From contig PBYS01000121.1 in assembly GCA_002729725.1 (NCBI GenBank), positions 1 through 64,000 on the forward strand: a DNA stretch of 64,000 bases, in the 5' to 3' direction. A model generated the notes under the pieces. The model searched no databases, was not told the DNA's origin, and saw nothing but the letters and a program-made list of their open reading frames with translations. The DNA comes from Puniceicoccaceae bacterium (lineage in GTDB: Bacteria > Verrucomicrobiota > Verrucomicrobiia > Opitutales > Coraliomargaritaceae). The translations under genes and the position numbers were made by a program. Shown here piece after piece: positions 1-64,000 of this stretch. Numbering within the stretch: position 1 is the first letter of the stretch; every line of letters starts with the position of its first letter.

Positions 1-34
1 ACTTTTTTCACACTTTTCGATGTACTAACGACGA

Positions 35-490
35 TTAACCCAACAATTTCGCACAAGCCAGCGTCTCTAGCCACGTTTTACGCCAATAATACGAGTCCAA
101 CAGGCTATCATCCCGCTCCCCCAGAAGTAATTTCGCCAAGTGTAGGGCCTCTACCGATGCGAGGCCTCCATGCGGATCTTCAGCAATCTTACTCACTCGC
201 GGGTATGCCGTCGCCACCGCAGGCAAAGTGCGCCGCACTCCTTTTCCATATAAGCATGCCTCCAGCTGCGGCAATAAACGCCAGGTGCTATCCAATAATA
301 ATAAGGGACGCCCCGCATCTTCAACCGAAAGCTCGGGAGCCCCCAAGGCCAGCACGGTAAAGCCGCTCATATCAAAGCTCCAGTTCTCCCGCGCTTTATA
401 GAAGGCGATATCTTCTCTTCCCTCTAAGGGCGTCAAACTGCACTTACTGCGACGCTCTTTAGGATGACGTATTATACTAATAGGTGTCAT
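35..490 (-). CDS. DTW/Tsr3-like RNA aminocarboxypropyltransferase family protein
   Basis: A 151-aa soluble protein. A DSTW motif sits at residues 67-70 after a hydrophobic strand, followed by YPRVSK (96-101) and GLASVEAL (109-116). This D-x-T-W / Y-x-R / S-x-x-E-A pattern is that of DTW and Tsr3 (SPOUT-like) enzymes, which transfer the aminocarboxypropyl group of SAM to uridine in tRNA or rRNA. The protein is short for the family, so the N-terminal cysteine-rich part typical of DTW proteins is missing. It starts 3 bp after the stop of the upstream cystathionine gamma-synthase gene, so the two are probably cotranscribed. The assignment rests on motif resemblance only; the substrate is unknown. 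Confidence 0.6.
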
Positions 491-493
491 AGT

Positions 494-1996
494 TTAATTT
501 TTAACGCACGCGAGCGCGCGCTCAAAGACTTGAATAATAGCTTCGATTGGCTCCGCCCCCACAGAGATACGAAGCAAATCTGGATCAATCCCAATCGAGC
601 GTAAAAAACTGCGCCCTTCATCTGTGGTGACCAGATCATAGTGCGCAAGATACATAAAAGGGCACACCAGCGTATATTCGGTACCAAAGCTCGGCCCTTT
701 CATCAGCTCTAAAGCATCATAAACGGGCTCGATCGCCCCATGGACTTCTATCGTAATCAACGCCCCGCCAGCACCTTTACGTTGACTGACTTCTGCAAAA
801 CGCTCGGAGTGCCCCGCATAATGCACTTTCGCCACGGCGCGATGCGCCTGTAAATAGTCAGCTAACTGACGCGCATTCGCATCCATTCGCGCCACCACTT
901 CGGGCGCACGCCTCAACTGATAGGCCAAGCGGGCCACATCTCGGGCATAGGCTGGCTGATAGCAACTAAAGCAGCGCAAAACCAAATCACTATAATGCGG
1001 CGACTCCGCATTCAAAGCGACCGCACCAATCATAACATCTCCCTCACATGAAGCATACTTTGTCAGACTGGTAACCAAAATATCCGCATATCGCAAAACA
1101 TCTACATTATATATAGAGGCAACGGTAGGATCAATCATCATAACACCTCCACAGAGACGCACTGCCTGGGCAATTCGCTCCAGATCACCGACTTGCACAA
1201 TCGGATTGGTTGGACACTCAATCACCACTGCCGCCAAAGCGTCGCCACAGGCTTCGATTCGCCGCACCAGAGCCTCCGTATCCGTCACATCATAACAATG
1301 ATCCAAACTCTCGCCTTCAGCTAAAAATTCCTGCAAGACACATCCAGAATCCAAGTATAGCCACCCCAATTGCAGCCATTTATTGCGCCCCTTCGCTGCT
1401 TGAAATTCCCTCACTGCTCGGAAACCCGTATAAAATGCACTCATTCCTGAAGCACACACCATAAGGTCCTTCGCATCACAGCCCACAAGACCTGACAATT
1501 CCTCTTCAACAAAACCAGGCTGACCACTCCCCTCTGTCAGCTCGGGAAATACCGAATCTCGCAAGCCGTGCAACAACAGTAAATCTTCCGCTTGACGCGA
1601 GGAAATGCCACAGCCGGTATGCTGCACAAATTTCTTAACTAAGCGACATAGGTCTCGATCAGAGGCATCGTAATGCACAAGGAAAACCGCCTCATCTACC
1701 TTCAAGATGCCAAGACCTGCACCAATACGCTCGACCAAATCCTGAGTCGCTCGACGCCCAGGAATCAAAACTGCCTCCCGCCCCTCTAATCCTTCTCGCG
1801 ATAAGTAGAAGGCAATCAATTCTGCCACAAACGCATGCTGGACAAAACGCGGGTATCCCGACTTCAAAGCTTCGATCACGCGCGGCTCACGCTCTTCGTA
1901 GCCGCGCACATCGGCCATAGTGGGCAAGCTACTGACAACTGCATGCGGACTAGCAGGGCAGGCTTCACCAAGGGAATAGTGTCTGAGAGATGTCAT
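494..1996 (-). CDS. Cystathionine gamma-synthase, fungal STR2-like PLP enzyme
   Basis: A fold-type I PLP enzyme of the Cys/Met metabolism family, 500 aa from the chosen ATG at 1996. The PLP lysine is in TSLTKYASCEGD (about residue 313). The N-terminal ~130 residues (LGEACPASPHAVVSSLPT, then GYEEREPRV, then GYPRFVQH) resemble the extension of yeast STR2-type enzymes rather than the short bacterial MetB. Such enzymes condense an activated homoserine with cysteine to give cystathionine on the way to methionine. The longer reading frame begins at 2050, but the family N-terminus fits the inner ATG and no clear Shine-Dalgarno decides it. It is followed after 3 bp by the DTW-like gene. Confidence 0.85.
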   Translation of the reverse strand: MTSLRHYSLGEACPASPHAVVSSLPTMADVRGYEEREPRVIEALKSGYPRFVQHAFVAELIAFYLSREGLEGREAVLIPGRRATQDLVERIGAGLGILKVDEAVFLVHYDASDRDLCRLVKKFVQHTGCGISSRQAEDLLLLHGLRDSVFPELTEGSGQPGFVEEELSGLVGCDAKDLMVCASGMSAFYTGFRAVREFQAAKGRNKWLQLGWLYLDSGCVLQEFLAEGESLDHCYDVTDTEALVRRIEACGDALAAVVIECPTNPIVQVGDLERIAQAVRLCGGVMMIDPTVASIYNVDVLRYADILVTSLTKYASCEGDVMIGAVALNAESPHYSDLVLRCFSCYQPAYARDVARLAYQLRRAPEVVARMDANARQLADYLQAHRAVAKVHYAGHSERFAEVSQRKGAGGALITIEVHGAIEPVYDALELMKGPSFGTEYTLVCPFMYLAHYDLVTTDEGRSFLRSIGIDPDLLRISVGAEPIEAIIQVFERALACVKN

Positions 1997-2151
1997 AATT
2001 GGTATCATACAAGAAATGATATTCATAGGCTTTGGCGAGCACGGACTCAATACACACGGACAACATCAGACACTCACTACGGCTGGCATCATGCATTTGA
2101 ATTGACCAAGAATTAGCGGTAAACAAGCTGCTCGAATACGTATTTGTATTT

Positions 2152-3006
2152 ATGGGCTCACCTTACACCAACACTAAGCGCAAAAGAGGAACGTCTAACA
2201 GGCTTCAGAAATCCTCAAAAATTGCGCTCTTACTTGGAGTCATATTACTTACATGCGCTGCTGTCTTTACAGCCATCATATCGTTGCGCTCTTCTGATAA
2301 TTCAGGCACAGAGACACGTTTTCCTTATGGCACTATACAGGAACTGAGCTCACTCAGAACTTTCATGCCCGCCTATTTATCAGTAAACAGCAACGAAACC
2401 ATACTAGACAACACGCGCAGCATTCGCATAGCCGGAGAAGTTACGCATGGAGGTATCAGTGAGAACTTTGTGCTTTTTAAAATGCGGCCAGATCGAATGC
2501 TTTTCACGCTCAAACGCGACACATATGAGATTACTTATGGTGTGATTGGCCCAAAAGTCTGGCGGCGCGTACGAGCCCCACAACAAGAGGATACCCTTAG
2601 CTTAATCGAAGGCAAAGAAGTCGACACTTGGCATACGCAAGCTCAGTTCTTCGACCGGATTATCGAATCACATTTAGGCAATGGCCTAATTACAGGAATT
2701 GAATCTGCAGATTGGCTCGGCAACGAATGCTTAAAAGTCCACATCACCGACGCACACGACCAAGAAGTGACTATATTCATAGACCCCTTCTCAATGCACC
2801 CAATCGCAGAAAGAAAGAAGCTAGCCAATGGCAGCACTCAACAAACCGAATTTTTCGACTACCACGATGTCGACGGAATTCCAATCCCTTTTCACATCAT
2901 TGCGTCCATAGATAATAAAGTTACAACGCACACTCGAATCGAGCGAGCGGCGCTCAATACTGGCATCGTTTCTAGACTATTTGAGGTGCCGGACTCACTG
3001 CGCTAG
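2152..3006 (+). CDS. Membrane-anchored LolA-like protein, paralogue 1
   Basis: A 284-aa protein with a basic N-terminus (NTKRKRG), one membrane segment at about residues 24-46, and a periplasmic beta-rich domain containing paired strands such as MLFTLKR, VWRRVRAP and VTIFIDPFSMHPIAE. The strand pattern and the I-D-P-x-x-M-x-P-I turn recall LolA-like outer-membrane lipoprotein sorting folds, but no family was recognised with certainty. A close paralogue of identical length lies at 4073-4927, and both flank the LysM amidase. The two share the start context (TATTTATGGGCTCA) and the terminal stretch TGI-SRLFEVPDSL, so duplication is clear. Function is unknown; an envelope role is inferred from topology and neighbours. 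Confidence 0.75.
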   Translation: MGSPYTNTKRKRGTSNRLQKSSKIALLLGVILLTCAAVFTAIISLRSSDNSGTETRFPYGTIQELSSLRTFMPAYLSVNSNETILDNTRSIRIAGEVTHGGISENFVLFKMRPDRMLFTLKRDTYEITYGVIGPKVWRRVRAPQQEDTLSLIEGKEVDTWHTQAQFFDRIIESHLGNGLITGIESADWLGNECLKVHITDAHDQEVTIFIDPFSMHPIAERKKLANGSTQQTEFFDYHDVDGIPIPFHIIASIDNKVTTHTRIERAALNTGIVSRLFEVPDSLR

Positions 3007-3083
3007 AGTGCCCTCACGCGCTTGATCGCTAGCAAAAAACGATTAAATATTGTACAAACAATAAACATCCCTCCATCAACAAC

Positions 3084-3986
3084 ATGCACGTCACACGCCG
3101 AGAATTTACCAAACGCGCAGGCTTAATCGCACTGGGCAGTATAGCTAGTTTCAAGCTCGGCAACGCTCAAGGAACATACACGGTACGCAATGGAGACACT
3201 CTCGGACATATAGCCCTCAAACATAACATAAGCACCGCTGAACTCAGAAGAATCAATAAGCTGAGCGGCGACCTGATTCATGTTGGACAAACATTAAAAA
3301 TCTCAGAGCAAAGCACACCACCGCCGCCCGCGCCAACCATCGCGAACAACACAGTTTATACAGTCAAAAAAGGCGACACCCTAGGCGGAATTGCATTGAT
3401 TCATGGCGTTCGTATAGCCGCCCTCAAACGTGCCAACAATTTATCCAACGATATGATTCGAATCGGCCAGAAGCTATACATACCGGACGCGACACCGATG
3501 ACTGATCTATTGACTCATGTGCGCGCAGAAACCGCGAAAATTACAGTGCGCACTGACAATTGGAAACGCATCGTGGCACACCACAGTGCAATCAAATATG
3601 GGAATGCAGCAATCTACGACCGCGCCCATCGGAAACGTGGCATGAAGAACGGACTCGCCTACCACTTTGTGATCGGCAATGGCATCGACTCCGGCGACGG
3701 CGAAATCGAAATTGGCCCTCGATGGACCAAGCAACTATTAGGCGGCCACGTTAAGAGCTACGGCATCAATCTGACCGCGATTGGCATTTGCTTAGTCGGC
3801 AATTTTGAGGCGACACACCCCACCCATCGCCAACTCGCAGCATTCACTCAGCTCATGGACTGGCTACGGGGCGAAATCATCCCAGGAGCCAAGCAATTTG
3901 CTGGCCACCGCGACCTACGCGGAGAACAAACGATCTGCCCAGGAAAGAACTTTCCACTAGCCGCGATGCATGCGCGCTATGATTAA
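3084..3986 (+). CDS. Tat-signal LysM N-acetylmuramoyl-L-alanine amidase
   Basis: A 300-aa secreted murein hydrolase. The N-terminus carries a twin-arginine motif (TRREFTK, residues 4-10) before a short hydrophobic stretch ending NAQ. Two LysM peptidoglycan-binding domains follow (about 31-74 and 90-134), separated by a proline-rich linker. The C-terminal Amidase_2/PGRP domain (about 158-300) shows the zinc ligands: His in AHHSA (166/167), GHRD (His 275) and CPGKNF (Cys 285). It should cleave the bond between MurNAc and the stem peptide in the periplasm. It sits between two paralogous 284-aa membrane proteins on the same strand, which suggests that they act together. Confidence 0.85.
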   Translation: MHVTRREFTKRAGLIALGSIASFKLGNAQGTYTVRNGDTLGHIALKHNISTAELRRINKLSGDLIHVGQTLKISEQSTPPPPAPTIANNTVYTVKKGDTLGGIALIHGVRIAALKRANNLSNDMIRIGQKLYIPDATPMTDLLTHVRAETAKITVRTDNWKRIVAHHSAIKYGNAAIYDRAHRKRGMKNGLAYHFVIGNGIDSGDGEIEIGPRWTKQLLGGHVKSYGINLTAIGICLVGNFEATHPTHRQLAAFTQLMDWLRGEIIPGAKQFAGHRDLRGEQTICPGKNFPLAAMHARYD

Positions 3987-4072
3987 CGAACGAAGATGTC
4001 CCGAACCGTCAGAATACAATTGCCCCCTAAAATCCTCTGACTAATGATCGACATGACTAATCACACATATTT

Positions 4073-4927
4073 ATGGGCTCATCATACACAAACACTAAGC
4101 GAAAGAGCAGCAAACCCAGTAAATCTCAAATACTACTAAAGCGCGTGCTCTATACTGGCGCCATCGTGCTCGCATGCGCAGCGATCTATAGTACTGTAAA
4201 ATCTATCCTAGCCCCGGAGACTAGCATGGGTGAAATAGGATTACCTCATGGTAGTATTCAAGAATTAGTTGATCCTAGGACATTCATGACCGCTTATCTA
4301 GCTACCAACTGTAAACCACCACTGCTAGAGACCACCCAAACGATTCGCGTCGCAGGAAGAATCGACAGTGGCCTCGCGAATGAGAGCTTTGTGCTGATCA
4401 AAAAACAGCCAAATTTAATGCTGTTCACAATCGACCGCAAAACACACCAAATCACATTTGGCGTACACGGCGATAAAGTCTGGCGCCGGGTGCGCATCCC
4501 CAACAGAGATGATGAATTTATTAACATTGAAGGCGACGAAGTCTACACATGGAAGTCGCAAGCACGCTTCTATGATCGAATCATTCAAGCACATCTCGGC
4601 GATGGTAGCATACTCAACATCGAACCTAGCGACTGGGAAAATATTGACTGCCTAAAGGTGAAACTCAAAGACGGAGATGGCGATAGGGTGGACATATACA
4701 TAGACCCTCTCACCATGCATCCTCTAGCTGAGGAACAATATCGAGACAATGGAGCAGTGCAGCAGACAAAATTCTCCGACTATCGCGACATCGATGGCAT
4801 GCCTATTCCGTTTAACATGGTCACCACGGTGGACGGAGAAGTTCTAAACCGCATCGAACTCGAAAGTGCCGCACTCAACACTGGTATCATGTCGAGACTC
4901 TTCGAAGTGCCTGACAGCCTACTGTAA
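4073..4927 (+). CDS. Membrane-anchored LolA-like protein, paralogue 2
   Basis: A 284-aa paralogue of the product of 2152-3006, with the same plan: basic N-terminus, one membrane segment (about residues 25-45) and a beta-rich periplasmic domain. Conserved landmarks include KVWRRVRIP, YIDPLTMHPLAE, DGMPIPF and SRLFEVPDSL. It ends directly against the convergent U32 gene (TAA at 4925-4927, the other stop at 4928), leaving no room for a separate terminator. The pair flanks the LysM amidase. No function can be assigned; lipoprotein sorting or a sigma-regulator-like fold are possible readings. Confidence 0.75.
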   Translation: MGSSYTNTKRKSSKPSKSQILLKRVLYTGAIVLACAAIYSTVKSILAPETSMGEIGLPHGSIQELVDPRTFMTAYLATNCKPPLLETTQTIRVAGRIDSGLANESFVLIKKQPNLMLFTIDRKTHQITFGVHGDKVWRRVRIPNRDDEFINIEGDEVYTWKSQARFYDRIIQAHLGDGSILNIEPSDWENIDCLKVKLKDGDGDRVDIYIDPLTMHPLAEEQYRDNGAVQQTKFSDYRDIDGMPIPFNMVTTVDGEVLNRIELESAALNTGIMSRLFEVPDSLL

Positions 4928-7471
4928 TCAGCGCTCCAAGGTCCCGCGGGTCACACCGAGCTGGTTGATCAGTTTGAGTTCTTTCCACAGATGCTCGGGA
5001 CTGATCTCTCCTGCTAGCAAATCGGCGTAATGCTGCATGGTGCGGCGCACTTCTTCGCCGGTCTCATTGAGAAACTCGATACGATAGGCGCCGGCGCCTT
5101 GGGCGGTCATTGACTCAATGTACTCGGCTCCTGTCTGCGCCTTGGAATTAAACAATGTATTGCGGCAACCGGCATCGGCCTTGAGCGGGTGCAGGGCTCC
5201 CACGCGGTCCTTGAGCTGCACTTGGTGACTGTCGCAGGGGCGTCCGCAATCGCGAAAATCCTTACCTTCCGATAGGAAGGCACAAAAGACGCAGTGCTCC
5301 ATGTGAAACATCGGCATGTGCTGGTGTAGGGTGATCTCAAAACTGCCGGCGGGTGAATGACTCAGTAGTGCATCCAACTGCGCGGTGTTGAGATCGTAGG
5401 ATGCGGTCAAACGCTCCAAGCCCCAGCGCTCGATAAAATAGGCGGCGCTCAGGTGATTGGCGACGTTCAAAGAGAAATCGCCGCGCATGCGGTAATCGGC
5501 CAGCGCGGTGAGGTGCTCGTGGTTGCGCGCGAGAAAACCGTCGGCGCCACAGTTGAGCAGTTGCTTGATTAGAAAGTCTTCGCCCGACTTAAACATGCGT
5601 GGCGGCGCCACCCAGATCTGGCGCGTGCGCCCATCGGCCTCCTCGGCGGCTCGGGCTTGCGCCACGGCCGCGGCGTATTTGCGCGGATCTTCTAGCTCGA
5701 GATAAATCTCGTCGTAGGGCAGTTCCAGAGCGACCGCGAATTGCTCGGCATTGCGCACGTAAGGAATCAAATAAGGGCTGCTTGCTTTGCCGACAGCTGT
5801 GGATTCGCCGATAGTAACCTGCGGCGCTGGATTCATTTGCCAGCGCAGCGGCTCAGCGCGGTGCGCCATCAGTAGGTCGACAGCATTGCGGCGCAATTGA
5901 TTCAATGCGGACACGGGCAACATGCAGTCGCCCGCCAAATCGATGTCCAAATCGCCCAGGTAAAAAGCACTGCCGCCCAAGCGTCCCAACTGTTTGCGCA
6001 GCATCGCCTCGTCGAGTGGTTTGTTGCGCGCAGCTTGCAGTTCGGGCTCTGACTGCGCTTGAGCGATGTGCCCTTCGTCATCGCGCAAGGTCAGGCTTAG
6101 CGGCGCGCCCACCCGCCCGCTCACGCTGGCATGGATCGGACGCTTGTAGTTTGGCTGCTCGACCTCGAAACTTTGACGCAAGCTCTTATCCAGCGCGGGG
6201 TCGGAGGTCTTGTAGACCACCTGCCCGGGCTCGACGCGCTTCCAGTTGATCGAGCCTTGGAAGAAACGAATGAAGCTCTCGTCGGCATTGGTATCCACAG
6301 ATGTGATACGCCCACCCTCTTCGTGTTCGTCGGGGCGACCGCGATCGATCACCACGCCATCGCCGGCTTTGAGCGGATGTTCCAAGCGCAGCCAAATGCC
6401 GTCGCGCTCAATGCGATCGATCACCCCCAGTCGTAGGCCGCGCTTTTTTCCGAAGCGGGCATGCACTAGTTTTTGATTATCGATGCCGCCCAACCAACCG
6501 GTCGACAGGCCACGGGAGAAAGTCATTTCCAGCGCGTAGCGCCCCTCGGCCTGACGGTAGGGCGCGGGCGTATGCGCCGCTTCGCCATGCCGACGCGTCC
6601 AAGCATCATCCAATGCCTTACGATACACACTCGTGACAGCGGCCACATATTCCGGCGCCTTCAAGCGGCCCTCGATTTTCAGACTCGCCACGCCGGCATC
6701 GATGATCTCGTCCATGGCATCCAATCCAGCCAGGTCTTGTGGACTCAATAAATAGCGCCGATCTCCGAGATCGACGGGCTCGCCATCGCTATACAAGCCG
6801 TAGGGCAGACGGCAGGCCTGCGCGCACTCGCCGCGGTTGGCCGAGCGGCCCCCCAGCGACTCACTGGTCAGACATTGCCCCGAGTAAGCCACACAGAGCG
6901 CCCCGTGCACGAAAATTTCCAAGGGCATATCCAAGCCCTTGTTCAGAGTCTTTTCCTTGATCGCATGCACCTCCTTGAGCGAACACTCACGTGCCAGCAC
7001 CACGACACTGCTGCCCAGTTCTTCTGCGAAATGTACCCCCGCCTCGCTAGTGACACTCATCTGAGTGGACGCATGAATCGGGAAATCCGGCGAAATTTTG
7101 CGTATCAACTGGCAGATGCCCACGTCTTGCACGATGGCGGCATCCACGCCCGAGCGAATGATCGAGCGCAGAAAACTCTCGGCATCCGCCAGCTCGTTAG
7201 AAAAGACCAACGTATTAAAGGTCACATAGCCCCGCACCCCACGCCCATGCAGGTAGGCCATCAGATCCGGCAGGTCGGCCTCGGTAAAATTCTTGCCCCG
7301 CATGCGCGCATTAAAACGATCCAGACCGAAGAAGATCGCATCGGCCCCATTTTCGACAGCCGCGCGGGCGCACTCCCAATCCCCCGCAGGCGCGAGAATT
7401 TCTGGCTTTTGTAAAACGGCGTGTGATCGATCCTGATCTGCGCCGAGGCGTTTTGGTATGAGTTTGGGCAT
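4928..7471 (-). CDS. Peptidase U32 family protein, RlhA-like (23S rRNA hydroxylation)
   Basis: An 847-aa protein. Residues ~22-65 (PEILAPAGDW, then GADAIFFGL, FNARM) are the U32 N-terminus. The core has EIFVHGALCVAYSGQC and GECAQACR, whose cysteines probably bind a cluster. A central domain fits DUF3656. A cysteine-rich C-terminal part (HMEHCVFCAFL, CGRPCDSHQ, AGCRNTLFN) follows. This is the layout of E. coli RlhA (YdcP), needed for 5-hydroxycytidine in 23S rRNA, with a longer C-terminus than the ~650-aa E. coli protein. Family membership is clear; the exact RNA target is inferred. It is a single gene, convergent with 4073-4927. Confidence 0.85.
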   Translation of the reverse strand: MPKLIPKRLGADQDRSHAVLQKPEILAPAGDWECARAAVENGADAIFFGLDRFNARMRGKNFTEADLPDLMAYLHGRGVRGYVTFNTLVFSNELADAESFLRSIIRSGVDAAIVQDVGICQLIRKISPDFPIHASTQMSVTSEAGVHFAEELGSSVVVLARECSLKEVHAIKEKTLNKGLDMPLEIFVHGALCVAYSGQCLTSESLGGRSANRGECAQACRLPYGLYSDGEPVDLGDRRYLLSPQDLAGLDAMDEIIDAGVASLKIEGRLKAPEYVAAVTSVYRKALDDAWTRRHGEAAHTPAPYRQAEGRYALEMTFSRGLSTGWLGGIDNQKLVHARFGKKRGLRLGVIDRIERDGIWLRLEHPLKAGDGVVIDRGRPDEHEEGGRITSVDTNADESFIRFFQGSINWKRVEPGQVVYKTSDPALDKSLRQSFEVEQPNYKRPIHASVSGRVGAPLSLTLRDDEGHIAQAQSEPELQAARNKPLDEAMLRKQLGRLGGSAFYLGDLDIDLAGDCMLPVSALNQLRRNAVDLLMAHRAEPLRWQMNPAPQVTIGESTAVGKASSPYLIPYVRNAEQFAVALELPYDEIYLELEDPRKYAAAVAQARAAEEADGRTRQIWVAPPRMFKSGEDFLIKQLLNCGADGFLARNHEHLTALADYRMRGDFSLNVANHLSAAYFIERWGLERLTASYDLNTAQLDALLSHSPAGSFEITLHQHMPMFHMEHCVFCAFLSEGKDFRDCGRPCDSHQVQLKDRVGALHPLKADAGCRNTLFNSKAQTGAEYIESMTAQGAGAYRIEFLNETGEEVRRTMQHYADLLAGEISPEHLWKELKLINQLGVTRGTLER

Positions 7472-7533
7472 GAGTGTCTGGCTACTTTTATTGAGCTAAA
7501 CCCTCAAAAGTGAAGAGCGAAAACACGTCCCCT

Positions 7534-7557
7534 AGCGACAGCCCGCATTTTGTCGCT
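7534..7557 (-). terminator. Hairpin overlapping the creC stop, possible terminator
   Basis: The arms AGCGACA and TGTCGCT (7 bp, perfect) enclose a 10-nt loop and include the TGA of creC. A short T-run occurs about 11 nt further downstream on the minus strand, so it is not a canonical intrinsic terminator. Confidence 0.3.
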
Positions 7558-8990
7558 CACAATTGCGGCAAACGAATCACCGCTTCGGCTCCGGCCTGAT
7601 CTTCGCGATTGCCCACCTGCAAGCTGCCTCGGTGCAATTCGACCGCTTCGCGCGCAAAGCACAAGCCCAGCCCCGAGCTCCGGCGCTCACTGTGAGGCCG
7701 GGGCAAGGAATAGAAACGATCAAAGATGCGTTCGAGCGCAAATTCTGGAATCCCGGGCCCCTCATCGCAGATGGAAATCACAACCTGGCGCGCCTCCAGC
7801 CAGGCTCGGATTTCGATGCGCCCCTCCAGCGGTGAAAAATCGATGGCGTTTTGCAGCAGGTTATTGAGCGCAGTCTCCAACAGGAATAGCTCCCCCTCGA
7901 CCCTGCACTCGTCCGACAGCTGCAGCTCGAAGTGAATCTTTTTATTCAGTCGGCTGGACTCGTGATGATTCACGATACGCCGGATCAGCGCGCCCAGCTC
8001 GATCTCGACGGGATCCCCCAGTTCGGTGCGATTTTCCAGCGAGGCCAAGGCCAGCAGTTGGTCCACCAGGTTTTGCAAGCGAGCGGATTCTAATTCAATG
8101 TTCGCCAGAAATTGCGTGCGCTTCGCCGCGGGCAGGTCCTCCTGCAACAATTCCGCCGCCCCACGGATCCCGGCAATCGGCGACTTCATTTCATGCGTCA
8201 GCGACTGCACATAGGACTCCACATATTTGCGGTTTTCCAGAGCCTCGCGCATCGCCTCGGTGCTTTCCCCGAGAATTCGTAAGTGCCGCCCCGGCATGAC
8301 AGGCGCCGGCGGACGCTCTCCCCGCGAGACCGCGGCCGCATAGGCGGTCAATCGCCGCAGGGGCTGTGTCACCCATTTCGAAAGCAGCCATCCCAGCAAA
8401 AGCACCAAACCCACCGCCAGCAGTCCTAGTCGAATCAAGCGCTGCTTGGTCTCGATGATAAAGAGCAACATGCTGCGTTGCGGCTTATAGACAGTGAGCA
8501 CGCCGATGATTTCGCCGTCATTCACAATCGGTGCGCCCACATACATCACCGAAGAGGTGGGGTCGGCCTCATCCAGGCGAGAAGAGCGGGCACCATACTC
8601 CCCGCGCAAGGTGCGCGCTACATCCAAATAAATACTAAAATCCTCGCCCACCTGGCCCACCGTTCCGGAATCGTAAATGAGCCGCCCCGCCGCATCGGTG
8701 ATATAAAAGTCCATCAGCACTTTGTCCTTCATCAGATTATAAATCTTGGCATTCAGCGGCTTCGCTTTAACTGACTCCATACCAGAACGCCAAGCCTCCG
8801 GCGCAAGAATCGCATGCCCACCCTGATTCGATAAGAGGGCCGCCAAGATCTCCGCCACATCCACCATCGGCTCTTCGGTCGCTTCCAAATACTGGCGCTC
8901 GACCCGATCCAAGATCGGATTCAGCAAGACCGCGAAACCAGCCAAGGCCATCAGCGCGAGGCTGATCAATATGCGATTGGTTAAACTCAC
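7557..8990 (-). CDS. creC: CreC-like sensor histidine kinase
   Basis: A ~477-aa membrane kinase. TM1 lies at about residues 8-26, followed by a periplasmic sensor region (~30-185), TM2 (~188-206), HAMP, HisKA with H-box LTHEMKSPIAGIRGAAELL, and HATPase (NNLLQNAIDFS, CDEGPGIP, SSGLGL). The H-box and the HAMP-HisKA spacing resemble E. coli CreC (474 aa). The frame can start with TTG at 8993, but GTG at 8990 overlaps the creB stop as GTGA and is preferred. It phosphorylates the product of the adjacent creB. CreBC in enterics senses metabolic or cell-wall state; the signal here is unknown. Confidence 0.85.
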   Translation of the reverse strand: MSLTNRILISLALMALAGFAVLLNPILDRVERQYLEATEEPMVDVAEILAALLSNQGGHAILAPEAWRSGMESVKAKPLNAKIYNLMKDKVLMDFYITDAAGRLIYDSGTVGQVGEDFSIYLDVARTLRGEYGARSSRLDEADPTSSVMYVGAPIVNDGEIIGVLTVYKPQRSMLLFIIETKQRLIRLGLLAVGLVLLLGWLLSKWVTQPLRRLTAYAAAVSRGERPPAPVMPGRHLRILGESTEAMREALENRKYVESYVQSLTHEMKSPIAGIRGAAELLQEDLPAAKRTQFLANIELESARLQNLVDQLLALASLENRTELGDPVEIELGALIRRIVNHHESSRLNKKIHFELQLSDECRVEGELFLLETALNNLLQNAIDFSPLEGRIEIRAWLEARQVVISICDEGPGIPEFALERIFDRFYSLPRPHSERRSSGLGLCFAREAVELHRGSLQVGNREDQAGAEAVIRLPQL

Positions 8991-9715
8991 CAATGCTCCC
9001 TCATCGAATATCCAATGCCACGGTGCGTGACAATCGGATCCTCATCGGCGCACACAGATTTCAGTTTGGCCCGCACGGATTTGATATGGGTATCGACCGT
9101 GCGCTCCATCGAGGCGTCCGGCTCTTCCCATGCGAGGTCCATCAACTGCGCGCGCGAATACACACGGCCCGGCTTTTCGATCAGCGCGACCAAGAGGCGG
9201 AATTCATAACGCGACAAAGTCATCGGCGAACTGTAGTAACAAATCTGCCAACGCTCATAATCAACCTCGAAGGGCAGCCCTGAACGCGCCCGCGGAGCCA
9301 CCGCATTCAGCAGCGGCGCAGGCTGCGCATTCAACTGCGCGCGCCGGATGTTGGCCCGCACCCGCGCCGAAAGCTCACGTGGACTGAAAGGCTTGGTCAC
9401 ATAATCGTCCGCGCCCAATTCCAGCCCCACCACCCGATCCACCTCCGAGGCGCGCGCCGTCAAAAAGATCACCGGCACCTGAGTACGCAGCCGCAAGTCA
9501 CGACACAGGTCGAAACCATTCATATCCGGCAGCCCCACATCCAAAACCACCAAGGCATACTGCGTCGCCTGCAGATGCGCCAAAGCCTCCCCGCCCGATG
9601 CCGTGTGATCGACCGCAAAGCCCTCCGACTCCAAAGCATACACAATGCTATCACGAATCGAAGGCTCGTCCTCGACGACCAATACGCGGGGCAGTTTATC
9701 AGAATGAGAAGTCAT
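8987..9715 (-). CDS. creB: CreB-like OmpR-family response regulator
   Basis: From the ATG at 9715 this is a 242-aa regulator. The receiver domain contains VLVVEDEPSI, the phosphoacceptor aspartate in VVLDVGLPDMNGFDLC, and KPFSPREL. The C-terminal winged helix ends with VDTHIKSVRAKLKS and GIGYSM. EVDRVVGLELGADDYVTKPFSPRE closely matches E. coli CreB (wording from memory, not an alignment). The longer frame from 9802 runs through a REP element and is unlikely. Its stop overlaps the creC start. The order from the promoter side is secreted protein, creD, creB, creC. Confidence 0.87.
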   Translation of the reverse strand: MTSHSDKLPRVLVVEDEPSIRDSIVYALESEGFAVDHTASGGEALAHLQATQYALVVLDVGLPDMNGFDLCRDLRLRTQVPVIFLTARASEVDRVVGLELGADDYVTKPFSPRELSARVRANIRRAQLNAQPAPLLNAVAPRARSGLPFEVDYERWQICYYSSPMTLSRYEFRLLVALIEKPGRVYSRAQLMDLAWEEPDASMERTVDTHIKSVRAKLKSVCADEDPIVTHRGIGYSMREHW

Positions 9716-9762
9716 TTTATACCAAAACCTATCAAGCAAAGGAACCAATTGAAATGCAAAAC

Positions 9763-9788
9763 GTAGGGGCTTCACTTGTGAAGACCGC
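9763..9788 (+). repeat. Single GTAG-type REP element
   Basis: GTAG at 9763-9766 is followed by GGGG and the hairpin CTTCAC-TT-GTGAAG, then ACCGC. The same unit occurs inverted at 11144-11170 and 36935-36960, and as the other half of the pair at 11095-11120. It lies between creD and creB. Confidence 0.75.
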
Positions 9789-9825
9789 AGTTGATGGAAC
9801 ACGCAATGAAGCTTCGCCCCACTCC

Positions 9826-11055
9826 CTACTCCCCACTCCCTACTGACAGCCCGCTGTCGCCACGCTTGCGTGCCACAAACACCGTCGACCAGTCCATCTT
9901 GGCGGTCGCGCGCATTAAGACAGCCAGCGTCAACACGGCACCGATCGCGATGGTCAATCCACTCAAACCGTCGAAGAAGAAGCTGTAACTAAACAATACC
10001 ATGTAAGCGAACTGCGCGGGCAGCGCGATTCGTGTCAGCGCGCGACCACCAACGGCATGCAGATACCCGCACACCAATAGCAACGAAACCGCAGCCGATA
10101 AAAAGAAGCACAAGTGTATAGGCATCAAATCGACCGTGTAAGCAAAGAGCAGCTGGAAGGCGAAACAGCCGGCCGCTAAGAAGAAGTAATTCATCGGGTG
10201 CAAATTGATCCCCGTCACCGCGCCGAAGATTAACAGGACCGCAAAAAAGAAAAGCAAGGAGACCGGCGCAAAGAAACTGATACGGCTCGCAATCGGCCCG
10301 GGGTTTAAGACCTTGGGCATGTCCATGCCGATCGACTGCGCGCCAATCACGTCGGGGTAGTCCCAGATCAAATCCCACCCGCCCGTGGCGACTTCCAAAC
10401 GGTCGGTGGGCGATGCGGTGCCGCCGGGGAAATTGATCGATTCGAAATCGGTCTGCATGGCTAACTGGAAATTCTGCACACGATTCGCTCCATTGAGATC
10501 ATACTCCCAATGGTTTAGCCCACGCGCATGATAGCTCACCTGCAGGGGCACCGTGCTCTGCGGCGGAATCACCACCGCCTGGGTGATGGTGCCCTCGCGT
10601 AAGATGGGCTCGTCGACGCCTGCACCCTCGAGCTCGAAGGTGAAATTGTTATAGCTCGCATCGGCGGAAGGCAGACTGAACGCCACATACACGGTTTGCG
10701 CGATCGGCGTCGGATTCGGGATTTCGTATTTTGCGGTGAACTGTGCCTGATACGTGCGGTACCAAAACAAGCCTTTGCGCTTTGGCTCATACTGTAACTC
10801 GACTTGCACACGACTCCTACTCGGACTGACCGACGAGCGCCCCGAAACACTGGCTGGCGACTCATACCATGCGATTGGGTGCGCTTGCCGCAACTGCGGC
10901 CCCCAGGCCCGCTGAACCTCATGAATCAATGAACCCGAGCGATCCAGCGAGCGATGCGTCAGCGCCCCCCCGAGTATAAACCAGCCGACGGCGGTGCAGA
11001 TGAAAATAAAACCCACCGCGAGGATGGAGCGAACGCTTAGTTTGTGTGTATGCAT
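9826..11055 (-). CDS. creD: CreD-like inner-membrane protein
   Basis: A 409-aa protein with TM1 at about residues 10-30, a large periplasmic beta-rich domain (~35-240), then about six membrane segments (~255-390). The helix order and the stretch GINLHPMNYFFLAAG, followed at the C-terminus by a final helix and KMDWSTVF, follow CreD (inner membrane protein of the CreBC regulon). The periplasmic part is divergent and the N-terminal CreD signature is weak, so it is CreD-like rather than a certain orthologue. It is separated from the upstream secreted-protein gene by a REP pair and from creB by a single REP. Confidence 0.65.
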   Translation of the reverse strand: MHTHKLSVRSILAVGFIFICTAVGWFILGGALTHRSLDRSGSLIHEVQRAWGPQLRQAHPIAWYESPASVSGRSSVSPSRSRVQVELQYEPKRKGLFWYRTYQAQFTAKYEIPNPTPIAQTVYVAFSLPSADASYNNFTFELEGAGVDEPILREGTITQAVVIPPQSTVPLQVSYHARGLNHWEYDLNGANRVQNFQLAMQTDFESINFPGGTASPTDRLEVATGGWDLIWDYPDVIGAQSIGMDMPKVLNPGPIASRISFFAPVSLLFFFAVLLIFGAVTGINLHPMNYFFLAAGCFAFQLLFAYTVDLMPIHLCFFLSAAVSLLLVCGYLHAVGGRALTRIALPAQFAYMVLFSYSFFFDGLSGLTIAIGAVLTLAVLMRATAKMDWSTVFVARKRGDSGLSVGSGE

Positions 11056-11094
11056 AGTTTTTTATTTTAATAAATTATCGGATTTTGTGCCTGA

Positions 11095-11170
11095 GGTAGG
11101 GGCTTCACTCGTGAAGCCCGCATCGGGCTGGCACTGAAGGTCGGCGGTCTTCACAAGTGAAGCCCCTACC
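11095..11170. repeat. Inverted pair of GTAG-type REP elements
   Basis: The left unit is GGTAG then GGGCTTCAC-TC-GTGAAGCCC, a 9-bp stem. The right unit is the inverse (GGTCTTCAC-AA-GTGAAGCCCC, ending CTACC at 11170). The 5-prime GTAG beside a hairpin and the head-to-head pairing are typical of REP doublets (BIME-like) moved by RAYT transposases. It fills the gap between creD and the 556-aa protein gene and may attenuate transcription or protect the mRNA. Confidence 0.8.
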
Positions 11171-11182
11171 AATAAAGCAAAC

Positions 11183-12853
11183 TCATCGCTCCAGATCTCG
11201 GCGCGTGTAATAGAGCGAAGCCACCGGCGCTTCGTCGTCATAGATTTGCTTACTCAAGCGCACTGATCCGCCTTGGGTAGCCCCGGCGTCGATCACAACG
11301 TTGCCCTCCAGCGCGGTGGCCTGATATTCACTGGGCAACTGCACCTGCCAGATCAAGCGGTGCACAAAGAGGGGCGTGCGCGGCAGCTCCAGTTGTGCCC
11401 GGCCTTCCACGGGATTCATTTTCGCCCCTTTAGAGGTAAAGACATAGCCCACTCTGCTCTTGGAATGCGTCCCACTGACTTTGGGCAAATTAAAGATCAA
11501 CCCTCCATCTTCAGCCAACAACGGATCTATCGAGCGACCATTGATCGAGCAAGACAGCAGTTTACCACCTTCCGGCAGCACGAAACAGTATTCAGCCGCT
11601 TCGGCGTGTTCGATCACCACATCGGCCCGATGCAGCATACTGCCCTCGGCCACCAACTCGCTGACATATTCCGCCGACTCCACCGTGGCCGAGGCGGTTT
11701 TCACCCGTGGCAGTTGCCGCGCAGATAGTTTCAAAACCTCTGCATCCGAAAGCGCGATATACTTCAGCTTCTCAATCCGCACGGACGCGCCCATCCAATC
11801 GGGTAAGCGCCCGAGGGGCATCCACGCCCCGCGGACTGGCGTCACCTCGACGCCATCGAAGTCAGACACATAGCAAGCGCTGTCGGTCTTCTTCGCGCCC
11901 TCCACCCGCACAAGCGGTGCCGTGAACTGCCCCTCCACCAGATCGATCGGCACAGTATATTGAATCATAACTTCCCGTGTGGTCGCCTCGTCGTGGGGCC
12001 ACTCCAAATGTAAAATCGGTCCTTGCGCTGTCATCTCCATCGAATCACGCACGCCTCCACCGCGACCGAAGTCCGTCACAGAATTCACACTGGCAGGACT
12101 CGCCAAGCTTACTTGTGCTCTGGACGTGAGGCCGCCGTCAGTCGCATTAAGCCGCAGGTGACAGCTCACCTGCATCACGCCCCCCAGATCACGAATCCAG
12201 TGCTTCGTCGTCGCTTGCCACTGCGTCGGTTGCATCGCCTCGGGCGAATACAACTTCACCTGCACAGGGCCACCGCCCGCGGGCAAACTGAATTCACTTT
12301 TCTCACGATTCGCGCCCACGGCCCCCGTCACAATGACAGCCGCCGGATCCTCCGCATGCCGAAGCTCAAGAGTCGACTGCCCCGCCCCTACTGTCATAAA
12401 ATCAGCAATCAATCGACCCGTTACCGAGCGCAGGATCGGCGCCGCCTGCAGCCCCAGCGTCACAGTGGACGCAGCTTTTGGCTCCAGCAGTAAACACATG
12501 CCACCATCAATCGGCACCAGTTTAGCATCCGGCGGATCCAGCGAACGAACCGCCTCCGTCGCCTCCACTAAAACGACCGATTGCCACTCGTCCGAGAGAT
12601 TGACCACGCGAAAGCTCGCCTCAAAACGAACCGCAGCCAAATCCGTGCAATCGATCATATAATTGGCCGACTGCACCCACACTTCCACCGGCGGTTTGGG
12701 CGGCACGCGGTCGTCGCTGACAGGCTGCACCCGCTCAAGCAAGCCTCGCAATTCGGAATAGGGCAAAGTCACCGTCGCCTGCGAAATGTCGCCCGCAGCG
12801 CCCAACGCGCTCAAACCGACACTGAATAAGAAGAAGCATAGAATTGTTTTCAT
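11183..12853 (-). CDS. Large secreted beta-rich protein next to CreD
   Basis: A 556-aa protein with a signal peptide (MKTILCFFLFSVGLSALGAAG) and no other membrane segment. The rest is predicted to be beta-rich, with many short alternating hydrophobic strands, and contains no recognised catalytic motif. The minus strand has a purine-rich GGGGGA before the ATG. Downstream are creD-, creB- and creC-like genes on the same strand, so it is probably the first gene of the group and works in the periplasm with the CreD-like protein. I do not recognise its family. Confidence 0.75.
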   Translation of the reverse strand: MKTILCFFLFSVGLSALGAAGDISQATVTLPYSELRGLLERVQPVSDDRVPPKPPVEVWVQSANYMIDCTDLAAVRFEASFRVVNLSDEWQSVVLVEATEAVRSLDPPDAKLVPIDGGMCLLLEPKAASTVTLGLQAAPILRSVTGRLIADFMTVGAGQSTLELRHAEDPAAVIVTGAVGANREKSEFSLPAGGGPVQVKLYSPEAMQPTQWQATTKHWIRDLGGVMQVSCHLRLNATDGGLTSRAQVSLASPASVNSVTDFGRGGGVRDSMEMTAQGPILHLEWPHDEATTREVMIQYTVPIDLVEGQFTAPLVRVEGAKKTDSACYVSDFDGVEVTPVRGAWMPLGRLPDWMGASVRIEKLKYIALSDAEVLKLSARQLPRVKTASATVESAEYVSELVAEGSMLHRADVVIEHAEAAEYCFVLPEGGKLLSCSINGRSIDPLLAEDGGLIFNLPKVSGTHSKSRVGYVFTSKGAKMNPVEGRAQLELPRTPLFVHRLIWQVQLPSEYQATALEGNVVIDAGATQGGSVRLSKQIYDDEAPVASLYYTRRDLER

Positions 12854-13020
12854 CGTCCCCCATCCTAGGGCCCCTCTTTGAAAACATTATGAACTCACTG
12901 TGAAATCGCGCAGGGAACGCAAAAATTTCCCCGCACTAGCGCACCAACAAGAATTAAACACCCTGATGAGCCGCAGCGGAAGCGACGCTACTTCTTACGA
13001 GAACTTGAACCTACATCCAC

Positions 13021-13109
13021 AAACCATCCAAATTTACATTAATTCAGATAGTAAACCATCCAAATTTACATTAATTCGTTTGCTAAACCGTCCAAATTTA
13101 CATTAATTA
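13021..13109. repeat. Three tandem 32-bp direct repeats
   Basis: Copies start at 13021, 13053 and 13085, an exact 32-bp period. Each contains AAACC(A/G)TCCAAATTTACATT followed by AATT. The array is AT-rich, stands out from its surroundings, and ends 8 bp before the ATG of the DUF4143 ATPase. It may carry the promoter and repeated binding sites. Confidence 0.85.
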
Positions 13110-13116
13110 GAAAATA

Positions 13117-14250
13117 ATGATCCCCAGAAAACTGGCTGCTACACTCGGAAACACCATAAAGCCCGGACGTGTCTGGATGCTTTTTGGCGCGCGCAGAGTA
13201 GGCAAAACGCAACTCATCCAGAACTATCTAACGACAGTGCCGAAGGAAACTTGGTATCAAGGGCACGGCGAAGATCGCGATTTAGCCGAATTACTTGAAT
13301 CGCGATCCGCCTCCCGCTATCGACAAATGTTTAGCGCCTACGATGGATTTTTTCTCGATGAGGCACAATCCGTTCAAAACGCAGGAGCCGCACTCAAGCT
13401 ACTGGTCGACCTATTCCCAAAGTTAAAAGTCATCGTCACCGGCTCATCTGCCTTTCGCCTCGACCAAATGCTCGGGCAACCCCTGACAGGGCGACGCTCC
13501 GTGCATTACTTACACCCCGTCACCGCAAGCGAAATAGCCGCGTGGAAGGATCCCCTCGCGCCCAAAGCGCAACTTCCCGACCTTTTAAACTATGGAAGCT
13601 ACCCGGAAGTCCTCCAAATCGGCGATCCAAGAGAACGCCAAGCTTACCTGCGCCAACTCGTCGAAGATTATCTGTTTCAAGACATACTCGCATTCGAGCA
13701 ACTACGTAACGCACAAAAGCTGCGCGACCTAGCCACCATGGTGGCCCATCAAATCGGTAGCGAACTGTCTCTCAACGAATTGGCGAACTCCCTACAGCTC
13801 AATCGATCGACCATAGAGCGCTATCTGGATCTGCTTGAGAAAAGCTTCGTCATCTTCCGAGTCGGCGGTTTTTCACGAAATCTACGTAAAGAAGTCAGCA
13901 AGACCCAGCGCTACTACTTCGTGGACAATGGCATCCGCAACGCTGTCATCAACCAATTCCAGCCGATCAACCAGCGAGCCGATGGCGGCGCCCTTTGGGA
14001 AAATTTCTTCATCAACGAACGTCGCCGATTCAACGCCTACCATAACACAGGCACACAGAGCTATTTTTGGCGAACTTACGACCAGCAAGAAATCGATCTC
14101 ATCGAAGTTAGCCCCGACGGCCAACTAGCCGCGTTCGAATGCAAGTGGCAAAACAAGAAGCACAAAGTGCCCGGCGCATGGCCCAAAGCCTACCCTGAAA
14201 CACCGGTGCAATTCGCGCACCCGGAGAATTTTACACAATTTCTGCTTTAA
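13117..14250 (+). CDS. AAA ATPase with DUF4143 domain
   Basis: A 377-aa protein with Walker A GARRVGKTQLI (residues ~24-34), Walker B GFFLDEAQSV (~83-92), a sensor-like VTGSSAFRL (~115-123), a winged-helix-like part (LSLNELANSLQLNRSTIERYL) and a C-terminal PD-(D/E)XK-like DUF4143 domain (EIDLIEV, then AFECKW). These ATPases are widespread, often multicopy and found in accessory positions. Their role is unsettled, with proposals in DNA handling and defence. The E-x-D ... E-x-K pattern at the C-terminus is intact. The gene begins just after the 32-bp repeat array, and the next gene starts 5 bp after its stop. Confidence 0.85.
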   Translation: MIPRKLAATLGNTIKPGRVWMLFGARRVGKTQLIQNYLTTVPKETWYQGHGEDRDLAELLESRSASRYRQMFSAYDGFFLDEAQSVQNAGAALKLLVDLFPKLKVIVTGSSAFRLDQMLGQPLTGRRSVHYLHPVTASEIAAWKDPLAPKAQLPDLLNYGSYPEVLQIGDPRERQAYLRQLVEDYLFQDILAFEQLRNAQKLRDLATMVAHQIGSELSLNELANSLQLNRSTIERYLDLLEKSFVIFRVGGFSRNLRKEVSKTQRYYFVDNGIRNAVINQFQPINQRADGGALWENFFINERRRFNAYHNTGTQSYFWRTYDQQEIDLIEVSPDGQLAAFECKWQNKKHKVPGAWPKAYPETPVQFAHPENFTQFLL

Positions 14251-14255
14251 CCCCC

Positions 14256-15017
14256 ATGTTTCGACCCATCAGAAAGAAGGCCCTGCGTTATATAGTACTA
14301 CCGAACGTATGCCTCTTCATTGGCCTGGCGATTTACTTTCCCGGCTCCGAACTTCCCATCGCCCTGACATTAGCCACAGGCATACAACGTGGATCACTTC
14401 AGACAAAGATCGACGCATGCGAAGACAAGGCGATTACAGGCAACACACTTACGGATGACGAAACCGAATTCCTGAGCGACCTCTATACCTGTCTATATAA
14501 GGGCGCGCGACTGACCTTTATATTGCCCGAAGTCTCCAAGATGATGGAGCACTATCTCGCCCAATCTGGTGAGCCGCTGACAATCGATGCCTCTATTTTT
14601 AATACAAACGACAAAGTCACTGAAAAAATGGAGGCCATCAAAGCCGAGATACGCGCCAGCACACAGCTGCGATCTATCTACCGCTCCGAAGAATTCTACA
14701 TGCCCGACTTCAGTAATATTGATTCCGTCTTCGGGCTCTATTACGGGCACATCACCGCAAAGCCTATACGGAGAGGCGATACAATACAGATCCAATGGCG
14801 CGCCGAAGTCCCATGGGAATGGCCCAGCTACGCTTCACTCGCCGAGAAACATGGCGATCCGCATGCTGAATCCTTTCCTATACCCAACGCCTCCTGCCTG
14901 TTGCTTGGAATTAATGGGGCCATCACGATCGACAACGGCTTGGGCGAATACCTCACACAACTAGGACTCGCCAAATCATTCATCGCGTATGCAGAATGGG
15001 TGGAAGTTATCGACTAG
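14256..15017 (+). CDS. Unknown protein with N-terminal membrane segment
   Basis: A 253-aa protein. A basic N-terminus (RPIRKKALRY) precedes a hydrophobic segment at about residues 14-34. The rest is soluble and mixed, with a helical middle (~50-150) and a C-terminal part containing IQIQWRAEVPWEWP and LLLGINGAITIDNG. The gene starts 5 bp after the DUF4143 ATPase stop on the same strand and may be cotranscribed. I do not recognise a family. Confidence 0.65.
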   Translation: MFRPIRKKALRYIVLPNVCLFIGLAIYFPGSELPIALTLATGIQRGSLQTKIDACEDKAITGNTLTDDETEFLSDLYTCLYKGARLTFILPEVSKMMEHYLAQSGEPLTIDASIFNTNDKVTEKMEAIKAEIRASTQLRSIYRSEEFYMPDFSNIDSVFGLYYGHITAKPIRRGDTIQIQWRAEVPWEWPSYASLAEKHGDPHAESFPIPNASCLLLGINGAITIDNGLGEYLTQLGLAKSFIAYAEWVEVID

Positions 15018-15092
15018 TGAAATCACCCAATCTATCTAGCGCTTGCCCATCACATCAAAATCGCTACACAACATCTAATACCTCAGTTTTAA

Positions 15093-16169
15093 ATGTACAG
15101 ATACTGCATATTCTTATTCTCGCATTTGCTGCCTCTAATTGCATGTGTAGCATCCACTCCACGCCAATACCCTAATGTAGAACGCATTTTCGAAGGCTCA
15201 GGCTACGTAATCTCTGGGACATTTATAGATAAATATGAAGAAGAAATTGTTGAACACCGCATACACCATGACCGTGGAACAGAGCGCATCCAGCGGTCAT
15301 ACATAGGCGAAATTGAGATCGAGGCAATTCTCCCCCGACTCAGAAGTCTCGGGAGCGAAAACTACCACACCGAAAAATTTCCAGTCCGATTCACCAAAGC
15401 GGATTTAGGTGCATTGAAAAAAGCCAGCCTCTTCATTGTCAATGACGAGGCATACGGCTACGTGAGACCACTGAACGAAAACAATCCGCATCGCCAAGAA
15501 ATAAAAGATATTCTAGAATCTGGTCGGTATTACTATCGTCCCTACCGAGCATTTGTCGGCCTCTGGGTGGGAGAAGACAAAACTGGAAAAATCACGACCA
15601 TGCTATCTCTTGAAAATCTAGGTGTCGGCAGCTGGGGAACACAAGGAGGCCATATGATTCACTGGAAGCCGTTCCACAAGACACTAAACATCTACTTCGC
15701 AGAAGAAGATTACATAAAGCTTCCGCTTTTATTTAAGGACAAAAAAGTCATCGGCTTTGAACACAACGACATAAGATACAGAAGACCCACTGATGAAGAC
15801 TCCCTAGAGACTCCTTTTCAGCGAATGCTGGAACAACAAAGCAGATTGCCGATTGAACCTGAGCATCCCGCGCTTGGAGTTTGGAAAGTCAATCGATCGC
15901 ACCTTCAGAAAACAAAAAATTTCCTCTACATCGCACTCAATCCCGATTCTAGCGTTTATTGGTTTAATTCAGATCAAGATTTCATCCGCTTCGGTAGCTG
16001 GAAAACCATTGCTGGAGAAAAAGTGTTCTATTTCAAATTCGACGATGCAAATCATCAATTAGCTGAAATTATAAAAACGAATTCAGGAGATATCATGAAA
16101 TTGAATTATTTTAGTGGAAAACGTCTCTCTCGTGATGAATTAGCTCAAATTTCGTTACCCCAAAATTAA
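15093..16169 (+). CDS. Putative lipoprotein of unknown function
   Basis: A 358-aa protein whose N-terminus (CIFLFSHLLPLIAC) reads as a signal with lipobox L-I-A-C (cysteine at about residue 18). The mature part is charged and beta-rich (YVISGTFIDKYEEEIVEH, RSYIGEIEIEAIL, FVGLWVGEDKTGKITTMLSL). The second half has lipocalin-like phrases (ALGVWKVN, FRFGSWKTIAGEKVFYFKF). No family recognised. AT content is higher than in neighbouring genes, which may mean acquisition by transfer, but the difference was judged only by eye. Confidence 0.65.
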   Translation: MYRYCIFLFSHLLPLIACVASTPRQYPNVERIFEGSGYVISGTFIDKYEEEIVEHRIHHDRGTERIQRSYIGEIEIEAILPRLRSLGSENYHTEKFPVRFTKADLGALKKASLFIVNDEAYGYVRPLNENNPHRQEIKDILESGRYYYRPYRAFVGLWVGEDKTGKITTMLSLENLGVGSWGTQGGHMIHWKPFHKTLNIYFAEEDYIKLPLLFKDKKVIGFEHNDIRYRRPTDEDSLETPFQRMLEQQSRLPIEPEHPALGVWKVNRSHLQKTKNFLYIALNPDSSVYWFNSDQDFIRFGSWKTIAGEKVFYFKFDDANHQLAEIIKTNSGDIMKLNYFSGKRLSRDELAQISLPQN

Positions 16170-16256
16170 TGAAGAAAGTAATTAGCATAATGCCCATATC
16201 ACATAGTTGACCTAAATAACTAAAGCACGAGGAAACCTTTCCCTTTGGGAGACGAT

Positions 16257-17405
16257 ATGATGCCTATGCACAGCTCGACTTCTCCTAGGTTCTCAATTTA
16301 CTGCTTAACTGCGATTGTCTTGTTAGCCGGAGCCTGCCACGCAATCGCGGTGCATAAACCGACAGGGATTTTTTCCAGTTCGGGTGCCTCCAATTCAAAT
16401 ATTTACCAGAATCCTGAACTGCGGGGCGTCTTAATTCGGACCAGCTGGTCCAAGATCGAACCCCGCCCAGGCGAATTTGATTTCAGTCATCTGGACGCCC
16501 AAGTGGCAAAGGCTCGAGAACAGGAAGTGCAATGGGCGCTGGCGGTCGCGGGCGGGGCCACAGCCAGCCCAGCTTGGATAATCGACACGCTCGAAGCGGA
16601 CTACCTGGAAATCAGCTTTCGTGGAAAGTCGGGCTATCGCCTGCCTCTGTATTGGGACCCCGTCGCGCAAGCACGCCTCGCACTGCTTGCGCACGAACTA
16701 GCCGAGCGCTATCAAGACGACGAACAATTGGCTCTAGTCTATGTAACTCAAATGACAAGCAACGGGATCGAAGGGCACCTGAACGGCGTCGACATGAGCG
16801 CGATGCGACAAGTGGGCTACACAGACGACAAGTGGGTGAACGCCTCCATAAAAGCCGCACGCAGTTTCGCCGAGGCCTTTGAAAACAAAGCTGTCGCAAT
16901 CGAGCTGCATGAGCTCAATCACAGTGCGGCGGTGCCGACTCGCATCATGAATGAACTATGGGCCGATCCCTCCCTAGAAGAGCGCGTCGGCGTCGGCCTG
17001 TGGTGGCTCTCGGGCAAAACTCATTACCAAGCGGGACTGATTGACGCACTCGCCGCGTTCCCAGGAGACATTTATGCCCAGGTTATCGGGCGCTCAGATC
17101 AGGCCCGACGCTTCGAAGCTGGTGACTACAAGCGTGTATTCGACCAAGCCAAACAGCTCGACATCCGCTACATTGAAGCGTGGGAATATGAATTTCGCAG
17201 CTCAGGACGATCCGCGCAGGGCGCTTGGAACGCTGCCTTTGAGGACTTCAACCACTGGGCCGACGCCCACTATCGCGAGGAGCCCTCAAATGCAATCGCA
17301 CCTTGCTGCGTCCCCTCTAGCAAATTATCCACCAAAAAAAGTGATCAACCCAGCACAGCTGAATTGATCACTGATAAAATAGCACGAGCCCAAGTCGAGA
17401 ACTAG
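16257..17405 (+). CDS. Secreted glycosidase-like (beta/alpha)8 barrel protein
   Basis: About 382 aa from ATG 16257, which has GGGAG five bases upstream; an earlier TTG at 16245 overlaps that site and is unlikely. The N-terminus is a signal peptide. RGVLIRTSWSKIEPRPGEFD and WALAVAGGATASPAWI are the first strands of a GH5/GH42-like barrel. Candidate acid/base is the Glu in TSNGIEGHLNG and candidate nucleophile one of the Glu residues in YIEAWEYEF. The C-terminal ~40 residues are low-complexity with a CC pair. The fold assignment is fairly safe; substrate and even activity are not. Confidence 0.65.
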   Translation: MMPMHSSTSPRFSIYCLTAIVLLAGACHAIAVHKPTGIFSSSGASNSNIYQNPELRGVLIRTSWSKIEPRPGEFDFSHLDAQVAKAREQEVQWALAVAGGATASPAWIIDTLEADYLEISFRGKSGYRLPLYWDPVAQARLALLAHELAERYQDDEQLALVYVTQMTSNGIEGHLNGVDMSAMRQVGYTDDKWVNASIKAARSFAEAFENKAVAIELHELNHSAAVPTRIMNELWADPSLEERVGVGLWWLSGKTHYQAGLIDALAAFPGDIYAQVIGRSDQARRFEAGDYKRVFDQAKQLDIRYIEAWEYEFRSSGRSAQGAWNAAFEDFNHWADAHYREEPSNAIAPCCVPSSKLSTKKSDQPSTAELITDKIARAQVEN

Positions 17406-17430
17406 CACCCGATAGCGCCAAGCCTAAGGG

Positions 17431-17742
17431 CTAGGCCGCCGAGGCGACATCTGAGCTCAATATCGTCGCATATTCTTGCTCGCACGTCGTCGCGATATCG
17501 CCCGCAGCTTTCAGCAGCGCTCGCTCTGGCAGAATTTCCATTCGCACGATGGCCGAAGGCTTCGGATGCTGAGTGCTCGAAGTCACCACCGTCATACCGG
17601 GGCACTTCATAAATTTGCCGACATATTCCATAAAACTCATCAGGTCCGCCTCATGAGCAAATGAAAACGCACGCTGCACCTGAAGGGCTCCATCTCGTAA
17701 TTCGATGACCCAATTGGTTATAGCAGCATTCGTGCGTTTCAT
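17431..17742 (-). CDS. Small protein resembling pterin-4a-carbinolamine dehydratase
   Basis: A 103-aa protein with a very good Shine-Dalgarno (AGGAGG, five bases before the ATG at 17742), so it is a real gene. NWVIELRDGALQVQRAFSF, then LMSFMEYVGKFM, then TQHPKPSAIVRMEI follows the PCD fold order (W...L.R.F.F, F...V, HHP...Y.V). The first catalytic His of the HHP motif is replaced (TQHP), and the later His/Trp and Asp are not evident, so it is probably not an active dehydratase. It may be a divergent DCoH-like binding protein. It stands alone between two plus-strand genes. Confidence 0.6.
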   Translation of the reverse strand: MKRTNAAITNWVIELRDGALQVQRAFSFAHEADLMSFMEYVGKFMKCPGMTVVTSSTQHPKPSAIVRMEILPERALLKAAGDIATTCEQEYATILSSDVASAA

Positions 17743-18004
17743 AATGTCCTCCTTTGTGTGTTTAATTTATCTGATAGTCCGTGTCGCAGATGTGCGACGA
17801 CAAAGGCATTACCATATTCCGTGCCAACTTTAACCCGAACAAATAGATTAACGCAGAAACGTAAGGTACCTAGTCCTGAAAACGAGGGCTTATTTGCAAA
17901 ATGCCATACAGACATATGGGAAACCCTGCAAATTGCACGTCGACCATTCATTCAAAAAGCACCCACTGGGTGGAATTTATCGCCGGCTCATGCATCATAA
18001 GCAC

Positions 18005-18625
18005 ATGAAACACAGCCTCGCCCTCTTCACCTTCGCCGCCCTCTCACTCTTAGCCATCGGTTGCTATGCCAGCAAACCGGAAAAAGACCTCAGCCCCGCG
18101 ATCGTCGAAGTGCCCGCAGGCATGCAAACCGCAGTCGTCGGCGCAGGATGCTTCTGGTGCGTGGAAGCCTTTTTTGAGAGCTTGGAGGGTGTCAACGAAG
18201 TCGTTAGTGGCTATGCCGGCGGCAGCGAAGCCTCGCCCAGCTACTATCAGGTCGCCCGCGGTGAAACCTCTCACGCCGAAGTCGTGCAAATCATCTACGA
18301 TCCCGAGGTGATCAGCTATCGCAAACTCATCGACTTTTTCTGGACCACCCACGACGCCACCCGCAGCGACGGCGTCTGGCCCGACTTCGGACCACAATAC
18401 CGCAGCATCCTGCTCTATCAAAACGAAACCGAACAGGCCACAATCGCAGCGAGCCGAAAAGCCTACGAAGCCCAAACCGGCAAGTCCATCGCCACCGACA
18501 TCAAGGCACTCGAAACCTTCTACCCCGCCGAAAGCTATCACCAAAACTACGCCGAAAACAACCCCAACGACCGCTACGTGCGCGGCGTGCTAAACCCAAA
18601 GCTCAAAAAGCTGGGCTTGAAGTAG
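18005..18625 (+). CDS. msrA: Peptide methionine sulfoxide reductase MsrA, lipoprotein form
   Basis: A 206-aa protein from ATG 18005. The signal peptide ends in lipobox LLAIGC, so the enzyme is exported and probably lipid-anchored, unlike cytoplasmic E. coli MsrA. The catalytic motif GCFWCVEAFFE, then VVSGYAGG, SHAEVVQIIYDP and FPAESYHQNY-type end (TFYPAESYHQNY) are all present. It reduces methionine-S-sulfoxide in envelope proteins. The reading frame stays open up to 17894, but the inner start restores a proper signal peptide. No Shine-Dalgarno is evident. Confidence 0.93.
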   Translation: MKHSLALFTFAALSLLAIGCYASKPEKDLSPAIVEVPAGMQTAVVGAGCFWCVEAFFESLEGVNEVVSGYAGGSEASPSYYQVARGETSHAEVVQIIYDPEVISYRKLIDFFWTTHDATRSDGVWPDFGPQYRSILLYQNETEQATIAASRKAYEAQTGKSIATDIKALETFYPAESYHQNYAENNPNDRYVRGVLNPKLKKLGLK

Positions 18626-18638
18626 TGCACACTGGGAT

Positions 18639-18656
18639 GGGCTGCTTTAGCTGCCC
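18639..18656. other. Hairpin after msrA, REP-like or terminator
   Basis: GGGCTGC-TTTA-GCTGCCC-like hairpin with one T/T mismatch just after the msrA stop. The loop GCTTTAGC is the same as in the REP unit at 31051-31069, so it may be a degenerate copy; no T-run follows. Confidence 0.3.
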
Positions 18657-18663
18657 CCTCATT

Positions 18664-19698
18664 CTACCAATTTTCATAAAAGTAGATCACTCGACCATCG
18701 ACCAGATGAATCGCAACCCCTGCGATAGAGCCGTGATTCCACTTAAAGCCCTCATTTTTGTATGGGCTCACACGGGTGTAAAATATACGAAAACCTTTCG
18801 GTAGTGAGTATGTAGTGTCCGAAGTGTGGTAGCCGATACCAGGAGTCTCCGCATCCACATCTACCCGAAGGCTGACTGGGGCCGATTGACCTACATCTTT
18901 ATAGGCGAGCGCGTCACCCATCATGCGTTCGTGCAATTCCACCGCAGCCTTAGGTACCATTCGTTCTTCCAAATGAAAATGCCCTCCACCCTGTAAGAAT
19001 CTGGGTTGATATGAGAGTTGATAACGCGATGAATCGTTTTCAATCGCCTTGGGAAAGTGCGCTACATAGCTCGAACTAACATCAGCGAGTAGCGACTCAT
19101 ATTTGCCAAGATCGGTCGTTTCTCTAACTCCGATTGACTCGGTCCGATTGGGCAAGCGCTTCAACTCATCATAGAGCACCAGAGGCAGATCGCTTGCTAA
19201 AGCTTCAGCAATTTCGTCACTGGTTCCTTTCAGCAAGAAATGAGAATCAACTTGCTCGAATCGCTCCCCACCTTCTGCGCTCTCTTTAACCAGCTTATTA
19301 TAATCGGGGATATAGAGTCGGATGCTGTCCCCCTCTTTCTCAACGATGAACGCATACCAATAATCATTTAGTCTTGGATCTATTTGCCTCTGGCTCGCAT
19401 CGGATAACTTAAGGTTGAGAAAAACCTGATCGCTCCCCTTTCGAAGCAGCCCCGTCGCTGACTTAAGCGCGAAATTGTTCTTATTATTTCCACCCACCGC
19501 AAATATCTCGACCTCCCCATCAAGAGAGTCTCTCGCATCGATATAAAAAACTTCGTTGGTGCCCACCCAAGTTCCGCCCCAGCCCTTCCCTTTACTCCGA
19601 AGCACTTCATCTCCAGCGGGATTTTCAGTGACCACCACACAATGTGTCAAAAGAAGCACTAAAGGTAGAATTGAGAAGAATCTAAGCCAAGGAATCAT
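18664..19698 (-). CDS. Putative lipoprotein of unknown function
   Basis: About 344 aa from the ATG at 19698, chosen because it gives a clean signal peptide (MIPWLRFFSILPLVLLLTHC) with lipobox L-L-T-H-C; the frame is open to 19773. The mature protein contains GGTWVGTNEVFYI, DYWYAFIVEKEGDSIRLYIPD and, at the end, GSIAGVAIHLVDGRVIYFYENW. No family recognised. It lies downstream of the M56 cassette on the same strand, about 115 bp after the C-terminal repeat part, and may be read from it. Confidence 0.65.
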   Translation of the reverse strand: MIPWLRFFSILPLVLLLTHCVVVTENPAGDEVLRSKGKGWGGTWVGTNEVFYIDARDSLDGEVEIFAVGGNNKNNFALKSATGLLRKGSDQVFLNLKLSDASQRQIDPRLNDYWYAFIVEKEGDSIRLYIPDYNKLVKESAEGGERFEQVDSHFLLKGTSDEIAEALASDLPLVLYDELKRLPNRTESIGVRETTDLGKYESLLADVSSSYVAHFPKAIENDSSRYQLSYQPRFLQGGGHFHLEERMVPKAAVELHERMMGDALAYKDVGQSAPVSLRVDVDAETPGIGYHTSDTTYSLPKGFRIFYTRVSPYKNEGFKWNHGSIAGVAIHLVDGRVIYFYENW

Positions 19699-19814
19699 AG
19701 GATCGACAAAGTGCGTCATTGAGATCACGATGTCTAGCCAACTAACAGAATTATCCTGAGTCGGCGCGGACACTCTAAGTTGCTTTTGAATTTAATGAGA
19801 GAGAATGACTGAGC

Positions 19815-21881
19815 TCACTCTGCACCCACCGGCACGAGCTTCTCCCATTCGTAGAGCTCAATCTCAACTTCGACAAGCTCATCGCTCCCCGTGGTACCAA
19901 GCGCTTCGTAGCCGGAGGCCATTTTGCCACTTCGCGAAGCGATTTTAAATTCGCCTTCCGGTAAATTGGTAAACTCGAATCGGCCTTGCGCATCGGCGAG
20001 TTCCGTATCGAACCTGGTAGGGAAAGCTCCCTCTTTGTATTCGGCCCGCATCGCATAAACTTCTGCTTTGGGGATCACTTTACCCGTGCCCGCCTCGCGC
20101 ACCACTCCGCGCAAACGATGGCCAGACTTTAGCCGAATAGTTTGCGCTGACTGATTCAAGCTCAGTTGCGACTTCGCTGGCTGAAAACCGGGCACCGAAT
20201 CCACGACCAAATAATAAGCTCCGTCGACCTTTGGATTGATGCCGTCCAAGGCGAATCGCCCCTCACGATCGGTCCGCGGTCCCGATTGAAGAAAGCCTCG
20301 TCCATCATTAGGCTCAAAAATGAATTTCGTCTCCGCCATCGGCACTGGCTCGCCTGCTTCATTCACAATCTGCCCCACCAGACTAATCCCTGCGGGGATC
20401 TCCATACGAATCCGCTGAACCGGGCGCTCTTCCGTGAGGCGGATCGGCTTCGACAGCATGTAGGTGTTGCCTCGATGCGCAGAAATCATGTAGCTGCCCC
20501 CAAGCGGTAAGGGACTGGCCAAAAACTCATTTTGCAAATCGTGACTCCCTGAGGAATTCTTAACTTTAATATCCAGCGAACTCCGCTTGGAGGCTTCGAC
20601 CGACTGCTTGGTTTCCAAGACGCCGATCAATACACCGGAAGCCACAGAACCATCGGTCTCGTAAACCGATCCAGCGATCGCCCCCGCACGCGTGGTCTCG
20701 ATTGCCTGCACGAAAGGCTTAGTGGTTGGCTCCGCGGGCACTTCAATGCGCCATTCCCTTTTAAACCAATAGCCACGAATCCCCTCCGGCGAGACCTCAA
20801 GCTCATTCGGCACTGGGATCTCCAACTGAGCCACGCCCTCAATCACATCAACGACCCGCTGTGTCCTAAGACGGCGCGTTTGTCCCTCCACTCTGGGCCT
20901 CTGGTCAAAGTGCACCAACACGCGCCCTTCCGCTGCTGGTTCGCCCTCGGGTGTCAAAAAACGCAACTCGACTGGCCGCAGTGTGTAATCACTCCCCGCA
21001 CCACCCTCTTCAGGCGAAAGTGTAACATCAATGGGCTTCGCCGTCAAAAACTCCTCCGGCAGATAACTCAATTCGATCTCACCAAACTGAATTTCAATTT
21101 CTGAGCGCCACTTCGGACTGTAGTCGAACTGCAACAGCCCCTTAGTGACATCAGCCCAAAGCGTCTCTCGATCCCGGCCGGATGCTTGATGGTCCTCATA
21201 AGTAAATGTGTAACTAACTGTCAGCTCAATTTGCCCATCATCATTGACTAAGGACTCCGGCACTCCTTGGATGCGAAATGGCACCACCGGACGAGCTTCC
21301 AGCGACACGCTCGCTGCTTCACCAGCGAGCAAGGGGCCAATAATCTCTCCTAAATACCCCGGAGCCGACACCCCGAAGTGATAGCGACCGTTATCGTTCA
21401 ATGTATCGACCGATACCATACCAGCCTCAGATGATACTTTCGGTTTCTCTACGCCCAACGCATTCATGCACATACTCCCAGAATAATCACGCGCCACAAT
21501 CTCGACTTTCGCCCCCGCGATCGGCAGCCCATCAGCAGCGTCTTGAACCCGCAGCAGGACAGGCTGGCTCGGCTCCACCACCAGATCATGTGTCTCCTCG
21601 GGCTGGACTTGTACCCCTTTCCAGAAAACCTCCTGATAGCCGGGGATCCGGCAGGAAAGATTCATCGGATAATGCCCCAGATTCTCCAACTCCGCCAAAC
21701 CTTCGGCATTGGTTTCCACAGAATCGAGACGCCCCGAAGGTGCTAGATCCCACTGATAATCCACTCGTGCATTCGGAACGGGATTGCCATCCGGATCGGT
21801 CAAACGAAGCTGCGCACGAAAGCTTGTTTCCAATTGATGGATCATCTCTGTCTGGTCCTCCCGAACTTCACCTAAGGGCAC
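19815..21881 (-). CDS. Carboxypeptidase-regulatory-like repeat protein, C-terminal half of a TGA-split M56 sensor
   Basis: A 688-aa reading frame starting at a GTG (21881). It consists of beta-sandwich repeats of the CarboxypepD_reg/SpaA type (LRLTDPDGNPVPNARVDY, LRVQDAADGLPIAGAKVEI, VREAGTGKVIPKAEVYA). It has no signal peptide or membrane segment. It is in the same frame as the M56 gene just upstream (stop at 21894-21896, four codons apart), and both together are collinear with the single 1203-aa protein at 31821-35432. If translated alone (possible ATG at 21845 with GGGAGG upstream) it would stay in the cytoplasm, which does not suit such domains. It is probably the separated tail of a broken or recoded gene. 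Confidence 0.8.
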   Translation of the reverse strand: MPLGEVREDQTEMIHQLETSFRAQLRLTDPDGNPVPNARVDYQWDLAPSGRLDSVETNAEGLAELENLGHYPMNLSCRIPGYQEVFWKGVQVQPEETHDLVVEPSQPVLLRVQDAADGLPIAGAKVEIVARDYSGSMCMNALGVEKPKVSSEAGMVSVDTLNDNGRYHFGVSAPGYLGEIIGPLLAGEAASVSLEARPVVPFRIQGVPESLVNDDGQIELTVSYTFTYEDHQASGRDRETLWADVTKGLLQFDYSPKWRSEIEIQFGEIELSYLPEEFLTAKPIDVTLSPEEGGAGSDYTLRPVELRFLTPEGEPAAEGRVLVHFDQRPRVEGQTRRLRTQRVVDVIEGVAQLEIPVPNELEVSPEGIRGYWFKREWRIEVPAEPTTKPFVQAIETTRAGAIAGSVYETDGSVASGVLIGVLETKQSVEASKRSSLDIKVKNSSGSHDLQNEFLASPLPLGGSYMISAHRGNTYMLSKPIRLTEERPVQRIRMEIPAGISLVGQIVNEAGEPVPMAETKFIFEPNDGRGFLQSGPRTDREGRFALDGINPKVDGAYYLVVDSVPGFQPAKSQLSLNQSAQTIRLKSGHRLRGVVREAGTGKVIPKAEVYAMRAEYKEGAFPTRFDTELADAQGRFEFTNLPEGEFKIASRSGKMASGYEALGTTGSDELVEVEIELYEWEKLVPVGAE

Positions 21882-21893
21882 ATAGAGCGGCGC

Positions 21894-23252
21894 TCAGCCT
21901 TCGGCAAGGAAAAGCAGCGAAACATCGCCCGGCCGTACTTTAAATTCGAAGTGCCCGTCAGGACCCGTTCTTTGCGAACTCAGCATCGAGCCACGCCCGG
22001 AACGCACGTAGCTATAAAATGGGACTCCTTGCTGCAGCGGAGTCCCATCCGGACGTAGCAACTGCCCCGAGAGCTGCGGCTCCTCGCCCTTGAGCTCATC
22101 CCAGCCAATGGGCTCCACTGCATACTGCGGATATACCTCATGCACTGCGTCCACCCGCTCGATCCGTTCTTCGGGGGTCAATGCCCTTACCGTGACCTGC
22201 GCCACCCATTGGGTCGCGACGAATGCACATAGAGCAGCCAACAGCAGCGCACAGACCATGGGTAGCCGCAGGCGCAGTTCAGAAGACGCGGTCGGTCGCA
22301 GCAAACGCTTCACCCGATCCAACAACGAACCGGAGGAATGACCGGCAAAGGAAACTGTAGCCGCAGCTCCAGCAGACAATTGCCCTGCCGCCACATCGGC
22401 CAGCGTCTGTACATAACTCAAGCGCTCCCCAGTCACCTCGACCGCCAAGGCATCGCAGGCCGCCTCGCGTTCCTGCCGAACTTGGCCGCTCACCCACCAG
22501 AGAAATGGGTTAAAAAACAGAAGGGCCTCCATCACCAATTGAACAAAATTCACCAGGTGGTCACAGCGCCGAATATGCGCCAGCTCATGCGCGAGGATCG
22601 CTTCCAACTGTGCTGGAGCGAGCGCCGTCAACTGACTGATTGGAAACAGAATGACTGGCTTAAATAGACCGCACACCGCCGGCACACCGCTCAGCGCAGT
22701 TGAAAACACCGGCACCACGCGCCGCAGACCGAAGCGCTCACACAGATCTGCCATGCCCAAATGAGTCACTGGCTCGCCCCCTCGGCGCAGACGCACCGCT
22801 CCTCGCAACGAACAAACGATGCGTATGCAACCAAGGCAGCTGCCTAGTATCCAAAAACGGAATACAAAGACTTCCCAAGAAGCGCGCTCGCCGGCTTCGG
22901 GCGACTCAGCGCCCCAGGCCTCCCATGACGCCAACTCGGATGCGATCGAGCGCTCGCTCTCGACCAAACTGGAAGATGGCTCAATCGCAGCGGGCACCGC
23001 GGACGCACCAGCAGGCGCCACCGCACTGGCCTGCTCGGGAGCCGAGAGCACCGCCACCCCGACCGGCAATGAGAGGCTGATCACTGAAAATGCGAGCAAG
23101 CCAGCACCATAGCGCACATGCACGCGCCTGACTTGCAATTGCTTCAAAACAAAGAACAAGCCCAAGGCACAAAACGCCCCCACCCAGAGCGTGTGCAAAA
23201 GCGCTTCCACAAAAATCGGTATCGTCAATGGCTCGATCCAATCAAACATCAT
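21894..23252 (-). CDS. BlaR1-like M56 membrane metalloprotease sensor, cut by an in-frame TGA
   Basis: A 452-aa protein with membrane helices near residues 12-35, 48-68, ~130 and ~345, and the M56 zinc motif AILAHELAHIRRCDH (about 215), followed by NPFLWW and the REREAACDALAV helix. In BlaR1/MecR1 systems the protease relays an external signal and leads to loss of the BlaI repressor. After the last helix one carboxypeptidase-regulatory-like repeat begins (LSGQLLRPDGTPLQQG) and is cut by TGA at 21894-21896; the rest continues in frame in the next entry. Its start overlaps the blaI-like gene end by 11 bp. Confidence 0.88.
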   Translation of the reverse strand: MMFDWIEPLTIPIFVEALLHTLWVGAFCALGLFFVLKQLQVRRVHVRYGAGLLAFSVISLSLPVGVAVLSAPEQASAVAPAGASAVPAAIEPSSSLVESERSIASELASWEAWGAESPEAGERASWEVFVFRFWILGSCLGCIRIVCSLRGAVRLRRGGEPVTHLGMADLCERFGLRRVVPVFSTALSGVPAVCGLFKPVILFPISQLTALAPAQLEAILAHELAHIRRCDHLVNFVQLVMEALLFFNPFLWWVSGQVRQEREAACDALAVEVTGERLSYVQTLADVAAGQLSAGAAATVSFAGHSSGSLLDRVKRLLRPTASSELRLRLPMVCALLLAALCAFVATQWVAQVTVRALTPEERIERVDAVHEVYPQYAVEPIGWDELKGEEPQLSGQLLRPDGTPLQQGVPFYSYVRSGRGSMLSSQRTGPDGHFEFKVRPGDVSLLFLAEG

Positions 23253-23643
23253 CCGCTTTCCGTGTTACATCCGATTCGTAATCCTTGAGCAGCTTACGGA
23301 TTTCTGCCAATTCAGCCGCATCGACATGGTCGCCATCCAGCAACTGCTGCATCACTGCGCTCGGACGCCCGCCAAACAACTGACGCACCAAGCCATGCAT
23401 CAGCGGCTTCGTCACCGCCGAGCGTTCGACCGCCGGGAACCACAGATCCGCATTCCCGCTCTCCGGCTTTTCACGCCGGAGCAGTCCTTTCTTCTCCATC
23501 ACCTGCATGACCGAGAGCACACTGGTATAGGCGCGTTCTTTCTCATCCGTTAACGCACTCCGCACCTCGCGCACCGTCAGCGGTGAGGATTCCCAGAGCA
23601 CGCCAAGTATCTGTAATTCAAAATCGGAGGGTTTTTTCTTCAT
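23242..23643 (-). CDS. BlaI/MecI-family transcriptional repressor 1
   Basis: A 133-aa protein with the winged helix of the Penicillinase_R family: PSDFELQILGVLWESSPLTVREVRSALTD-like helices at the N-terminus, ERAYTSVLSVMQVMEKKGLLRR as recognition and wing, and a C-terminal dimerisation helix part. It should repress its own operon with the M56 sensor, whose start it overlaps. Two 16-bp palindromes lie between 23666 and 23705, just before its ATG. It is a paralogue of the product of 31306-31689. Confidence 0.92.
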   Translation of the reverse strand: MKKKPSDFELQILGVLWESSPLTVREVRSALTDEKERAYTSVLSVMQVMEKKGLLRREKPESGNADLWFPAVERSAVTKPLMHGLVRQLFGGRPSAVMQQLLDGDHVDAAELAEIRKLLKDYESDVTRKADDV

Positions 23644-23665
23644 ATTTATTTCAATCCGGACGTGC

Positions 23666-23705
23666 TACTGCAATTACAGTAGATAAAGATACTGTAAATA
23701 CAGTA
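23666..23705 (-). promoter_or_regulatory. Two BlaI-type operators over the cassette-1 promoter
   Basis: Operator 1 (23666-23681) is TACTGCAATTACAGTA and operator 2 (23690-23705) TACTGTAAATACAGTA; both fit TACTGT-N4-ACAGTA, with one mismatch in the first. Centres are 24 bp apart. On the minus strand a TTTACA -35-like box lies inside operator 2 and a TAATTG -10-like box inside operator 1, so binding would block the promoter. Confidence 0.8.
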
Positions 23706-23763
23706 GAGGCAAGTCTTTTCTTTCAAACCTCCACTCCGAATACACGGAGACTCACCTCCAGTC

Positions 23764-25749
23764 TCAGCGAACGACGTGAATCTGCACCGGGTTGCTGAAC
23801 GAAGCATCCTGAGATTGACCGTCGGACTGCTCGTCGCGCACAGATTCGATCACTTCGAAGAGCGGTTCTTTCTCCGCGGCGTCGATGCTCGCCTCTCGCA
23901 CCGCGCGATAGGCCGCATCGGGATCCTGCTTCGCCCATTCACGGATCGTCCGCTGCTGATTATTCTTACGCATCATGACATCCTCCACGGAATTCGCCCA
24001 AATAAAAGCGGAGTCCGGTTCTGCGCGCATAATATTCCGCACTAGCGATTCCACCGAGACGTCGCGCAACTCGCCACCTTCCATCTCAGCGATCCACTCC
24101 GAGGCAGCCAGTGGATCCACATCGCTATAGGTATTGGCAATTTGCTGGTAAATTGCTTTTTCCGTGGTGACTTCGCGCTCGGGCAGATGCGTCAACCATG
24201 CGATGGCTGCTTCAGGATCATTGTAAACCATTTGATTGATTACCCTGCGATAGGCTTCGTCACGTCGCTTGGGTTCTACTTCGTTTTCAATGTAAGCCAC
24301 TGCTCCCTGTGGATCTTCCTGCGCCCATACGTTAATCAAGCCCGATTGGGCATTGTGAAAGACATCCTGACTGCCCAATTGCGCCATCCATTCGATCGCT
24401 TCTTCACGGTCAATCTTCGCCCACTCTTCGACTAGGCCGCTCGCGAGTTCCTTCTCCAGAATGGGGCTCGGATGCTGCGAGAAAAAGGCCACCACCGATT
24501 CGACGCCTTGTTCTCGAATACGATGGCTAATATTTTGTAGTACGGCTCGGCGTTCTTCCTCATTGGGTAAAGTATCGGCAAATGCAACTACCGAGTGTAG
24601 ATCTTGCTCCGCCAGACTATTTGCCATGGCATTCAAGGCGGCCATTCGCGCACGACCGAAGGGGAGTTGTAGCACAAAGTCAGCCGCCCGCTCCTTGTCA
24701 CTCTGTACCATAGAAGCGACGATACTACCCAAACTATTTTGTTTCAAGCGTCCGGATCCCTGCGCATTCATCCATTCATAAATCTCGATGGCTCTCTCAA
24801 AAGACTGATTCCGGGCCGCGTTATTCAGGTTTAGATGATCCAAATACTCCCTGCGCACAGCCGGATCGACCTGCGACTCAATTAAAGCTTTCAACGAATC
24901 GAAATCTTTATGACTGATCATATACAGTGCCTGCTCGCGAGCACGCAGCACGGCACTATCAGTTGGCAATGAATCCAGCCATGTGATGGCTGCTTCGAAA
25001 TCATCGCTCAACAATTGCTGAATACTTCCGCGCAAAGCATTCTGTTTATTAATACTCGGTGCCATCGCCATTGCCAACTTCCGTGCCTGTTGAGGATCAT
25101 GCTTCGCGATCGCCGCAAACACCTGCTGATACAACCAGGGCGATTTCGGCGCAGGTATGTCACCCGCCACTAGACGCTCAAGCACATGCAAGGGCTGCTC
25201 ATCTATACCAGCGTGGAGTACTATCTGTGAAAATGACGAGTGATGTTGATCATTCTCCATGTGCAACATGTCTGCCCAAGCCTCCTCAAAATCAATCTTA
25301 GCCCATTGGCTAAAAAGCAGGTTTAAAACTGCATATTGCTCTTTCGTATCCAAGCTCTTCGCGTAGGCCAGCATACCGTGCGGATCGACTTGAACCCATT
25401 GCCGACTCACGAGGTCACGAATACTTGGGCCGATCGGCGGCGGTGTGTCTTTCACCAATTGAAGAACGGCTGCATAGTCCTCGACGGCTAACTGCTGCAC
25501 CATTTCCCCGATCGCGAGCTGTCCCTCAACAGGTGTCATCAATTTAAGCGAGTCCAGCCATTGCTCAGAGACGAACCCCTGCCCTGACGCTTCCTCAGCA
25601 GATCGAACAGGTGAACTTCCTGCACCAAGCGTGCGAGCCGAGACGGGCACGGGGCCTCGATCAGACGATTCGGGAGTTTCCAGATAAGCAGAGAGGAAAG
25701 CGCCCACAGCCAATCCGATTAACAAAGTCGTCAGGGATATCCATTTCAT
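23764..25749 (-). CDS. Secreted helical-repeat protein with W-x-x-x-D-P-x-x-A units
   Basis: A 661-aa protein with an N-terminal signal or anchor (ISLTTLLIGLAVGAFLSAYL). The rest is built from degenerate ~30-35-residue alpha-helical repeats with a recurrent core such as WVQVDPHGMLAYAKSL, WAKIDREEAIEWMAQL, WAQEDPQGAVAYIE and WAKQDPDAAYRAV. This TPR/HEAT-like type is common in Verrucomicrobiota surface or periplasmic proteins of unknown role. It follows the ABC permease genes by 57 bp on the same strand and could be the last gene of that operon, or it could belong with the BlaI cassette downstream. Confidence 0.75.
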   Translation of the reverse strand: MKWISLTTLLIGLAVGAFLSAYLETPESSDRGPVPVSARTLGAGSSPVRSAEEASGQGFVSEQWLDSLKLMTPVEGQLAIGEMVQQLAVEDYAAVLQLVKDTPPPIGPSIRDLVSRQWVQVDPHGMLAYAKSLDTKEQYAVLNLLFSQWAKIDFEEAWADMLHMENDQHHSSFSQIVLHAGIDEQPLHVLERLVAGDIPAPKSPWLYQQVFAAIAKHDPQQARKLAMAMAPSINKQNALRGSIQQLLSDDFEAAITWLDSLPTDSAVLRAREQALYMISHKDFDSLKALIESQVDPAVRREYLDHLNLNNAARNQSFERAIEIYEWMNAQGSGRLKQNSLGSIVASMVQSDKERAADFVLQLPFGRARMAALNAMANSLAEQDLHSVVAFADTLPNEEERRAVLQNISHRIREQGVESVVAFFSQHPSPILEKELASGLVEEWAKIDREEAIEWMAQLGSQDVFHNAQSGLINVWAQEDPQGAVAYIENEVEPKRRDEAYRRVINQMVYNDPEAAIAWLTHLPEREVTTEKAIYQQIANTYSDVDPLAASEWIAEMEGGELRDVSVESLVRNIMRAEPDSAFIWANSVEDVMMRKNNQQRTIREWAKQDPDAAYRAVREASIDAAEKEPLFEVIESVRDEQSDGQSQDASFSNPVQIHVVR

Positions 25750-25806
25750 GACAAAATAGTGGGATCTGGCCGCCCGCTTCGCAAGATTTGCCTAACTAAA
25801 AATCAA

Positions 25807-27420
25807 CTATTCTTGCTCAGGGATTGCATACTGAACCGAATCGACATAGGTGCCGACTAGATGTTGCTTCACATAATAGAGCTCCAAACGGGCGATCTCA
25901 TCAGCAGCGACATCCAAACCTCGGAAACTGACTTCAAAATGGCCTGTGGTCAACAAACCGAATGCAGTGCTCGCGCTGCGGCTATTCTGACGACCGATCG
26001 CCACTCGCTTCGTAGCAGGATCGCGCAGGGCAAAATAGCCTTCTTTCAGCTCGCTACCGATTTCACTGCCCAACTGACCGACTCCGAGATAATTGAAATT
26101 CAAGACCAGATCCTTAGCTTGCCGACTCACACCTTCCATGCGCAAACGCGTTGCCCCAAGATCAATTTTCGCCGCTGGATCCAACGGCACACGGATTTTT
26201 TCCGGACTGTAAAAACGAGTCGCGAACACAGAGGTGAATTCCGCCGGCAGCTCCAGCTCCTTGACTCTCACGAGCGGGCTCAAAAACAACTGCTCAGAAG
26301 CCCCCCGATGGCGAATCGGTTCAAAAATCTCAGCATCCGGGAACAAGGCGCGCAGATAGTCGACACCATACGCTTGTTCAAGTTGCTGACTCTTCTGCCA
26401 CCCATCGGTTGCTTCACGCAACCAACGCCCCTCGGAATCATAAGTTCGCACCGATTCAGTCTGAGTCAACCAATCCGCAGGTAAGCCATCCCACTCGACC
26501 AAGGCTTTCAAGCCATAGTCGCTGCCTGTCGGCTTATCGCGCCACAACTGAATCGAATAATCCACGCTGCCGCTCCGGCTACCAGGAAAAGGCCGATCCG
26601 TGCGAGTAAACATAAACTGGCTCAATTCGAGAGTCGCGCCCTCGGGCAAGCTCATCGTGGACTTAGGCACCGATTCCACACTTGGTAATTTGCCCGCGAG
26701 CAAGAAAAGCATCAACACCCCGACATAGGCCAACCTGTGATGCCATCGCTTTGACGGATGGTGCATCTGCTGCCAATAGATGAACAGACCAGCAATAAAG
26801 GCACCCACTACCAAAACGGTCTCCAAATATGGGATCGAAGTCAGCGAATACAACAGAAGTTCGATGGGGATGAAGCGCCCTAAACCTTTGACCAAAAGAT
26901 GCCCGAACACCACCAATCCGAAGGGCACAGCAAAGACGACGACGAAGGCCTGCCCCACATCTTTAGTCACACTGCCGGCCAAGACGGAGAAAAACCCAAT
27001 TAAAGAAATGGCAAACCAGATGGTGCCCGCCCCATACAATGCGCCACTCCAACCACCTGGAAACACCGCGCCGATCAAGGCACACTGCACCAGCTGAGGC
27101 AGCATGATGAACAGCAGCCAAAACAAGAGCTTGCTCGCAAGCACATGCCCCCGCCCAATGGGACGTGTCAGCCAATAACTTGTAGCGTTTTGCAGATTCT
27201 CTTTCTGCACGTTCTTAACCACCAGTAAGGCTTGAAACAAAATCTGGATCAAAAACCCGACCAGAAATCCAAACTTCAGGAACCCCCAATAGGCCTGATC
27301 CCAACCGAGCGACGTACGCAAGCCGCCAATCATAAGTAACATGAGCCCGAGTAGGCCGCCCCATGCGATGAGCGAGCTGCGCGCGTAGCGAATATCGTTT
27401 TTTAATAAATGTAAGATCAT
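25807..27420 (-). CDS. ABC-2 type transporter permease
   Basis: A 537-aa protein with about six membrane helices in the first ~250 residues (for example LIAWGGLLGLMLLMIGG, FGFLVGFLIQILFQALLVV, GTIWFAISLIGFFSVLAG) and a beta-rich soluble domain afterwards (~255-530). ENLQNATSYWLTRPIGRGHVLASKLLFW is a typical ABC-2 permease phrase. It starts 2 bp after the upstream permease gene. With that gene and the ATPase at 29683-30594 it should form an exporter under GntR control. The substrate is unknown. Confidence 0.8.
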   Translation of the reverse strand: MILHLLKNDIRYARSSLIAWGGLLGLMLLMIGGLRTSLGWDQAYWGFLKFGFLVGFLIQILFQALLVVKNVQKENLQNATSYWLTRPIGRGHVLASKLLFWLLFIMLPQLVQCALIGAVFPGGWSGALYGAGTIWFAISLIGFFSVLAGSVTKDVGQAFVVVFAVPFGLVVFGHLLVKGLGRFIPIELLLYSLTSIPYLETVLVVGAFIAGLFIYWQQMHHPSKRWHHRLAYVGVLMLFLLAGKLPSVESVPKSTMSLPEGATLELSQFMFTRTDRPFPGSRSGSVDYSIQLWRDKPTGSDYGLKALVEWDGLPADWLTQTESVRTYDSEGRWLREATDGWQKSQQLEQAYGVDYLRALFPDAEIFEPIRHRGASEQLFLSPLVRVKELELPAEFTSVFATRFYSPEKIRVPLDPAAKIDLGATRLRMEGVSRQAKDLVLNFNYLGVGQLGSEIGSELKEGYFALRDPATKRVAIGRQNSRSASTAFGLLTTGHFEVSFRGLDVAADEIARLELYYVKQHLVGTYVDSVQYAIPEQE

Positions 27421-27422
27421 TA

Positions 27423-29171
27423 TTATTCAGCCCTTTCGATGGTTTCTTTTGTAACGAGGCGGAAATCCTCCGTTGTGACCTCGACCACCGCAGAACCGAG
27501 ATAGCGCGGCTCCAAATGGATCAACTCAAGCAATTCTGGATGCGAGACATCCGGCAAATTCCACCGAACCTCATTTCCCTGAAATGTAATGTCAAAATGA
27601 CGCCCACTCACACTCTGCCAAAGCAAGCTGCCGCGACTTCCAAACCCGTCAGCAGGCGCGCGCTCTTTTGTTTTCGGATCGTAGAGCACCCAATCCCGCG
27701 AAGAGTAACCCCGCCGTTGATTCATGCCCAATCCCCAAGTCTTAGCAGCGGCAAAGGTGTGCACCCGTGCCTCCAACTCTCCACCCTCTGATGCCACCCC
27801 ACGCAAACGAAACGAGTTCGTAGGAGCAGCCTCGGACTCCTCGCCGCTCAGCGGAATCCTCTGCCCAATATCATGCCGATAGAAGTCGACCCGCACACGT
27901 AGCTCCAGTCGACCTGGCGTCGTCTTGAAACGTTCATAGACCGATGTCCACGCACCAAACAATAACAGATCGCTCTTCCCCGTAATCGGGTAAAAGTATT
28001 TAGGACGCACAGATGGCTCTCCCAACAAAGCGACAATCCCAGCCGTCGTCGCGATCGGCGGGTGCAATCTGTAGCCAAGATTACGCACGCTGTTCGTTCC
28101 CGTCGGCGGATCATACTCGACCACATCGCCGTCATCCGAAACCCAGCGTGCCTCCAGCAGACGTGCGGAGTAGGCCAACTCCGGGTCCAGCCCTTCGATC
28201 TCAAACTCCCCACGGATAAACCAAAACTCTTCCACATCATTCTTCCAATATGGGGGCGACGACACACCAGATGTGCTACTCCCCGTGAGGCCACGGTTGC
28301 GCTGCACATAATACCCAGAATACACACCCTGGCGATCGGCCTTAAAACTTAGCGTGTCCAGACTCACCAACTGCTCAGAAATAAGCTCCCCGACTTTAGA
28401 GACATCCACTAAAAATCGAACCGGCTGCAATGCCGCAGCCAAAAGAATCGCAACAACAATGCCGACAACTGCCAGTCTCCACCTGGCGCGCCCACGGTAG
28501 AGCGCACCCATAATCGCCACGAATACAAACAGCGCGAACAGACATATCCCGACCACCCACAGCAAACGTCCGGCTTCAGGGGAAGTCACATAAATCCAGT
28601 TTGACTCCAGCCCCGAGTAGATTTTCGTCGCGCTCGCCACTCCAAGCAGAAGCGCACCGCCAAAGAAACTTCGAAGTAAATAACTCGACATCTTTTTTGA
28701 AGCGGTCGCCAGCGCACCCAGCACGGCAACGACTCCGAGATGCACGCCCCAATAATAAACGCTAAAGGCCGAAACCGCATCGAAGCTAAAGTCAACCAGC
28801 AGCAAGGGAGCGAGCTGCGAGAGAAAATGCGGAAGCAATACAAATAACGCGACAAAGCACCATCGACTGACCAAGACCTGTCTCGGCGAGACCGGCCGGC
28901 CACGAAAGAAGCTTCTTTGTAGTCCGGGATGGGCGGGGTGAAAGATGAGCCCCACCAAAATTAAAAATATCAGGTAGGACGTTTGTACGGTGATGGTCTC
29001 CCCGTTGCCCCCAAAGAACATCACGCCGGAAGTCACCAGTGTGACACTCATCGCAATGACCACTAGACAGGTAAACCACCACGTCAGCAACCAGTATCGG
29101 CAACGTGAAAAGTCAAAATAGAACACCCCCCGCAAGGGACTCACGAAATTTTTTAATGAATTCAGCATCAT
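27423..29171 (-). CDS. ABC transporter permease with large extracytoplasmic domain
   Basis: About 582 aa from the ATG at 29171, which overlaps the upstream stop as ATGA (the frame is open to 29183). The first ~240 residues hold about six membrane helices, starting with FDFSRCRYWLLTWWFTCLVVIAMS. A soluble beta-rich domain follows, ending with HLEPRYLGSAVVEVTTEDFRLVTKETIE. The same plan is found in the 537-aa permease next door, so the pair probably forms a heterodimeric channel. Its two ends are duplicated in the small protein at 29168-29686. Confidence 0.75.
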   Translation of the reverse strand: MMLNSLKNFVSPLRGVFYFDFSRCRYWLLTWWFTCLVVIAMSVTLVTSGVMFFGGNGETITVQTSYLIFLILVGLIFHPAHPGLQRSFFRGRPVSPRQVLVSRWCFVALFVLLPHFLSQLAPLLLVDFSFDAVSAFSVYYWGVHLGVVAVLGALATASKKMSSYLLRSFFGGALLLGVASATKIYSGLESNWIYVTSPEAGRLLWVVGICLFALFVFVAIMGALYRGRARWRLAVVGIVVAILLAAALQPVRFLVDVSKVGELISEQLVSLDTLSFKADRQGVYSGYYVQRNRGLTGSSTSGVSSPPYWKNDVEEFWFIRGEFEIEGLDPELAYSARLLEARWVSDDGDVVEYDPPTGTNSVRNLGYRLHPPIATTAGIVALLGEPSVRPKYFYPITGKSDLLLFGAWTSVYERFKTTPGRLELRVRVDFYRHDIGQRIPLSGEESEAAPTNSFRLRGVASEGGELEARVHTFAAAKTWGLGMNQRRGYSSRDWVLYDPKTKERAPADGFGSRGSLLWQSVSGRHFDITFQGNEVRWNLPDVSHPELLELIHLEPRYLGSAVVEVTTEDFRLVTKETIERAE

Positions 29172-29686
29172 CGTTGGGTCCATTTTATTGATTTTTCAGT
29201 GACGAGTGCGAAATCCTCGACCACCACATTCACTTCAGTCGAACCGAGGTAGTGCGACTGAAGATGTATTATCTCAAGCGCCTCGAGCTCGGAAAATTCC
29301 TGAAAGCCCTGAGGGTAGCCATTTCCAGATTTAAAGCGGATGCGGGATTTCTCTAACTGAAAGCCAGTTAAAGTTGTCGTGTGTCCGCCACCCCCGCCCA
29401 TCTGGCGTCCACGCCGTCCGCTCTCAGGACTGTAAAGCATCCAATCAGACCAACGCTCCTCGACCGGAGAAGACCAGCGCTTCGCCGGCTGACATTTTTG
29501 CATGTACACGGCAATTAGCAAATAGGCAAAAGCAACCGGAGTATCTTCCTGCAGGCCAAACAAATCACACGACCACATGCAGTAGAACCCCACCAAAGCC
29601 TGAAGCAGGCAGTACAACCAAAAGCTAACGAGAAACCAGCGGCATCTCGAGAAATCAAAAATCCAAAGCGCGCGAAGCGAACTCAC
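29168..29686 (-). CDS. Shrunken permease paralogue lacking its middle
   Basis: A 172-aa protein. Residues ~1-70 (SSLRALWIFDFSRCRWFLVSF ends in membrane helices) match the N-terminus of the 582-aa permease, and residues ~72-172 (RWSDWMLYSPES, then LEALEIIHLQSHYLGSTEVNVVVEDFALVTEKSIK) match its C-terminus. About 400 residues, including most helices, are missing in between. It looks like a tandem duplicate with a large in-frame internal deletion. It keeps tight operon packing: ATGA overlap with the ATPase gene before it and with the permease gene after it. It may be a remnant or a small accessory subunit. Confidence 0.7.
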   Translation of the reverse strand: MSSLRALWIFDFSRCRWFLVSFWLYCLLQALVGFYCMWSCDLFGLQEDTPVAFAYLLIAVYMQKCQPAKRWSSPVEERWSDWMLYSPESGRRGRQMGGGGGHTTTLTGFQLEKSRIRFKSGNGYPQGFQEFSELEALEIIHLQSHYLGSTEVNVVVEDFALVTEKSIKWTQR

Positions 29687-30594
29687 GCCCCCACCCTCTC
29701 TGCTCTTTGACGAAGAGACACCGCGACGAAGATTTCCTTCAAACTCATCGGCCGTTCTTCAATATTAGAAACGGCACACAACTGATCCAGAGCGGCGCGG
29801 CAATGCGTCGGCTCAAACGCATCGTCAACAAAGCGCAACTCAGATCCATCACACTCGACAGAACTCCAGTTCTTCGGTGCCGCGCTCACCGCGCAATGCC
29901 CATCAAAAAGAGCCGTCACTCGACGATAACGTTGCTGCAATTGCTCGATCGATTCACTAAAAAGCATCCGCCCGTTAGCGATAATTCCGGCGTGATCCGC
30001 GAGACGCTCCACATCGTCGACATCATGCGAAGCCAAAATCACTGTCCAATCTCCCTCGCCAACGAGTTCCAACAAGCCACTCGAGAGTTCCTCTCGGACT
30101 AGCGGATCAAGGCCGGAAAAGGGCTCATCCAAAATCAACAGCTCCGGGCGATAGGCCATCGAACAGAGCAATCGCAACTTCATTTGCTCGCCCCGACTCA
30201 TATGGGCAATCTTCCGTTGCATCGGCACGGCCAAAGTGCCTTGTAGGTTCTTCTGAAAATCATCATCCCAGTGAGGATAAAAACGTCGCAAAAATGACAC
30301 CATCTGCGCCCCCGTCATCCAGTCGGGCAACTCCTGCGGCTCCGCCACATAGCCAATCTTTTGAAAATCTTTAGCTTGTAAGTCAGTCGACAAGCGCCCC
30401 AAAACCATAGCCTCACCACTCGACGGTTTTAGCGTGTTAATCAGCATCGAAAGCGTGGTGGACTTGCCCGCACCATTCGCGCCAAGAAAAGCATAAATTG
30501 AACGGCGCGGGACGTCGAGGTCGAGCGAACGGACTGCTTCGAGTCGTCCATAGTGAAGCGCAAGTTTACGGGTATGAATAGCAGGGGCGGTCAT
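29683..30594 (-). CDS. ABC transporter ATP-binding protein
   Basis: A 303-aa ATPase with Walker A FLGANGAGKSTT (about residues 37-48), Q-loop in IGYVAEPQELPDW, signature MSRGEQMKLRLL, Walker B LLILDEPFSGLD and switch His in ILASHDVDDVERLA. It is of the YtrB/CcmA/NatA type that pairs with ABC-2 permeases. It starts 7 bp after the GntR gene, and its stop overlaps the next start (ATGA). It drives the exporter formed by the permeases downstream. Confidence 0.93.
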   Translation of the reverse strand: MTAPAIHTRKLALHYGRLEAVRSLDLDVPRRSIYAFLGANGAGKSTTLSMLINTLKPSSGEAMVLGRLSTDLQAKDFQKIGYVAEPQELPDWMTGAQMVSFLRRFYPHWDDDFQKNLQGTLAVPMQRKIAHMSRGEQMKLRLLCSMAYRPELLILDEPFSGLDPLVREELSSGLLELVGEGDWTVILASHDVDDVERLADHAGIIANGRMLFSESIEQLQQRYRRVTALFDGHCAVSAAPKNWSSVECDGSELRFVDDAFEPTHCRAALDQLCAVSNIEERPMSLKEIFVAVSLRQRAERVGA

Positions 30595-30601
30595 AGTAAT
30601 T

Positions 30602-30982
30602 TTAATGGTTCAGATTTTTCCAGGTTTTGCGCATCCGCGCTTCAAGTTGCTCTAAAGTCAGCCCGAGGCGCTTGGCTTCAATCACCAACGATTCGACGGG
30701 TTCATCTAAAATCGCGGAGGCTTCTGCCGTAGAAAGCTTCGCCTGCTTCCGCACGCGCGTGCCGATGCCAGGTTCAATTTCCAAGATCCCCGCCTGCGTC
30801 AGTTGCGTCACCGCTTTCTGCGCTGTATTCGGATTGATCCGCAACTCTCGACTCAATGTCCGCACCGAAGGAAAACTATCTCCTGTCTGCAAACGCCCCT
30901 GCGCAACGGCCTTCTTGACCGCGTAGATAAGCTGCTCAGAAACCGGCTTGCCTGGCTGATGTTGAACTTCAAATGGGAGCAC
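30602..30982 (-). CDS. GntR-family (YtrA-type) transcriptional repressor
   Basis: A 126-aa regulator that starts with GTG at 30982. The winged helix (KPVSEQLIYAVKKAVAQG, then GDSFPSVRTLSRELRINPNT, AGILEIEPGIGTRV) is followed by a short helical C-terminus, as in YtrA regulators, which usually control a cotranscribed ABC transporter. Nested palindromes overlap the start. There is no Shine-Dalgarno, and the putative -10 ends only a few bases before GTG, so the message may be leaderless. Confidence 0.9.
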   Translation of the reverse strand: MLPFEVQHQPGKPVSEQLIYAVKKAVAQGRLQTGDSFPSVRTLSRELRINPNTAQKAVTQLTQAGILEIEPGIGTRVRKQAKLSTAEASAILDEPVESLVIEAKRLGLTLEQLEARMRKTWKNLNH

Positions 30983-31019
30983 TAGGTGTATTAGTGCTCA
31001 TAGGACACCTATATGTCAA
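30978..31019 (-). promoter_or_regulatory. Promoter and nested palindromes of the GntR-ABC operon
   Basis: Two perfect 7-bp inverted repeats interlock: AGCACTA/TAGTGCT (30978-30984 and 30992-30998) and TAGGTGT/ACACCTA (30983-30989 and 31005-31011). A minus-strand TTGACA lies at 31014-31019, and TAATAC stands just before the GTG. They are likely GntR operators covering promoter and start codon. Confidence 0.6.
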
Positions 31020-31305
31020 TATAATCTTTGAATCGTGTGGAATCCAGTAGCGGTGTGCTTTAGCCACCGCCTCAGATATGGCGACTAAAGTCACCACTAC
31101 GCTTAAGTTCGTGCCATTCGATAAAGCCCATACAAGTCCATCAGAGTCGATTTGCGGGCACGGTCAAAACGAGCTCGCGGTCACCCTCCACAGACCTCGG
31201 GAGCGCCGCTTCGACATTGGCATATCGACGCCTAACGGCGACGGAGGCCGCCAGGCGAAAACTGTAGCTGCCCACTCTCGGAGGCAAACCACTCAAGCGG
31301 ACGAT
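30983..31305. other. 323-bp intergenic region
   Basis: It holds the GntR operator/promoter at its left end and the GTAG REP doublet at 31047-31100. In the remaining ~200 bp up to the blaI stop I see no credible gene, RNA or terminator. Confidence 0.6.
31047..31100. repeat. Inverted pair of GTAG REP elements, second sequence family
   Basis: GTAG (31047-31050) is followed by a hairpin with arms CGGTG(T)GC / GCCACCG around loop TTTA. The inverse partner has core GCGACTAAAGTCACC and ends in CTAC at 31097-31100. It has the same GTAG-plus-hairpin plan as the repeats at 9763, 11095 and 36935 but a different stem sequence. Confidence 0.65.
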
Positions 31306-31689
31306 TCACTGATTCCGCTTCCTCGCTGCGTCGATCATCGATTGCAATTCATCCAACTCCTCGCCAGAGACAGGCTCCTCTTCCAGTAAATATTGTAACG
31401 CTAGCCCGCGTTTACCGCCCAGCATTCGCTTGACCAGATCCGTCAACATCGGGCGGGCCACCGCATCCGCTTTCACTCGCGCACGCCACCAATCCGTGAC
31501 TCCCTCGCGTTTTCTAGAGACCAAGCCCTTGCGCTCCATTAACTGCAAGGAAGTTAGCACCGTCGTATAAGCACGCTCCTTACCATCATCAAGCGCTGCA
31601 TTCACTTCCCTCACATTAGACGAGGGATGCTTCCAAAGCACGGACAATATCTTTGATTCCAGAGGCGTGGGCTTGATTGTTTTTTTCAT
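31306..31689 (-). CDS. BlaI/MecI-family transcriptional repressor 2
   Basis: 127 aa from the ATG at 31689 (MKKTIKPTPLESKILSVLW); the frame is open to 31707 but would run into the operator. It has the Penicillinase_R winged helix with SNVREVNAALDDGKERAYTTVL and MERKGLVSRKREG, and a helical C-terminus (LVKRMLGGKRGLALQYLLEEE). It is a paralogue of the product of 23242-23643. Here the repressor is divergent from its M56 sensor instead of upstream in one operon. The two genes share a 131-bp control region with two operators. Confidence 0.92.
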   Translation of the reverse strand: MKKTIKPTPLESKILSVLWKHPSSNVREVNAALDDGKERAYTTVLTSLQLMERKGLVSRKREGVTDWWRARVKADAVARPMLTDLVKRMLGGKRGLALQYLLEEEPVSGEELDELQSMIDAARKRNQ

Positions 31690-31707
31690 GGTGCTTGCGA
31701 CTCGCAC

Positions 31708-31765
31708 TACTATATAAATAGTAGCTTAAATACAAATGCAAGCTTGACCTACTATTTTTATAGTA
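31708..31765. promoter_or_regulatory. Two BlaI-type operators in the divergent cassette-2 control region
   Basis: Operator A (31708-31723) is TACTATATAAATAGTA, operator B (31750-31765) is TACTATTTTTATAGTA. Both fit TACTAT-N4-ATAGTA perfectly. Centres are 42 bp apart (four helical turns). Operator B directly follows a plus-strand TTGACC, and operator A covers an AT-rich -10-like box for the repressor gene, so each promoter seems to have one site. Confidence 0.85.
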
Positions 31766-31820
31766 GATAGACCTATTGCTAGATGCGAATTCCGTATCCG
31801 TCCACCCAAACCTGATTAAA

Positions 31821-34800
31821 ATGGATACCCTGACGCATTGGTTCACTTCCCCCAGAGGACTCAGCCTACTAGAGTCATTCGCACACTCGCTTTGGTTTGG
31901 AGCTCTTCTGGCTCCCCTCGTCGCCTTAGTGCTTAGACGCATCCCGACAACTGCAGCCCAAGTAAGGCATAGTTTGATATTGGGTGCCCAGGCGCTATTG
32001 CTCGTCTTCGTTTGCGTCACATGGGCCTTCTTGGAACACACCCCAAGCAGTGAGCTCCACTCAAACAGACCTCAATCAGAGCAAGCAATCCAAACGGCAA
32101 CGAGCCCAGTTGCGGCAACCATCCACTCGGCGACTCAAGGCATCTTACCTGCAGCCGACATTCAGAACTCAACTCGATCCGAAACATCTCTCAACATTTC
32201 AGCAACAAACTCGAAACGAACTCCAACCAATGAAAGCATCCGCCAATACGCAGGCTTTCTGTGGTTGCTAGGAAGCGGCCTCATTCTCTGCTGGCGCGTC
32301 TGGCAAAGTGCCTCCACCCACCTTTGGGCAACACGCAGCACTCCTATCAACGACACGCTCTGGCTTCAACTGCTGGGAGAAGAAATACAGCGCCTACACT
32401 TCCGGACCCGCGTTCAACTGCGAACGGCCATCAATCTTTCGAGTCCGGCTGTTATCGGTATTTTGCGCCCAGTGATCCTCATTCCCCGGGAATTGATGGA
32501 CCGTCCTGACAGTCAATTCATCCGCGCCATCCTCAGCCATGAACTCGCCCATTTAAAACGCTTGGATCCGCTGATCGTTGCCCTTCAGCAAGTCATCGAA
32601 GCCCTGCTCTTCTTCAATCCTTTCGTATGGACACTCTCTCATTGGAGCAAGCGGGAGCGTGAAGCGGCATGTGACGCCACTGCCGCATCAGGACCAATCA
32701 ATTCCGCTGAATATGGCCAAATGCTGCTCTCGTTAGCGAAACGACAAGGACAGGCCCCCATGGCTGCGCAGCAGGCAGTCGACCCGCGACACCCATCCTT
32801 ACTCAAAGAGCGAATTGTCCGCTTACTACACCCCAACAATCCAGTGGCTCGTGGACTACCGGTACGCCTCACACTGACGAGTATCTTTGTGGCACTCGCC
32901 TTCGTCGCGACCACACGCAAAGCCACTCTCTACGCGGCAGATGTTCTCAGTCATGCCCAGAGAATCGAGTTAATTGCAAGCGAAGCGGGCGCGGTCGAAG
33001 ACACATTCCCAGAGATCCCGGACAATGCAAAGCTCCGAGTCACATCCAAGGTACACCAAGCAAATGGCGAACCGATCCAAGCCATCATTTTCGCAGCAAT
33101 CAGTCGCAGTAACAACGGACCAACAAACCACAACGGATCCCGCTATAACACGGAAGCAACCGCAGAAAAAACGTGGCAATTCCCCTTAAAGGAAAACTGG
33201 CAAGGCGTCACAACACGGCTCGACTCGGTAACACTACACGCATTCGCCCCGGGCCTTTCATCGACTCAACTCGTTATCGACGACTTTCCCCCAACGAACT
33301 CCGAGCGCAGCGTGGATTTAATCCTCAAGCCCGCCCTCCCGGCGCGTATTGAAGTCATCAACACAGAAGGAGAACCGATCCCCAACGCAACGATCCGTTA
33401 CCGGTACCAACTTGCAGTGTATGGCTCGGTCCCATCGACAGAAATCCTGAGCACAAATACGAAAGGAATCGTCAAATGGAATGCGCCCGCAGACACCCCT
33501 TTGATTTTAATGGTTTCGGCGGACGGCTATCTCGATTTCGACGCAAAAAACATTAGCTTCAGTCCGCAAAACGATCACCACACCATAACGCTCACGCCTG
33601 GACCAGCGCTCACAGGTCGCGCCATTGACCGACTCACCCGACAAAGCATTGAAGGCGCACGCATCGAATACATCGTCAGCGATGATACTGCCTTCCGCCC
33701 TGCCTATGGTTGGTTGAACCCACTCACACTCACTCAAACAAATGCCAAAGGCGACTTCCTCACGCACGCTCTTGCACCCAATTCCAGACATTGGCTTGTA
33801 GCCAAAGCACCGGGCTATTTAACAACCTTCCCCGGATCAGCGGACGGACGCGGCATCCAAACCTTCGACGACCGCTTCTCAGTCTTACCAAGCAGCGCAG
33901 CCCCAGTCACCTTCGAACTCGTCCCCAAGAAAGCACTACAGCTCGAAGTCATCCCACCGAAAGGCATCGCAGCCGATCAATTCAAATTTCAGCTGCGCTC
34001 GCTCATCCTCATCTACGGCAGCAACATGTCCGGCAATCCATGGACCGAGACAATTAAGATCCTGAACCGTGAACAATCCGACGACGGACACATTCACCTG
34101 ACTATAGAACCACAAGTCGAAGCTCCGATTGAAATCCGAAGCATCCATACGCCAGAGCGATCCAAGCGAACCTTGCTAAACTGGAAAAATGACGAACCAC
34201 TCGTCGCCGACTTTCGTTCATTCAGCGACAAGCTTCCAAACGAAACAAACGTACACTTGGACTTCGAACTGCCCGAGGACGCCGCAGCTCCTCAAGGTCA
34301 AATCGTGATCAATTGGCAAACCGGCGAACGAAGCTTCCAAAGCCAAGCGTTCCCGATCAATGAGAGACATGTGAATGCATTGCTCAAAGACAGACTCCCT
34401 GGGAGCCCCATTCAAATTTTCCCACTCGGGATGATTGGCTACTACTTTGCCCCGATAGCCTTAGACAGCCCTGACAATTCAATTGAATTCAAAATTGATC
34501 AGCTGGTTCCTGCTGGTGCGATCCGCCTGCAATTGAAGGGCACCGAAGAAGGCAATACCCGTGTCGTCCGAATACTCTTTAATCCATTACAATCGATCGT
34601 CACACCCCCGGAGAGTCAGACAAAAACGCCGCATAGCCGCCACTCCAACAATTACATGACGATCGAGCTGCCAACTCAAAACCAATGGCGCCCCCGAACG
34701 ACCTCTCCGACGACTTACCCATTTCGACTTCGGAAAGGCCAGGATGACCTACTCATTACGCCTGTCCCCTTGAACACCTCAATCATATTGGAAGCGAATC

Positions 34801-35432
34801 AAGCCGCCAGTTGGAAATCAGTCGGCCCATTCACACTTGTAAACGAAGATGCCATTCGTGAAATGACCATCCAGATGCCTGAAGGTATCACCTTCCAAGG
34901 AAATCTTTACGATAAGGGCGGAGCACCAGAGGGCGAACGTGAATTGACTCTCATCTTCTATCCGAAGCGAAACGAAGGCCTACCAATGCGTGGCTATATC
35001 CAAACTGCCAAAACGGATGAAGCTGGCCACTTTGCTTTCACTGGCATCAATCCAGAAGCTACAGGTAAGTACGGTCTCGAAATAAAAACTGAACGGGGCC
35101 ACAAGACACTGGCTAGCAACGTGGACATCCAGAAGCCCTTCACCTTCTACCTGGATCGCAGCTATGAACTGCAAATTAAGGTGCATGCTGAAGGCCAATC
35201 ACTCAAAGGCACGATTCTAGACTGGGCGAACCGTTTCCCCGACTCAAGTTCCGGCCCACAATCCGGACGGACAATTCTAAACGAATCAGGGGAGGTCACC
35301 CTAAACATCAAAGAACCCTTAGTCGAGCTACACCTCAACCTCGAAATTGACGGAAAGGCTCACCAAAAAGTAATCCCCTTACAAGCAATAGACCGAAATC
35401 AATTCCCAACATCAATTGATTTCACACTTTAG
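31821..35432 (+). CDS. BlaR1-like M56 metalloprotease sensor fused to carboxypeptidase-regulatory-like repeats
   Basis: A 1203-aa protein from ATG 31821; the frame opens at a TTG (31776), which is unlikely. The N-terminal ~370 residues are the M56 part with membrane helices, zinc motif AILSHELAHLKRLD, then NPFVW and KREREAACDATAA. After the last helix, about 800 residues of beta-sandwich repeats follow (ARIEVINTEGEPIPNATIRY, LTGRAIDRLTRQSIEGARIEY, FQGNLYDKGGAP), placed in the periplasm where a ligand could be sensed. It is the intact homologue of the TGA-split pair at 19815-23252. It is divergent from its repressor. Confidence 0.9.
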   Translation: MDTLTHWFTSPRGLSLLESFAHSLWFGALLAPLVALVLRRIPTTAAQVRHSLILGAQALLLVFVCVTWAFLEHTPSSELHSNRPQSEQAIQTATSPVAATIHSATQGILPAADIQNSTRSETSLNISATNSKRTPTNESIRQYAGFLWLLGSGLILCWRVWQSASTHLWATRSTPINDTLWLQLLGEEIQRLHFRTRVQLRTAINLSSPAVIGILRPVILIPRELMDRPDSQFIRAILSHELAHLKRLDPLIVALQQVIEALLFFNPFVWTLSHWSKREREAACDATAASGPINSAEYGQMLLSLAKRQGQAPMAAQQAVDPRHPSLLKERIVRLLHPNNPVARGLPVRLTLTSIFVALAFVATTRKATLYAADVLSHAQRIELIASEAGAVEDTFPEIPDNAKLRVTSKVHQANGEPIQAIIFAAISRSNNGPTNHNGSRYNTEATAEKTWQFPLKENWQGVTTRLDSVTLHAFAPGLSSTQLVIDDFPPTNSERSVDLILKPALPARIEVINTEGEPIPNATIRYRYQLAVYGSVPSTEILSTNTKGIVKWNAPADTPLILMVSADGYLDFDAKNISFSPQNDHHTITLTPGPALTGRAIDRLTRQSIEGARIEYIVSDDTAFRPAYGWLNPLTLTQTNAKGDFLTHALAPNSRHWLVAKAPGYLTTFPGSADGRGIQTFDDRFSVLPSSAAPVTFELVPKKALQLEVIPPKGIAADQFKFQLRSLILIYGSNMSGNPWTETIKILNREQSDDGHIHLTIEPQVEAPIEIRSIHTPERSKRTLLNWKNDEPLVADFRSFSDKLPNETNVHLDFELPEDAAAPQGQIVINWQTGERSFQSQAFPINERHVNALLKDRLPGSPIQIFPLGMIGYYFAPIALDSPDNSIEFKIDQLVPAGAIRLQLKGTEEGNTRVVRILFNPLQSIVTPPESQTKTPHSRHSNNYMTIELPTQNQWRPRTTSPTTYPFRLRKGQDDLLITPVPLNTSIILEANQAASWKSVGPFTLVNEDAIREMTIQMPEGITFQGNLYDKGGAPEGERELTLIFYPKRNEGLPMRGYIQTAKTDEAGHFAFTGINPEATGKYGLEIKTERGHKTLASNVDIQKPFTFYLDRSYELQIKVHAEGQSLKGTILDWANRFPDSSSGPQSGRTILNESGEVTLNIKEPLVELHLNLEIDGKAHQKVIPLQAIDRNQFPTSIDFTL

Positions 35433-35456
35433 CTAACGTGACTCCCCCCCCATTAC

Positions 35457-36395
35457 TTAAGCCTTCGCAATCGAACAAAGCCCATCTTCGAGTGCCTCAT
35501 ATTGGAAGCGGTAGCCTGCGACGATCAAGTTTTGCGGAGCGACTTTACGGCTTTTGAGAATGAGTTCGGTTTCTGTGCGAATCATCCACGCGCCGATCTT
35601 GAGCAAAAACTTCGGAATGGGTAACCCGAATCGCTGACCGAAGCCTCCGACTGCTCGACGCACGGCACGCATGAAGTCGATATTCTTGACCGGATGTGGA
35701 CTGGCACAGTTATAGAGGCTCCCCTTGAGCTGGCCATCAATCACCGCGCATACGATCCCGCAAAAGTCATCAACATGCAGCCAACTGACCCATTGCTGAC
35801 CACTACCCTGCTTGCCGCCGAGGCCGAGCTTCGCCAATCGCATAAGCGGCACCATGGCACCTCCATCCACACCCAGCGTGATGGCCACGCGAAGACAGAC
35901 TTGCTTCGTCTCTGGCAGTGTCCAACGGTGAAACTCAGCCTCCCAGGCCTGGCAAACATCGACCGAAAGGCCTTCGCCGATCACGCCGTCCGCTTCGGTA
36001 TTCGCCGGAGCCGCGCCTCGGGTATCCGCATAGATCGTGGCCGAGGCCGCGTTGACCCAGTATTTTGGCGGCGTCGCGGTGTCTTTTATCGCTAAGGCGA
36101 GAATACGTGTGCTGCAGAGACGACTCTCCAAGATCAAACGACGATTCAGCGGCGTGTAACGGCAATCCACACTCCGCCCTGCGAGGTTGATGACAGCATG
36201 TGCCCCTTCCAACTCCGCACACCAAGCACCCTTGGTCTGCCCATCCCAAAATGCCGTGCGCAGCGCCCCGATTCGGGCGCTCGGGCGGCGGGTAAGCACG
36301 ACAACTTCGTCGCCCGCCCCCACGAGTTGCGCCGCCAAAGCGCGCCCCAGGAAACCACTGCCTCCGGCTAGGATTATTTTACGTCCTTTGCTCAT
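35457..36395 (-). CDS. TIGR01777-family (YfcH-like) NAD(P)-dependent epimerase, copy 1
   Basis: A 312-aa SDR protein with nucleotide motif ILAGGSGFLGRALAAQL (residues ~8-24), AVINLAGRSVD, the active-site region SATIYADT, and WVSWLHVDDF. The C-terminal DUF1731-like end (IPKFLLKIGAWM, then LILKSRKVAPQNLIVAGYRFQY) is typical of YfcH/SulA-type TIGR01777 proteins. The physiological substrate is unknown. Its start overlaps the stop of the upstream membrane protein by 4 bp (ATGA). A second family member is at 58622-59557. Confidence 0.9.
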   Translation of the reverse strand: MSKGRKIILAGGSGFLGRALAAQLVGAGDEVVVLTRRPSARIGALRTAFWDGQTKGAWCAELEGAHAVINLAGRSVDCRYTPLNRRLILESRLCSTRILALAIKDTATPPKYWVNAASATIYADTRGAAPANTEADGVIGEGLSVDVCQAWEAEFHRWTLPETKQVCLRVAITLGVDGGAMVPLMRLAKLGLGGKQGSGQQWVSWLHVDDFCGIVCAVIDGQLKGSLYNCASPHPVKNIDFMRAVRRAVGGFGQRFGLPIPKFLLKIGAWMIRTETELILKSRKVAPQNLIVAGYRFQYEALEDGLCSIAKA

Positions 36396-36850
36396 ACTGT
36401 AGTCCCCCCTCTTTCAATCTTTTCAAACATACGAATCACAGCATAGCCTATTAGCCAAATCGCCACATAGGCGTATCCCAAGCCAAGGTCAAATAAGCCC
36501 AGCACCCCCAATACTGCAAAATCGCTGATCCGGTCAAATTCCCAAACGAATATCAGAAGCATCGAAAATACTTGAAATACCGTAAATACTAGCGGCAACA
36601 AGAGAACCCACTTCAACCAACTGGTGAATTCATTGAAATCGATTAACCCCCAAAGGAATACAACAGTCATTAAGTATTGAAGCCCTCCCAGAATTACAGA
36701 GTACACGATAATAAAACCGCTGGCTTCAATCCATTCTGGCAAAAGGTCGATAAAGTTGCCGCAAACAGCCTCTCCCAGTAAATACGTGAGCAAGAGCAAC
36801 ACTGGAAACCAGATCGGGCTCCAGAGGCATATTTTAAAGTATCTTTTCAT
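36392..36850 (-). CDS. Small four-helix membrane protein
   Basis: About 152 aa from the ATG at 36850 (MKRYFKICLW); the frame is open to 36880. Four hydrophobic segments are seen: PIWFPVLLLLTYLLG, FIIVYSVILGGLQYLMTVVF, WVLLLPLVFTVFQVFSMLLIF and FDLGLGYAYVAIWLIGYAVI. No family recognised. It overlaps the epimerase gene (ATGA), so the two are cotranscribed. Confidence 0.7.
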   Translation of the reverse strand: MKRYFKICLWSPIWFPVLLLLTYLLGEAVCGNFIDLLPEWIEASGFIIVYSVILGGLQYLMTVVFLWGLIDFNEFTSWLKWVLLLPLVFTVFQVFSMLLIFVWEFDRISDFAVLGVLGLFDLGLGYAYVAIWLIGYAVIRMFEKIERGGTTV

Positions 36851-36934
36851 AGTTATTAACACGCGACGGGAGCGGAACACTTGTGCGGGCGTAGCCCGCT
36901 TACGAATACCGCAGAGCCCTTCGACTCACTATCG

Positions 36935-36960
36935 GCGGTCTTCACAAGTGAAGCCCCTAC
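36935..36960 (-). repeat. GTAG-type REP element
   Basis: GCGGTCTTCAC-AA-GTGAAGCCCC then CTAC: the inverse of the unit at 9763-9788 and the same as the right half of the pair at 11095-11170. About 40 bp to its left a different hairpin (GCGGGC-GTA-GCCCGC, 36885-36899) may be a decayed partner. Confidence 0.75.
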
Positions 36961-37113
36961 GTTTCTATTTTACAGTTCGTGCAATATTGATCTGCTTCAT
37001 CAACAAGGCGAAGATCTGTAGGTATATCATGGTAAAAAATAATGAATACACTCGGCTATTTAGCTTTTTCGGATATTCATGATTCAGCTCCGATTAATGT
37101 TATGAAATAACCG

Positions 37114-37479
37114 CTACACCTCTGCGACGTGACGGCGGCCTTTCTTGCGCATCTTATCGAAGTTGAACATGTTAAAGAAGTGCATCGCACCGAGCACCAT
37201 CAGCACAATGCCGACCTTAGTGGTGAGATACTCGACCGCGGCCACTACGGTCTCGGGATGAGTGCCGTATTTTAAGAACATCAACACAAAGCCGAGGTTG
37301 ACCAAATAAAAGCCAACACGTAGCAGATGATTGACGGCGGCGGCCATCTCGTCGTTGCCATGAAAGGCTTCGAGTAAGAAAATATGACCGGCTCGGTAGA
37401 GCGTTTGTGCGACCCAAACCGTCATGGCGATCGTGGCTGTGGCATAGAGTGCGTAGGTGAGTAAGATTAATGTATTCAT
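37114..37479 (-). CDS. Small membrane protein next to a GbsR/MarR regulator
   Basis: About 121 aa from the ATG at 37479, with a purine-rich AGAAAGAAA before it. It has three to four membrane helices (LILLTYALYATATIAMTVWVA, HLLRVGFYLVNLGFVLMFL, VEYLTTKVGIVLMVLGAMHFF) and a basic tail (MRKKGRRHV). No family recognised. It follows the GbsR-type regulator by 42 bp on the same strand and is probably its main target. Confidence 0.7.
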   Translation of the reverse strand: MNTLILLTYALYATATIAMTVWVAQTLYRAGHIFLLEAFHGNDEMAAAVNHLLRVGFYLVNLGFVLMFLKYGTHPETVVAAVEYLTTKVGIVLMVLGAMHFFNMFNFDKMRKKGRRHVAEV

Positions 37480-37521
37480 TGTTTTTTCTTTCTGCATGCA
37501 CCCCGCGATCTGTGCGGGGCG

Positions 37522-38037
37522 TTATTTAAATCGTTTAATTAAGAAGGGTAGCACTTTGCTCTCTTCGGAGCGGGCTACTTTATCGAGAACGAGGTCGGCG
37601 GTCTGCACGAACTCGGCGAGCGCTTTAGTTTGCGAGGCGAAGAGCTGCTGCTCGGGGTCAGTCTTCTTATAGGACTTCGACGAGGAGGACTGCAGTAAAT
37701 TGAGCGCGGGGTCGATTTCGCGCCGCTTACGCTCGCGGGCAATGATACAAAACATCGTCCAAACATCCTTTTCGGCTTCGAAGTATTCCTTGCGATCGCC
37801 CGGATAGGTCACACGCCGAACCAAGCCCCAGCCGACAAGGTCGCGCAAATTACTGTTGGCGTTGCCGCGGCTGATTTTGAGCGCCTGCATGACTTCGTTG
37901 GTGTCGGTGGGCTCCACCGCCAGCATGAGAAAGGCATGGATCTGCGCCATGGTGCGGTTAATGCCCCAGCTGCTACCGAGCGTGCCCCACTGTGCTATAA
38001 AATCGGCCTTTGTCTTTGCAAAATCTTCGCTGTTCAT
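37522..38037 (-). CDS. GbsR/MarR-family transcriptional regulator
   Basis: About 171 aa from the ATG at 38037; the longer frame to 38085 would run through the operator. The winged helix reads GINRTMAQIHAFLMLAVEPTDTNEVMQALKISRGNANSNLRDLVGWGLVRRV-like, which is the GbsR subfamily pattern (choline/glycine-betaine repressor of Bacillus), with YPGDRKEYFEAEKDVWTMF after it. A perfect 26-bp palindrome stands just before the start, so it is probably autoregulated. Confidence 0.88.
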   Translation of the reverse strand: MNSEDFAKTKADFIAQWGTLGSSWGINRTMAQIHAFLMLAVEPTDTNEVMQALKISRGNANSNLRDLVGWGLVRRVTYPGDRKEYFEAEKDVWTMFCIIARERKRREIDPALNLLQSSSSKSYKKTDPEQQLFASQTKALAEFVQTADLVLDKVARSEESKVLPFLIKRFK

Positions 38038-38041
38038 GATT

Positions 38042-38082
38042 GAAGTTTCAGTAATTACTGAAACTTCGTCAAGTATATTATA
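38042..38082 (-). promoter_or_regulatory. Perfect 26-bp palindrome and -10 box before the GbsR-type gene
   Basis: 38042-38067 is a perfect inverted repeat with half-site GAAGTTTCAGTAA. On the minus strand TATAAT lies at 38077-38082, upstream of it, so the palindrome would be at about +1 to +26, ending 4 bp before the ATG. It is the expected operator of the regulator. Confidence 0.8.
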
Positions 38083-38132
38083 CACGTAAATTATTATTTT
38101 GAAGGCAGAACAAGTTCCGCAATGACTGCTGC

Positions 38133-39593
38133 TTAAAGCCCGCCCATGCAGAGGTATTTCGTTTCGATGTAATCATCGACCCCATATTTGGAACCTTCGC
38201 GACCGTGCCCGGATTCTTTGACTCCACCGAAGGGAGCCATCGGATTGGAGATTCCGGACTCATTAATACCGACCATGCCATAGTCGAGGGCTTCACTGAC
38301 GCGCCAGATGCGGGCGTAGTCGCGGCTGTAGAAGTAGGCTGCAAGCCCGAACTCGGTATCGTTGGCCAGCTGAATCGCCTCGGCCTCGGTCTCGAATTTG
38401 AAAACAGGCGCCACGGGGCCAAAAATCTCTTCCTTAAAACAGCGCATGGAGGGCGCGCAGTCGCGCAGCACTGTCGGCTGATAGAAGCAGTCGCCGAGCT
38501 CTGAGCCTTGTCCGCCAACCGTCGCAACCGCACCTGCTCCAAGCGCCTCGCTCACGATCGCCTGCACACTGTCAACGGCGCTCGGACGAATCAGTGGCCC
38601 CATCGTGACCGCCTCATCGGCACCATTGCCCAGTTGGAATTTCTCTGTTTCCTGGCTGAGTTTGTCCACGAAGGCGTCATACACATCCGCGTGCACCAAT
38701 AGACGGTTCGCGCACACACAGGTTTGCCCGGCATTACGAAATTTCGCGGCCATGGCTCCTGCGACCGCCGCATCGAGATCGGCATCGTCAAATACGATAA
38801 AGGGCGCATTCCCTCCCAGTTCCATGGAGGTGCGCTTAACGGTGTCGGCGCACTGCTGCATCAGCTTCTTGCCAGTCGCGGTGGACCCCGTGAAGGTGAG
38901 CTTACGTACGATCGGATTGGCGGTCAGCTCGCCGCCGATCACGGATGAGTCACTGCCACACACGACATTGAATACGCCGGGCGGCAGACCCGCCTCTTCG
39001 CCCAGTGCGGCTAAAGCGAGTGCCGACAGCGGAGTTTCTTTAGCTGGCTTGGCCACAAAGGTGCAGCCCACCGCCAAGGCCGCGGCGACTTTGCGCGCAA
39101 GCATGGCATTGGGGAAATTCCACGGTGTGATGGCGGCCACCACGCCGACCGGACGCTTCAAGACAAGCACCCGTTGATCCTGACTGGGTGCCGCCAAGAT
39201 ATCGCCATCGATGCGTTTGGCCTCCTCCGCAAACCATTCTAAATAATGCGCCCCATAGGCGATCTCTCCCTTGGCCTCGGAGAGCACCTTGCCTTGCTCG
39301 GCAGTCAACAAAGCCGCAAGGGCGTCCTGATGCTGCATAACTAAATCGAACCAGCGCCGTAAAATATCTGCACGTGCTTTCGCAGTCTGCGCCTGCCAAT
39401 CGGGCAGTGCCGCCTCGGCTGCCTCGATGGCGCGCCGCGTCTCCGCGACGCCGCAATCGGCCACTTTCGCGAGCACTTGACCGTCGACAGGGTTGCGAAT
39501 ATCGAAGCGACGCCCGTCCTCGGCATCGATCCACTCACCGTTCACATAGGCCTGTTGCTGTAGAAGATTTGAAGCTAGTTTCGTCTCAGTCAT
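38133..39593 (-). CDS. gabD: Succinate-semialdehyde dehydrogenase (GabD-like)
   Basis: About 486 aa from the ATG at 39593, where homologues start (QQQAYVNGEW); the open frame to 39716 would cross the operator. ALDH landmarks are present: TPWNFPNAMLARKVAAALAVGC, FTGSTATGKKLM, MELGGNAPFIVFDDAD with the general base Glu, NAGQTCVCANRL with the catalytic Cys, and PFGGVKESGHGREGSKYG. It oxidises succinate semialdehyde to succinate with NAD(P). It is a single gene, divergent from the unknown gene at 39754. Confidence 0.92.
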   Translation of the reverse strand: MTETKLASNLLQQQAYVNGEWIDAEDGRRFDIRNPVDGQVLAKVADCGVAETRRAIEAAEAALPDWQAQTAKARADILRRWFDLVMQHQDALAALLTAEQGKVLSEAKGEIAYGAHYLEWFAEEAKRIDGDILAAPSQDQRVLVLKRPVGVVAAITPWNFPNAMLARKVAAALAVGCTFVAKPAKETPLSALALAALGEEAGLPPGVFNVVCGSDSSVIGGELTANPIVRKLTFTGSTATGKKLMQQCADTVKRTSMELGGNAPFIVFDDADLDAAVAGAMAAKFRNAGQTCVCANRLLVHADVYDAFVDKLSQETEKFQLGNGADEAVTMGPLIRPSAVDSVQAIVSEALGAGAVATVGGQGSELGDCFYQPTVLRDCAPSMRCFKEEIFGPVAPVFKFETEAEAIQLANDTEFGLAAYFYSRDYARIWRVSEALDYGMVGINESGISNPMAPFGGVKESGHGREGSKYGVDDYIETKYLCMGGL

Positions 39594-39707
39594 AGCACAA
39601 GTAAGGTATACGAGTGCCGACATCCTGCAAGGCTCAGCCACATTTACTGCCACATAGGCAACTCCAGCTGCCGTCATCCGGATTCGAACCCTTCGCACAT
39701 TAAGAAC

Positions 39708-39732
39708 ATGCCACAATTTGACATTTTGGCAT
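39708..39732. promoter_or_regulatory. 25-bp imperfect inverted repeat between gabD and the divergent gene
   Basis: The arms ATGCCACAAT and ATTTTGGCAT (one mismatch) flank TTGAC. It lies 22 bp before the start of the 39754 gene and 115 bp before gabD, and is a candidate operator for either. Confidence 0.45.
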
Positions 39733-39753
39733 CAATTAAGCTCAGTAAATGGC

Positions 39754-40422
39754 ATGCCAAAGGTTAGACTCGAATATCGCCATCAACTGAGCCTCAACGA
39801 CCTACACTTCATCAGTTCCGCGTTGGCAGGCGACAGCCCTCGCGAAGCCGAGGCGATCGCTTACTTACTGGTCGACCCCGCCACCGTCGACACGATTTTA
39901 GACCAGCCCGCGCTCTTGGACTACGTGCTCGCGAGCCCGGACACCCTGCGCATCAGCCCACGCCTTTACTTTTATCTACTCAGCCGGCACAGCTTGAAAA
40001 GCTCCGGCTTAGACAGCCCGCAACTCGCCGACTACGTGTCGGGGGTATTAGAGTTCTTCATGCACGCGGGCTTCCATCCCCACACCAATGGACGCGGCGT
40101 ATTCTATGTGGTCGACTGGCTGCAACAAGTCGACTACAGCCCCGCTGGCAAGCGCTACGAGCTCTACGTCATGCTCGGCGAGCACCTGCTGTTTTTGACT
40201 GGCATCTTTCCCAATTTCATTGAAAAGCGCAGCCAACGCCGTGCCGCGCCGGCACTTTCTTTTTACGAATCCATCGGCGAGGCCTCCTACCGCTCCGCCA
40301 CACAACATCCTTTTAGCCAGAAGACAGACACCACTGAGCTCTATCAAAGCATCGCCGACGCCTTCCCTGCCGTGCGCAGCGCACTCAACGATCTGTCCGA
40401 TCGCTTGATGTTCCTCGATTAA
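39754..40422 (+). CDS. Conserved-looking soluble protein of unknown function
   Basis: About 222 aa from the ATG at 39754 (MPKVRLEYRHQLSLNDLHF). It is helical with no signal or membrane segment. Notable phrases are LLVDPATVDTILDQPALLDYVL, RLYFYLLSRHSLK, GVFYVVDWLQQ, YELYVMLGEHLLFLTGIFPNFIEKR and LSFYESIGEASYRSA. I do not recognise the family. It is divergent from gabD and convergent with the YdbH-like gene. Confidence 0.65.
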   Translation: MPKVRLEYRHQLSLNDLHFISSALAGDSPREAEAIAYLLVDPATVDTILDQPALLDYVLASPDTLRISPRLYFYLLSRHSLKSSGLDSPQLADYVSGVLEFFMHAGFHPHTNGRGVFYVVDWLQQVDYSPAGKRYELYVMLGEHLLFLTGIFPNFIEKRSQRRAAPALSFYESIGEASYRSATQHPFSQKTDTTELYQSIADAFPAVRSALNDLSDRLMFLD

Positions 40423-40493
40423 GCCTTCAGAGCGAAGCTATGTTTCTAAACATGGATAACAATGCATGCCATTGATGCCACATACCGCCGTAT

Positions 40494-42509
40494 TTAAAAC
40501 TCCAACTCACCACGCTGGATCATGCGCAGCAATTCCATGACACCGGCAGTGTCATCGACATTCACATTGAGATCAAAATCCACGGGCACGATCACGTCCC
40601 CCTGCTGAGATTCGCCGAAAAGCTCTAATCGAAAGGGGCGTGTGGCATTACCGTCCGGAAATACATCAATGCTAAATTGCTGCAGCATCAAATCCTCAAA
40701 AGCGCGTTCAGCCATCCGGTACTGCTGGTAAGTTGCACTGCCGGCGACCATACCGCGGGTGAGCATGCCCTCCACATCGTAGCGCAAGCGTGCGCCCTCT
40801 GCGGAGTCCACTTCCAGGCGACCGTCCGTCAGGATCGCTTGGCCCTGCTGAAAAGCCCCGACTAAATAGCCGGATGCGCGGCCACTGATCTCTCCCTTGA
40901 ATTGTGGCACCACTTGAGCCAGCTGCGACAGATCGACAGAGTTTAACTGTATCCGAAATTTGCTATCGTCGAGTCGTTGCAAATCGACTTGCATGGGATC
41001 GACCCGTAAGCTTCCACCCAGGAATCCTGCCCGCACGGGCGACACCGCGATTGTACCCTCGGGGCCCACCTGAGTGGACAGTTGTAGCGCATCCAATTCA
41101 AAACCAAGCAGAGCCAGACTGCCCACCTGCAATTGAAGGGATTCAGGCACAAATGGCCCCTCGGCCCTACGTAAATCTACTTGCGCCCATATATCTGTGG
41201 CCGTCAGCCCCTGAGAACTCAGCTCCAAACTGGCGACTTTGGCGTCCACCGCTGCGCTGGCTTCGCGAAGCTCCCAATGCTCAAGCAGACCGCTGCCTTC
41301 AACTTGCAGCGCCATCTGCAGACTGAGATCATCGGGCAGTCCCGAAACTTCCAAAGCGCGCAAGAGCTCCGCATCCAACGCATTCGCTTCCAAATAATAG
41401 CGTGCACGACCTGCGCCGCTTAATAAGCGCTGCCAATCATCATGCGCCAACGAGAACGCAATCGACTCTCCGAGACGAAGTTCCGCAGCGAGCTTCTGAT
41501 TGTCGAGCCGCACCGCCCAATCACCGCTGGACTCCATCCAAGAGCCCACTCGCACGCGCTCCACGCCTCCCTTCAGATACGCGCGCTGGTGCCCCCGCCC
41601 ATCGAAGGCAAAGCCAGCTGCTGCGTTTTGTAAAATCAGCTCCCCTGCAGGTGCATACACCTCGACCGCGCCTAAGTCGGCCAAAACACAAAAGCTCAAT
41701 TGATCAGGCTCCGAGCCTAGCCAACGCGCATACCCCGAAGCATCGACAAAGCCATCTGCCCCTTGCAATGCGTTCAGATAAATCTCGCCCGCGGCCTCGG
41801 TCCACACTGACGAGAGCTCGCTTAAATAGCTGGCTTGAAAAGTATCCCAATCGTTGGCACGCAGGGTAAAGTCCAGCGACAAGCCAGCGCCCGCGGCCAG
41901 CACTTTAACGCGTGCGTCCACATCCACAACAGGGCTGCTCAAACTGGCCGCAAGATGAGTCGCCCCGTCCATACCACGTAAAACTGAGAGCTCTAGGCCC
42001 CCCTGCATCTGCAGCCCAGCCGCTTCGATCCCCCACTCCTCGATCTTCAACTCCAGCGACGCGACTGGCAAGGAATCGATTGAACTCGCCCACTGCGCCA
42101 CTTGCTCTGCAAGCTCGAATGCTTCCTCTCCCGCAGCCCCCTGCTCTGCAACCGCGGGGGGCTCCGCACCTTCCTCCAACTGATAACGTAGCCGATCGAT
42201 CTGTATCCGCCCGATAAAGCCAGCCTCGAGCGAATAAAGCTGATTCCACGGGAAAACCACACTTAGGCCCTCCACTTGCAGATTGTCCTCCAGTCGATAG
42301 TGTTTGACCTGTAATCTTACAGCGGAAGCACTCAGGTCGATTGACTCTAGCTCCAGCTGCGCCCCGCTTGCTTCCAGTCGCGGCAATAATAAGGCCTCAA
42401 CAATCTCAATCCGCTTGAAATAGAGTAACGCCAGCCCCGCAAATAGTAGCAGTGCCCCCACGAATAGAACGCGCCTCAAGCAAACCCACATGGACATACG
42501 CGCCTTCAC
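40494..42509 (-). CDS. YdbH/AsmA-like intermembrane lipid-transport protein
   Basis: A 671-aa protein with an N-terminal membrane anchor (VLFVGALLLFAGLALLYF, about residues 14-31) and a long beta-rich periplasmic body. The start (EALLLPRLEASGAQLELESIDLSASAVRLQ) and the C-terminal DctA-YdbH-like domain (VEGMLTRGMVAGSATYQQYRMAERAFEDLMLQQF, VPVDFDLNVNVDDTAGVMELL) fit YdbH, which in E. coli carries phospholipids between membranes with TamB and YhdP. It is shorter than E. coli YdbH (~880 aa). It is a single gene; the nearby ATG codons at 42497 and 42491 are alternative starts. Confidence 0.75.
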   Translation of the reverse strand: MKARMSMWVCLRRVLFVGALLLFAGLALLYFKRIEIVEALLLPRLEASGAQLELESIDLSASAVRLQVKHYRLEDNLQVEGLSVVFPWNQLYSLEAGFIGRIQIDRLRYQLEEGAEPPAVAEQGAAGEEAFELAEQVAQWASSIDSLPVASLELKIEEWGIEAAGLQMQGGLELSVLRGMDGATHLAASLSSPVVDVDARVKVLAAGAGLSLDFTLRANDWDTFQASYLSELSSVWTEAAGEIYLNALQGADGFVDASGYARWLGSEPDQLSFCVLADLGAVEVYAPAGELILQNAAAGFAFDGRGHQRAYLKGGVERVRVGSWMESSGDWAVRLDNQKLAAELRLGESIAFSLAHDDWQRLLSGAGRARYYLEANALDAELLRALEVSGLPDDLSLQMALQVEGSGLLEHWELREASAAVDAKVASLELSSQGLTATDIWAQVDLRRAEGPFVPESLQLQVGSLALLGFELDALQLSTQVGPEGTIAVSPVRAGFLGGSLRVDPMQVDLQRLDDSKFRIQLNSVDLSQLAQVVPQFKGEISGRASGYLVGAFQQGQAILTDGRLEVDSAEGARLRYDVEGMLTRGMVAGSATYQQYRMAERAFEDLMLQQFSIDVFPDGNATRPFRLELFGESQQGDVIVPVDFDLNVNVDDTAGVMELLRMIQRGELEF

Positions 42510-42696
42510 TCGCTTTTAGCTTGCGCGAAGAAGCCCTCCACGAGACTCGCATTCGCTTGAGATTTCCGTCCCCATAATTGAATCATATACTCACAGAGAA
42601 TACATCCCGACCGTACGCAAGTTCAAGCGAATAGCCGCAAAGCATAAAACTCCGGCTTGAACTTCGCCCAGAGCGCAGACACCTTCCATCTATAGT

Positions 42697-43494
42697 ATGG
42701 ACAAATTATCCGAAATCATGGCCGCCAAGCGGCACTCTTTGCGCAACCAGATACGCCCCGTCCGCGATCAGGAACTGGAGCGCTTGGGCCGTATGCAGAC
42801 TCAAGGCGGTAGCTTCCTAAAAGCGCTGGCTAAAAAAGACCGCCTCTCCGTAATCGCCGAGATCAAGCGTAAGTCTCCCTCCGCAGGCGAAATCGCCTCC
42901 GCCACCCTCGATGCGGTCGAGCAAGCCCGTGAGTATATCAACGCTGAGGCCGACTGCCTATCCGTATTGACTGACACCGATTACTTCGGCGGCACATTAA
43001 AAGATCTCTGGGACGTGGTCGAATTCCTCGAATGCCATGGCCGCAAGACGCCTTGCCTGCGTAAAGACTTTATGGTGCACCCTGTCCAAGTCGCGGAAGC
43101 GGCCGAGGCCGGAGCACGTTGTATTTTGATCATCGTGCGCGCCTTGGCGGACGACGAGATCAAAGCCCTGCGCGACGCGGCCGGCATCGCGGGCCTCGAC
43201 GCTCTCTACGAGATCCATGAAGAACGTGAGCTGGAGAAAGCCCTCAAATTCGATCCGAAAATTATAGGAGTCAACAATCGCGACCTCAAGCGCTTCAAGA
43301 CCGATCTCGCGACCTCCGAACTCTTGATTCCGCAAATTCCCGACCACATCATCAAAGTCAGTGAGAGCGGCATCTTCGACCTCGAAGACGCAGAGCGCGC
43401 CAGCGCTTGCGGTGCCGACGCCATACTCGTCGGCGAAGCTCTCATGAAGTCGGAAAATCCCGAAGAACTCATCGAAGCCTTCCACAACGCTTAA
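42697..43494 (+). CDS. trpC: Indole-3-glycerol-phosphate synthase
   Basis: A 265-aa (beta/alpha)8 enzyme. SVIAEIKRKSPSAGEI carries the catalytic Glu and Lys, followed by SVLTDTDYFGG, CLRKDFMVHPVQV, IGVNNRDLKRFKTD, VSESGIF and ADAILVGEALM. It closes CdRP to indole-3-glycerol phosphate in tryptophan synthesis. It is complete and the right length. No other trp gene is near, so it is an isolated trpC, unlike the operons of enterics. Confidence 0.97.
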   Translation: MDKLSEIMAAKRHSLRNQIRPVRDQELERLGRMQTQGGSFLKALAKKDRLSVIAEIKRKSPSAGEIASATLDAVEQAREYINAEADCLSVLTDTDYFGGTLKDLWDVVEFLECHGRKTPCLRKDFMVHPVQVAEAAEAGARCILIIVRALADDEIKALRDAAGIAGLDALYEIHEERELEKALKFDPKIIGVNNRDLKRFKTDLATSELLIPQIPDHIIKVSESGIFDLEDAERASACGADAILVGEALMKSENPEELIEAFHNA

Positions 43495-43539
43495 GGATCG
43501 CCCAGCTCCTAATTTCTAACTTTCAACTCCTAATTCTCC

Positions 43540-44370
43540 TTGCCATTAAGCCCCACAGCCACTCGTGAGCTCCTCAATCAATTGGAGCACTTTCCCAACA
43601 AAAAGCTGGGTCAAAACTTCTTGGTGGACGGCAACATCGTGCGCAAGTCCATCGAGCTCGCAGAGATCGGCCCCGAGAGTGCTGTCGTCGAGGTCGGCCC
43701 CGGCTTGGGTACATTGACACGCGCCATACTCGCCAGCGGCGCTTCACTCTGGGCAGTGGAACGCGACGCGACTCTGGCCGAGCACCTGCGCAGGAATGTG
43801 CTCCCAGAGCAGCCACGGCTGCAATTGATCGAGGGCGACTGCCTCGACCACCCGATCGCCGAACTCCCCACCGAGCGGGCCGAACACGGTTATAAAATCG
43901 TGGCCAATCTCCCTTATGCAGTCTCCACCCCATGGATGGATGCCGTGCTCTCGGGACCACTGCCCCAGCGAATGGTGCTGATGCTGCAAAAAGAAGCCGC
44001 CGACCGCTACGTGGCCCCCCACGGTAGCAAAACCTTTGGCGCGATCTCCATCTTTCTCCAATCTGCCTACCAGATGCACAGCCGACACCTAGTCTCCGCA
44101 CAGTGCTTCCACCCAGCGCCCAAGGTTGATTCCGTACTGCTACGGCTGGACTTACGAGACGATGCCGTGCACTTCCCCCCAGAAATACGCGCCTGCATCC
44201 GACGCATTTTCACCCTGCGCCGCAAGCAACTCGGTAGTCTCTGCCGAAAAGAAAGTACGCCGGGCATCAGCGCTTGGTTCGAGCACCTACTACAAAAAGG
44301 TTACTCTGCGAGCATACGCCCCGAAGAAATCACCTATCAAGATTGGTGTGAACTGCTGCAGTTTTGCTAG
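43540..44370 (+). CDS. rsmA: 16S rRNA dimethyladenosine transferase RsmA (KsgA)
   Basis: A 276-aa enzyme. The family N-terminus FPNKKLGQNFLVDGNIVRK is followed by the SAM site VVEVGPGLGTLTRAIL, GDCLDH and the catalytic NLPYAVSTPW, and a C-terminal helical domain with RRIFTLRRKQLGS. It dimethylates A1518/A1519 of 16S rRNA. The start is a TTG at 43540, since no ATG exists upstream in frame at family length; no Shine-Dalgarno is seen. It is 45 bp after trpC. Confidence 0.93.
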   Translation: MPLSPTATRELLNQLEHFPNKKLGQNFLVDGNIVRKSIELAEIGPESAVVEVGPGLGTLTRAILASGASLWAVERDATLAEHLRRNVLPEQPRLQLIEGDCLDHPIAELPTERAEHGYKIVANLPYAVSTPWMDAVLSGPLPQRMVLMLQKEAADRYVAPHGSKTFGAISIFLQSAYQMHSRHLVSAQCFHPAPKVDSVLLRLDLRDDAVHFPPEIRACIRRIFTLRRKQLGSLCRKESTPGISAWFEHLLQKGYSASIRPEEITYQDWCELLQFC

Positions 44371-44481
44371 CGTCAGGCAAAATTGACGGCTCTTTTACCT
44401 TCGTCACAGGAACTTAACCTACAGCGCACCTTTCCAGCTTTCAGCCTAAGTGCGCCCCCACTAGCGTCCGGCCATACCACT

Positions 44482-45018
44482 ATGGCTGCACATGAAAACA
44501 TCCACTTAGACGAGCTGATCACACACTCAATCTCCGTCCAGCACAACGAAACACTCGAGACCACCAGCCGACTCGCGGCACAACAGGAAGTCGATTTCCT
44601 CGCCGTGAAACGCGACGAGACGGTGATCGGCCTATGCTCTGCCGTTAAAATCAATAAATGCCTGAGCGCCCGCTATGGACACGCCGTCTATGCACAACGC
44701 AACGTCGCGGAATTTCTAGTTGAACAGCCGATCATCGTCAAAGACGACACCGACGTGCACCAGGTCTTAAAATGCGTATTCAATCGCCATCACGAGGACT
44801 TCTATGACGACATCATCATTATAAATCAGCAGGGCCAACTCCGTGGCCTGATCTCCATAGATGCTCTGATTCGCGTGCAGAACTCACTGCTACACAAACA
44901 ACTGAAAAAAACCGACGAGCACAAACAGCGCCTACAATGGAAGAACGATCAGCTCGAACACCTGACCAACGAACTGGAACAAGCCAACAGCAAGCTAATC
45001 GAAGCACGAGGCCTTTGA
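44482..45018 (+). CDS. CBS-domain and coiled-coil fragment, N-terminal part of a broken histidine kinase
   Basis: 178 aa from the ATG at 44482 (MAAHENIHLDELI). Two CBS motifs are seen (residues ~8-60 and ~75-130; SISVQHNETLETTSRLAAQQEVDFLAV and IVKDDTDVHQVLKCVFNRHH), then a coiled coil (KKTDEHKQRLQWKNDQLEHLTNELEQANSKLIEA style) that normally leads into HisKA. The frame ends in TGA after EARGL. The HATPase-receiver part follows in another frame from 45020, and no HisKA domain is present. It could survive as a stand-alone CBS protein. Confidence 0.6.
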   Translation: MAAHENIHLDELITHSISVQHNETLETTSRLAAQQEVDFLAVKRDETVIGLCSAVKINKCLSARYGHAVYAQRNVAEFLVEQPIIVKDDTDVHQVLKCVFNRHHEDFYDDIIIINQQGQLRGLISIDALIRVQNSLLHKQLKKTDEHKQRLQWKNDQLEHLTNELEQANSKLIEARGL

Positions 45019-45019
45019 C

Positions 45020-46003
45020 TTGCACCAGCTGCTTCGCTCTTGCATCACGCTTTACCAAGAACGCGCTCAAAGGAAAAACATCCAGCTCAGCTATACCGAG
45101 AGTGCACTCCCCTATCAACTGCTGGGGGACACCGTGCGCCTGCGTCAAATCGTCAATAACCTAATCAGCAACGCAATCAAGTTTACCCAAGCTGGACAGG
45201 TATCGATCATCAGCGAAATTGTCAGCGAACAAACTGATCAAAGCGTCATTCGCATCCGCATTCGCGATACAGGCATCGGCATCGACCCAGAGAATCTGGC
45301 AAATCTGTTCAAGCCATTCGTCCAGGCCGATAGCTCGACTTCGCGTAATTTCGGAGGCACTGGCCTAGGGCTCTCCATCTCACGCAAGCTCGCGGAATTA
45401 ATGGGCGGCCAAGTCAATTGCGAGAGCACCCTGGGCGCGGGGTCGGAATTTTACGTCAGCATTCCATTTCAAAAAAGCAAGCCGGTGGAAGCGACTCCAA
45501 CAGATCCTCCAGAGCCGAAACCGTGGGCAGGCGAGGCCAGCGACAGTCGCTGCCCCGCCCCCCAAGCGCACGCCACACCCGAAAGGATTCATGCGCTTGT
45601 GGTCGAAGACAATGCAGTCAACCGTAAGGTCGCGCAGCGATTTTTAAAAAATCTCCACTGCAATGTATATTTCGCTGAAAATGGGGCCATTGCGATCGAG
45701 CGACTTAAAGAACGCACGTTCGACATAGTGTTCATGGACTGTCAAATGCCGGTCATGGACGGCTACACCGCCACTCGTTTGATTCGCAAAGGAGTATGCG
45801 GGGACAACCGAACCAACATATTCATATCAGCCATGACTGCTCACGCCATGCAGGGCGATCGCCAGAAATGCCTCGACTCCGGCATGGATGCCTATCTAAC
45901 CAAGCCGATTCGGATGGCTGATCTACGGGCCGTGCTCGACGAATATCGCAGTCAGTCCAAAACACTGGCACCATCGCCAGCTAGCATTCAACGCGCGGGC
46001 TGA
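45020..46003 (+). CDS. HATPase-receiver fragment, C-terminal part of a broken hybrid histidine kinase
   Basis: A 327-aa open frame starting at a TTG with no ribosome site. The upstream codons in the same frame read A-F-D before LHQLL, the phrase usually following HisKA. HATPase boxes are intact: LRQIVNNLISNAIKFT, DTGIGI, GGTGLGLSIS. A receiver follows (VVEDNAVNRKVA, FMDCQMPVMDG with the phosphoacceptor Asp, TKPI). Without the histidine domain it cannot autophosphorylate as a normal kinase. It is very likely a pseudogene part created by an out-of-frame deletion of the HisKA segment. Confidence 0.7.
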   Translation: MHQLLRSCITLYQERAQRKNIQLSYTESALPYQLLGDTVRLRQIVNNLISNAIKFTQAGQVSIISEIVSEQTDQSVIRIRIRDTGIGIDPENLANLFKPFVQADSSTSRNFGGTGLGLSISRKLAELMGGQVNCESTLGAGSEFYVSIPFQKSKPVEATPTDPPEPKPWAGEASDSRCPAPQAHATPERIHALVVEDNAVNRKVAQRFLKNLHCNVYFAENGAIAIERLKERTFDIVFMDCQMPVMDGYTATRLIRKGVCGDNRTNIFISAMTAHAMQGDRQKCLDSGMDAYLTKPIRMADLRAVLDEYRSQSKTLAPSPASIQRAG

Positions 46004-46100
46004 GGGCCGATTTTGCTACCAGTCGTCCAAATTCGTGCTGGCCAAATCCTTTGTCACAATGAAATGCTACAAGCCTCACAAATTGTAGTGCTCATTGATT

Positions 46101-47417
46101 ATGACAACCAATCCCATCCGCTGGAAACTTCACTGGCAAATCCTGCTCTCACTAGTACTGACCCTTCTATTCGGAGCATGGATCCTTCCGCACACGAGCG
46201 AAGGCTTCAGCGCAGGCGCCATCAGTTTCTGCCAGTTCATCGGCAAGCTTTTTATGAACGCATTGAAGATGGTGATCGTCCCACTGATCGTGGCCTCGAT
46301 TATCAGCGGCGTCATGCACCTCGGCGCAGAAAAGGGTGTCGGCCGCATGGGCTTTAAAACTTTTGCCTACTACACCTTTAGCGGTGCCGCAGCCGTGATC
46401 ATTGGCCTGATCGTGGTCAATATTATCCAGCCAGGTGACGTGAATCCAGAGACAGCCACCGCGATGCTTGGCTCGGGCGCTGAAACCTCTGTCAGCCAGG
46501 GCTTGATGAGCAAAGTTGAAGGCCGCAGTTCCAGCGACCTCTTCGACATTTTCCTGCGCATGTTTCCGGCCAACATCGTCGACGCAGCCACCAGCAACGG
46601 CCAACTATTGGGTGTGATCACCTTCTCCATTCTCTTTGGTGCCTTCATCGGAAAACTAAAGCCTGCGCAGCGCGAGACGCAGCAAAAATTCTGGGAGAGC
46701 GCCCAGGAGGTCATGCTACTATTGACCGATTTCATTATACGTTTCGCACCCATCGGGGTATTTGGCCTGGTGGTGCCTGTCATATTCGAGACCGACCTCG
46801 GCGATCTATTTGGCACCCTTGCCTGGTTTTTCATCACCGTGCTACTGGCGCTTACGCTGCACTTTTTGATCAGCATGGGCTTGGTACTCAAATTCGTGGC
46901 CAAGGTAAACCCGATCACTCACTATAAAGAGATGGCGCCCGTGCTGCTGACCGCATTTTCGACCGCCAGCTCCTCGGCCACCTTGCCGCTGACGATTGAT
47001 ACAGTCGAAGAACGCGCGGGCGTGTCGAAAAAGACCTGCTCCTTCCCCCTGCCACTCGGAGCAACAGTGAATATGGATGGCACCGCACTGTATGAGTGCG
47101 TCGTCGTGCTCTTCATCGCCCAGCTCTACGCTTCCACTGGCCAAGTCGCCCTAGGATTGGGCGACCAACTCTTAGTTGTGTTTTTGGCGCTCACCACCAG
47201 TATCGGTGTCGCGGGCATCCCCGCCGCGAGCCTCGTGGCGATCGCTGTCATTTTGCCCGCAGTGGGCCTGCCTGTCGAAGCCATCGGCGTGGTCTGGCTG
47301 ACTGACCGCATACTCGACATGTGCCGCACGGGCGTAAATGTGTTTTCCGACACCGTCGGCGCAGTCGCCATTGCAGCCACTGAAGGCGAAAAGCCCTACC
47401 AGAACCTCGAAAATTGA
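46101..47417 (+). CDS. Dicarboxylate/amino acid:cation symporter (DAACS, GltP/GltT-like)
   Basis: About 438 aa from ATG 46101; a TTG two codons earlier is possible. About eight membrane segments are present, with MVIVPLIVASIISGV, the serine-rich hairpin TAFSTASSSATLPLTI, NMDGTALYECVVVLFIAQ (cation-binding N-M-D-G-T) and TSIGVAGIPAASLVAIAVIL, ending with DRILDMCRTGVNVFSDTVGAVAIA. It takes up glutamate/aspartate or C4-dicarboxylates with Na+ or H+. It is a single gene, and RidA follows after 45 bp. Confidence 0.94.
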   Translation: MTTNPIRWKLHWQILLSLVLTLLFGAWILPHTSEGFSAGAISFCQFIGKLFMNALKMVIVPLIVASIISGVMHLGAEKGVGRMGFKTFAYYTFSGAAAVIIGLIVVNIIQPGDVNPETATAMLGSGAETSVSQGLMSKVEGRSSSDLFDIFLRMFPANIVDAATSNGQLLGVITFSILFGAFIGKLKPAQRETQQKFWESAQEVMLLLTDFIIRFAPIGVFGLVVPVIFETDLGDLFGTLAWFFITVLLALTLHFLISMGLVLKFVAKVNPITHYKEMAPVLLTAFSTASSSATLPLTIDTVEERAGVSKKTCSFPLPLGATVNMDGTALYECVVVLFIAQLYASTGQVALGLGDQLLVVFLALTTSIGVAGIPAASLVAIAVILPAVGLPVEAIGVVWLTDRILDMCRTGVNVFSDTVGAVAIAATEGEKPYQNLEN

Positions 47418-47462
47418 AGCTTCCAACATGGAAGATCGAATTTTAACCCAAGCACCCTAATC

Positions 47463-47924
47463 ATGAGCCAAACAAATGACCGCCTCGCCGAACTCGGCAT
47501 CGAACTTCCTACCGCCCCCGCCCCCGCGGGCAGCTACGTGCCCGCCATGCAAGTCGGCAATCTGCTCTACCTTTCCGGCGCAATCTGCCTAGTCAATGGC
47601 GAGATGACACACAGCGGCAAGATTGGAGAGAGCCGCGACATCGCCTACGGCCAAGCAGCCGCTCGCGTGTGCGCGCTCAATTTACTGGCCGTCGCCAAGG
47701 CTCATCTCGGCGAGCTCGATCAAATCAGCCGCATCGTGCAGCTGAATGGTTTCGTCAACGCAGTGCCTGGCTTCGCCGATAGCCCCGCAGTGATCAACGG
47801 CGCATCCGACCTACTGGTCGAAATTCTGGCCGAACGCGGCAGCCATACCCGCGCCGCCGTCGCAGTCACCGGCTTGCCCAAAGACAGCACTGTCGAAATT
47901 CAGGCGATCTTCGAAATTGCTTAA
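47463..47924 (+). CDS. RidA-family (YjgF/YER057c/UK114) protein
   Basis: A 153-aa protein of the RidA-like fold (PAPAGSYVPAMQVGNLLYLSG at the start, IVQLNGFVNAVPGFADSP in the middle). The key arginine is in SHTRAAVAVTGLP, followed by STVEIQAIFEIA. Members hydrolyse reactive enamine/imine intermediates of PLP enzymes; this longer version with NGFVNA is of a RidA-like subgroup whose exact substrate is unclear. It is downstream of the DAACS symporter on the same strand and may act on products of its amino-acid substrates. Confidence 0.88.
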   Translation: MSQTNDRLAELGIELPTAPAPAGSYVPAMQVGNLLYLSGAICLVNGEMTHSGKIGESRDIAYGQAAARVCALNLLAVAKAHLGELDQISRIVQLNGFVNAVPGFADSPAVINGASDLLVEILAERGSHTRAAVAVTGLPKDSTVEIQAIFEIA

Positions 47925-47929
47925 AAGAA

Positions 47930-48304
47930 CTATGCCGAGAACGGGAAGGTCGTCGGGCCGTCGTAGCCCTCTTGCGCATCTTCAACAATCACATTAGAGC
48001 GAATGCCGCCGCGTCCGCGCCAAATCGTTTCTAAGCGTGCCCAACGTGGTTTGCAGACATCAAACAAATCTTCGAATATCTGGTTGGTGGCCGCTTCGAA
48101 AAAGATGCCCTTATTGCGGAAACTGTGCAGGTAGAGCTTCATCGCCTTGAGTTCGATGCAGACCTCGTCGGGCGCGTAGCTAAACACCACCGTGGCGTAG
48201 TCGGGATGCCCGGTCATCGGGCAAGTCGAGGTAAACTCCTCCTGAATGTGCTGGATGGTGTAGTTGCGCTCTGGGTTTGGATTGGGAAATGTTTCGATGT
48301 CCAT
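47930..48304 (-). CDS. queF: NADPH-dependent 7-cyano-7-deazaguanine reductase QueF
   Basis: A 124-aa protein from the ATG at 48304. The catalytic Cys is in EEFTSTCPMTGHPDYA and the QueF substrate motif is ELKAMKLYLHSFRNKGIFFE. It reduces preQ0 to preQ1 in queuosine synthesis. The short, single-domain form corresponds to the Bacillus (YkvM) type. It is convergent with RidA and starts 25 bp after the stop of the hybrid kinase gene on the same strand. Confidence 0.95.
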   Translation of the reverse strand: MDIETFPNPNPERNYTIQHIQEEFTSTCPMTGHPDYATVVFSYAPDEVCIELKAMKLYLHSFRNKGIFFEAATNQIFEDLFDVCKPRWARLETIWRGRGGIRSNVIVEDAQEGYDGPTTFPFSA

Positions 48305-48328
48305 GCCACGCACAGTGCCCAGCAATCT

Positions 48329-50011
48329 TTAAAACTCAATCTCAGATAAGCGCATCGCGAGCACATCGGTGATTTTCGCACGCAGGTCATCTGCATTGAC
48401 CGGCTTAGAGACAAAGGCGTCCGCACCATGCTCTCGACACACCGCCTGCGTCGACTTGAGCAAATCCGCCGTCAATACAATCACAGGCACTCGCTCCAGT
48501 CCGCAACTGGCCTCATTATAACGAATCGACTTTAAGACATCGATCCCATCGATGCCCGGCATATGCAAATCCAGCAGAATTACATCGTACTGACCGGGCT
48601 GGTATTGATCGAGTGCTTCCTGCCCGTCTCGTGCCGTCGTTAAATCGTAGCCCATGCCCTCCAAAATACGTGTTTGATAATGCAGGTTTGCTGCATTATC
48701 TTCTACCATTAATATCGAGACAGGCTGGCGACGTAAATTGCCTGGCGAGTCTGTAAGTTGAGACTCACCCTCCACGCGAGAATCCAGCTCCTGCTTTGTC
48801 TCGGATGCCCGAGGATCTGCCACAAGTTCCTGAGCTTCAACAGGAGCATTTGCTACCAACGGCTCAGCCCGCAAGAGACATAAATAAAAGCTAAATTTTG
48901 CGCCCTCACCTGCGCAGCTCTTAACCGAGATCTGCCCGTCCATCAATTCGACATAGCCTCGACACAGGGCCAAGCCCATGCCTGCGCCACCCTGCGCACG
49001 AGTAAAAGTGGCATTTCCAAGCCGAAAAGGATCAAACACGTGTTGCAACAACTGGGCATCAATTCCCACGCCCTCGTCTTCAACATCGACATGCCAGATG
49101 ATATGCTCTGCATCCAAGGAGCTCACCACACTATGCAGCTTCACTAAATTCACACCTGAAAATTTAGCTGCATTCTCCAATAAATGTAAGACTACGCTCT
49201 TTACCTTATTAAAATCCCCAATCACCGCCGCATCAGCAGGCAATTCAACAGACGGCTCTTGCTCAAGTTCGACCTTAAAAGCGGGCCGCTTGCCTCTCAG
49301 TTCCAGCACCACCTCATCCAGCAGCTCCTCCAAAGTAAAGCGATCCTGCTTCAACTTCTTTTTCTCAGGGTTTAACTCCGCATACTCGATGATACGATTG
49401 ATCGTCTCGATCAAACTCTGGCCCGCATCGTTGATCGCGCGCACCATCTCTAACTGCTCCTCATCTTCAACTTCCTCTAGCAGCAGATCCGAAAAGCCCA
49501 AAATCGGGTTCAATGGTGTGCGCAGCTCATGGCTGACGGTGGCTAAGAAGTTAGACTTGGCAGCATTCGCCGCATTGGCCTCGTCCCTGGCCTCAATCAA
49601 TGCATTCCGAATTTGTCGCGCCTCCGAGATATCTTGAATCACGCCATACAAACAGTTCTTGCAGTTGGCTAATGAGCGGCCGCTCTTACCAATTACTCGC
49701 ACAAACTTATGCACGCCAATCTTCGTAATCAACTCACACTCAAAATCATAACTGCCGCCCTCCTCTTGTAAACGAATGAGCGCTTGACGCATTTTCTCCC
49801 GATCCGCCTCCACATAATAGGACAAACATTCCTCAAAAGCGGGCGGCTCCTGTCCTCGCTCCAAGCCATGCACATCATACACCCCTTCAGACCAATAGAC
49901 CACCTCTGCATCGATGTTATAGACCCAAGCACCCATCGATACGATCTGAGCGCCCTCGATCAAACACTCATGCTGTAAATCTTTATATACCTGGTCAAAG
50001 TCTTCTTGCAT
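48329..50011 (-). CDS. Hybrid sensor histidine kinase (PAS-HisKA-HATPase-REC)
   Basis: 560 aa from the ATG at 50011 (MQEDFDQVYKDL); the frame is open to 50107. A PAS domain (~25-135; VSMGAWVYNIDAEVVYWSEGVYDVHGLERG) is followed by a coiled coil, HisKA with FLATVSHELRTPLNPILGFS, HATPase with LLENAAKFS, DEGVGI and GAGMGLALC, and a receiver with MVEDNAANLHYQTR, LLDLHMPGIDG and SKPVNADDL. No membrane segment is present in the chosen form, so it is a cytoplasmic sensor. The partner regulator is not next to it. Confidence 0.9.
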   Translation of the reverse strand: MQEDFDQVYKDLQHECLIEGAQIVSMGAWVYNIDAEVVYWSEGVYDVHGLERGQEPPAFEECLSYYVEADREKMRQALIRLQEEGGSYDFECELITKIGVHKFVRVIGKSGRSLANCKNCLYGVIQDISEARQIRNALIEARDEANAANAAKSNFLATVSHELRTPLNPILGFSDLLLEEVEDEEQLEMVRAINDAGQSLIETINRIIEYAELNPEKKKLKQDRFTLEELLDEVVLELRGKRPAFKVELEQEPSVELPADAAVIGDFNKVKSVVLHLLENAAKFSGVNLVKLHSVVSSLDAEHIIWHVDVEDEGVGIDAQLLQHVFDPFRLGNATFTRAQGGAGMGLALCRGYVELMDGQISVKSCAGEGAKFSFYLCLLRAEPLVANAPVEAQELVADPRASETKQELDSRVEGESQLTDSPGNLRRQPVSILMVEDNAANLHYQTRILEGMGYDLTTARDGQEALDQYQPGQYDVILLDLHMPGIDGIDVLKSIRYNEASCGLERVPVIVLTADLLKSTQAVCREHGADAFVSKPVNADDLRAKITDVLAMRLSEIEF

Positions 50012-50212
50012 ACTAACAGCACACGGACCAAGACAAATTATTTTGCTCAGTAAGTTACTATTGCATACGATAATAAGGGCAACCAGCGGCATTAATAAAG
50101 CATACACTCGGCAGATTCCGTTAATTACTGGTAAATATCATAACACAAAGTATTGATACAGCCATAGCGTATGATTCGCTGCATATAGAACACCTCCAGC
50201 CGATCACATATT

Positions 50213-50932
50213 TTGACACATTCAAAAACCAGCTCCTCTCCCAACGGTCTTCTCACACTCGTCGCCGCTCCCATCGGCAACCTGAGCGACATGACTATGC
50301 GCGCAATCGAAACCCTCAAAAGTGTCGATGCCATTGCCTGTGAAGATACCCGTGTCACGGGCAAACTACTCAGTAAGCTGGAGATCCAAAAAAACGGCCC
50401 ACTGATTTCCTATCGCGAAGAAAACGAGAAGCACATGGCGGGCGAACTCGCCGACCGGATTGAAGCTGGCGAACAGATCGCGCTCATCTCCGACGCGGGC
50501 ATGCCCGCGATCAGCGACCCTGGCTTTCGACTCGTGCGTGAGTGCCGCAAACGTGGTTTAGCAGTCACCGCCGCACCGGGCCTCACTGCTGCCACCACCG
50601 CACTAGCACTCTCGGGGCTGCCCAGCGATGGCTTCCTCTACGTCGGCTTCCTCCCCCCGAAAAGTGCCGCCCGCAAACGCTTTTTCGACAGTAAACGTGA
50701 CTTCGAATACACCATCATCGTATATGAGTCCTGCCACCGAATCGCGAAATTTCTCAATGAACTGGTCGACACCCTCGGGGAGCAACGCTGCATCAGCGTC
50801 GGGCGCGAACTGACCAAGCTGCACGAAACCGTGCACACCGGCCCCGCGGCCGAAGTACGCGACCGCGTAGCTAAAGGCAGTCAAAAAGGCGAATTCGTCA
50901 TCTGCATCGCCAAGGAAGGCTTCGAACTATAA
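50213..50932 (+). CDS. rsmI: 16S rRNA (cytidine-1402-2-prime-O) methyltransferase RsmI
   Basis: A 239-aa tetrapyrrole-methylase-fold enzyme. GLLTLVAAPIGNLSDMT, AIACEDTRVTGKLL, ALISDAGMPAISDPGFRLV, AAPGLTAATTALALSGLPSD and FVGFLPPK-type end (YVGFLPPKSAARK) are family hallmarks. It methylates C1402 of 16S rRNA. The start codon is a TTG at 50213, and no better in-frame start lies nearby. It is shorter than E. coli RsmI (~286 aa), lacking the C-terminal extension. It is convergent with the RNase D gene. Confidence 0.94.
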   Translation: MTHSKTSSSPNGLLTLVAAPIGNLSDMTMRAIETLKSVDAIACEDTRVTGKLLSKLEIQKNGPLISYREENEKHMAGELADRIEAGEQIALISDAGMPAISDPGFRLVRECRKRGLAVTAAPGLTAATTALALSGLPSDGFLYVGFLPPKSAARKRFFDSKRDFEYTIIVYESCHRIAKFLNELVDTLGEQRCISVGRELTKLHETVHTGPAAEVRDRVAKGSQKGEFVICIAKEGFEL

Positions 50933-50941
50933 GCGCTCAGC

Positions 50942-52102
50942 CTAACTCAGCTGTGGCAACTTAGTCTTAGAATCAATCGATATGCTGCCCTCGCCCTGTA
51001 ATAAGCGTTGCAAGGCTTTGCCACAGAACTCACCACGCCAGCCGCGAAGCATGCGGTGGCGACTCGCATCCAAATTATCAATTTCCAAAACAAAGGCGGT
51101 CACTTCAGCGCGATTGCCGATCAAAGCGGGATCTATTTGATCGGCTAAGCACATGCCTTTGATCGATGCCAAGGAGAGATCCACGCGCGCCTCATAGCCA
51201 TCGTCAGGAGACGGGCCGATATGCTTGTTATTAGGCAAATCTGGCAGCTCACCACTGCGTCCGCGCTCGATCGCTTCCCAGATATATTGACGGTTCCGCT
51301 CTGCGGAGCGCTCGCTCAAGCCTTTCATCTGGCGGATCTCTTCAGCACTATTGGGCGGACGCTTGACCAGCGAAACCAGTGCATCATCCGAGAGCACGAA
51401 GCCACGCGGTAGATTGCGACGACGGGCTTTCAGCTCGCGCCAAGCTCCCAGTGCGCGCAGCACATTGCGCTGCTGCTGCGTGAGCGAACCGCTACCGCGC
51501 ACGCGCGGCATTTCATAATCGGGGTCGCGCTCGCTGTAATTAGACTCGTCTTCGTAGATCTTCATCTCATCCAAGATCCATTCCTTGCGCCCCAGCGTCT
51601 CCGCCTTCCCCATGATGTTAAGCATCAGATCCACCGAATAGCGCACATCGTCTTCCGCATATTTGATCTGCGCATCCGTCAACGGGCGCGCCACCCAGTC
51701 CGAGCGTGTCTCGGTCTTGGCCAAGCGCACCTTCAACAAAGTTTTTAATAACTCACTTAGAGAGATGGTCGACGATAAGCCAACAAAGCCTGAGCTGCGT
51801 TGGGTATCAAATACGTTCTTCGGCAAACCACCGCAGGTGCGGTGCAGAATGTTGAGATCTTGTTGCGCGTCGTGTAGAATCTTTACCGTGTCGGGATCCG
51901 ACATCAGCTCTGCCAAGGGCGACCAATCCTCAATCGCGGGGGCATCAATGAGCTCACAATGACCATCAGGAAAACCAATCTGGATCAATCCTAAGGTCGG
52001 GTAATAGGTGCGGTCCCAAATAAATTCGGTATCGACGCCAACTGCACCGGCTTCACGCGCACGGCGCACGACATCGGCAAGAGCTTCAGTTGTGGTAATC
52101 AT
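50942..52102 (-). CDS. rnd: Ribonuclease D
   Basis: 386 aa from the ATG at 52102 (MITTTEALADVV); the frame is open to 52177. The DEDDy exonuclease domain shows VGVDTEFIWDRTYYP, ILHDAQQDLNIL and YAEDDVRYSVDLM. An HRDC domain follows (WRELKARRRNLPRGFVLSDDALVSLVKRPP). It trims tRNA 3-prime ends. The carboxyl end resembles the second HRDC-like region of RNase D. It stands downstream of the Hsp70 genes and is 71 bp from the larger one. Confidence 0.92.
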   Translation of the reverse strand: MITTTEALADVVRRAREAGAVGVDTEFIWDRTYYPTLGLIQIGFPDGHCELIDAPAIEDWSPLAELMSDPDTVKILHDAQQDLNILHRTCGGLPKNVFDTQRSSGFVGLSSTISLSELLKTLLKVRLAKTETRSDWVARPLTDAQIKYAEDDVRYSVDLMLNIMGKAETLGRKEWILDEMKIYEDESNYSERDPDYEMPRVRGSGSLTQQQRNVLRALGAWRELKARRRNLPRGFVLSDDALVSLVKRPPNSAEEIRQMKGLSERSAERNRQYIWEAIERGRSGELPDLPNNKHIGPSPDDGYEARVDLSLASIKGMCLADQIDPALIGNRAEVTAFVLEIDNLDASRHRMLRGWRGEFCGKALQRLLQGEGSISIDSKTKLPQLS

Positions 52103-52173
52103 AAACGAAACAGAGTCGCTGATTATCCCTGCGATGGAAAGGAGATTTTTCCATCGCCCGAGCAGCTCAATCT

Positions 52174-54972
52174 TCAACAGCTCACCCGCAAGCCCACGGG
52201 TAGGGATTCACCAAAGAGTTGCTGAATGTCCTTGGCGTCGATCGGCGTGAACTGTCGCAATGGCTCGACTTGCTGCTCACTGGCGCCAGAGCTGCGGACC
52301 TTGGCAAGGATGCGCCCGCGTAAATCCTCCGGTACGTCGTGATCACGATTGTTCACGATGCGGGCCGCCTGCACGAAGACCTGCCGCAGATTGCGCAAGT
52401 TGTCGCGGCTCCAGTCTAAGGCTTCCAACTGGTCGAAAGCCGCTTGCACCTCATTAGCCGGCAAGATCGCCTGCTCACCCCCATAGAGCGGCACACGATT
52501 CAACACCCGCCCCAACGCCCAGATCGCATGGTCGCAGAAGCTCGTCTCGCGGCGTACAATACTGGCCGTGAAATGATGCGCGAGCTGCGTGCGCTGCTCC
52601 GCCGTGAGGTGTTCGAAGGCGCCTAACATGCGCGCGGGCTCGTACGATTGCTTGCTGTCTTGCAGCGTTTTATCAATCCATGCCTCATAGAGCGCGCCTT
52701 GTTGCGCCGCATCAAGACCGCCCGCCACCCGGCGCCACAACAGGAAGTATTGCTCGCGGTTGGCCTTATTGTTGGCGTGCGCTAAATCGAGCTCATACAC
52801 GGCCCATAAGCTGCGAATAAAATAGGGATCAAGCGCGTGCCCGTAGCCCGGACGCAGGAAAAATCCGGCGGCGTTGAGCCATGCGAGCTCGTGCTCGGGC
52901 GACAGATCACGCCGGGTCAAGTAGCTGGCATGGGTTTGCCACAGCTCCCGAATGAAGGGCACGTTCCACTCACGCCGATTTAAATGACTGATACGCTCGA
53001 GGGCCTTGAGTAACTTGGACGCCGGCTCCGCCGGATCGGGACCAAAGGTATCGGCGATCCAAGCTTTGGAAGCTTCCAAGTCCTCAGAACTCACGCCCGT
53101 ATCCAGAGCTGGCGCGGCCGTTTCATCCGCTGCACCTGGACCGCCCCCTTGCCGCAAATTGAACTCGAGCCGCCAGACACGGTTCTCTTCCAAGATCCGT
53201 CGCACGCTGACACAGTTGACGCGCAAGAGACCGAGACTGTTAAGCCGCGCCTCTAATTCGATCGCCACGTCGCCTCCCTCGGGGAGCTCCGCCCCGATTG
53301 GCAATTGTGCCATGGTCTGCATCACGGGGAGTTTGTGGAAATCGTGCTCGTTTTTGACGACCAAGTCGCCGCCTTGGTCGCCTTCGCGACAGGTGGAGGT
53401 ATACGCCTGAAACTGCACAGGCATATTGACTTTAAGTGCGAGATTCAAGCCAGTGACGCGCGTCGGTTTTTCCATTGGGCTGCCCTGCGCCAGCACACAG
53501 ACGAGTCGCGTCTCGCTTGAGGATCGGCGCTTTTTTTTGCCCCGCTTGGGACTATAACTGACTTCAATATAGAAGCTATGCCCCGAGCCACCTTCAATCG
53601 TGGTCACATGCTCCCGCGACAAACTCGCGCGATACCATGCCGCCCCGCGGGCAACTGCCAACTCCAATGAGGCATTGGCCAAAATCGCAGGCCGTTGCCC
53701 TGCTTGCCAATCGGCCATCTGATCGGCTAAGCGCTCACGCAGCTGACTCGCAGCCAGTGTGCCGCCATTGAACAAAAGGGCGTCGACTTTGCGTCCGCGA
53801 ATGAAATCGGCCAAATGATGGGTGATCGCCGAGTCCTGTGCATACGGCAGCCCGATTTCCCGCAAGCCTGCCACGGTGTTGGCGGGCTGGGCATCGGCGG
53901 CGCAAGCAGGGAAGAAACCTTCCAGAACTGTCTGCGTCATTTCGCTGCGGGTTAAAGTCACGGTCTGCACGGAGTCAAATAGACTGCCTCCACTGCCAGC
54001 CAGTGCGATCGTGAAGGGCTCCGAATCGGGGCCATCGGTTGAGAGGACACGCTCTTTTAAACCTCGGCATTGAGCCACTAGCTGGCTCCAGCCGCTGCCC
54101 GAAAGCGCGCTGCTGCCACTCAGCTTGGCCTCGGCCATATGCGCGAGCGCTAAGTCGATATTGTCCCCACCCAGCAAAATATGATTACTGACCGCAATAC
54201 GCCGCACTTGCGGGAGCGACGCGCCCTCAACACGCGATAATTCGAACAAGCTAAAGTCTGAAGTACCGCCGCCGATATCACAGACACAGACGACCTGCGG
54301 ACGCTCGCCCAGATCGCCAAAGACTTGGCTCCAGTCGCTGGCATCGCCATGCGTTTCCAGCCAAGCATAGAAGGCCGCCTGTGGCTCTTCGAGTAAGCGT
54401 GTATGCTTGGGGTAATGTGCTTGCTCAGCCGCATCGAGGGTCAGGCGCTGTGCCACTGTATCAAAGGAGGCGGGCACTGTGATCACGATCTCCTGACGCT
54501 CAAAGAGCGACTGCTTATCCTCACTGCCGATCGTTTGATCCCAGGCAAAACGTAAATAGTCGAGATAGGCAGCCGAAGCCTCCACCGGCGAGCATTTATC
54601 TGCGTCCTCAATCTGCTCGCTCTTCCAAGGCAGCAACTTGAGCTCGCGATCAATGCCCCCGTGGCACAACCACGACTTGGCCGAACTAATACTACGCGCG
54701 GCATCCGCCCCCGACAACTCACGCGCCAAGAGCCCCACCACGCGCCCGGAATTCCACTCTCCCACCGCATCACCACCTAAGGCGGACTGCTCGCTCTCAC
54801 TTAAATAGTAGGCAAACGATGGCAGTGAATTCGCCTCACACACGCTGTCTAAGGAGGCATATTGCGGAATACTAAAGACTTGGGTGCCCGCGCTAGGATC
54901 TTTGGAGTCGATATAAGACAGAGCACAATTGCTAGTACCGAGGTCGATGCCGATGAAATAACGAGCTGCCAT
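52174..54972 (-). CDS. Large Hsp70-family protein with C-terminal helical extension (DUF3731-type)
   Basis: 932 aa from the ATG at 54972. The Hsp70 ATPase domain shows YFIGIDLGTSNCALSY, TVPASFDTVAQRLTLDAAE, LLEEPQAAFYAWLE, CVCDIGGGTSDFSLF and ILLGGDNIDLALAHMA. After ~residue 480 there is a beta part and then a long helical region (~640-932; RRDLSPEHELAWLNAAGFFLRPGYG) like DUF3731, in place of the normal substrate lid. It starts 17 bp after the second Hsp70 gene. With that and the DUF2760 gene it forms a conserved-looking cassette of unknown role. Confidence 0.88.
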   Translation of the reverse strand: MAARYFIGIDLGTSNCALSYIDSKDPSAGTQVFSIPQYASLDSVCEANSLPSFAYYLSESEQSALGGDAVGEWNSGRVVGLLARELSGADAARSISSAKSWLCHGGIDRELKLLPWKSEQIEDADKCSPVEASAAYLDYLRFAWDQTIGSEDKQSLFERQEIVITVPASFDTVAQRLTLDAAEQAHYPKHTRLLEEPQAAFYAWLETHGDASDWSQVFGDLGERPQVVCVCDIGGGTSDFSLFELSRVEGASLPQVRRIAVSNHILLGGDNIDLALAHMAEAKLSGSSALSGSGWSQLVAQCRGLKERVLSTDGPDSEPFTIALAGSGGSLFDSVQTVTLTRSEMTQTVLEGFFPACAADAQPANTVAGLREIGLPYAQDSAITHHLADFIRGRKVDALLFNGGTLAASQLRERLADQMADWQAGQRPAILANASLELAVARGAAWYRASLSREHVTTIEGGSGHSFYIEVSYSPKRGKKKRRSSSETRLVCVLAQGSPMEKPTRVTGLNLALKVNMPVQFQAYTSTCREGDQGGDLVVKNEHDFHKLPVMQTMAQLPIGAELPEGGDVAIELEARLNSLGLLRVNCVSVRRILEENRVWRLEFNLRQGGGPGAADETAAPALDTGVSSEDLEASKAWIADTFGPDPAEPASKLLKALERISHLNRREWNVPFIRELWQTHASYLTRRDLSPEHELAWLNAAGFFLRPGYGHALDPYFIRSLWAVYELDLAHANNKANREQYFLLWRRVAGGLDAAQQGALYEAWIDKTLQDSKQSYEPARMLGAFEHLTAEQRTQLAHHFTASIVRRETSFCDHAIWALGRVLNRVPLYGGEQAILPANEVQAAFDQLEALDWSRDNLRNLRQVFVQAARIVNNRDHDVPEDLRGRILAKVRSSGASEQQVEPLRQFTPIDAKDIQQLFGESLPVGLRVSC

Positions 54973-54989
54973 AAGAGTGTGTGTCCTAA

Positions 54990-56831
54990 TTAATCGGTGC
55001 GCACTGCAAACTCTAACTTCCAACGATGGTCGGAGCGGGTGTGCTGCATCCACAAATCCAGCGTACCCATCTCAGTCACGCGCGCGTGCAACTTTACCGG
55101 CACCACTTCGCCCGCGGCTTGCCCTTCCAAGGGAGTAAGCTCCGTCTTAAGCTCCAATGTTTCTTCCAGTTCTTTCTCGGCATCTGGTAAAATAGTGCCC
55201 ACCACATCCCCCGAGCGGATCGCAGAACTAAAGAAGCGGAAGGTGACAGACTCTCCGGTCACCAGGCCAAACTCTTTGGAATCCAAGATCTCTTCGCTGC
55301 CCTCTTCCATGCCCTGTGGCACCACACACAATGCTTTCAAAGGCGGCTTAAAGCCTGGAATCGCTAAGCCAGCGGTTTCTAAGCCGATGTAATAGCTTCG
55401 GGAAGCGCCCGCTTTCACGCGTACGCCACTGCCGCTGAGTTGATTCAGACCGTAATACGCCGCCCCATGCGCAACCGCTTTGTCGTAACGCGCGCCCGCG
55501 AGTTCACGCACGGGAGCTTCGGCTCCAGTCCATTGATTCAGCAAAGCCAAAACTCGCTCACGAGCCGGTGAAGCATTGAAAAATCCACCATTAAACAACA
55601 CTGCGGTCGGCTTCAGAAAACTGCCTCCTACTGCTTGAGGGCTCACCTTCCCAGTCAGACTCGGGTTGGCCTTTACGTTCTGTAAACTACGTGTGAGGAA
55701 ACGTGCGAGATGCTTGCTCAACACTGGATCGCTCTCATAGGCTAAGCCAAATTCCTGCAAGCCCACCGAAGCACGCGCAGCTGGCATCTCCGTAGGCTCA
55801 ACCATAGGCAGAAAGCCGTCCAGCGCGACCTGGTTCAGGGTGTCGCGACTCAAACGAGTCCCCACACTGCCCGCAAATAAAGAGGAACCTCGCGAGGGCA
55901 CCGATAGTGCAACCTCAGTCAAATCGAGGTTCTCAAAAAGCGTTTCCTTTGCCTGACGACTGGCGTGCACCAGTGCTAAAAATTGCCAATCATCGATGTT
56001 GCTGCCTTCGCCTTCCATTTGATAGCGCAGCACATGCGCCAGAGCTAGATCCAGATTGTCGCCCCCGAGTAGCAAGTGCTCCCCGACACTGATGCGCTCC
56101 AGCTCGAGATTGCCCTCGACCTCTGAGACACAGATCAAACTAAAGTCTGAAGTGCCGCCCCCCACATCACAGACCAAAATAATATCTCCGGTGCGAACTT
56201 GCTGGCGCCACTCCGAACCTGCTTGCGATAGCCAAGCATAAAACGCGGCCTGCGGCTCTTCCATCAAAGTAACCGCCCCGAGGCCCGCAGCCTCGGCCGC
56301 TTCATGAGTGAGCGAACGCGCCACTTCATCGAATGAAGCAGGCACCGTGAGCACCACATTGGTGGACTCCAGCGACCAATCGCTCTGCGACTCCTCTGCC
56401 GCCGCTCGAAAACCGTAGACCAAAGATTCTAAATAAAGCCGCGAGGCCTCAATCGGCGAGAGCTTCGCCTCCACACTGCTCGACTGCCAAGGCAAAATCG
56501 GCGCGCGGTGGTCCACCTGCGTATTGCATAACCATGACTTCGCAGAACTCACCAAACGATCGGGCACTTGGGCCCCATGCTGACGCGCAAAGGCTCCGAC
56601 GACCCGGTTCTTAGAGGATTCCTGCCCAGGCAAATTAAAGGCGCCCGCAGGAAATTCATCCGCTGCCGCAATGTAGATATTCGAGGCCAAACCAGGCCGC
56701 GCTTCCAGTGTATTCGGAGCCACGACCTGGAGAATAGAGAGATCTTCCAGACTTTGATCGTCCAGTCGCGCCACCGTCATGGCCGAGTTACTCGTGCCTA
56801 GATCAATTCCCAGACTGTATTGCTTAGACAT
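54990..56831 (-). CDS. Hsp70-family protein, partner of the larger Hsp70
   Basis: A 613-aa protein with ATPase motifs SLGIDLGTSNSAMTVA, VVLTVPASFDEVARSLTHEA, LMEEPQAAFYAWLS, LVCDVGGGTSDFSLI and LLLGGDNLDLALAH. The C-terminal ~120 residues form a beta domain (VTFRFFSSAIRSGDVVGTILP, VPVKLHARVTEMGTLDLWMQ) but no lid-type extension is seen. It is paralogous to the 932-aa protein over the whole ATPase domain. No DnaJ or GrpE is near. The DUF2760 gene lies 72 bp upstream on the same strand, so the order is DUF2760, Hsp70, large Hsp70. Confidence 0.9.
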   Translation of the reverse strand: MSKQYSLGIDLGTSNSAMTVARLDDQSLEDLSILQVVAPNTLEARPGLASNIYIAAADEFPAGAFNLPGQESSKNRVVGAFARQHGAQVPDRLVSSAKSWLCNTQVDHRAPILPWQSSSVEAKLSPIEASRLYLESLVYGFRAAAEESQSDWSLESTNVVLTVPASFDEVARSLTHEAAEAAGLGAVTLMEEPQAAFYAWLSQAGSEWRQQVRTGDIILVCDVGGGTSDFSLICVSEVEGNLELERISVGEHLLLGGDNLDLALAHVLRYQMEGEGSNIDDWQFLALVHASRQAKETLFENLDLTEVALSVPSRGSSLFAGSVGTRLSRDTLNQVALDGFLPMVEPTEMPAARASVGLQEFGLAYESDPVLSKHLARFLTRSLQNVKANPSLTGKVSPQAVGGSFLKPTAVLFNGGFFNASPARERVLALLNQWTGAEAPVRELAGARYDKAVAHGAAYYGLNQLSGSGVRVKAGASRSYYIGLETAGLAIPGFKPPLKALCVVPQGMEEGSEEILDSKEFGLVTGESVTFRFFSSAIRSGDVVGTILPDAEKELEETLELKTELTPLEGQAAGEVVPVKLHARVTEMGTLDLWMQHTRSDHRWKLEFAVRTD

Positions 56832-56903
56832 AATAAATTTTTATTTAAATTTCGCCAGTCGCTGAGCCTTCTCCCAGCGACATCTTCAAAGAGTCAGGCC
56901 TGC

Positions 56904-57557
56904 TTAGCGGACTTCGACTTCAGCAGCCACCAACAGGTGCGTGCCTTGCGCCTCCGCACGTGCACCCAATACTTTCGGTAGTGAGACCGCGCGAGTCTTC
57001 CAGCCTTTATGCTTCAATACACCAGAATAAGGCGGCTCGCCATCCACTTTACCACTGAGACGATACTCATTACGGTCAAAGGCCGCTTCTAATGTGATCG
57101 GCTGGTTCTCAGCCACCGACGCCACAGGCTCGATCGTGAAGTTATGCTGCATCACTTGTTGACAACCCTGATGCACAAAACGCGCCGCAGCGGCGATCTG
57201 CGCGTCTGGATAACTCTTAATGTCATCCATCACGAAATCCAAAAAACGCCCTTTTTCTTGCAACAAGGTAAGTAACTGTGCCACTTGCACCTCAGAGTTT
57301 TGCTGCGGGATCTTTTGCAGGTCCGGTTGCTTCGTTTCCGGTGCGACGGGTGCAACTGGTTCGGACGCGGGCGTCGCAGTAGGCTCACTGACAGCCGCCG
57401 CGGTATTAAGCGTCAAAGCCAGCACACAGCCGACCGCGGCCACAGCAATCACAGCATAGGCTAAAAGCTGCGCCTGATCCGCAAAAGCAGGCAACAACAC
57501 GAGCACGCCAAGCACTAGAAGAACGAAATAACTAACAATTAAAAGTGTCTTTTTCAT
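56904..57557 (-). CDS. DUF2760 protein of the Hsp70 cassette
   Basis: A 217-aa protein with two N-terminal membrane helices (about residues 5-24 and 32-52), a proline/alanine-rich linker (~55-85) and a C-terminal DUF2760 domain: GRFLDFVMDDIKSYPDAQIAAAARFVHQGC, then TIEPVASVAENQPITLEAAFD, YRLSGKVDGEPPYSGVLKHKGW. In other bacteria DUF2760 genes stand beside paired Hsp70 genes, as here. It could be a membrane docking protein for the two Hsp70s; this is inference. Confidence 0.88.
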   Translation of the reverse strand: MKKTLLIVSYFVLLVLGVLVLLPAFADQAQLLAYAVIAVAAVGCVLALTLNTAAAVSEPTATPASEPVAPVAPETKQPDLQKIPQQNSEVQVAQLLTLLQEKGRFLDFVMDDIKSYPDAQIAAAARFVHQGCQQVMQHNFTIEPVASVAENQPITLEAAFDRNEYRLSGKVDGEPPYSGVLKHKGWKTRAVSLPKVLGARAEAQGTHLLVAAEVEVR

Positions 57558-57627
57558 AAGCTAAAAAATGAAGCCTGCTACATTCGCAAGGATTCACTTG
57601 GACGCAAGCGAACAAACGCCTGATCCC

Positions 57628-58602
57628 TCACACAGTCACATCCAAAACCGCCGCCGCAGCCTCAATCCCCGACAAGGCGGCCCCCTCGACGCGGGCACCT
57701 CCAAAAGCGTCGCCCGCGAGTGTCAATTGCAGACCAGCATTTTGAAAATAAGGCTCGGACCATGGATTGATCGGCAAAGTGAAGCCCCAACGATGACAGC
57801 TAAACTCCAACACTTTAGCCCCTAGATAAGGCGCCGCCGCTTCCAGCATTTGCGCACCACGCACCCCATCGGGCGAATCCCAGTGCGCTTCCGCAAAATC
57901 CGCATCCGCATGTATTGTGATCGCGGATACATCAGGTGATATGCCCTTTTTCTGATTGTCAGCAATCCATGTCAGAGGCGCCTCCGAAAGCTTCAATGCA
58001 CCTGGTGCAGCGAGGCCACTAGGGCCATCTAGAATCGCCAAGGTGGCCAAGCCACGTTCATATCGAACGGCTCGCAAAGCTTCTGTCTGATCCCCCGCAT
58101 AATCCAGCCCACTGGTATGCAACAATCCCAGCGCCTGTGGCAAAGGCACGGTGATCACTAGATGTTTCGTCCCGTAGCGATTTCCGTGCTGGCTCAGTAC
58201 AATCCAGCCGTCCAGCCCACGCACCAACTCCACCACGGGCTCGGAAGTGCGCACATCTAAACTTTGTGCCAAATATTTAGGGGCATCGGTCATGCCATTG
58301 ATACCACAATAACGCGCGTGGCCCGCTGGATCCCTATAGCCGGGCGTGTGGCGATACCACTTCTTGATCACCCCCGCAGCAAGCCATTCATCCGCGTAAG
58401 CTTTCAGGCGCCCATCACGCACAGTAAAAAACTGTGCGCCATGATCGAGCCGCCCTCCGGCCATGCGTCGCGTGGCCATACGCCCACCCAAACCGCGGCC
58501 CTTGTCCAGCACACGCACAGTTTTGCCGGCACGCTGTAATTCGCTGGCGCAGAGAAGACCGGAAATGCCGGCTCCGATAATGAGAACGTCGGTAGTTTGC
58601 AT
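57628..58602 (-). CDS. FAD-dependent amine-oxidase-like (renalase-type) oxidoreductase
   Basis: 324 aa from the ATG at 58602 (MQTTDVLIIGAGISGLLCA). It has the Rossmann FAD motif GAGISGLLCASEL, then GRGLGGRMATRRM and LDHGAQFFTVRD as in renalase/amine-oxidase relatives, VITVPLPQAL, and the C-terminal FAD-binding LAGDAFGGARVEGAALSG. Bacterial renalase-like enzymes oxidise faulty isomers of NAD(P)H; the precise substrate here is not known. It starts 19 bp after the epimerase stop and is probably cotranscribed with it. Confidence 0.87.
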   Translation of the reverse strand: MQTTDVLIIGAGISGLLCASELQRAGKTVRVLDKGRGLGGRMATRRMAGGRLDHGAQFFTVRDGRLKAYADEWLAAGVIKKWYRHTPGYRDPAGHARYCGINGMTDAPKYLAQSLDVRTSEPVVELVRGLDGWIVLSQHGNRYGTKHLVITVPLPQALGLLHTSGLDYAGDQTEALRAVRYERGLATLAILDGPSGLAAPGALKLSEAPLTWIADNQKKGISPDVSAITIHADADFAEAHWDSPDGVRGAQMLEAAAPYLGAKVLEFSCHRWGFTLPINPWSEPYFQNAGLQLTLAGDAFGGARVEGAALSGIEAAAAVLDVTV

Positions 58603-58621
58603 GGAAAAGGAGAAATATAAT

Positions 58622-59557
58622 TTAGGACTGTGCTGCATCGAACGCAGCGCGGAGTGCGTGCTCTAGCTTGGGCTGTTGCCACTCAAAGCCGAGTTCGGTC
58701 AGCCGTTGAGGCCGCACTCTCAAATTACTAAGCACAGTCTCCTCGCCCATTTGACCGAAAAGCATTTTTACGACAACAGCAGGAACCGGTAAAATCGTTG
58801 GACGCCCCAAAACCTTACCAAGCTTTTTAGTGAATTCCGAATTGGTGACCGACTCTGGCGCCACCGCATTGATCACACCGCGGACCGATCTATTTTCCAC
58901 CGCAAAAACATAAACATCCACCAGATCAGGCAAACTGATCCAGCTCATCCTTTGCTGTCCATCGCCAATGCGACCACCGACCCCGCACTTAAATGCAGGC
59001 AGCATTTTGGCTAAAGCCCCCCCCTGCCTGCTGAGCACAATGCCCGTACGCAAAAATGCAGTCCGCACGCCCGCATCCGTGAGCGCACTCGCAGCAGCCT
59101 CCCATTCGCGCACCACCTCCGCTAAAAAGCCATCCCCCATCGGACTCGACTCATCCACCCAGTCTTCCAAATCGGCTCCGTAGTAACTAATGCCCGATGC
59201 GGAAATGAACGCGGGCCGCTGCGCCTGCTCTAGAATCGCGTCCACTAGCAAATGAGCGCTGGCACCCCGACTTCGCAGTATCCGTTCTTTCGCAGCAGAA
59301 CTCCAGCGCTGCACGACACTTTCGCCCGCAAGATGCACAACCACATCCACCCCCACAAGCGCCGCAGTATCCAACTGCCCCGCAGCCACATCCCATTGCA
59401 CATCGCCGCGCTCACTGCGCGAGAGCCTGCGCACGCGATGTCCACGACTTTGCAGTTTTTCACATAAAGCCTGCCCCACCAATCCACTCGCGCCAGAGAC
59501 TAAAATGGAAAGTGCAGGAGCTATCGTAGGAGGACTGGTAGATTCTGAGGCCATCAC
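58622..59557 (-). CDS. TIGR01777-family (YfcH-like) epimerase, copy 2
   Basis: A 311-aa SDR protein with ILVSGASGLVGQALCEKL, VVVHLAGESVVQRW, ISASGISYYG (active-site region), RTGIVLSRQGGALAKMLPAFKCGVGG-like segments, and the DUF1731-type end VVVKMLFGQMGEETVLSNLRV. It is a clear but not close paralogue of 35457-36395. It lies between lnt and the renalase-like gene on the same strand, with short gaps (21 and 19 bp), so an operon is likely. Confidence 0.92.
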   Translation of the reverse strand: MMASESTSPPTIAPALSILVSGASGLVGQALCEKLQSRGHRVRRLSRSERGDVQWDVAAGQLDTAALVGVDVVVHLAGESVVQRWSSAAKERILRSRGASAHLLVDAILEQAQRPAFISASGISYYGADLEDWVDESSPMGDGFLAEVVREWEAAASALTDAGVRTAFLRTGIVLSRQGGALAKMLPAFKCGVGGRIGDGQQRMSWISLPDLVDVYVFAVENRSVRGVINAVAPESVTNSEFTKKLGKVLGRPTILPVPAVVVKMLFGQMGEETVLSNLRVRPQRLTELGFEWQQPKLEHALRAAFDAAQS

Positions 59558-59578
59558 AGCTCAGAATACACAAACCCA

Positions 59579-61231
59579 CTAATTTTGCGATCGAAGCGGC
59601 GACATAAAAACAAAGATCAAAGCCATCACAGCCAATCCGCCCGACACAAAAACAAACCAATCCCCATGCCGGGTGTAGTAACTTTGTTGACGACTCCACT
59701 CATCAAATTGAAAGACGCTATACCCGCCCCCGCCACGGAAGAAAATACTGCCCGCTTCATCGACCAACACTTCCCGCACCGTACCGTAACTATCGATCCA
59801 GCCACTCCAGCCACCGTTGCCAGCGCGCATTACAGGACGACGATTTTCAACCGCACGCAGCACGGAATGCGCCGCATGCTGCACCGCGCCGCCCTCTTCA
59901 CCATACCACGCGTTGTTCGTCGCCACAAAAAAGAGATCCGCTCCAGCCCGTGCACTCGCGCGCGCCAAATGCGGAAAGGCATCCTCATAACAGACCAAAG
60001 AGCCGACCTCATAATTGCTGCCATTCACAGTCAAATCAATCAAGCCAGCCGAATCGCCCGCGACAAAAGATCCCCCAACCGGCACCACCTTCTCAATAAA
60101 CCCAAAGGGCGCAGGCACATATTCACCAAATGGAACCAACTCCCGCTTAGTATAAAACTGCGAGGACAAACCAGTGGCCGGCTCCACCCAAAAGGCCCCA
60201 TTACGCCATTCATCCAATGCACGGTCCTGCGAAAGATTCCCCATCAAAATCGGCTTCCCCAGCTCATTGGCCAGGCGCTCCACACGCACCTGCATTTCAA
60301 GGTTCCCCATCACTGGCCAAGGCGTCGCCGCCTCCGGCCAAAGCACTACGTCACTCTCCAAACTCGCAACGAAACGCGTCTGCCGCTCCAAGATGTCAAG
60401 ATTCTCAAGCTCACGATCCGTGTCCCACTTCAACTCCGGCAGAATATAAGGCTGTACCACCGCGGCCGTCAGTATCGGCTTAGCCGAATCCGGCTGAGGT
60501 AGTGACGAGAAAAACACAAAAATGCACAAGCCCAGTCCACTCATGCCCAGATACAGATCCGGACTGAACCAGCCCGTCCACATCTTACGCTCACGACGCA
60601 CCAACCGGTGCCGCAAAGTTTGCGTGACACATAGGTTAAAAAATACCAACAGAAAAGAAACCCCATACGCCCCCGACCAGGCCGCAATTTGCAACACCAC
60701 AGGACGCTCCCATTGACTCAAAGACAGCGGAGCCCAAGGAAACCCCCAGAGCAACCAAGTACGCGCCCACTCCAGCACAACCCACGCGCCCGCAAGCCCC
60801 GCAAAGCCCAACACCCGCCTGACAATATTCGCCCCCAACAAACGCGGCAACAAAGCACGAGCCATCGCAAGCCATAGAGCAAAAAGCACCGCCAGCACCC
60901 CACTCAAAGCAATCGTGCCAAACCAAGTCACATGGCGCAACCAGACCAAAATCGAAAACCAGCTCACCCAGCCCGTAACAATCGCCACCAGCCAGAAAAT
61001 ACGTCGAGACGGCTTCGTATATAACCACAGCAACAGCGGCACAAAGGCAATGTAAGCCGCCTCTGCAAACTCGAAGGGAGGAATCGAAATCACCCACATC
61101 AGCGCGGACAGCACCGCAGCCAACAAGCCCCAATAAGTCGAATAGCTCGAATGAGGAGAGGGCCCCTCTTCAGCAGCCGCTAATTCAGGATTTAAAGCGC
61201 CGAGAGTCTGCGTCACCCGCGCCTCCGACAT
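59579..61231 (-). CDS. lnt: Apolipoprotein N-acyltransferase
   Basis: 550 aa from the ATG at 61231. N-terminal membrane helices (~25-230) precede a periplasmic nitrilase domain with the catalytic Glu in VVLWPEAATPWP, Lys in KRELVPFGEY and Cys in SLVCYEDAFPHL; a last helix (FVFVSGGLAVMALIFVF) ends the protein. It adds the third acyl chain to lipoproteins, consistent with the several lipobox proteins in the window. The start overlaps the small frame at 61185-61370. Confidence 0.94.
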   Translation of the reverse strand: MSEARVTQTLGALNPELAAAEEGPSPHSSYSTYWGLLAAVLSALMWVISIPPFEFAEAAYIAFVPLLLWLYTKPSRRIFWLVAIVTGWVSWFSILVWLRHVTWFGTIALSGVLAVLFALWLAMARALLPRLLGANIVRRVLGFAGLAGAWVVLEWARTWLLWGFPWAPLSLSQWERPVVLQIAAWSGAYGVSFLLVFFNLCVTQTLRHRLVRRERKMWTGWFSPDLYLGMSGLGLCIFVFFSSLPQPDSAKPILTAAVVQPYILPELKWDTDRELENLDILERQTRFVASLESDVVLWPEAATPWPVMGNLEMQVRVERLANELGKPILMGNLSQDRALDEWRNGAFWVEPATGLSSQFYTKRELVPFGEYVPAPFGFIEKVVPVGGSFVAGDSAGLIDLTVNGSNYEVGSLVCYEDAFPHLARASARAGADLFFVATNNAWYGEEGGAVQHAAHSVLRAVENRRPVMRAGNGGWSGWIDSYGTVREVLVDEAGSIFFRGGGGYSVFQFDEWSRQQSYYTRHGDWFVFVSGGLAVMALIFVFMSPLRSQN

Positions 61232-61370
61232 TAATGTTTGTTTGCTGAAAATATTCACCTGTCTCAAATTTACTGCGCCAGTCAGAGATTAACTCGCGAT
61301 TAAAAAGCAGCACGTTCATAGCAATGAACCAGATACACAAGAAAGATGTAATAACAGCGAGCAAGCGCAT
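61185..61370 (-). CDS. Possible small membrane protein before lnt
   Basis: A 61-aa frame with one hydrophobic segment (LLAVITSFLCIWFIAMNVLLF) and a hydrophilic tail. It fills the gap between the RAYT gene and lnt and overlaps the lnt start by 47 bp in another frame. The hydrophobic segment with a basic start is coherent, but no homologue is known to me and it may be chance. Confidence 0.25.
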   Translation of the reverse strand: MRLLAVITSFLCIWFIAMNVLLFNRELISDWRSKFETGEYFQQTNINVGGAGDADSRRFKS

Positions 61371-61403
61371 CCGAAGTCCCAAGCCAACAAACAATCAAGC
61401 CCA

Positions 61404-62390
61404 TCAGCCAAACACCTTACGCCGCAGCCCCTGTATCACCGCCAAATCGCCCCAGGCCGAGCCGCGCATCACATTCACCTTCGGTGGGTGCTTTCGCCCG
61501 CGCTCCACTTGCCACGCTCCCGTAAAACCACGAACAAACTCAGCTGAGCCCAAAATCGCACCATCAGTAAAATAGCGCACCCGGCAGCGCAGCATCACCG
61601 CCTTCGATAACTCACCCTCCTGCTCATCCAGCACCTTTAAAGCGCGCTCACGCGTCATATCCGACAAACCAACCTGCGCCGCATGCTTACCGAATATCAG
61701 CAAACGATGCGCCTGCAAGGCCGACTGCGGATCCCGAGCACCGTGGTCGCTCCAAATATGGACCATGCCCCGCTCCGCCTCTGCCACACCTGCCACGGCC
61801 TCCGCGTAGCCGCAAAAACGATAATCCTTCGGATCCTCGACTAGGCCCGCACGCACCGGATTCAGATCAATATAAGCCGCCATCGTTTGCAGCGGATTGC
61901 CATGTCCCTCCACCAGGACCGATTTAAAACGGTCCGCCCACAGAGTGCCATAGCGCTTATGATTACGATTAAACCAGACCGAAAAGCGCTGCTTCACCGC
62001 CTTCATATATTCAGAGACATCGCCCATCCGCGCCAACAATTTCGCACGCAACTGCTGCGCCTCCTCAGAGTCCGCTTGCAAGTGAGAGCGCAGCACCTTG
62101 ACCGAATCCGCCTGATACTTGGTAGGCTTCGGGTACAGCACCTGATAGCGGCGCATCAATTCAGCATCATCCACCTGCTGACGATCCGGCACACGCAAGA
62201 GCACGTGAAAGTGATTCGACATCACACAGTAGGTCAGCACCTGCACCCCGCAAAAATCCGCCACCTGCCAGATCATCTTACGCAGCATCTCCTTCTCACG
62301 ATCCTGGAACAAGCGCTCCCCATTCACCACCCGCGTCATGCAATGATAAACCGCATCCTGCCCATGAATCTTTTTACGACGAACCTTCAT
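61404..62390 (-). CDS. REP-associated tyrosine transposase (RAYT, Y1_Tnp/IS200-like)
   Basis: A 328-aa protein. The Y1 HuH core reads VYHCMTRVVNGERLF at the start, then VLTYCVMSNHFHVLLRVP (the HuH pair N-H-F-H-V-L) and YMKAVKQRFSVWFNRNHKRYGTLWADRFKSVLVE with the candidate catalytic Tyr, then YIDLNPVRAGLV. The C-terminal ~120 residues extend beyond the usual core. RAYTs are single-copy domesticated transposases that act on REP hairpins. REP-like elements with GTAG heads are found at 9763, 11095, 31047 and 36935. No IS ends flank the gene. Confidence 0.88.
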   Translation of the reverse strand: MKVRRKKIHGQDAVYHCMTRVVNGERLFQDREKEMLRKMIWQVADFCGVQVLTYCVMSNHFHVLLRVPDRQQVDDAELMRRYQVLYPKPTKYQADSVKVLRSHLQADSEEAQQLRAKLLARMGDVSEYMKAVKQRFSVWFNRNHKRYGTLWADRFKSVLVEGHGNPLQTMAAYIDLNPVRAGLVEDPKDYRFCGYAEAVAGVAEAERGMVHIWSDHGARDPQSALQAHRLLIFGKHAAQVGLSDMTRERALKVLDEQEGELSKAVMLRCRVRYFTDGAILGSAEFVRGFTGAWQVERGRKHPPKVNVMRGSAWGDLAVIQGLRRKVFG

Positions 62391-62495
62391 TCTCCCCTCA
62401 AGATGAACCTCTTCTCACATAAACTCAACCTATTTCTTATAGCCTGGTTAATTTATTGTGTGTTTTGTGCGTAGTAGGGGGAGCTGTGTTTGGGG

Positions 62496-64000
62496 CTAGC
62501 GGGCGCTGGCGAAACCTGCGCGCTCGGGGTAGTGCTCGATGAATTCTAGGAAGATGTCTTTGGCGACGGGGCCGGCGGTGGATCCGCCGTGGTAGCGCTC
62601 GCTGTCATTGGTGCCTTCGACCATGACGGCGACCGCGATCTGTGGATTCTCCACGGGAGCGAAGCCGACAAACCATGCGAGGTTGACGCCTTTGCCATGG
62701 GCACGGAAGTCGGCGGTGCCAGTCTTGCCCGCAATCCGGAGTCCGTCGATTTGCACGAGGCGCCCGGTGCCGTCCTTGCCGACGACACGTTCCATACCTT
62801 CCCATAGGGCGTCGTGTTGCTGCGGCGTGAGACCGATCGGCTCGCCGCCATGGTCCACCTGCTGAGCCTCTTCGTTGGTTAAGGCACGCAGGGTGGGTCG
62901 CGTGCGGGTTTCGTCGCGAGCAATCGACGCAATCACTGTCGCCATTTGTAGGGGAGTCACGAGTAGAAAGCCTTGCCCGATCGCGGTGTTGGCGGTATCT
63001 CCGGGCACCCAACCGGAGCCAATTTGCTCACGTTTCCACTCTTTACTGGGCACGACGAGGCGGCTGGTCTCGAAGGGGACCTCGATGTTTGTCTTTTGAT
63101 CGAGTCCGAAGCGCTTGGCTTCGGCGCTTAATACGTCGATGCCCATATCGAGGCCTTCGGCATAATAATACACGTTGCAACTGGCCTCGACGGCGGCGGC
63201 GAGGTCAACGATGCCGTGCCCGTAGCGCGCATTGCAGCGGAAGATTCGATTGCCTAAGCGATAAAGACCTTGGCAGTCGTGCTGAGTATCGGCTGTGATG
63301 CTGCCATGGCGCATGCCAGCGATGGAGGTGATTAACTTGAAGGTGGAGCCTGGAGGATAGGAAAGTTGAACGGCGCGATTGAGCCATGCACCACGTTCGT
63401 TGATTTCGTCAAATGTGCTGCGTGGAATGAATGGGCTGAGGTCGTTGAGGTCATAGCTGGGGTGGCTGGCGATGGCCAGCACCTCGCCGGAATGGATATC
63501 GAGCGCGACGGCCGCGCCACGGCGTTCGCCGAGGGCGACTTCAGCCGCGAGCTGAAGATCGATATCAATGCTGGTGATCAGGTCCTTACCTTGTTGCGGC
63601 GCCTTCATCTCTAATCTGGAGTCTTGAAAACCGAGTGGATCAACACGCCAGATTTCAGTGCCGGTTTCCCCGGACAGAAGGTCATTAAAATGGCGTTCGA
63701 GACCGGTCTTACCCCGCTTGGTTTTAAAAGTGAATGTTTTGATCCCATCGTCGGGAATCTCTTCGGGGTCAGGATTCACGTTTTGCACATAGCCGAGTGT
63801 ATGGGCTGCGGCAACGCCGTAGGGATAATAGCGTGCGGTATCGGTATGAATTTGAATGGCTGATTTAACGGGCACTTGCTCAATCAGGCGGGCGTATTGA
63901 TCGGCATTGAGATCTTCGACGAGTGGCAGGGGCAGCAGGAGCTGTTCGTTAAAATGACGAATGATCTTACGCAGGGAGAGTGTATCGTCGCGACCGGTGA
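62496..64000 (-). CDS. mrdA: Penicillin-binding protein 2 (partial, 5-prime end outside window)
   Basis: The frame continues without a start to the window edge, so at least 500 residues are visible. The dimerisation part includes [15 protein letters not shown] and [15 protein letters not shown]. The transpeptidase domain has the nucleophile motif [13 protein letters not shown] (S-x-x-K), SCN in [10 protein letters not shown], and AGKTGTADF. This is the class B PBP2 type that cross-links murein during elongation with RodA. The rest of the elongasome genes would be expected upstream, beyond the right edge. Confidence 0.93.

Follow-up and report, generated by a model that had tools for sequence, protein, structure and literature searches.

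A membrane-protease sensor gene in the window (the whole 64,000-nucleotide stretch of DNA analysed) is interrupted by one in-frame TGA, and we consider it probable, at roughly 77%, that one recent nonsense mutation cut short the sensor belonging to a two-gene BlaI–M56 system. Because all sequenced relatives carry a sense residue at the position of the stop, the window copy is most probably a recently broken gene rather than one read by a new code.

The interrupted sensor gene and its neighbours

The following features of the window enter the analysis.

19815–21893, minus strand: 3′ part of the sensor frame, carboxypeptidase-regulatory/prealbumin-like beta-sandwich repeats, 692 codons plus TGA
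21843–21845, minus strand: non-conserved ATG, a candidate internal start; GGGAGG ends 11 nt upstream
21894–21896, minus strand: in-frame TGA, codon 453
21894–23252, minus strand: 5′ part of the M56 sensor frame, 452 aa, ending at the TGA (translation, hydropathy, Pfam)
23242–23643, minus strand: BlaI/CopY-type repressor, 133 aa (NCBIfam and identity to the BlaI proteins of relatives G034 and G110)
23666–23681, no strand assigned: operator-like palindrome TACTGCAATTACAGTA; the pair is also present in G034 and G110
23690–23705, no strand assigned: operator-like palindrome TACTGTAAATACAGTA, 24 bp from the first
31306–31707, minus strand: BlaI/CopY-type repressor of a paralogous system (NCBIfam CopY_TcrY, E = 6e-11, below cut-off)
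31708–31765, no strand assigned: two palindromes, TACTATATAAATAGTA (31708–31723) and TACTATTTTTATAGTA (31750–31765), between the paralogue and its divergent BlaI gene
31821–35432, plus strand: distant paralogue, intact M56 sensor, 1203 aa (PF05569, 117 bits)

The 5′ frame (23252–21897) encodes 452 aa and is closed by the TGA at 21896–21894, past which the same frame remains open for 692 codons, up to a TGA at 19817–19815. The joined frame thus comprises 1145 codons (23252–19815, minus strand) with one in-frame TGA. The first-pass annotation had described an M56 frame stopped by TGA and a repeat frame resuming in the same frame, and had called the two together collinear with the 1203-aa paralogue; both descriptions are borne out, the second at 24% identity over 1151 columns (E = 1e-55). 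The split frame is more than a chance adjacency, since the 692 open codons can be aligned over their whole length with the C-terminal parts of the single-frame proteins of G034, G110 and G123. The 5′ part contains transmembrane segments, the last of them at about residues 328–346 by hydropathy, together with the protease motif and the opening strands of extracytoplasmic domain 1. Its M56 domain (Pfam PF05569, 97 bits against a cut-off of 31) spans residues 97–314, and the zinc-protease motif HELAH occupies residues 222–226 of the joined frame, the combination of M56 and HExxH by which BlaR1/MecR1 proteins are strictly defined on the protease side. Four stretches across the whole joined frame match the carboxypeptidase-regulatory family PF13620.

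The gene upstream, blaI (23643–23242), matches the NCBIfam models BlaI_of_BCL (E = 1e-7) and CopY_TcrY (E = 7e-7), both below the curated cut-off, and its product is 69% and 65% identical to the BlaI proteins of G034 and G110, respectively. The stop of blaI lies within the beginning of the sensor frame, so that the two genes probably form one operon. Upstream of blaI there are two 16-bp palindromes with the form TACTGTANNTACAGTA, at a spacing of 24 bp, and the same pair is found with equal spacing, always before blaI, in the window (23666–23705), G034 and G110 (L006, 1041–1080; L025, 5314–5353). We regard the palindromes as candidate BlaI operators, regulation by BlaI being inferred from the protein families. 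A search of the whole genome allowing at most one mismatch found no TACTGTANNTACAGTA-type sites beyond these two, and the repressor may therefore serve only its own operon. The two operator-like palindromes suggest that the operon is otherwise intact.

The palindrome pair of the paralogous system (TACTAT....ATAGTA) differs, an indication that each of the two BlaI proteins recognises its own operators. Judged by sequence identity, the paralogue is distant and offers little guidance on the residue expected at the stop, for which three orthologues are far better. Between the two M56 systems (25807–30982, minus strand) lie genes for a GntR-like regulator and ABC-ATPase-like and permease-like proteins. 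Among them, a 172-aa frame (29168–29686, minus strand) is an internal-deletion remnant: its neighbour encodes a 586-aa membrane protein (27423–29183), and the frame joins about the first 60 and the last 100 residues of a relative of that protein, with the middle missing.

The stop position in relatives and the age of the interruption

Full-length relatives of the sensor are scarce close to the window genome, and the three orthologues are unsplit. None of the 14 other genomes of the same genus has one, and within the same family it is found in one of 43 other genomes (G034, 1141 aa in one frame); at the level of the order, G110 (1143 aa) and G123 (a 1038-codon frame, open at the contig end) are added, both unsplit. 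With the C-terminal part as query, the 373 genomes of the order yielded matches in five other genomes, each inside a frame of at least 1038 codons, and in none was this part a separate gene. Relatives in which the two parts are always separate genes, the finding that was to have refuted the first-pass reading, were thus not seen in that set. A profile scan of genome contigs added 80 further loci, most of them in Verrucomicrobiota, Planctomycetota and Hydrogenedentota, unlike a contig scan with a single sequence as query, which gave no matches. Among these and the loci of the order, 60 frames carry both parts in one frame.

The proposed comparison of the stop codon with related genomes gave a sense residue everywhere. 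Across 64 homologous alignments the column of codon 453 is aromatic in 46 (Tyr in 32, Phe in 14), typically within a GYAP motif; Cys occurs once and a stop in none of the 64. Going by these alignments, the ancestral state is one gene.

The 3′ part has kept the properties of a coding sequence. Synonymous-codon bias is 0.11 for the 3′ part and 0.13 for the 5′ part, with negative values in the shifted frames. Branch lengths were compared for each half, in place of dN/dS, for which the orthologues are too divergent at only 31–40% identity over the alignment (individually, about 41% for G034, 36% for G110 and 32% for G123). On a fixed tree, the terminal branch of the window sequence measures 0.95 times that of G034 in the 5′ part and 0.94 times in the 3′ part, with widely overlapping bootstrap ranges, and therefore no relaxation is seen in the 3′ part. 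When sequences were simulated without selection, the share of cases in which 692 codons stayed free of stops fell from 46% at 1% divergence to 10% at 3% and 2% at 5%. Since frame, codon bias and substitution rate are all retained, the interruption would be young or the 3′ part still under selection; both fit the sequence data.

Other members of this group of sensors are broken too. The sensor of G023 (L009, G023:C27), a BlaI-linked M56 protein of about 1577 codons from the same taxonomic family, carries an independent in-frame TGA between frame-2 residues 385 and 386, in the loop between the second and third membrane segments, and its relatives in G140 and G152 are intact at that site. A TAG follows HELAHVRR in L093, a TAA lies within the M56 domain in G253, and L128 has a frameshift. 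Because these members differ in the site and the kind of stop, they point to sporadic inactivation of accessory sensors and not to a shared recoding signal, although some may be errors, most being draft genomes.

Explanations of the stop

A very recent nonsense mutation, one of the origins proposed at first pass, is supported by the unsplit orthologues, the sense column and the undecayed 3′ part. The features of a young nonsense-mutated gene are present together: relatives intact at the site, an interrupted window copy and a recognisable downstream part. The instance is in itself ordinary, as nonsense mutations arise in dispensable sensor genes. What counts against the nonsense reading is that the undecayed 3′ part also fits continued selection through leaky readthrough.

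The consequences of a nonsense mutation can be sketched from BlaR1/BlaI biology, in which an intact BlaR1-type sensor removes BlaI upon a signal (PMC7593790). By this analogy, BlaI would bind the two palindromes before its own operon, and a signal on the repeats would activate the M56 protease, leading to removal of BlaI and induction of the operon. With the TGA in place, most of the product would be a protein of 452 residues, which retains the protease and membrane part and has only five of the seven strands of the first extracytoplasmic domain and none of the later repeats; full-length protein would arise only in traces, through ordinary UGA leakiness. The truncated sensor is, by the same analogy, probably blind, and the likely outcome would be an uninducible, signal-blind system.

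The main alternative, to which we give a minor share of the probability, is that the true gene is intact and that the TGA stems from a sequencing or assembly error, or from an allele carried by a minority of the sampled population. The TGA at codon 453 is known from a single genome, a draft assembly of 125 contigs, and may for that reason be an assembly error or a polymorphism; the 3′ part has no sign of decay. Against an error, the difference is a single one of the substitution type, with no frameshift, and the assembly has good completeness and contamination figures (99.98% and 0.1%). Nor does the assembly appear error-ridden, as 1.37 Mb held no other gene that could be recognised as split by a single stop.

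Programmed or strongly leaky UGA readthrough, giving short and long sensor forms, is improbable. The intact 3′ frame with its unchanged constraint would agree with it, as would the facts that UGA is a leaky stop in bacteria and that in-frame stops with dN/dS below 1 occur widely in bacterial genes; the same study, however, found such stops to persist mostly on the time scale of polymorphism (PMC7918605). The stop is moreover absent from 64 of 64 homologous alignments. No match to tRNA-Sec or SelB exceeded the cut-off in this 99.98% complete genome, the sub-threshold matches being ordinary tRNAs in the first case and presumably other translation GTPases in the second. No UCA anticodon occurs among the tRNA matches found in the genome, and the sole tRNA-Trp has the anticodon CCA, A9, G24 and a 5-bp anticodon stem, unlike the UGA-reading type of tRNA-Trp, which has a 4-bp stem (PMC13092985). 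RNA downstream of the stop is less structured than its shuffles (z from +0.7 to +1.8).

Selenocysteine insertion was rejected on the lack of tRNA-Sec and SelB above cut-off, the Tyr/Phe column and the lack of downstream RNA structure, and a UGA suppressor or UGA-reading tRNA, the 4-bp-stem type included, on the single CCA tRNA-Trp with its 5-bp stem and the missing UCA anticodon. Of the 463 long frames in a sample of 1.37 Mb, which makes up 29% of the genome, 107 are closed by TGA, in agreement with the original remark that the code is not reassigned. The same 1.37 Mb contain 95 same-frame neighbour pairs (60 separated by TAA, 27 by TAG and 8 by TGA), which were judged by eye; genome-wide TGA recoding was rejected because only the codon 453 case reads as a split gene, the other pairs looking like ordinary neighbours, with no second gene recognised as split by TGA. 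A TAG pair without an early ATG, tested with Pfam, was mreB–mreC. A codon-score screen for split genes was weak and failed to recover the known codon 453 case. The two sensor forms envisaged at first pass thus find no support in a conserved stop, selenocysteine machinery, a suppressor tRNA, RNA structure or a second case in 1.37 Mb. Slightly less credible still is a leaky UGA that sets a steady ratio of short protease to full-length protein, with selection acting on the 3′ part through the full-length minority.

As improbable as programmed readthrough is a selected loss of the sensor, in which the 452-residue product would be useful as a short M56 protease. In this product the protease domain, with its motif, and the last membrane segment are complete, and the order has other M56-like frames of about 420–530 codons. 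The position of the stop argues otherwise. An AlphaFold2 model of residues 384–570 (34 homologues, mean pLDDT 93.8) consists of two beta-sandwiches in tandem, with a fold like that of prealbumin-like pilin and adhesin domains (best Foldseek E = 1.6e-9, low TM-scores). Codon 453 corresponds to model residue 70, between strands 59–65 and 73–80, which are strands 5 and 6 of the first sandwich. In this model the stop thus falls mid-fold and not at a domain border, and the short product would end two strands short of a complete first sandwich, with nothing of what follows, and so lack its sensor. Decay of the 3′ part has, furthermore, not begun.

Two separate genes, with the 3′ part translated from GTG 21881 or ATG 21845 (the fifth and seventeenth codons past the TGA), can be practically dismissed: the part is never a separate gene in the 373 genomes of the order, relatives do not share the start codon, and the 3′ product has no membrane segment or signal and would therefore end up on the wrong side of the membrane, as the first-pass annotation had foreseen. 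Reinitiation shortly past a stop codon is a known process, and of the earlier proposal of internal initiation at 21845 the Shine–Dalgarno-like GGGAGG stands, at a long spacing of 11 nt; its weight is uncertain because most window starts inspected have no such motif, and in no relative does the C-terminal part stand as a gene by itself.

Comparison with known systems

The window system resembles BlaR1/MecR1–BlaI/MecI in having a BlaI-type repressor beside a membrane M56 zinc protease whose C-terminal part is extracytoplasmic, and palindromes upstream of the repressor gene. It differs in the sensor, which has carboxypeptidase-regulatory/prealbumin-like repeats and in which no penicillin-binding (class-D beta-lactamase-like) domain was found. 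Pfam detected no transpeptidase or beta-lactamase domain in the joined frame, which places it outside a strict definition of BlaR1/MecR1 sensors, and the NCBIfam model blaR1_generic reaches 64 bits against a cut-off of 400, covering the protease part only.

In-frame stops in otherwise constrained bacterial genes have been described, persisting mostly on the time scale of polymorphism (Belinky et al. 2021, PMC7918605). The window gene is like them in its single in-frame stop, its otherwise retained constraint and its apparent youth, whereas that study treated stops common to at least two genomes and the window stop is seen in one.

There is also a likeness to the M56-CarboxypepD_reg proteases of Verrucomicrobiota, Planctomycetota and Hydrogenedentota, which have the same architecture and a similar length and are collinear throughout, from the membrane part up to the final repeat. 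These homologues, however, run as one frame through codon 453, where the window copy has TGA. All parts of a BlaI-paired member are present and collinear, the candidate operator pair included, and only the single frame is lacking. Two aspects are of modest use beyond this instance: the conserved operator-like pair, which in this genome apparently serves only its own operon, and the broad family of BlaI-linked M56 sensors in which beta-sandwich repeats replace the penicillin-binding domain. The window sensor is a broken member of these BlaI-paired M56-CarboxypepD_reg sensors.
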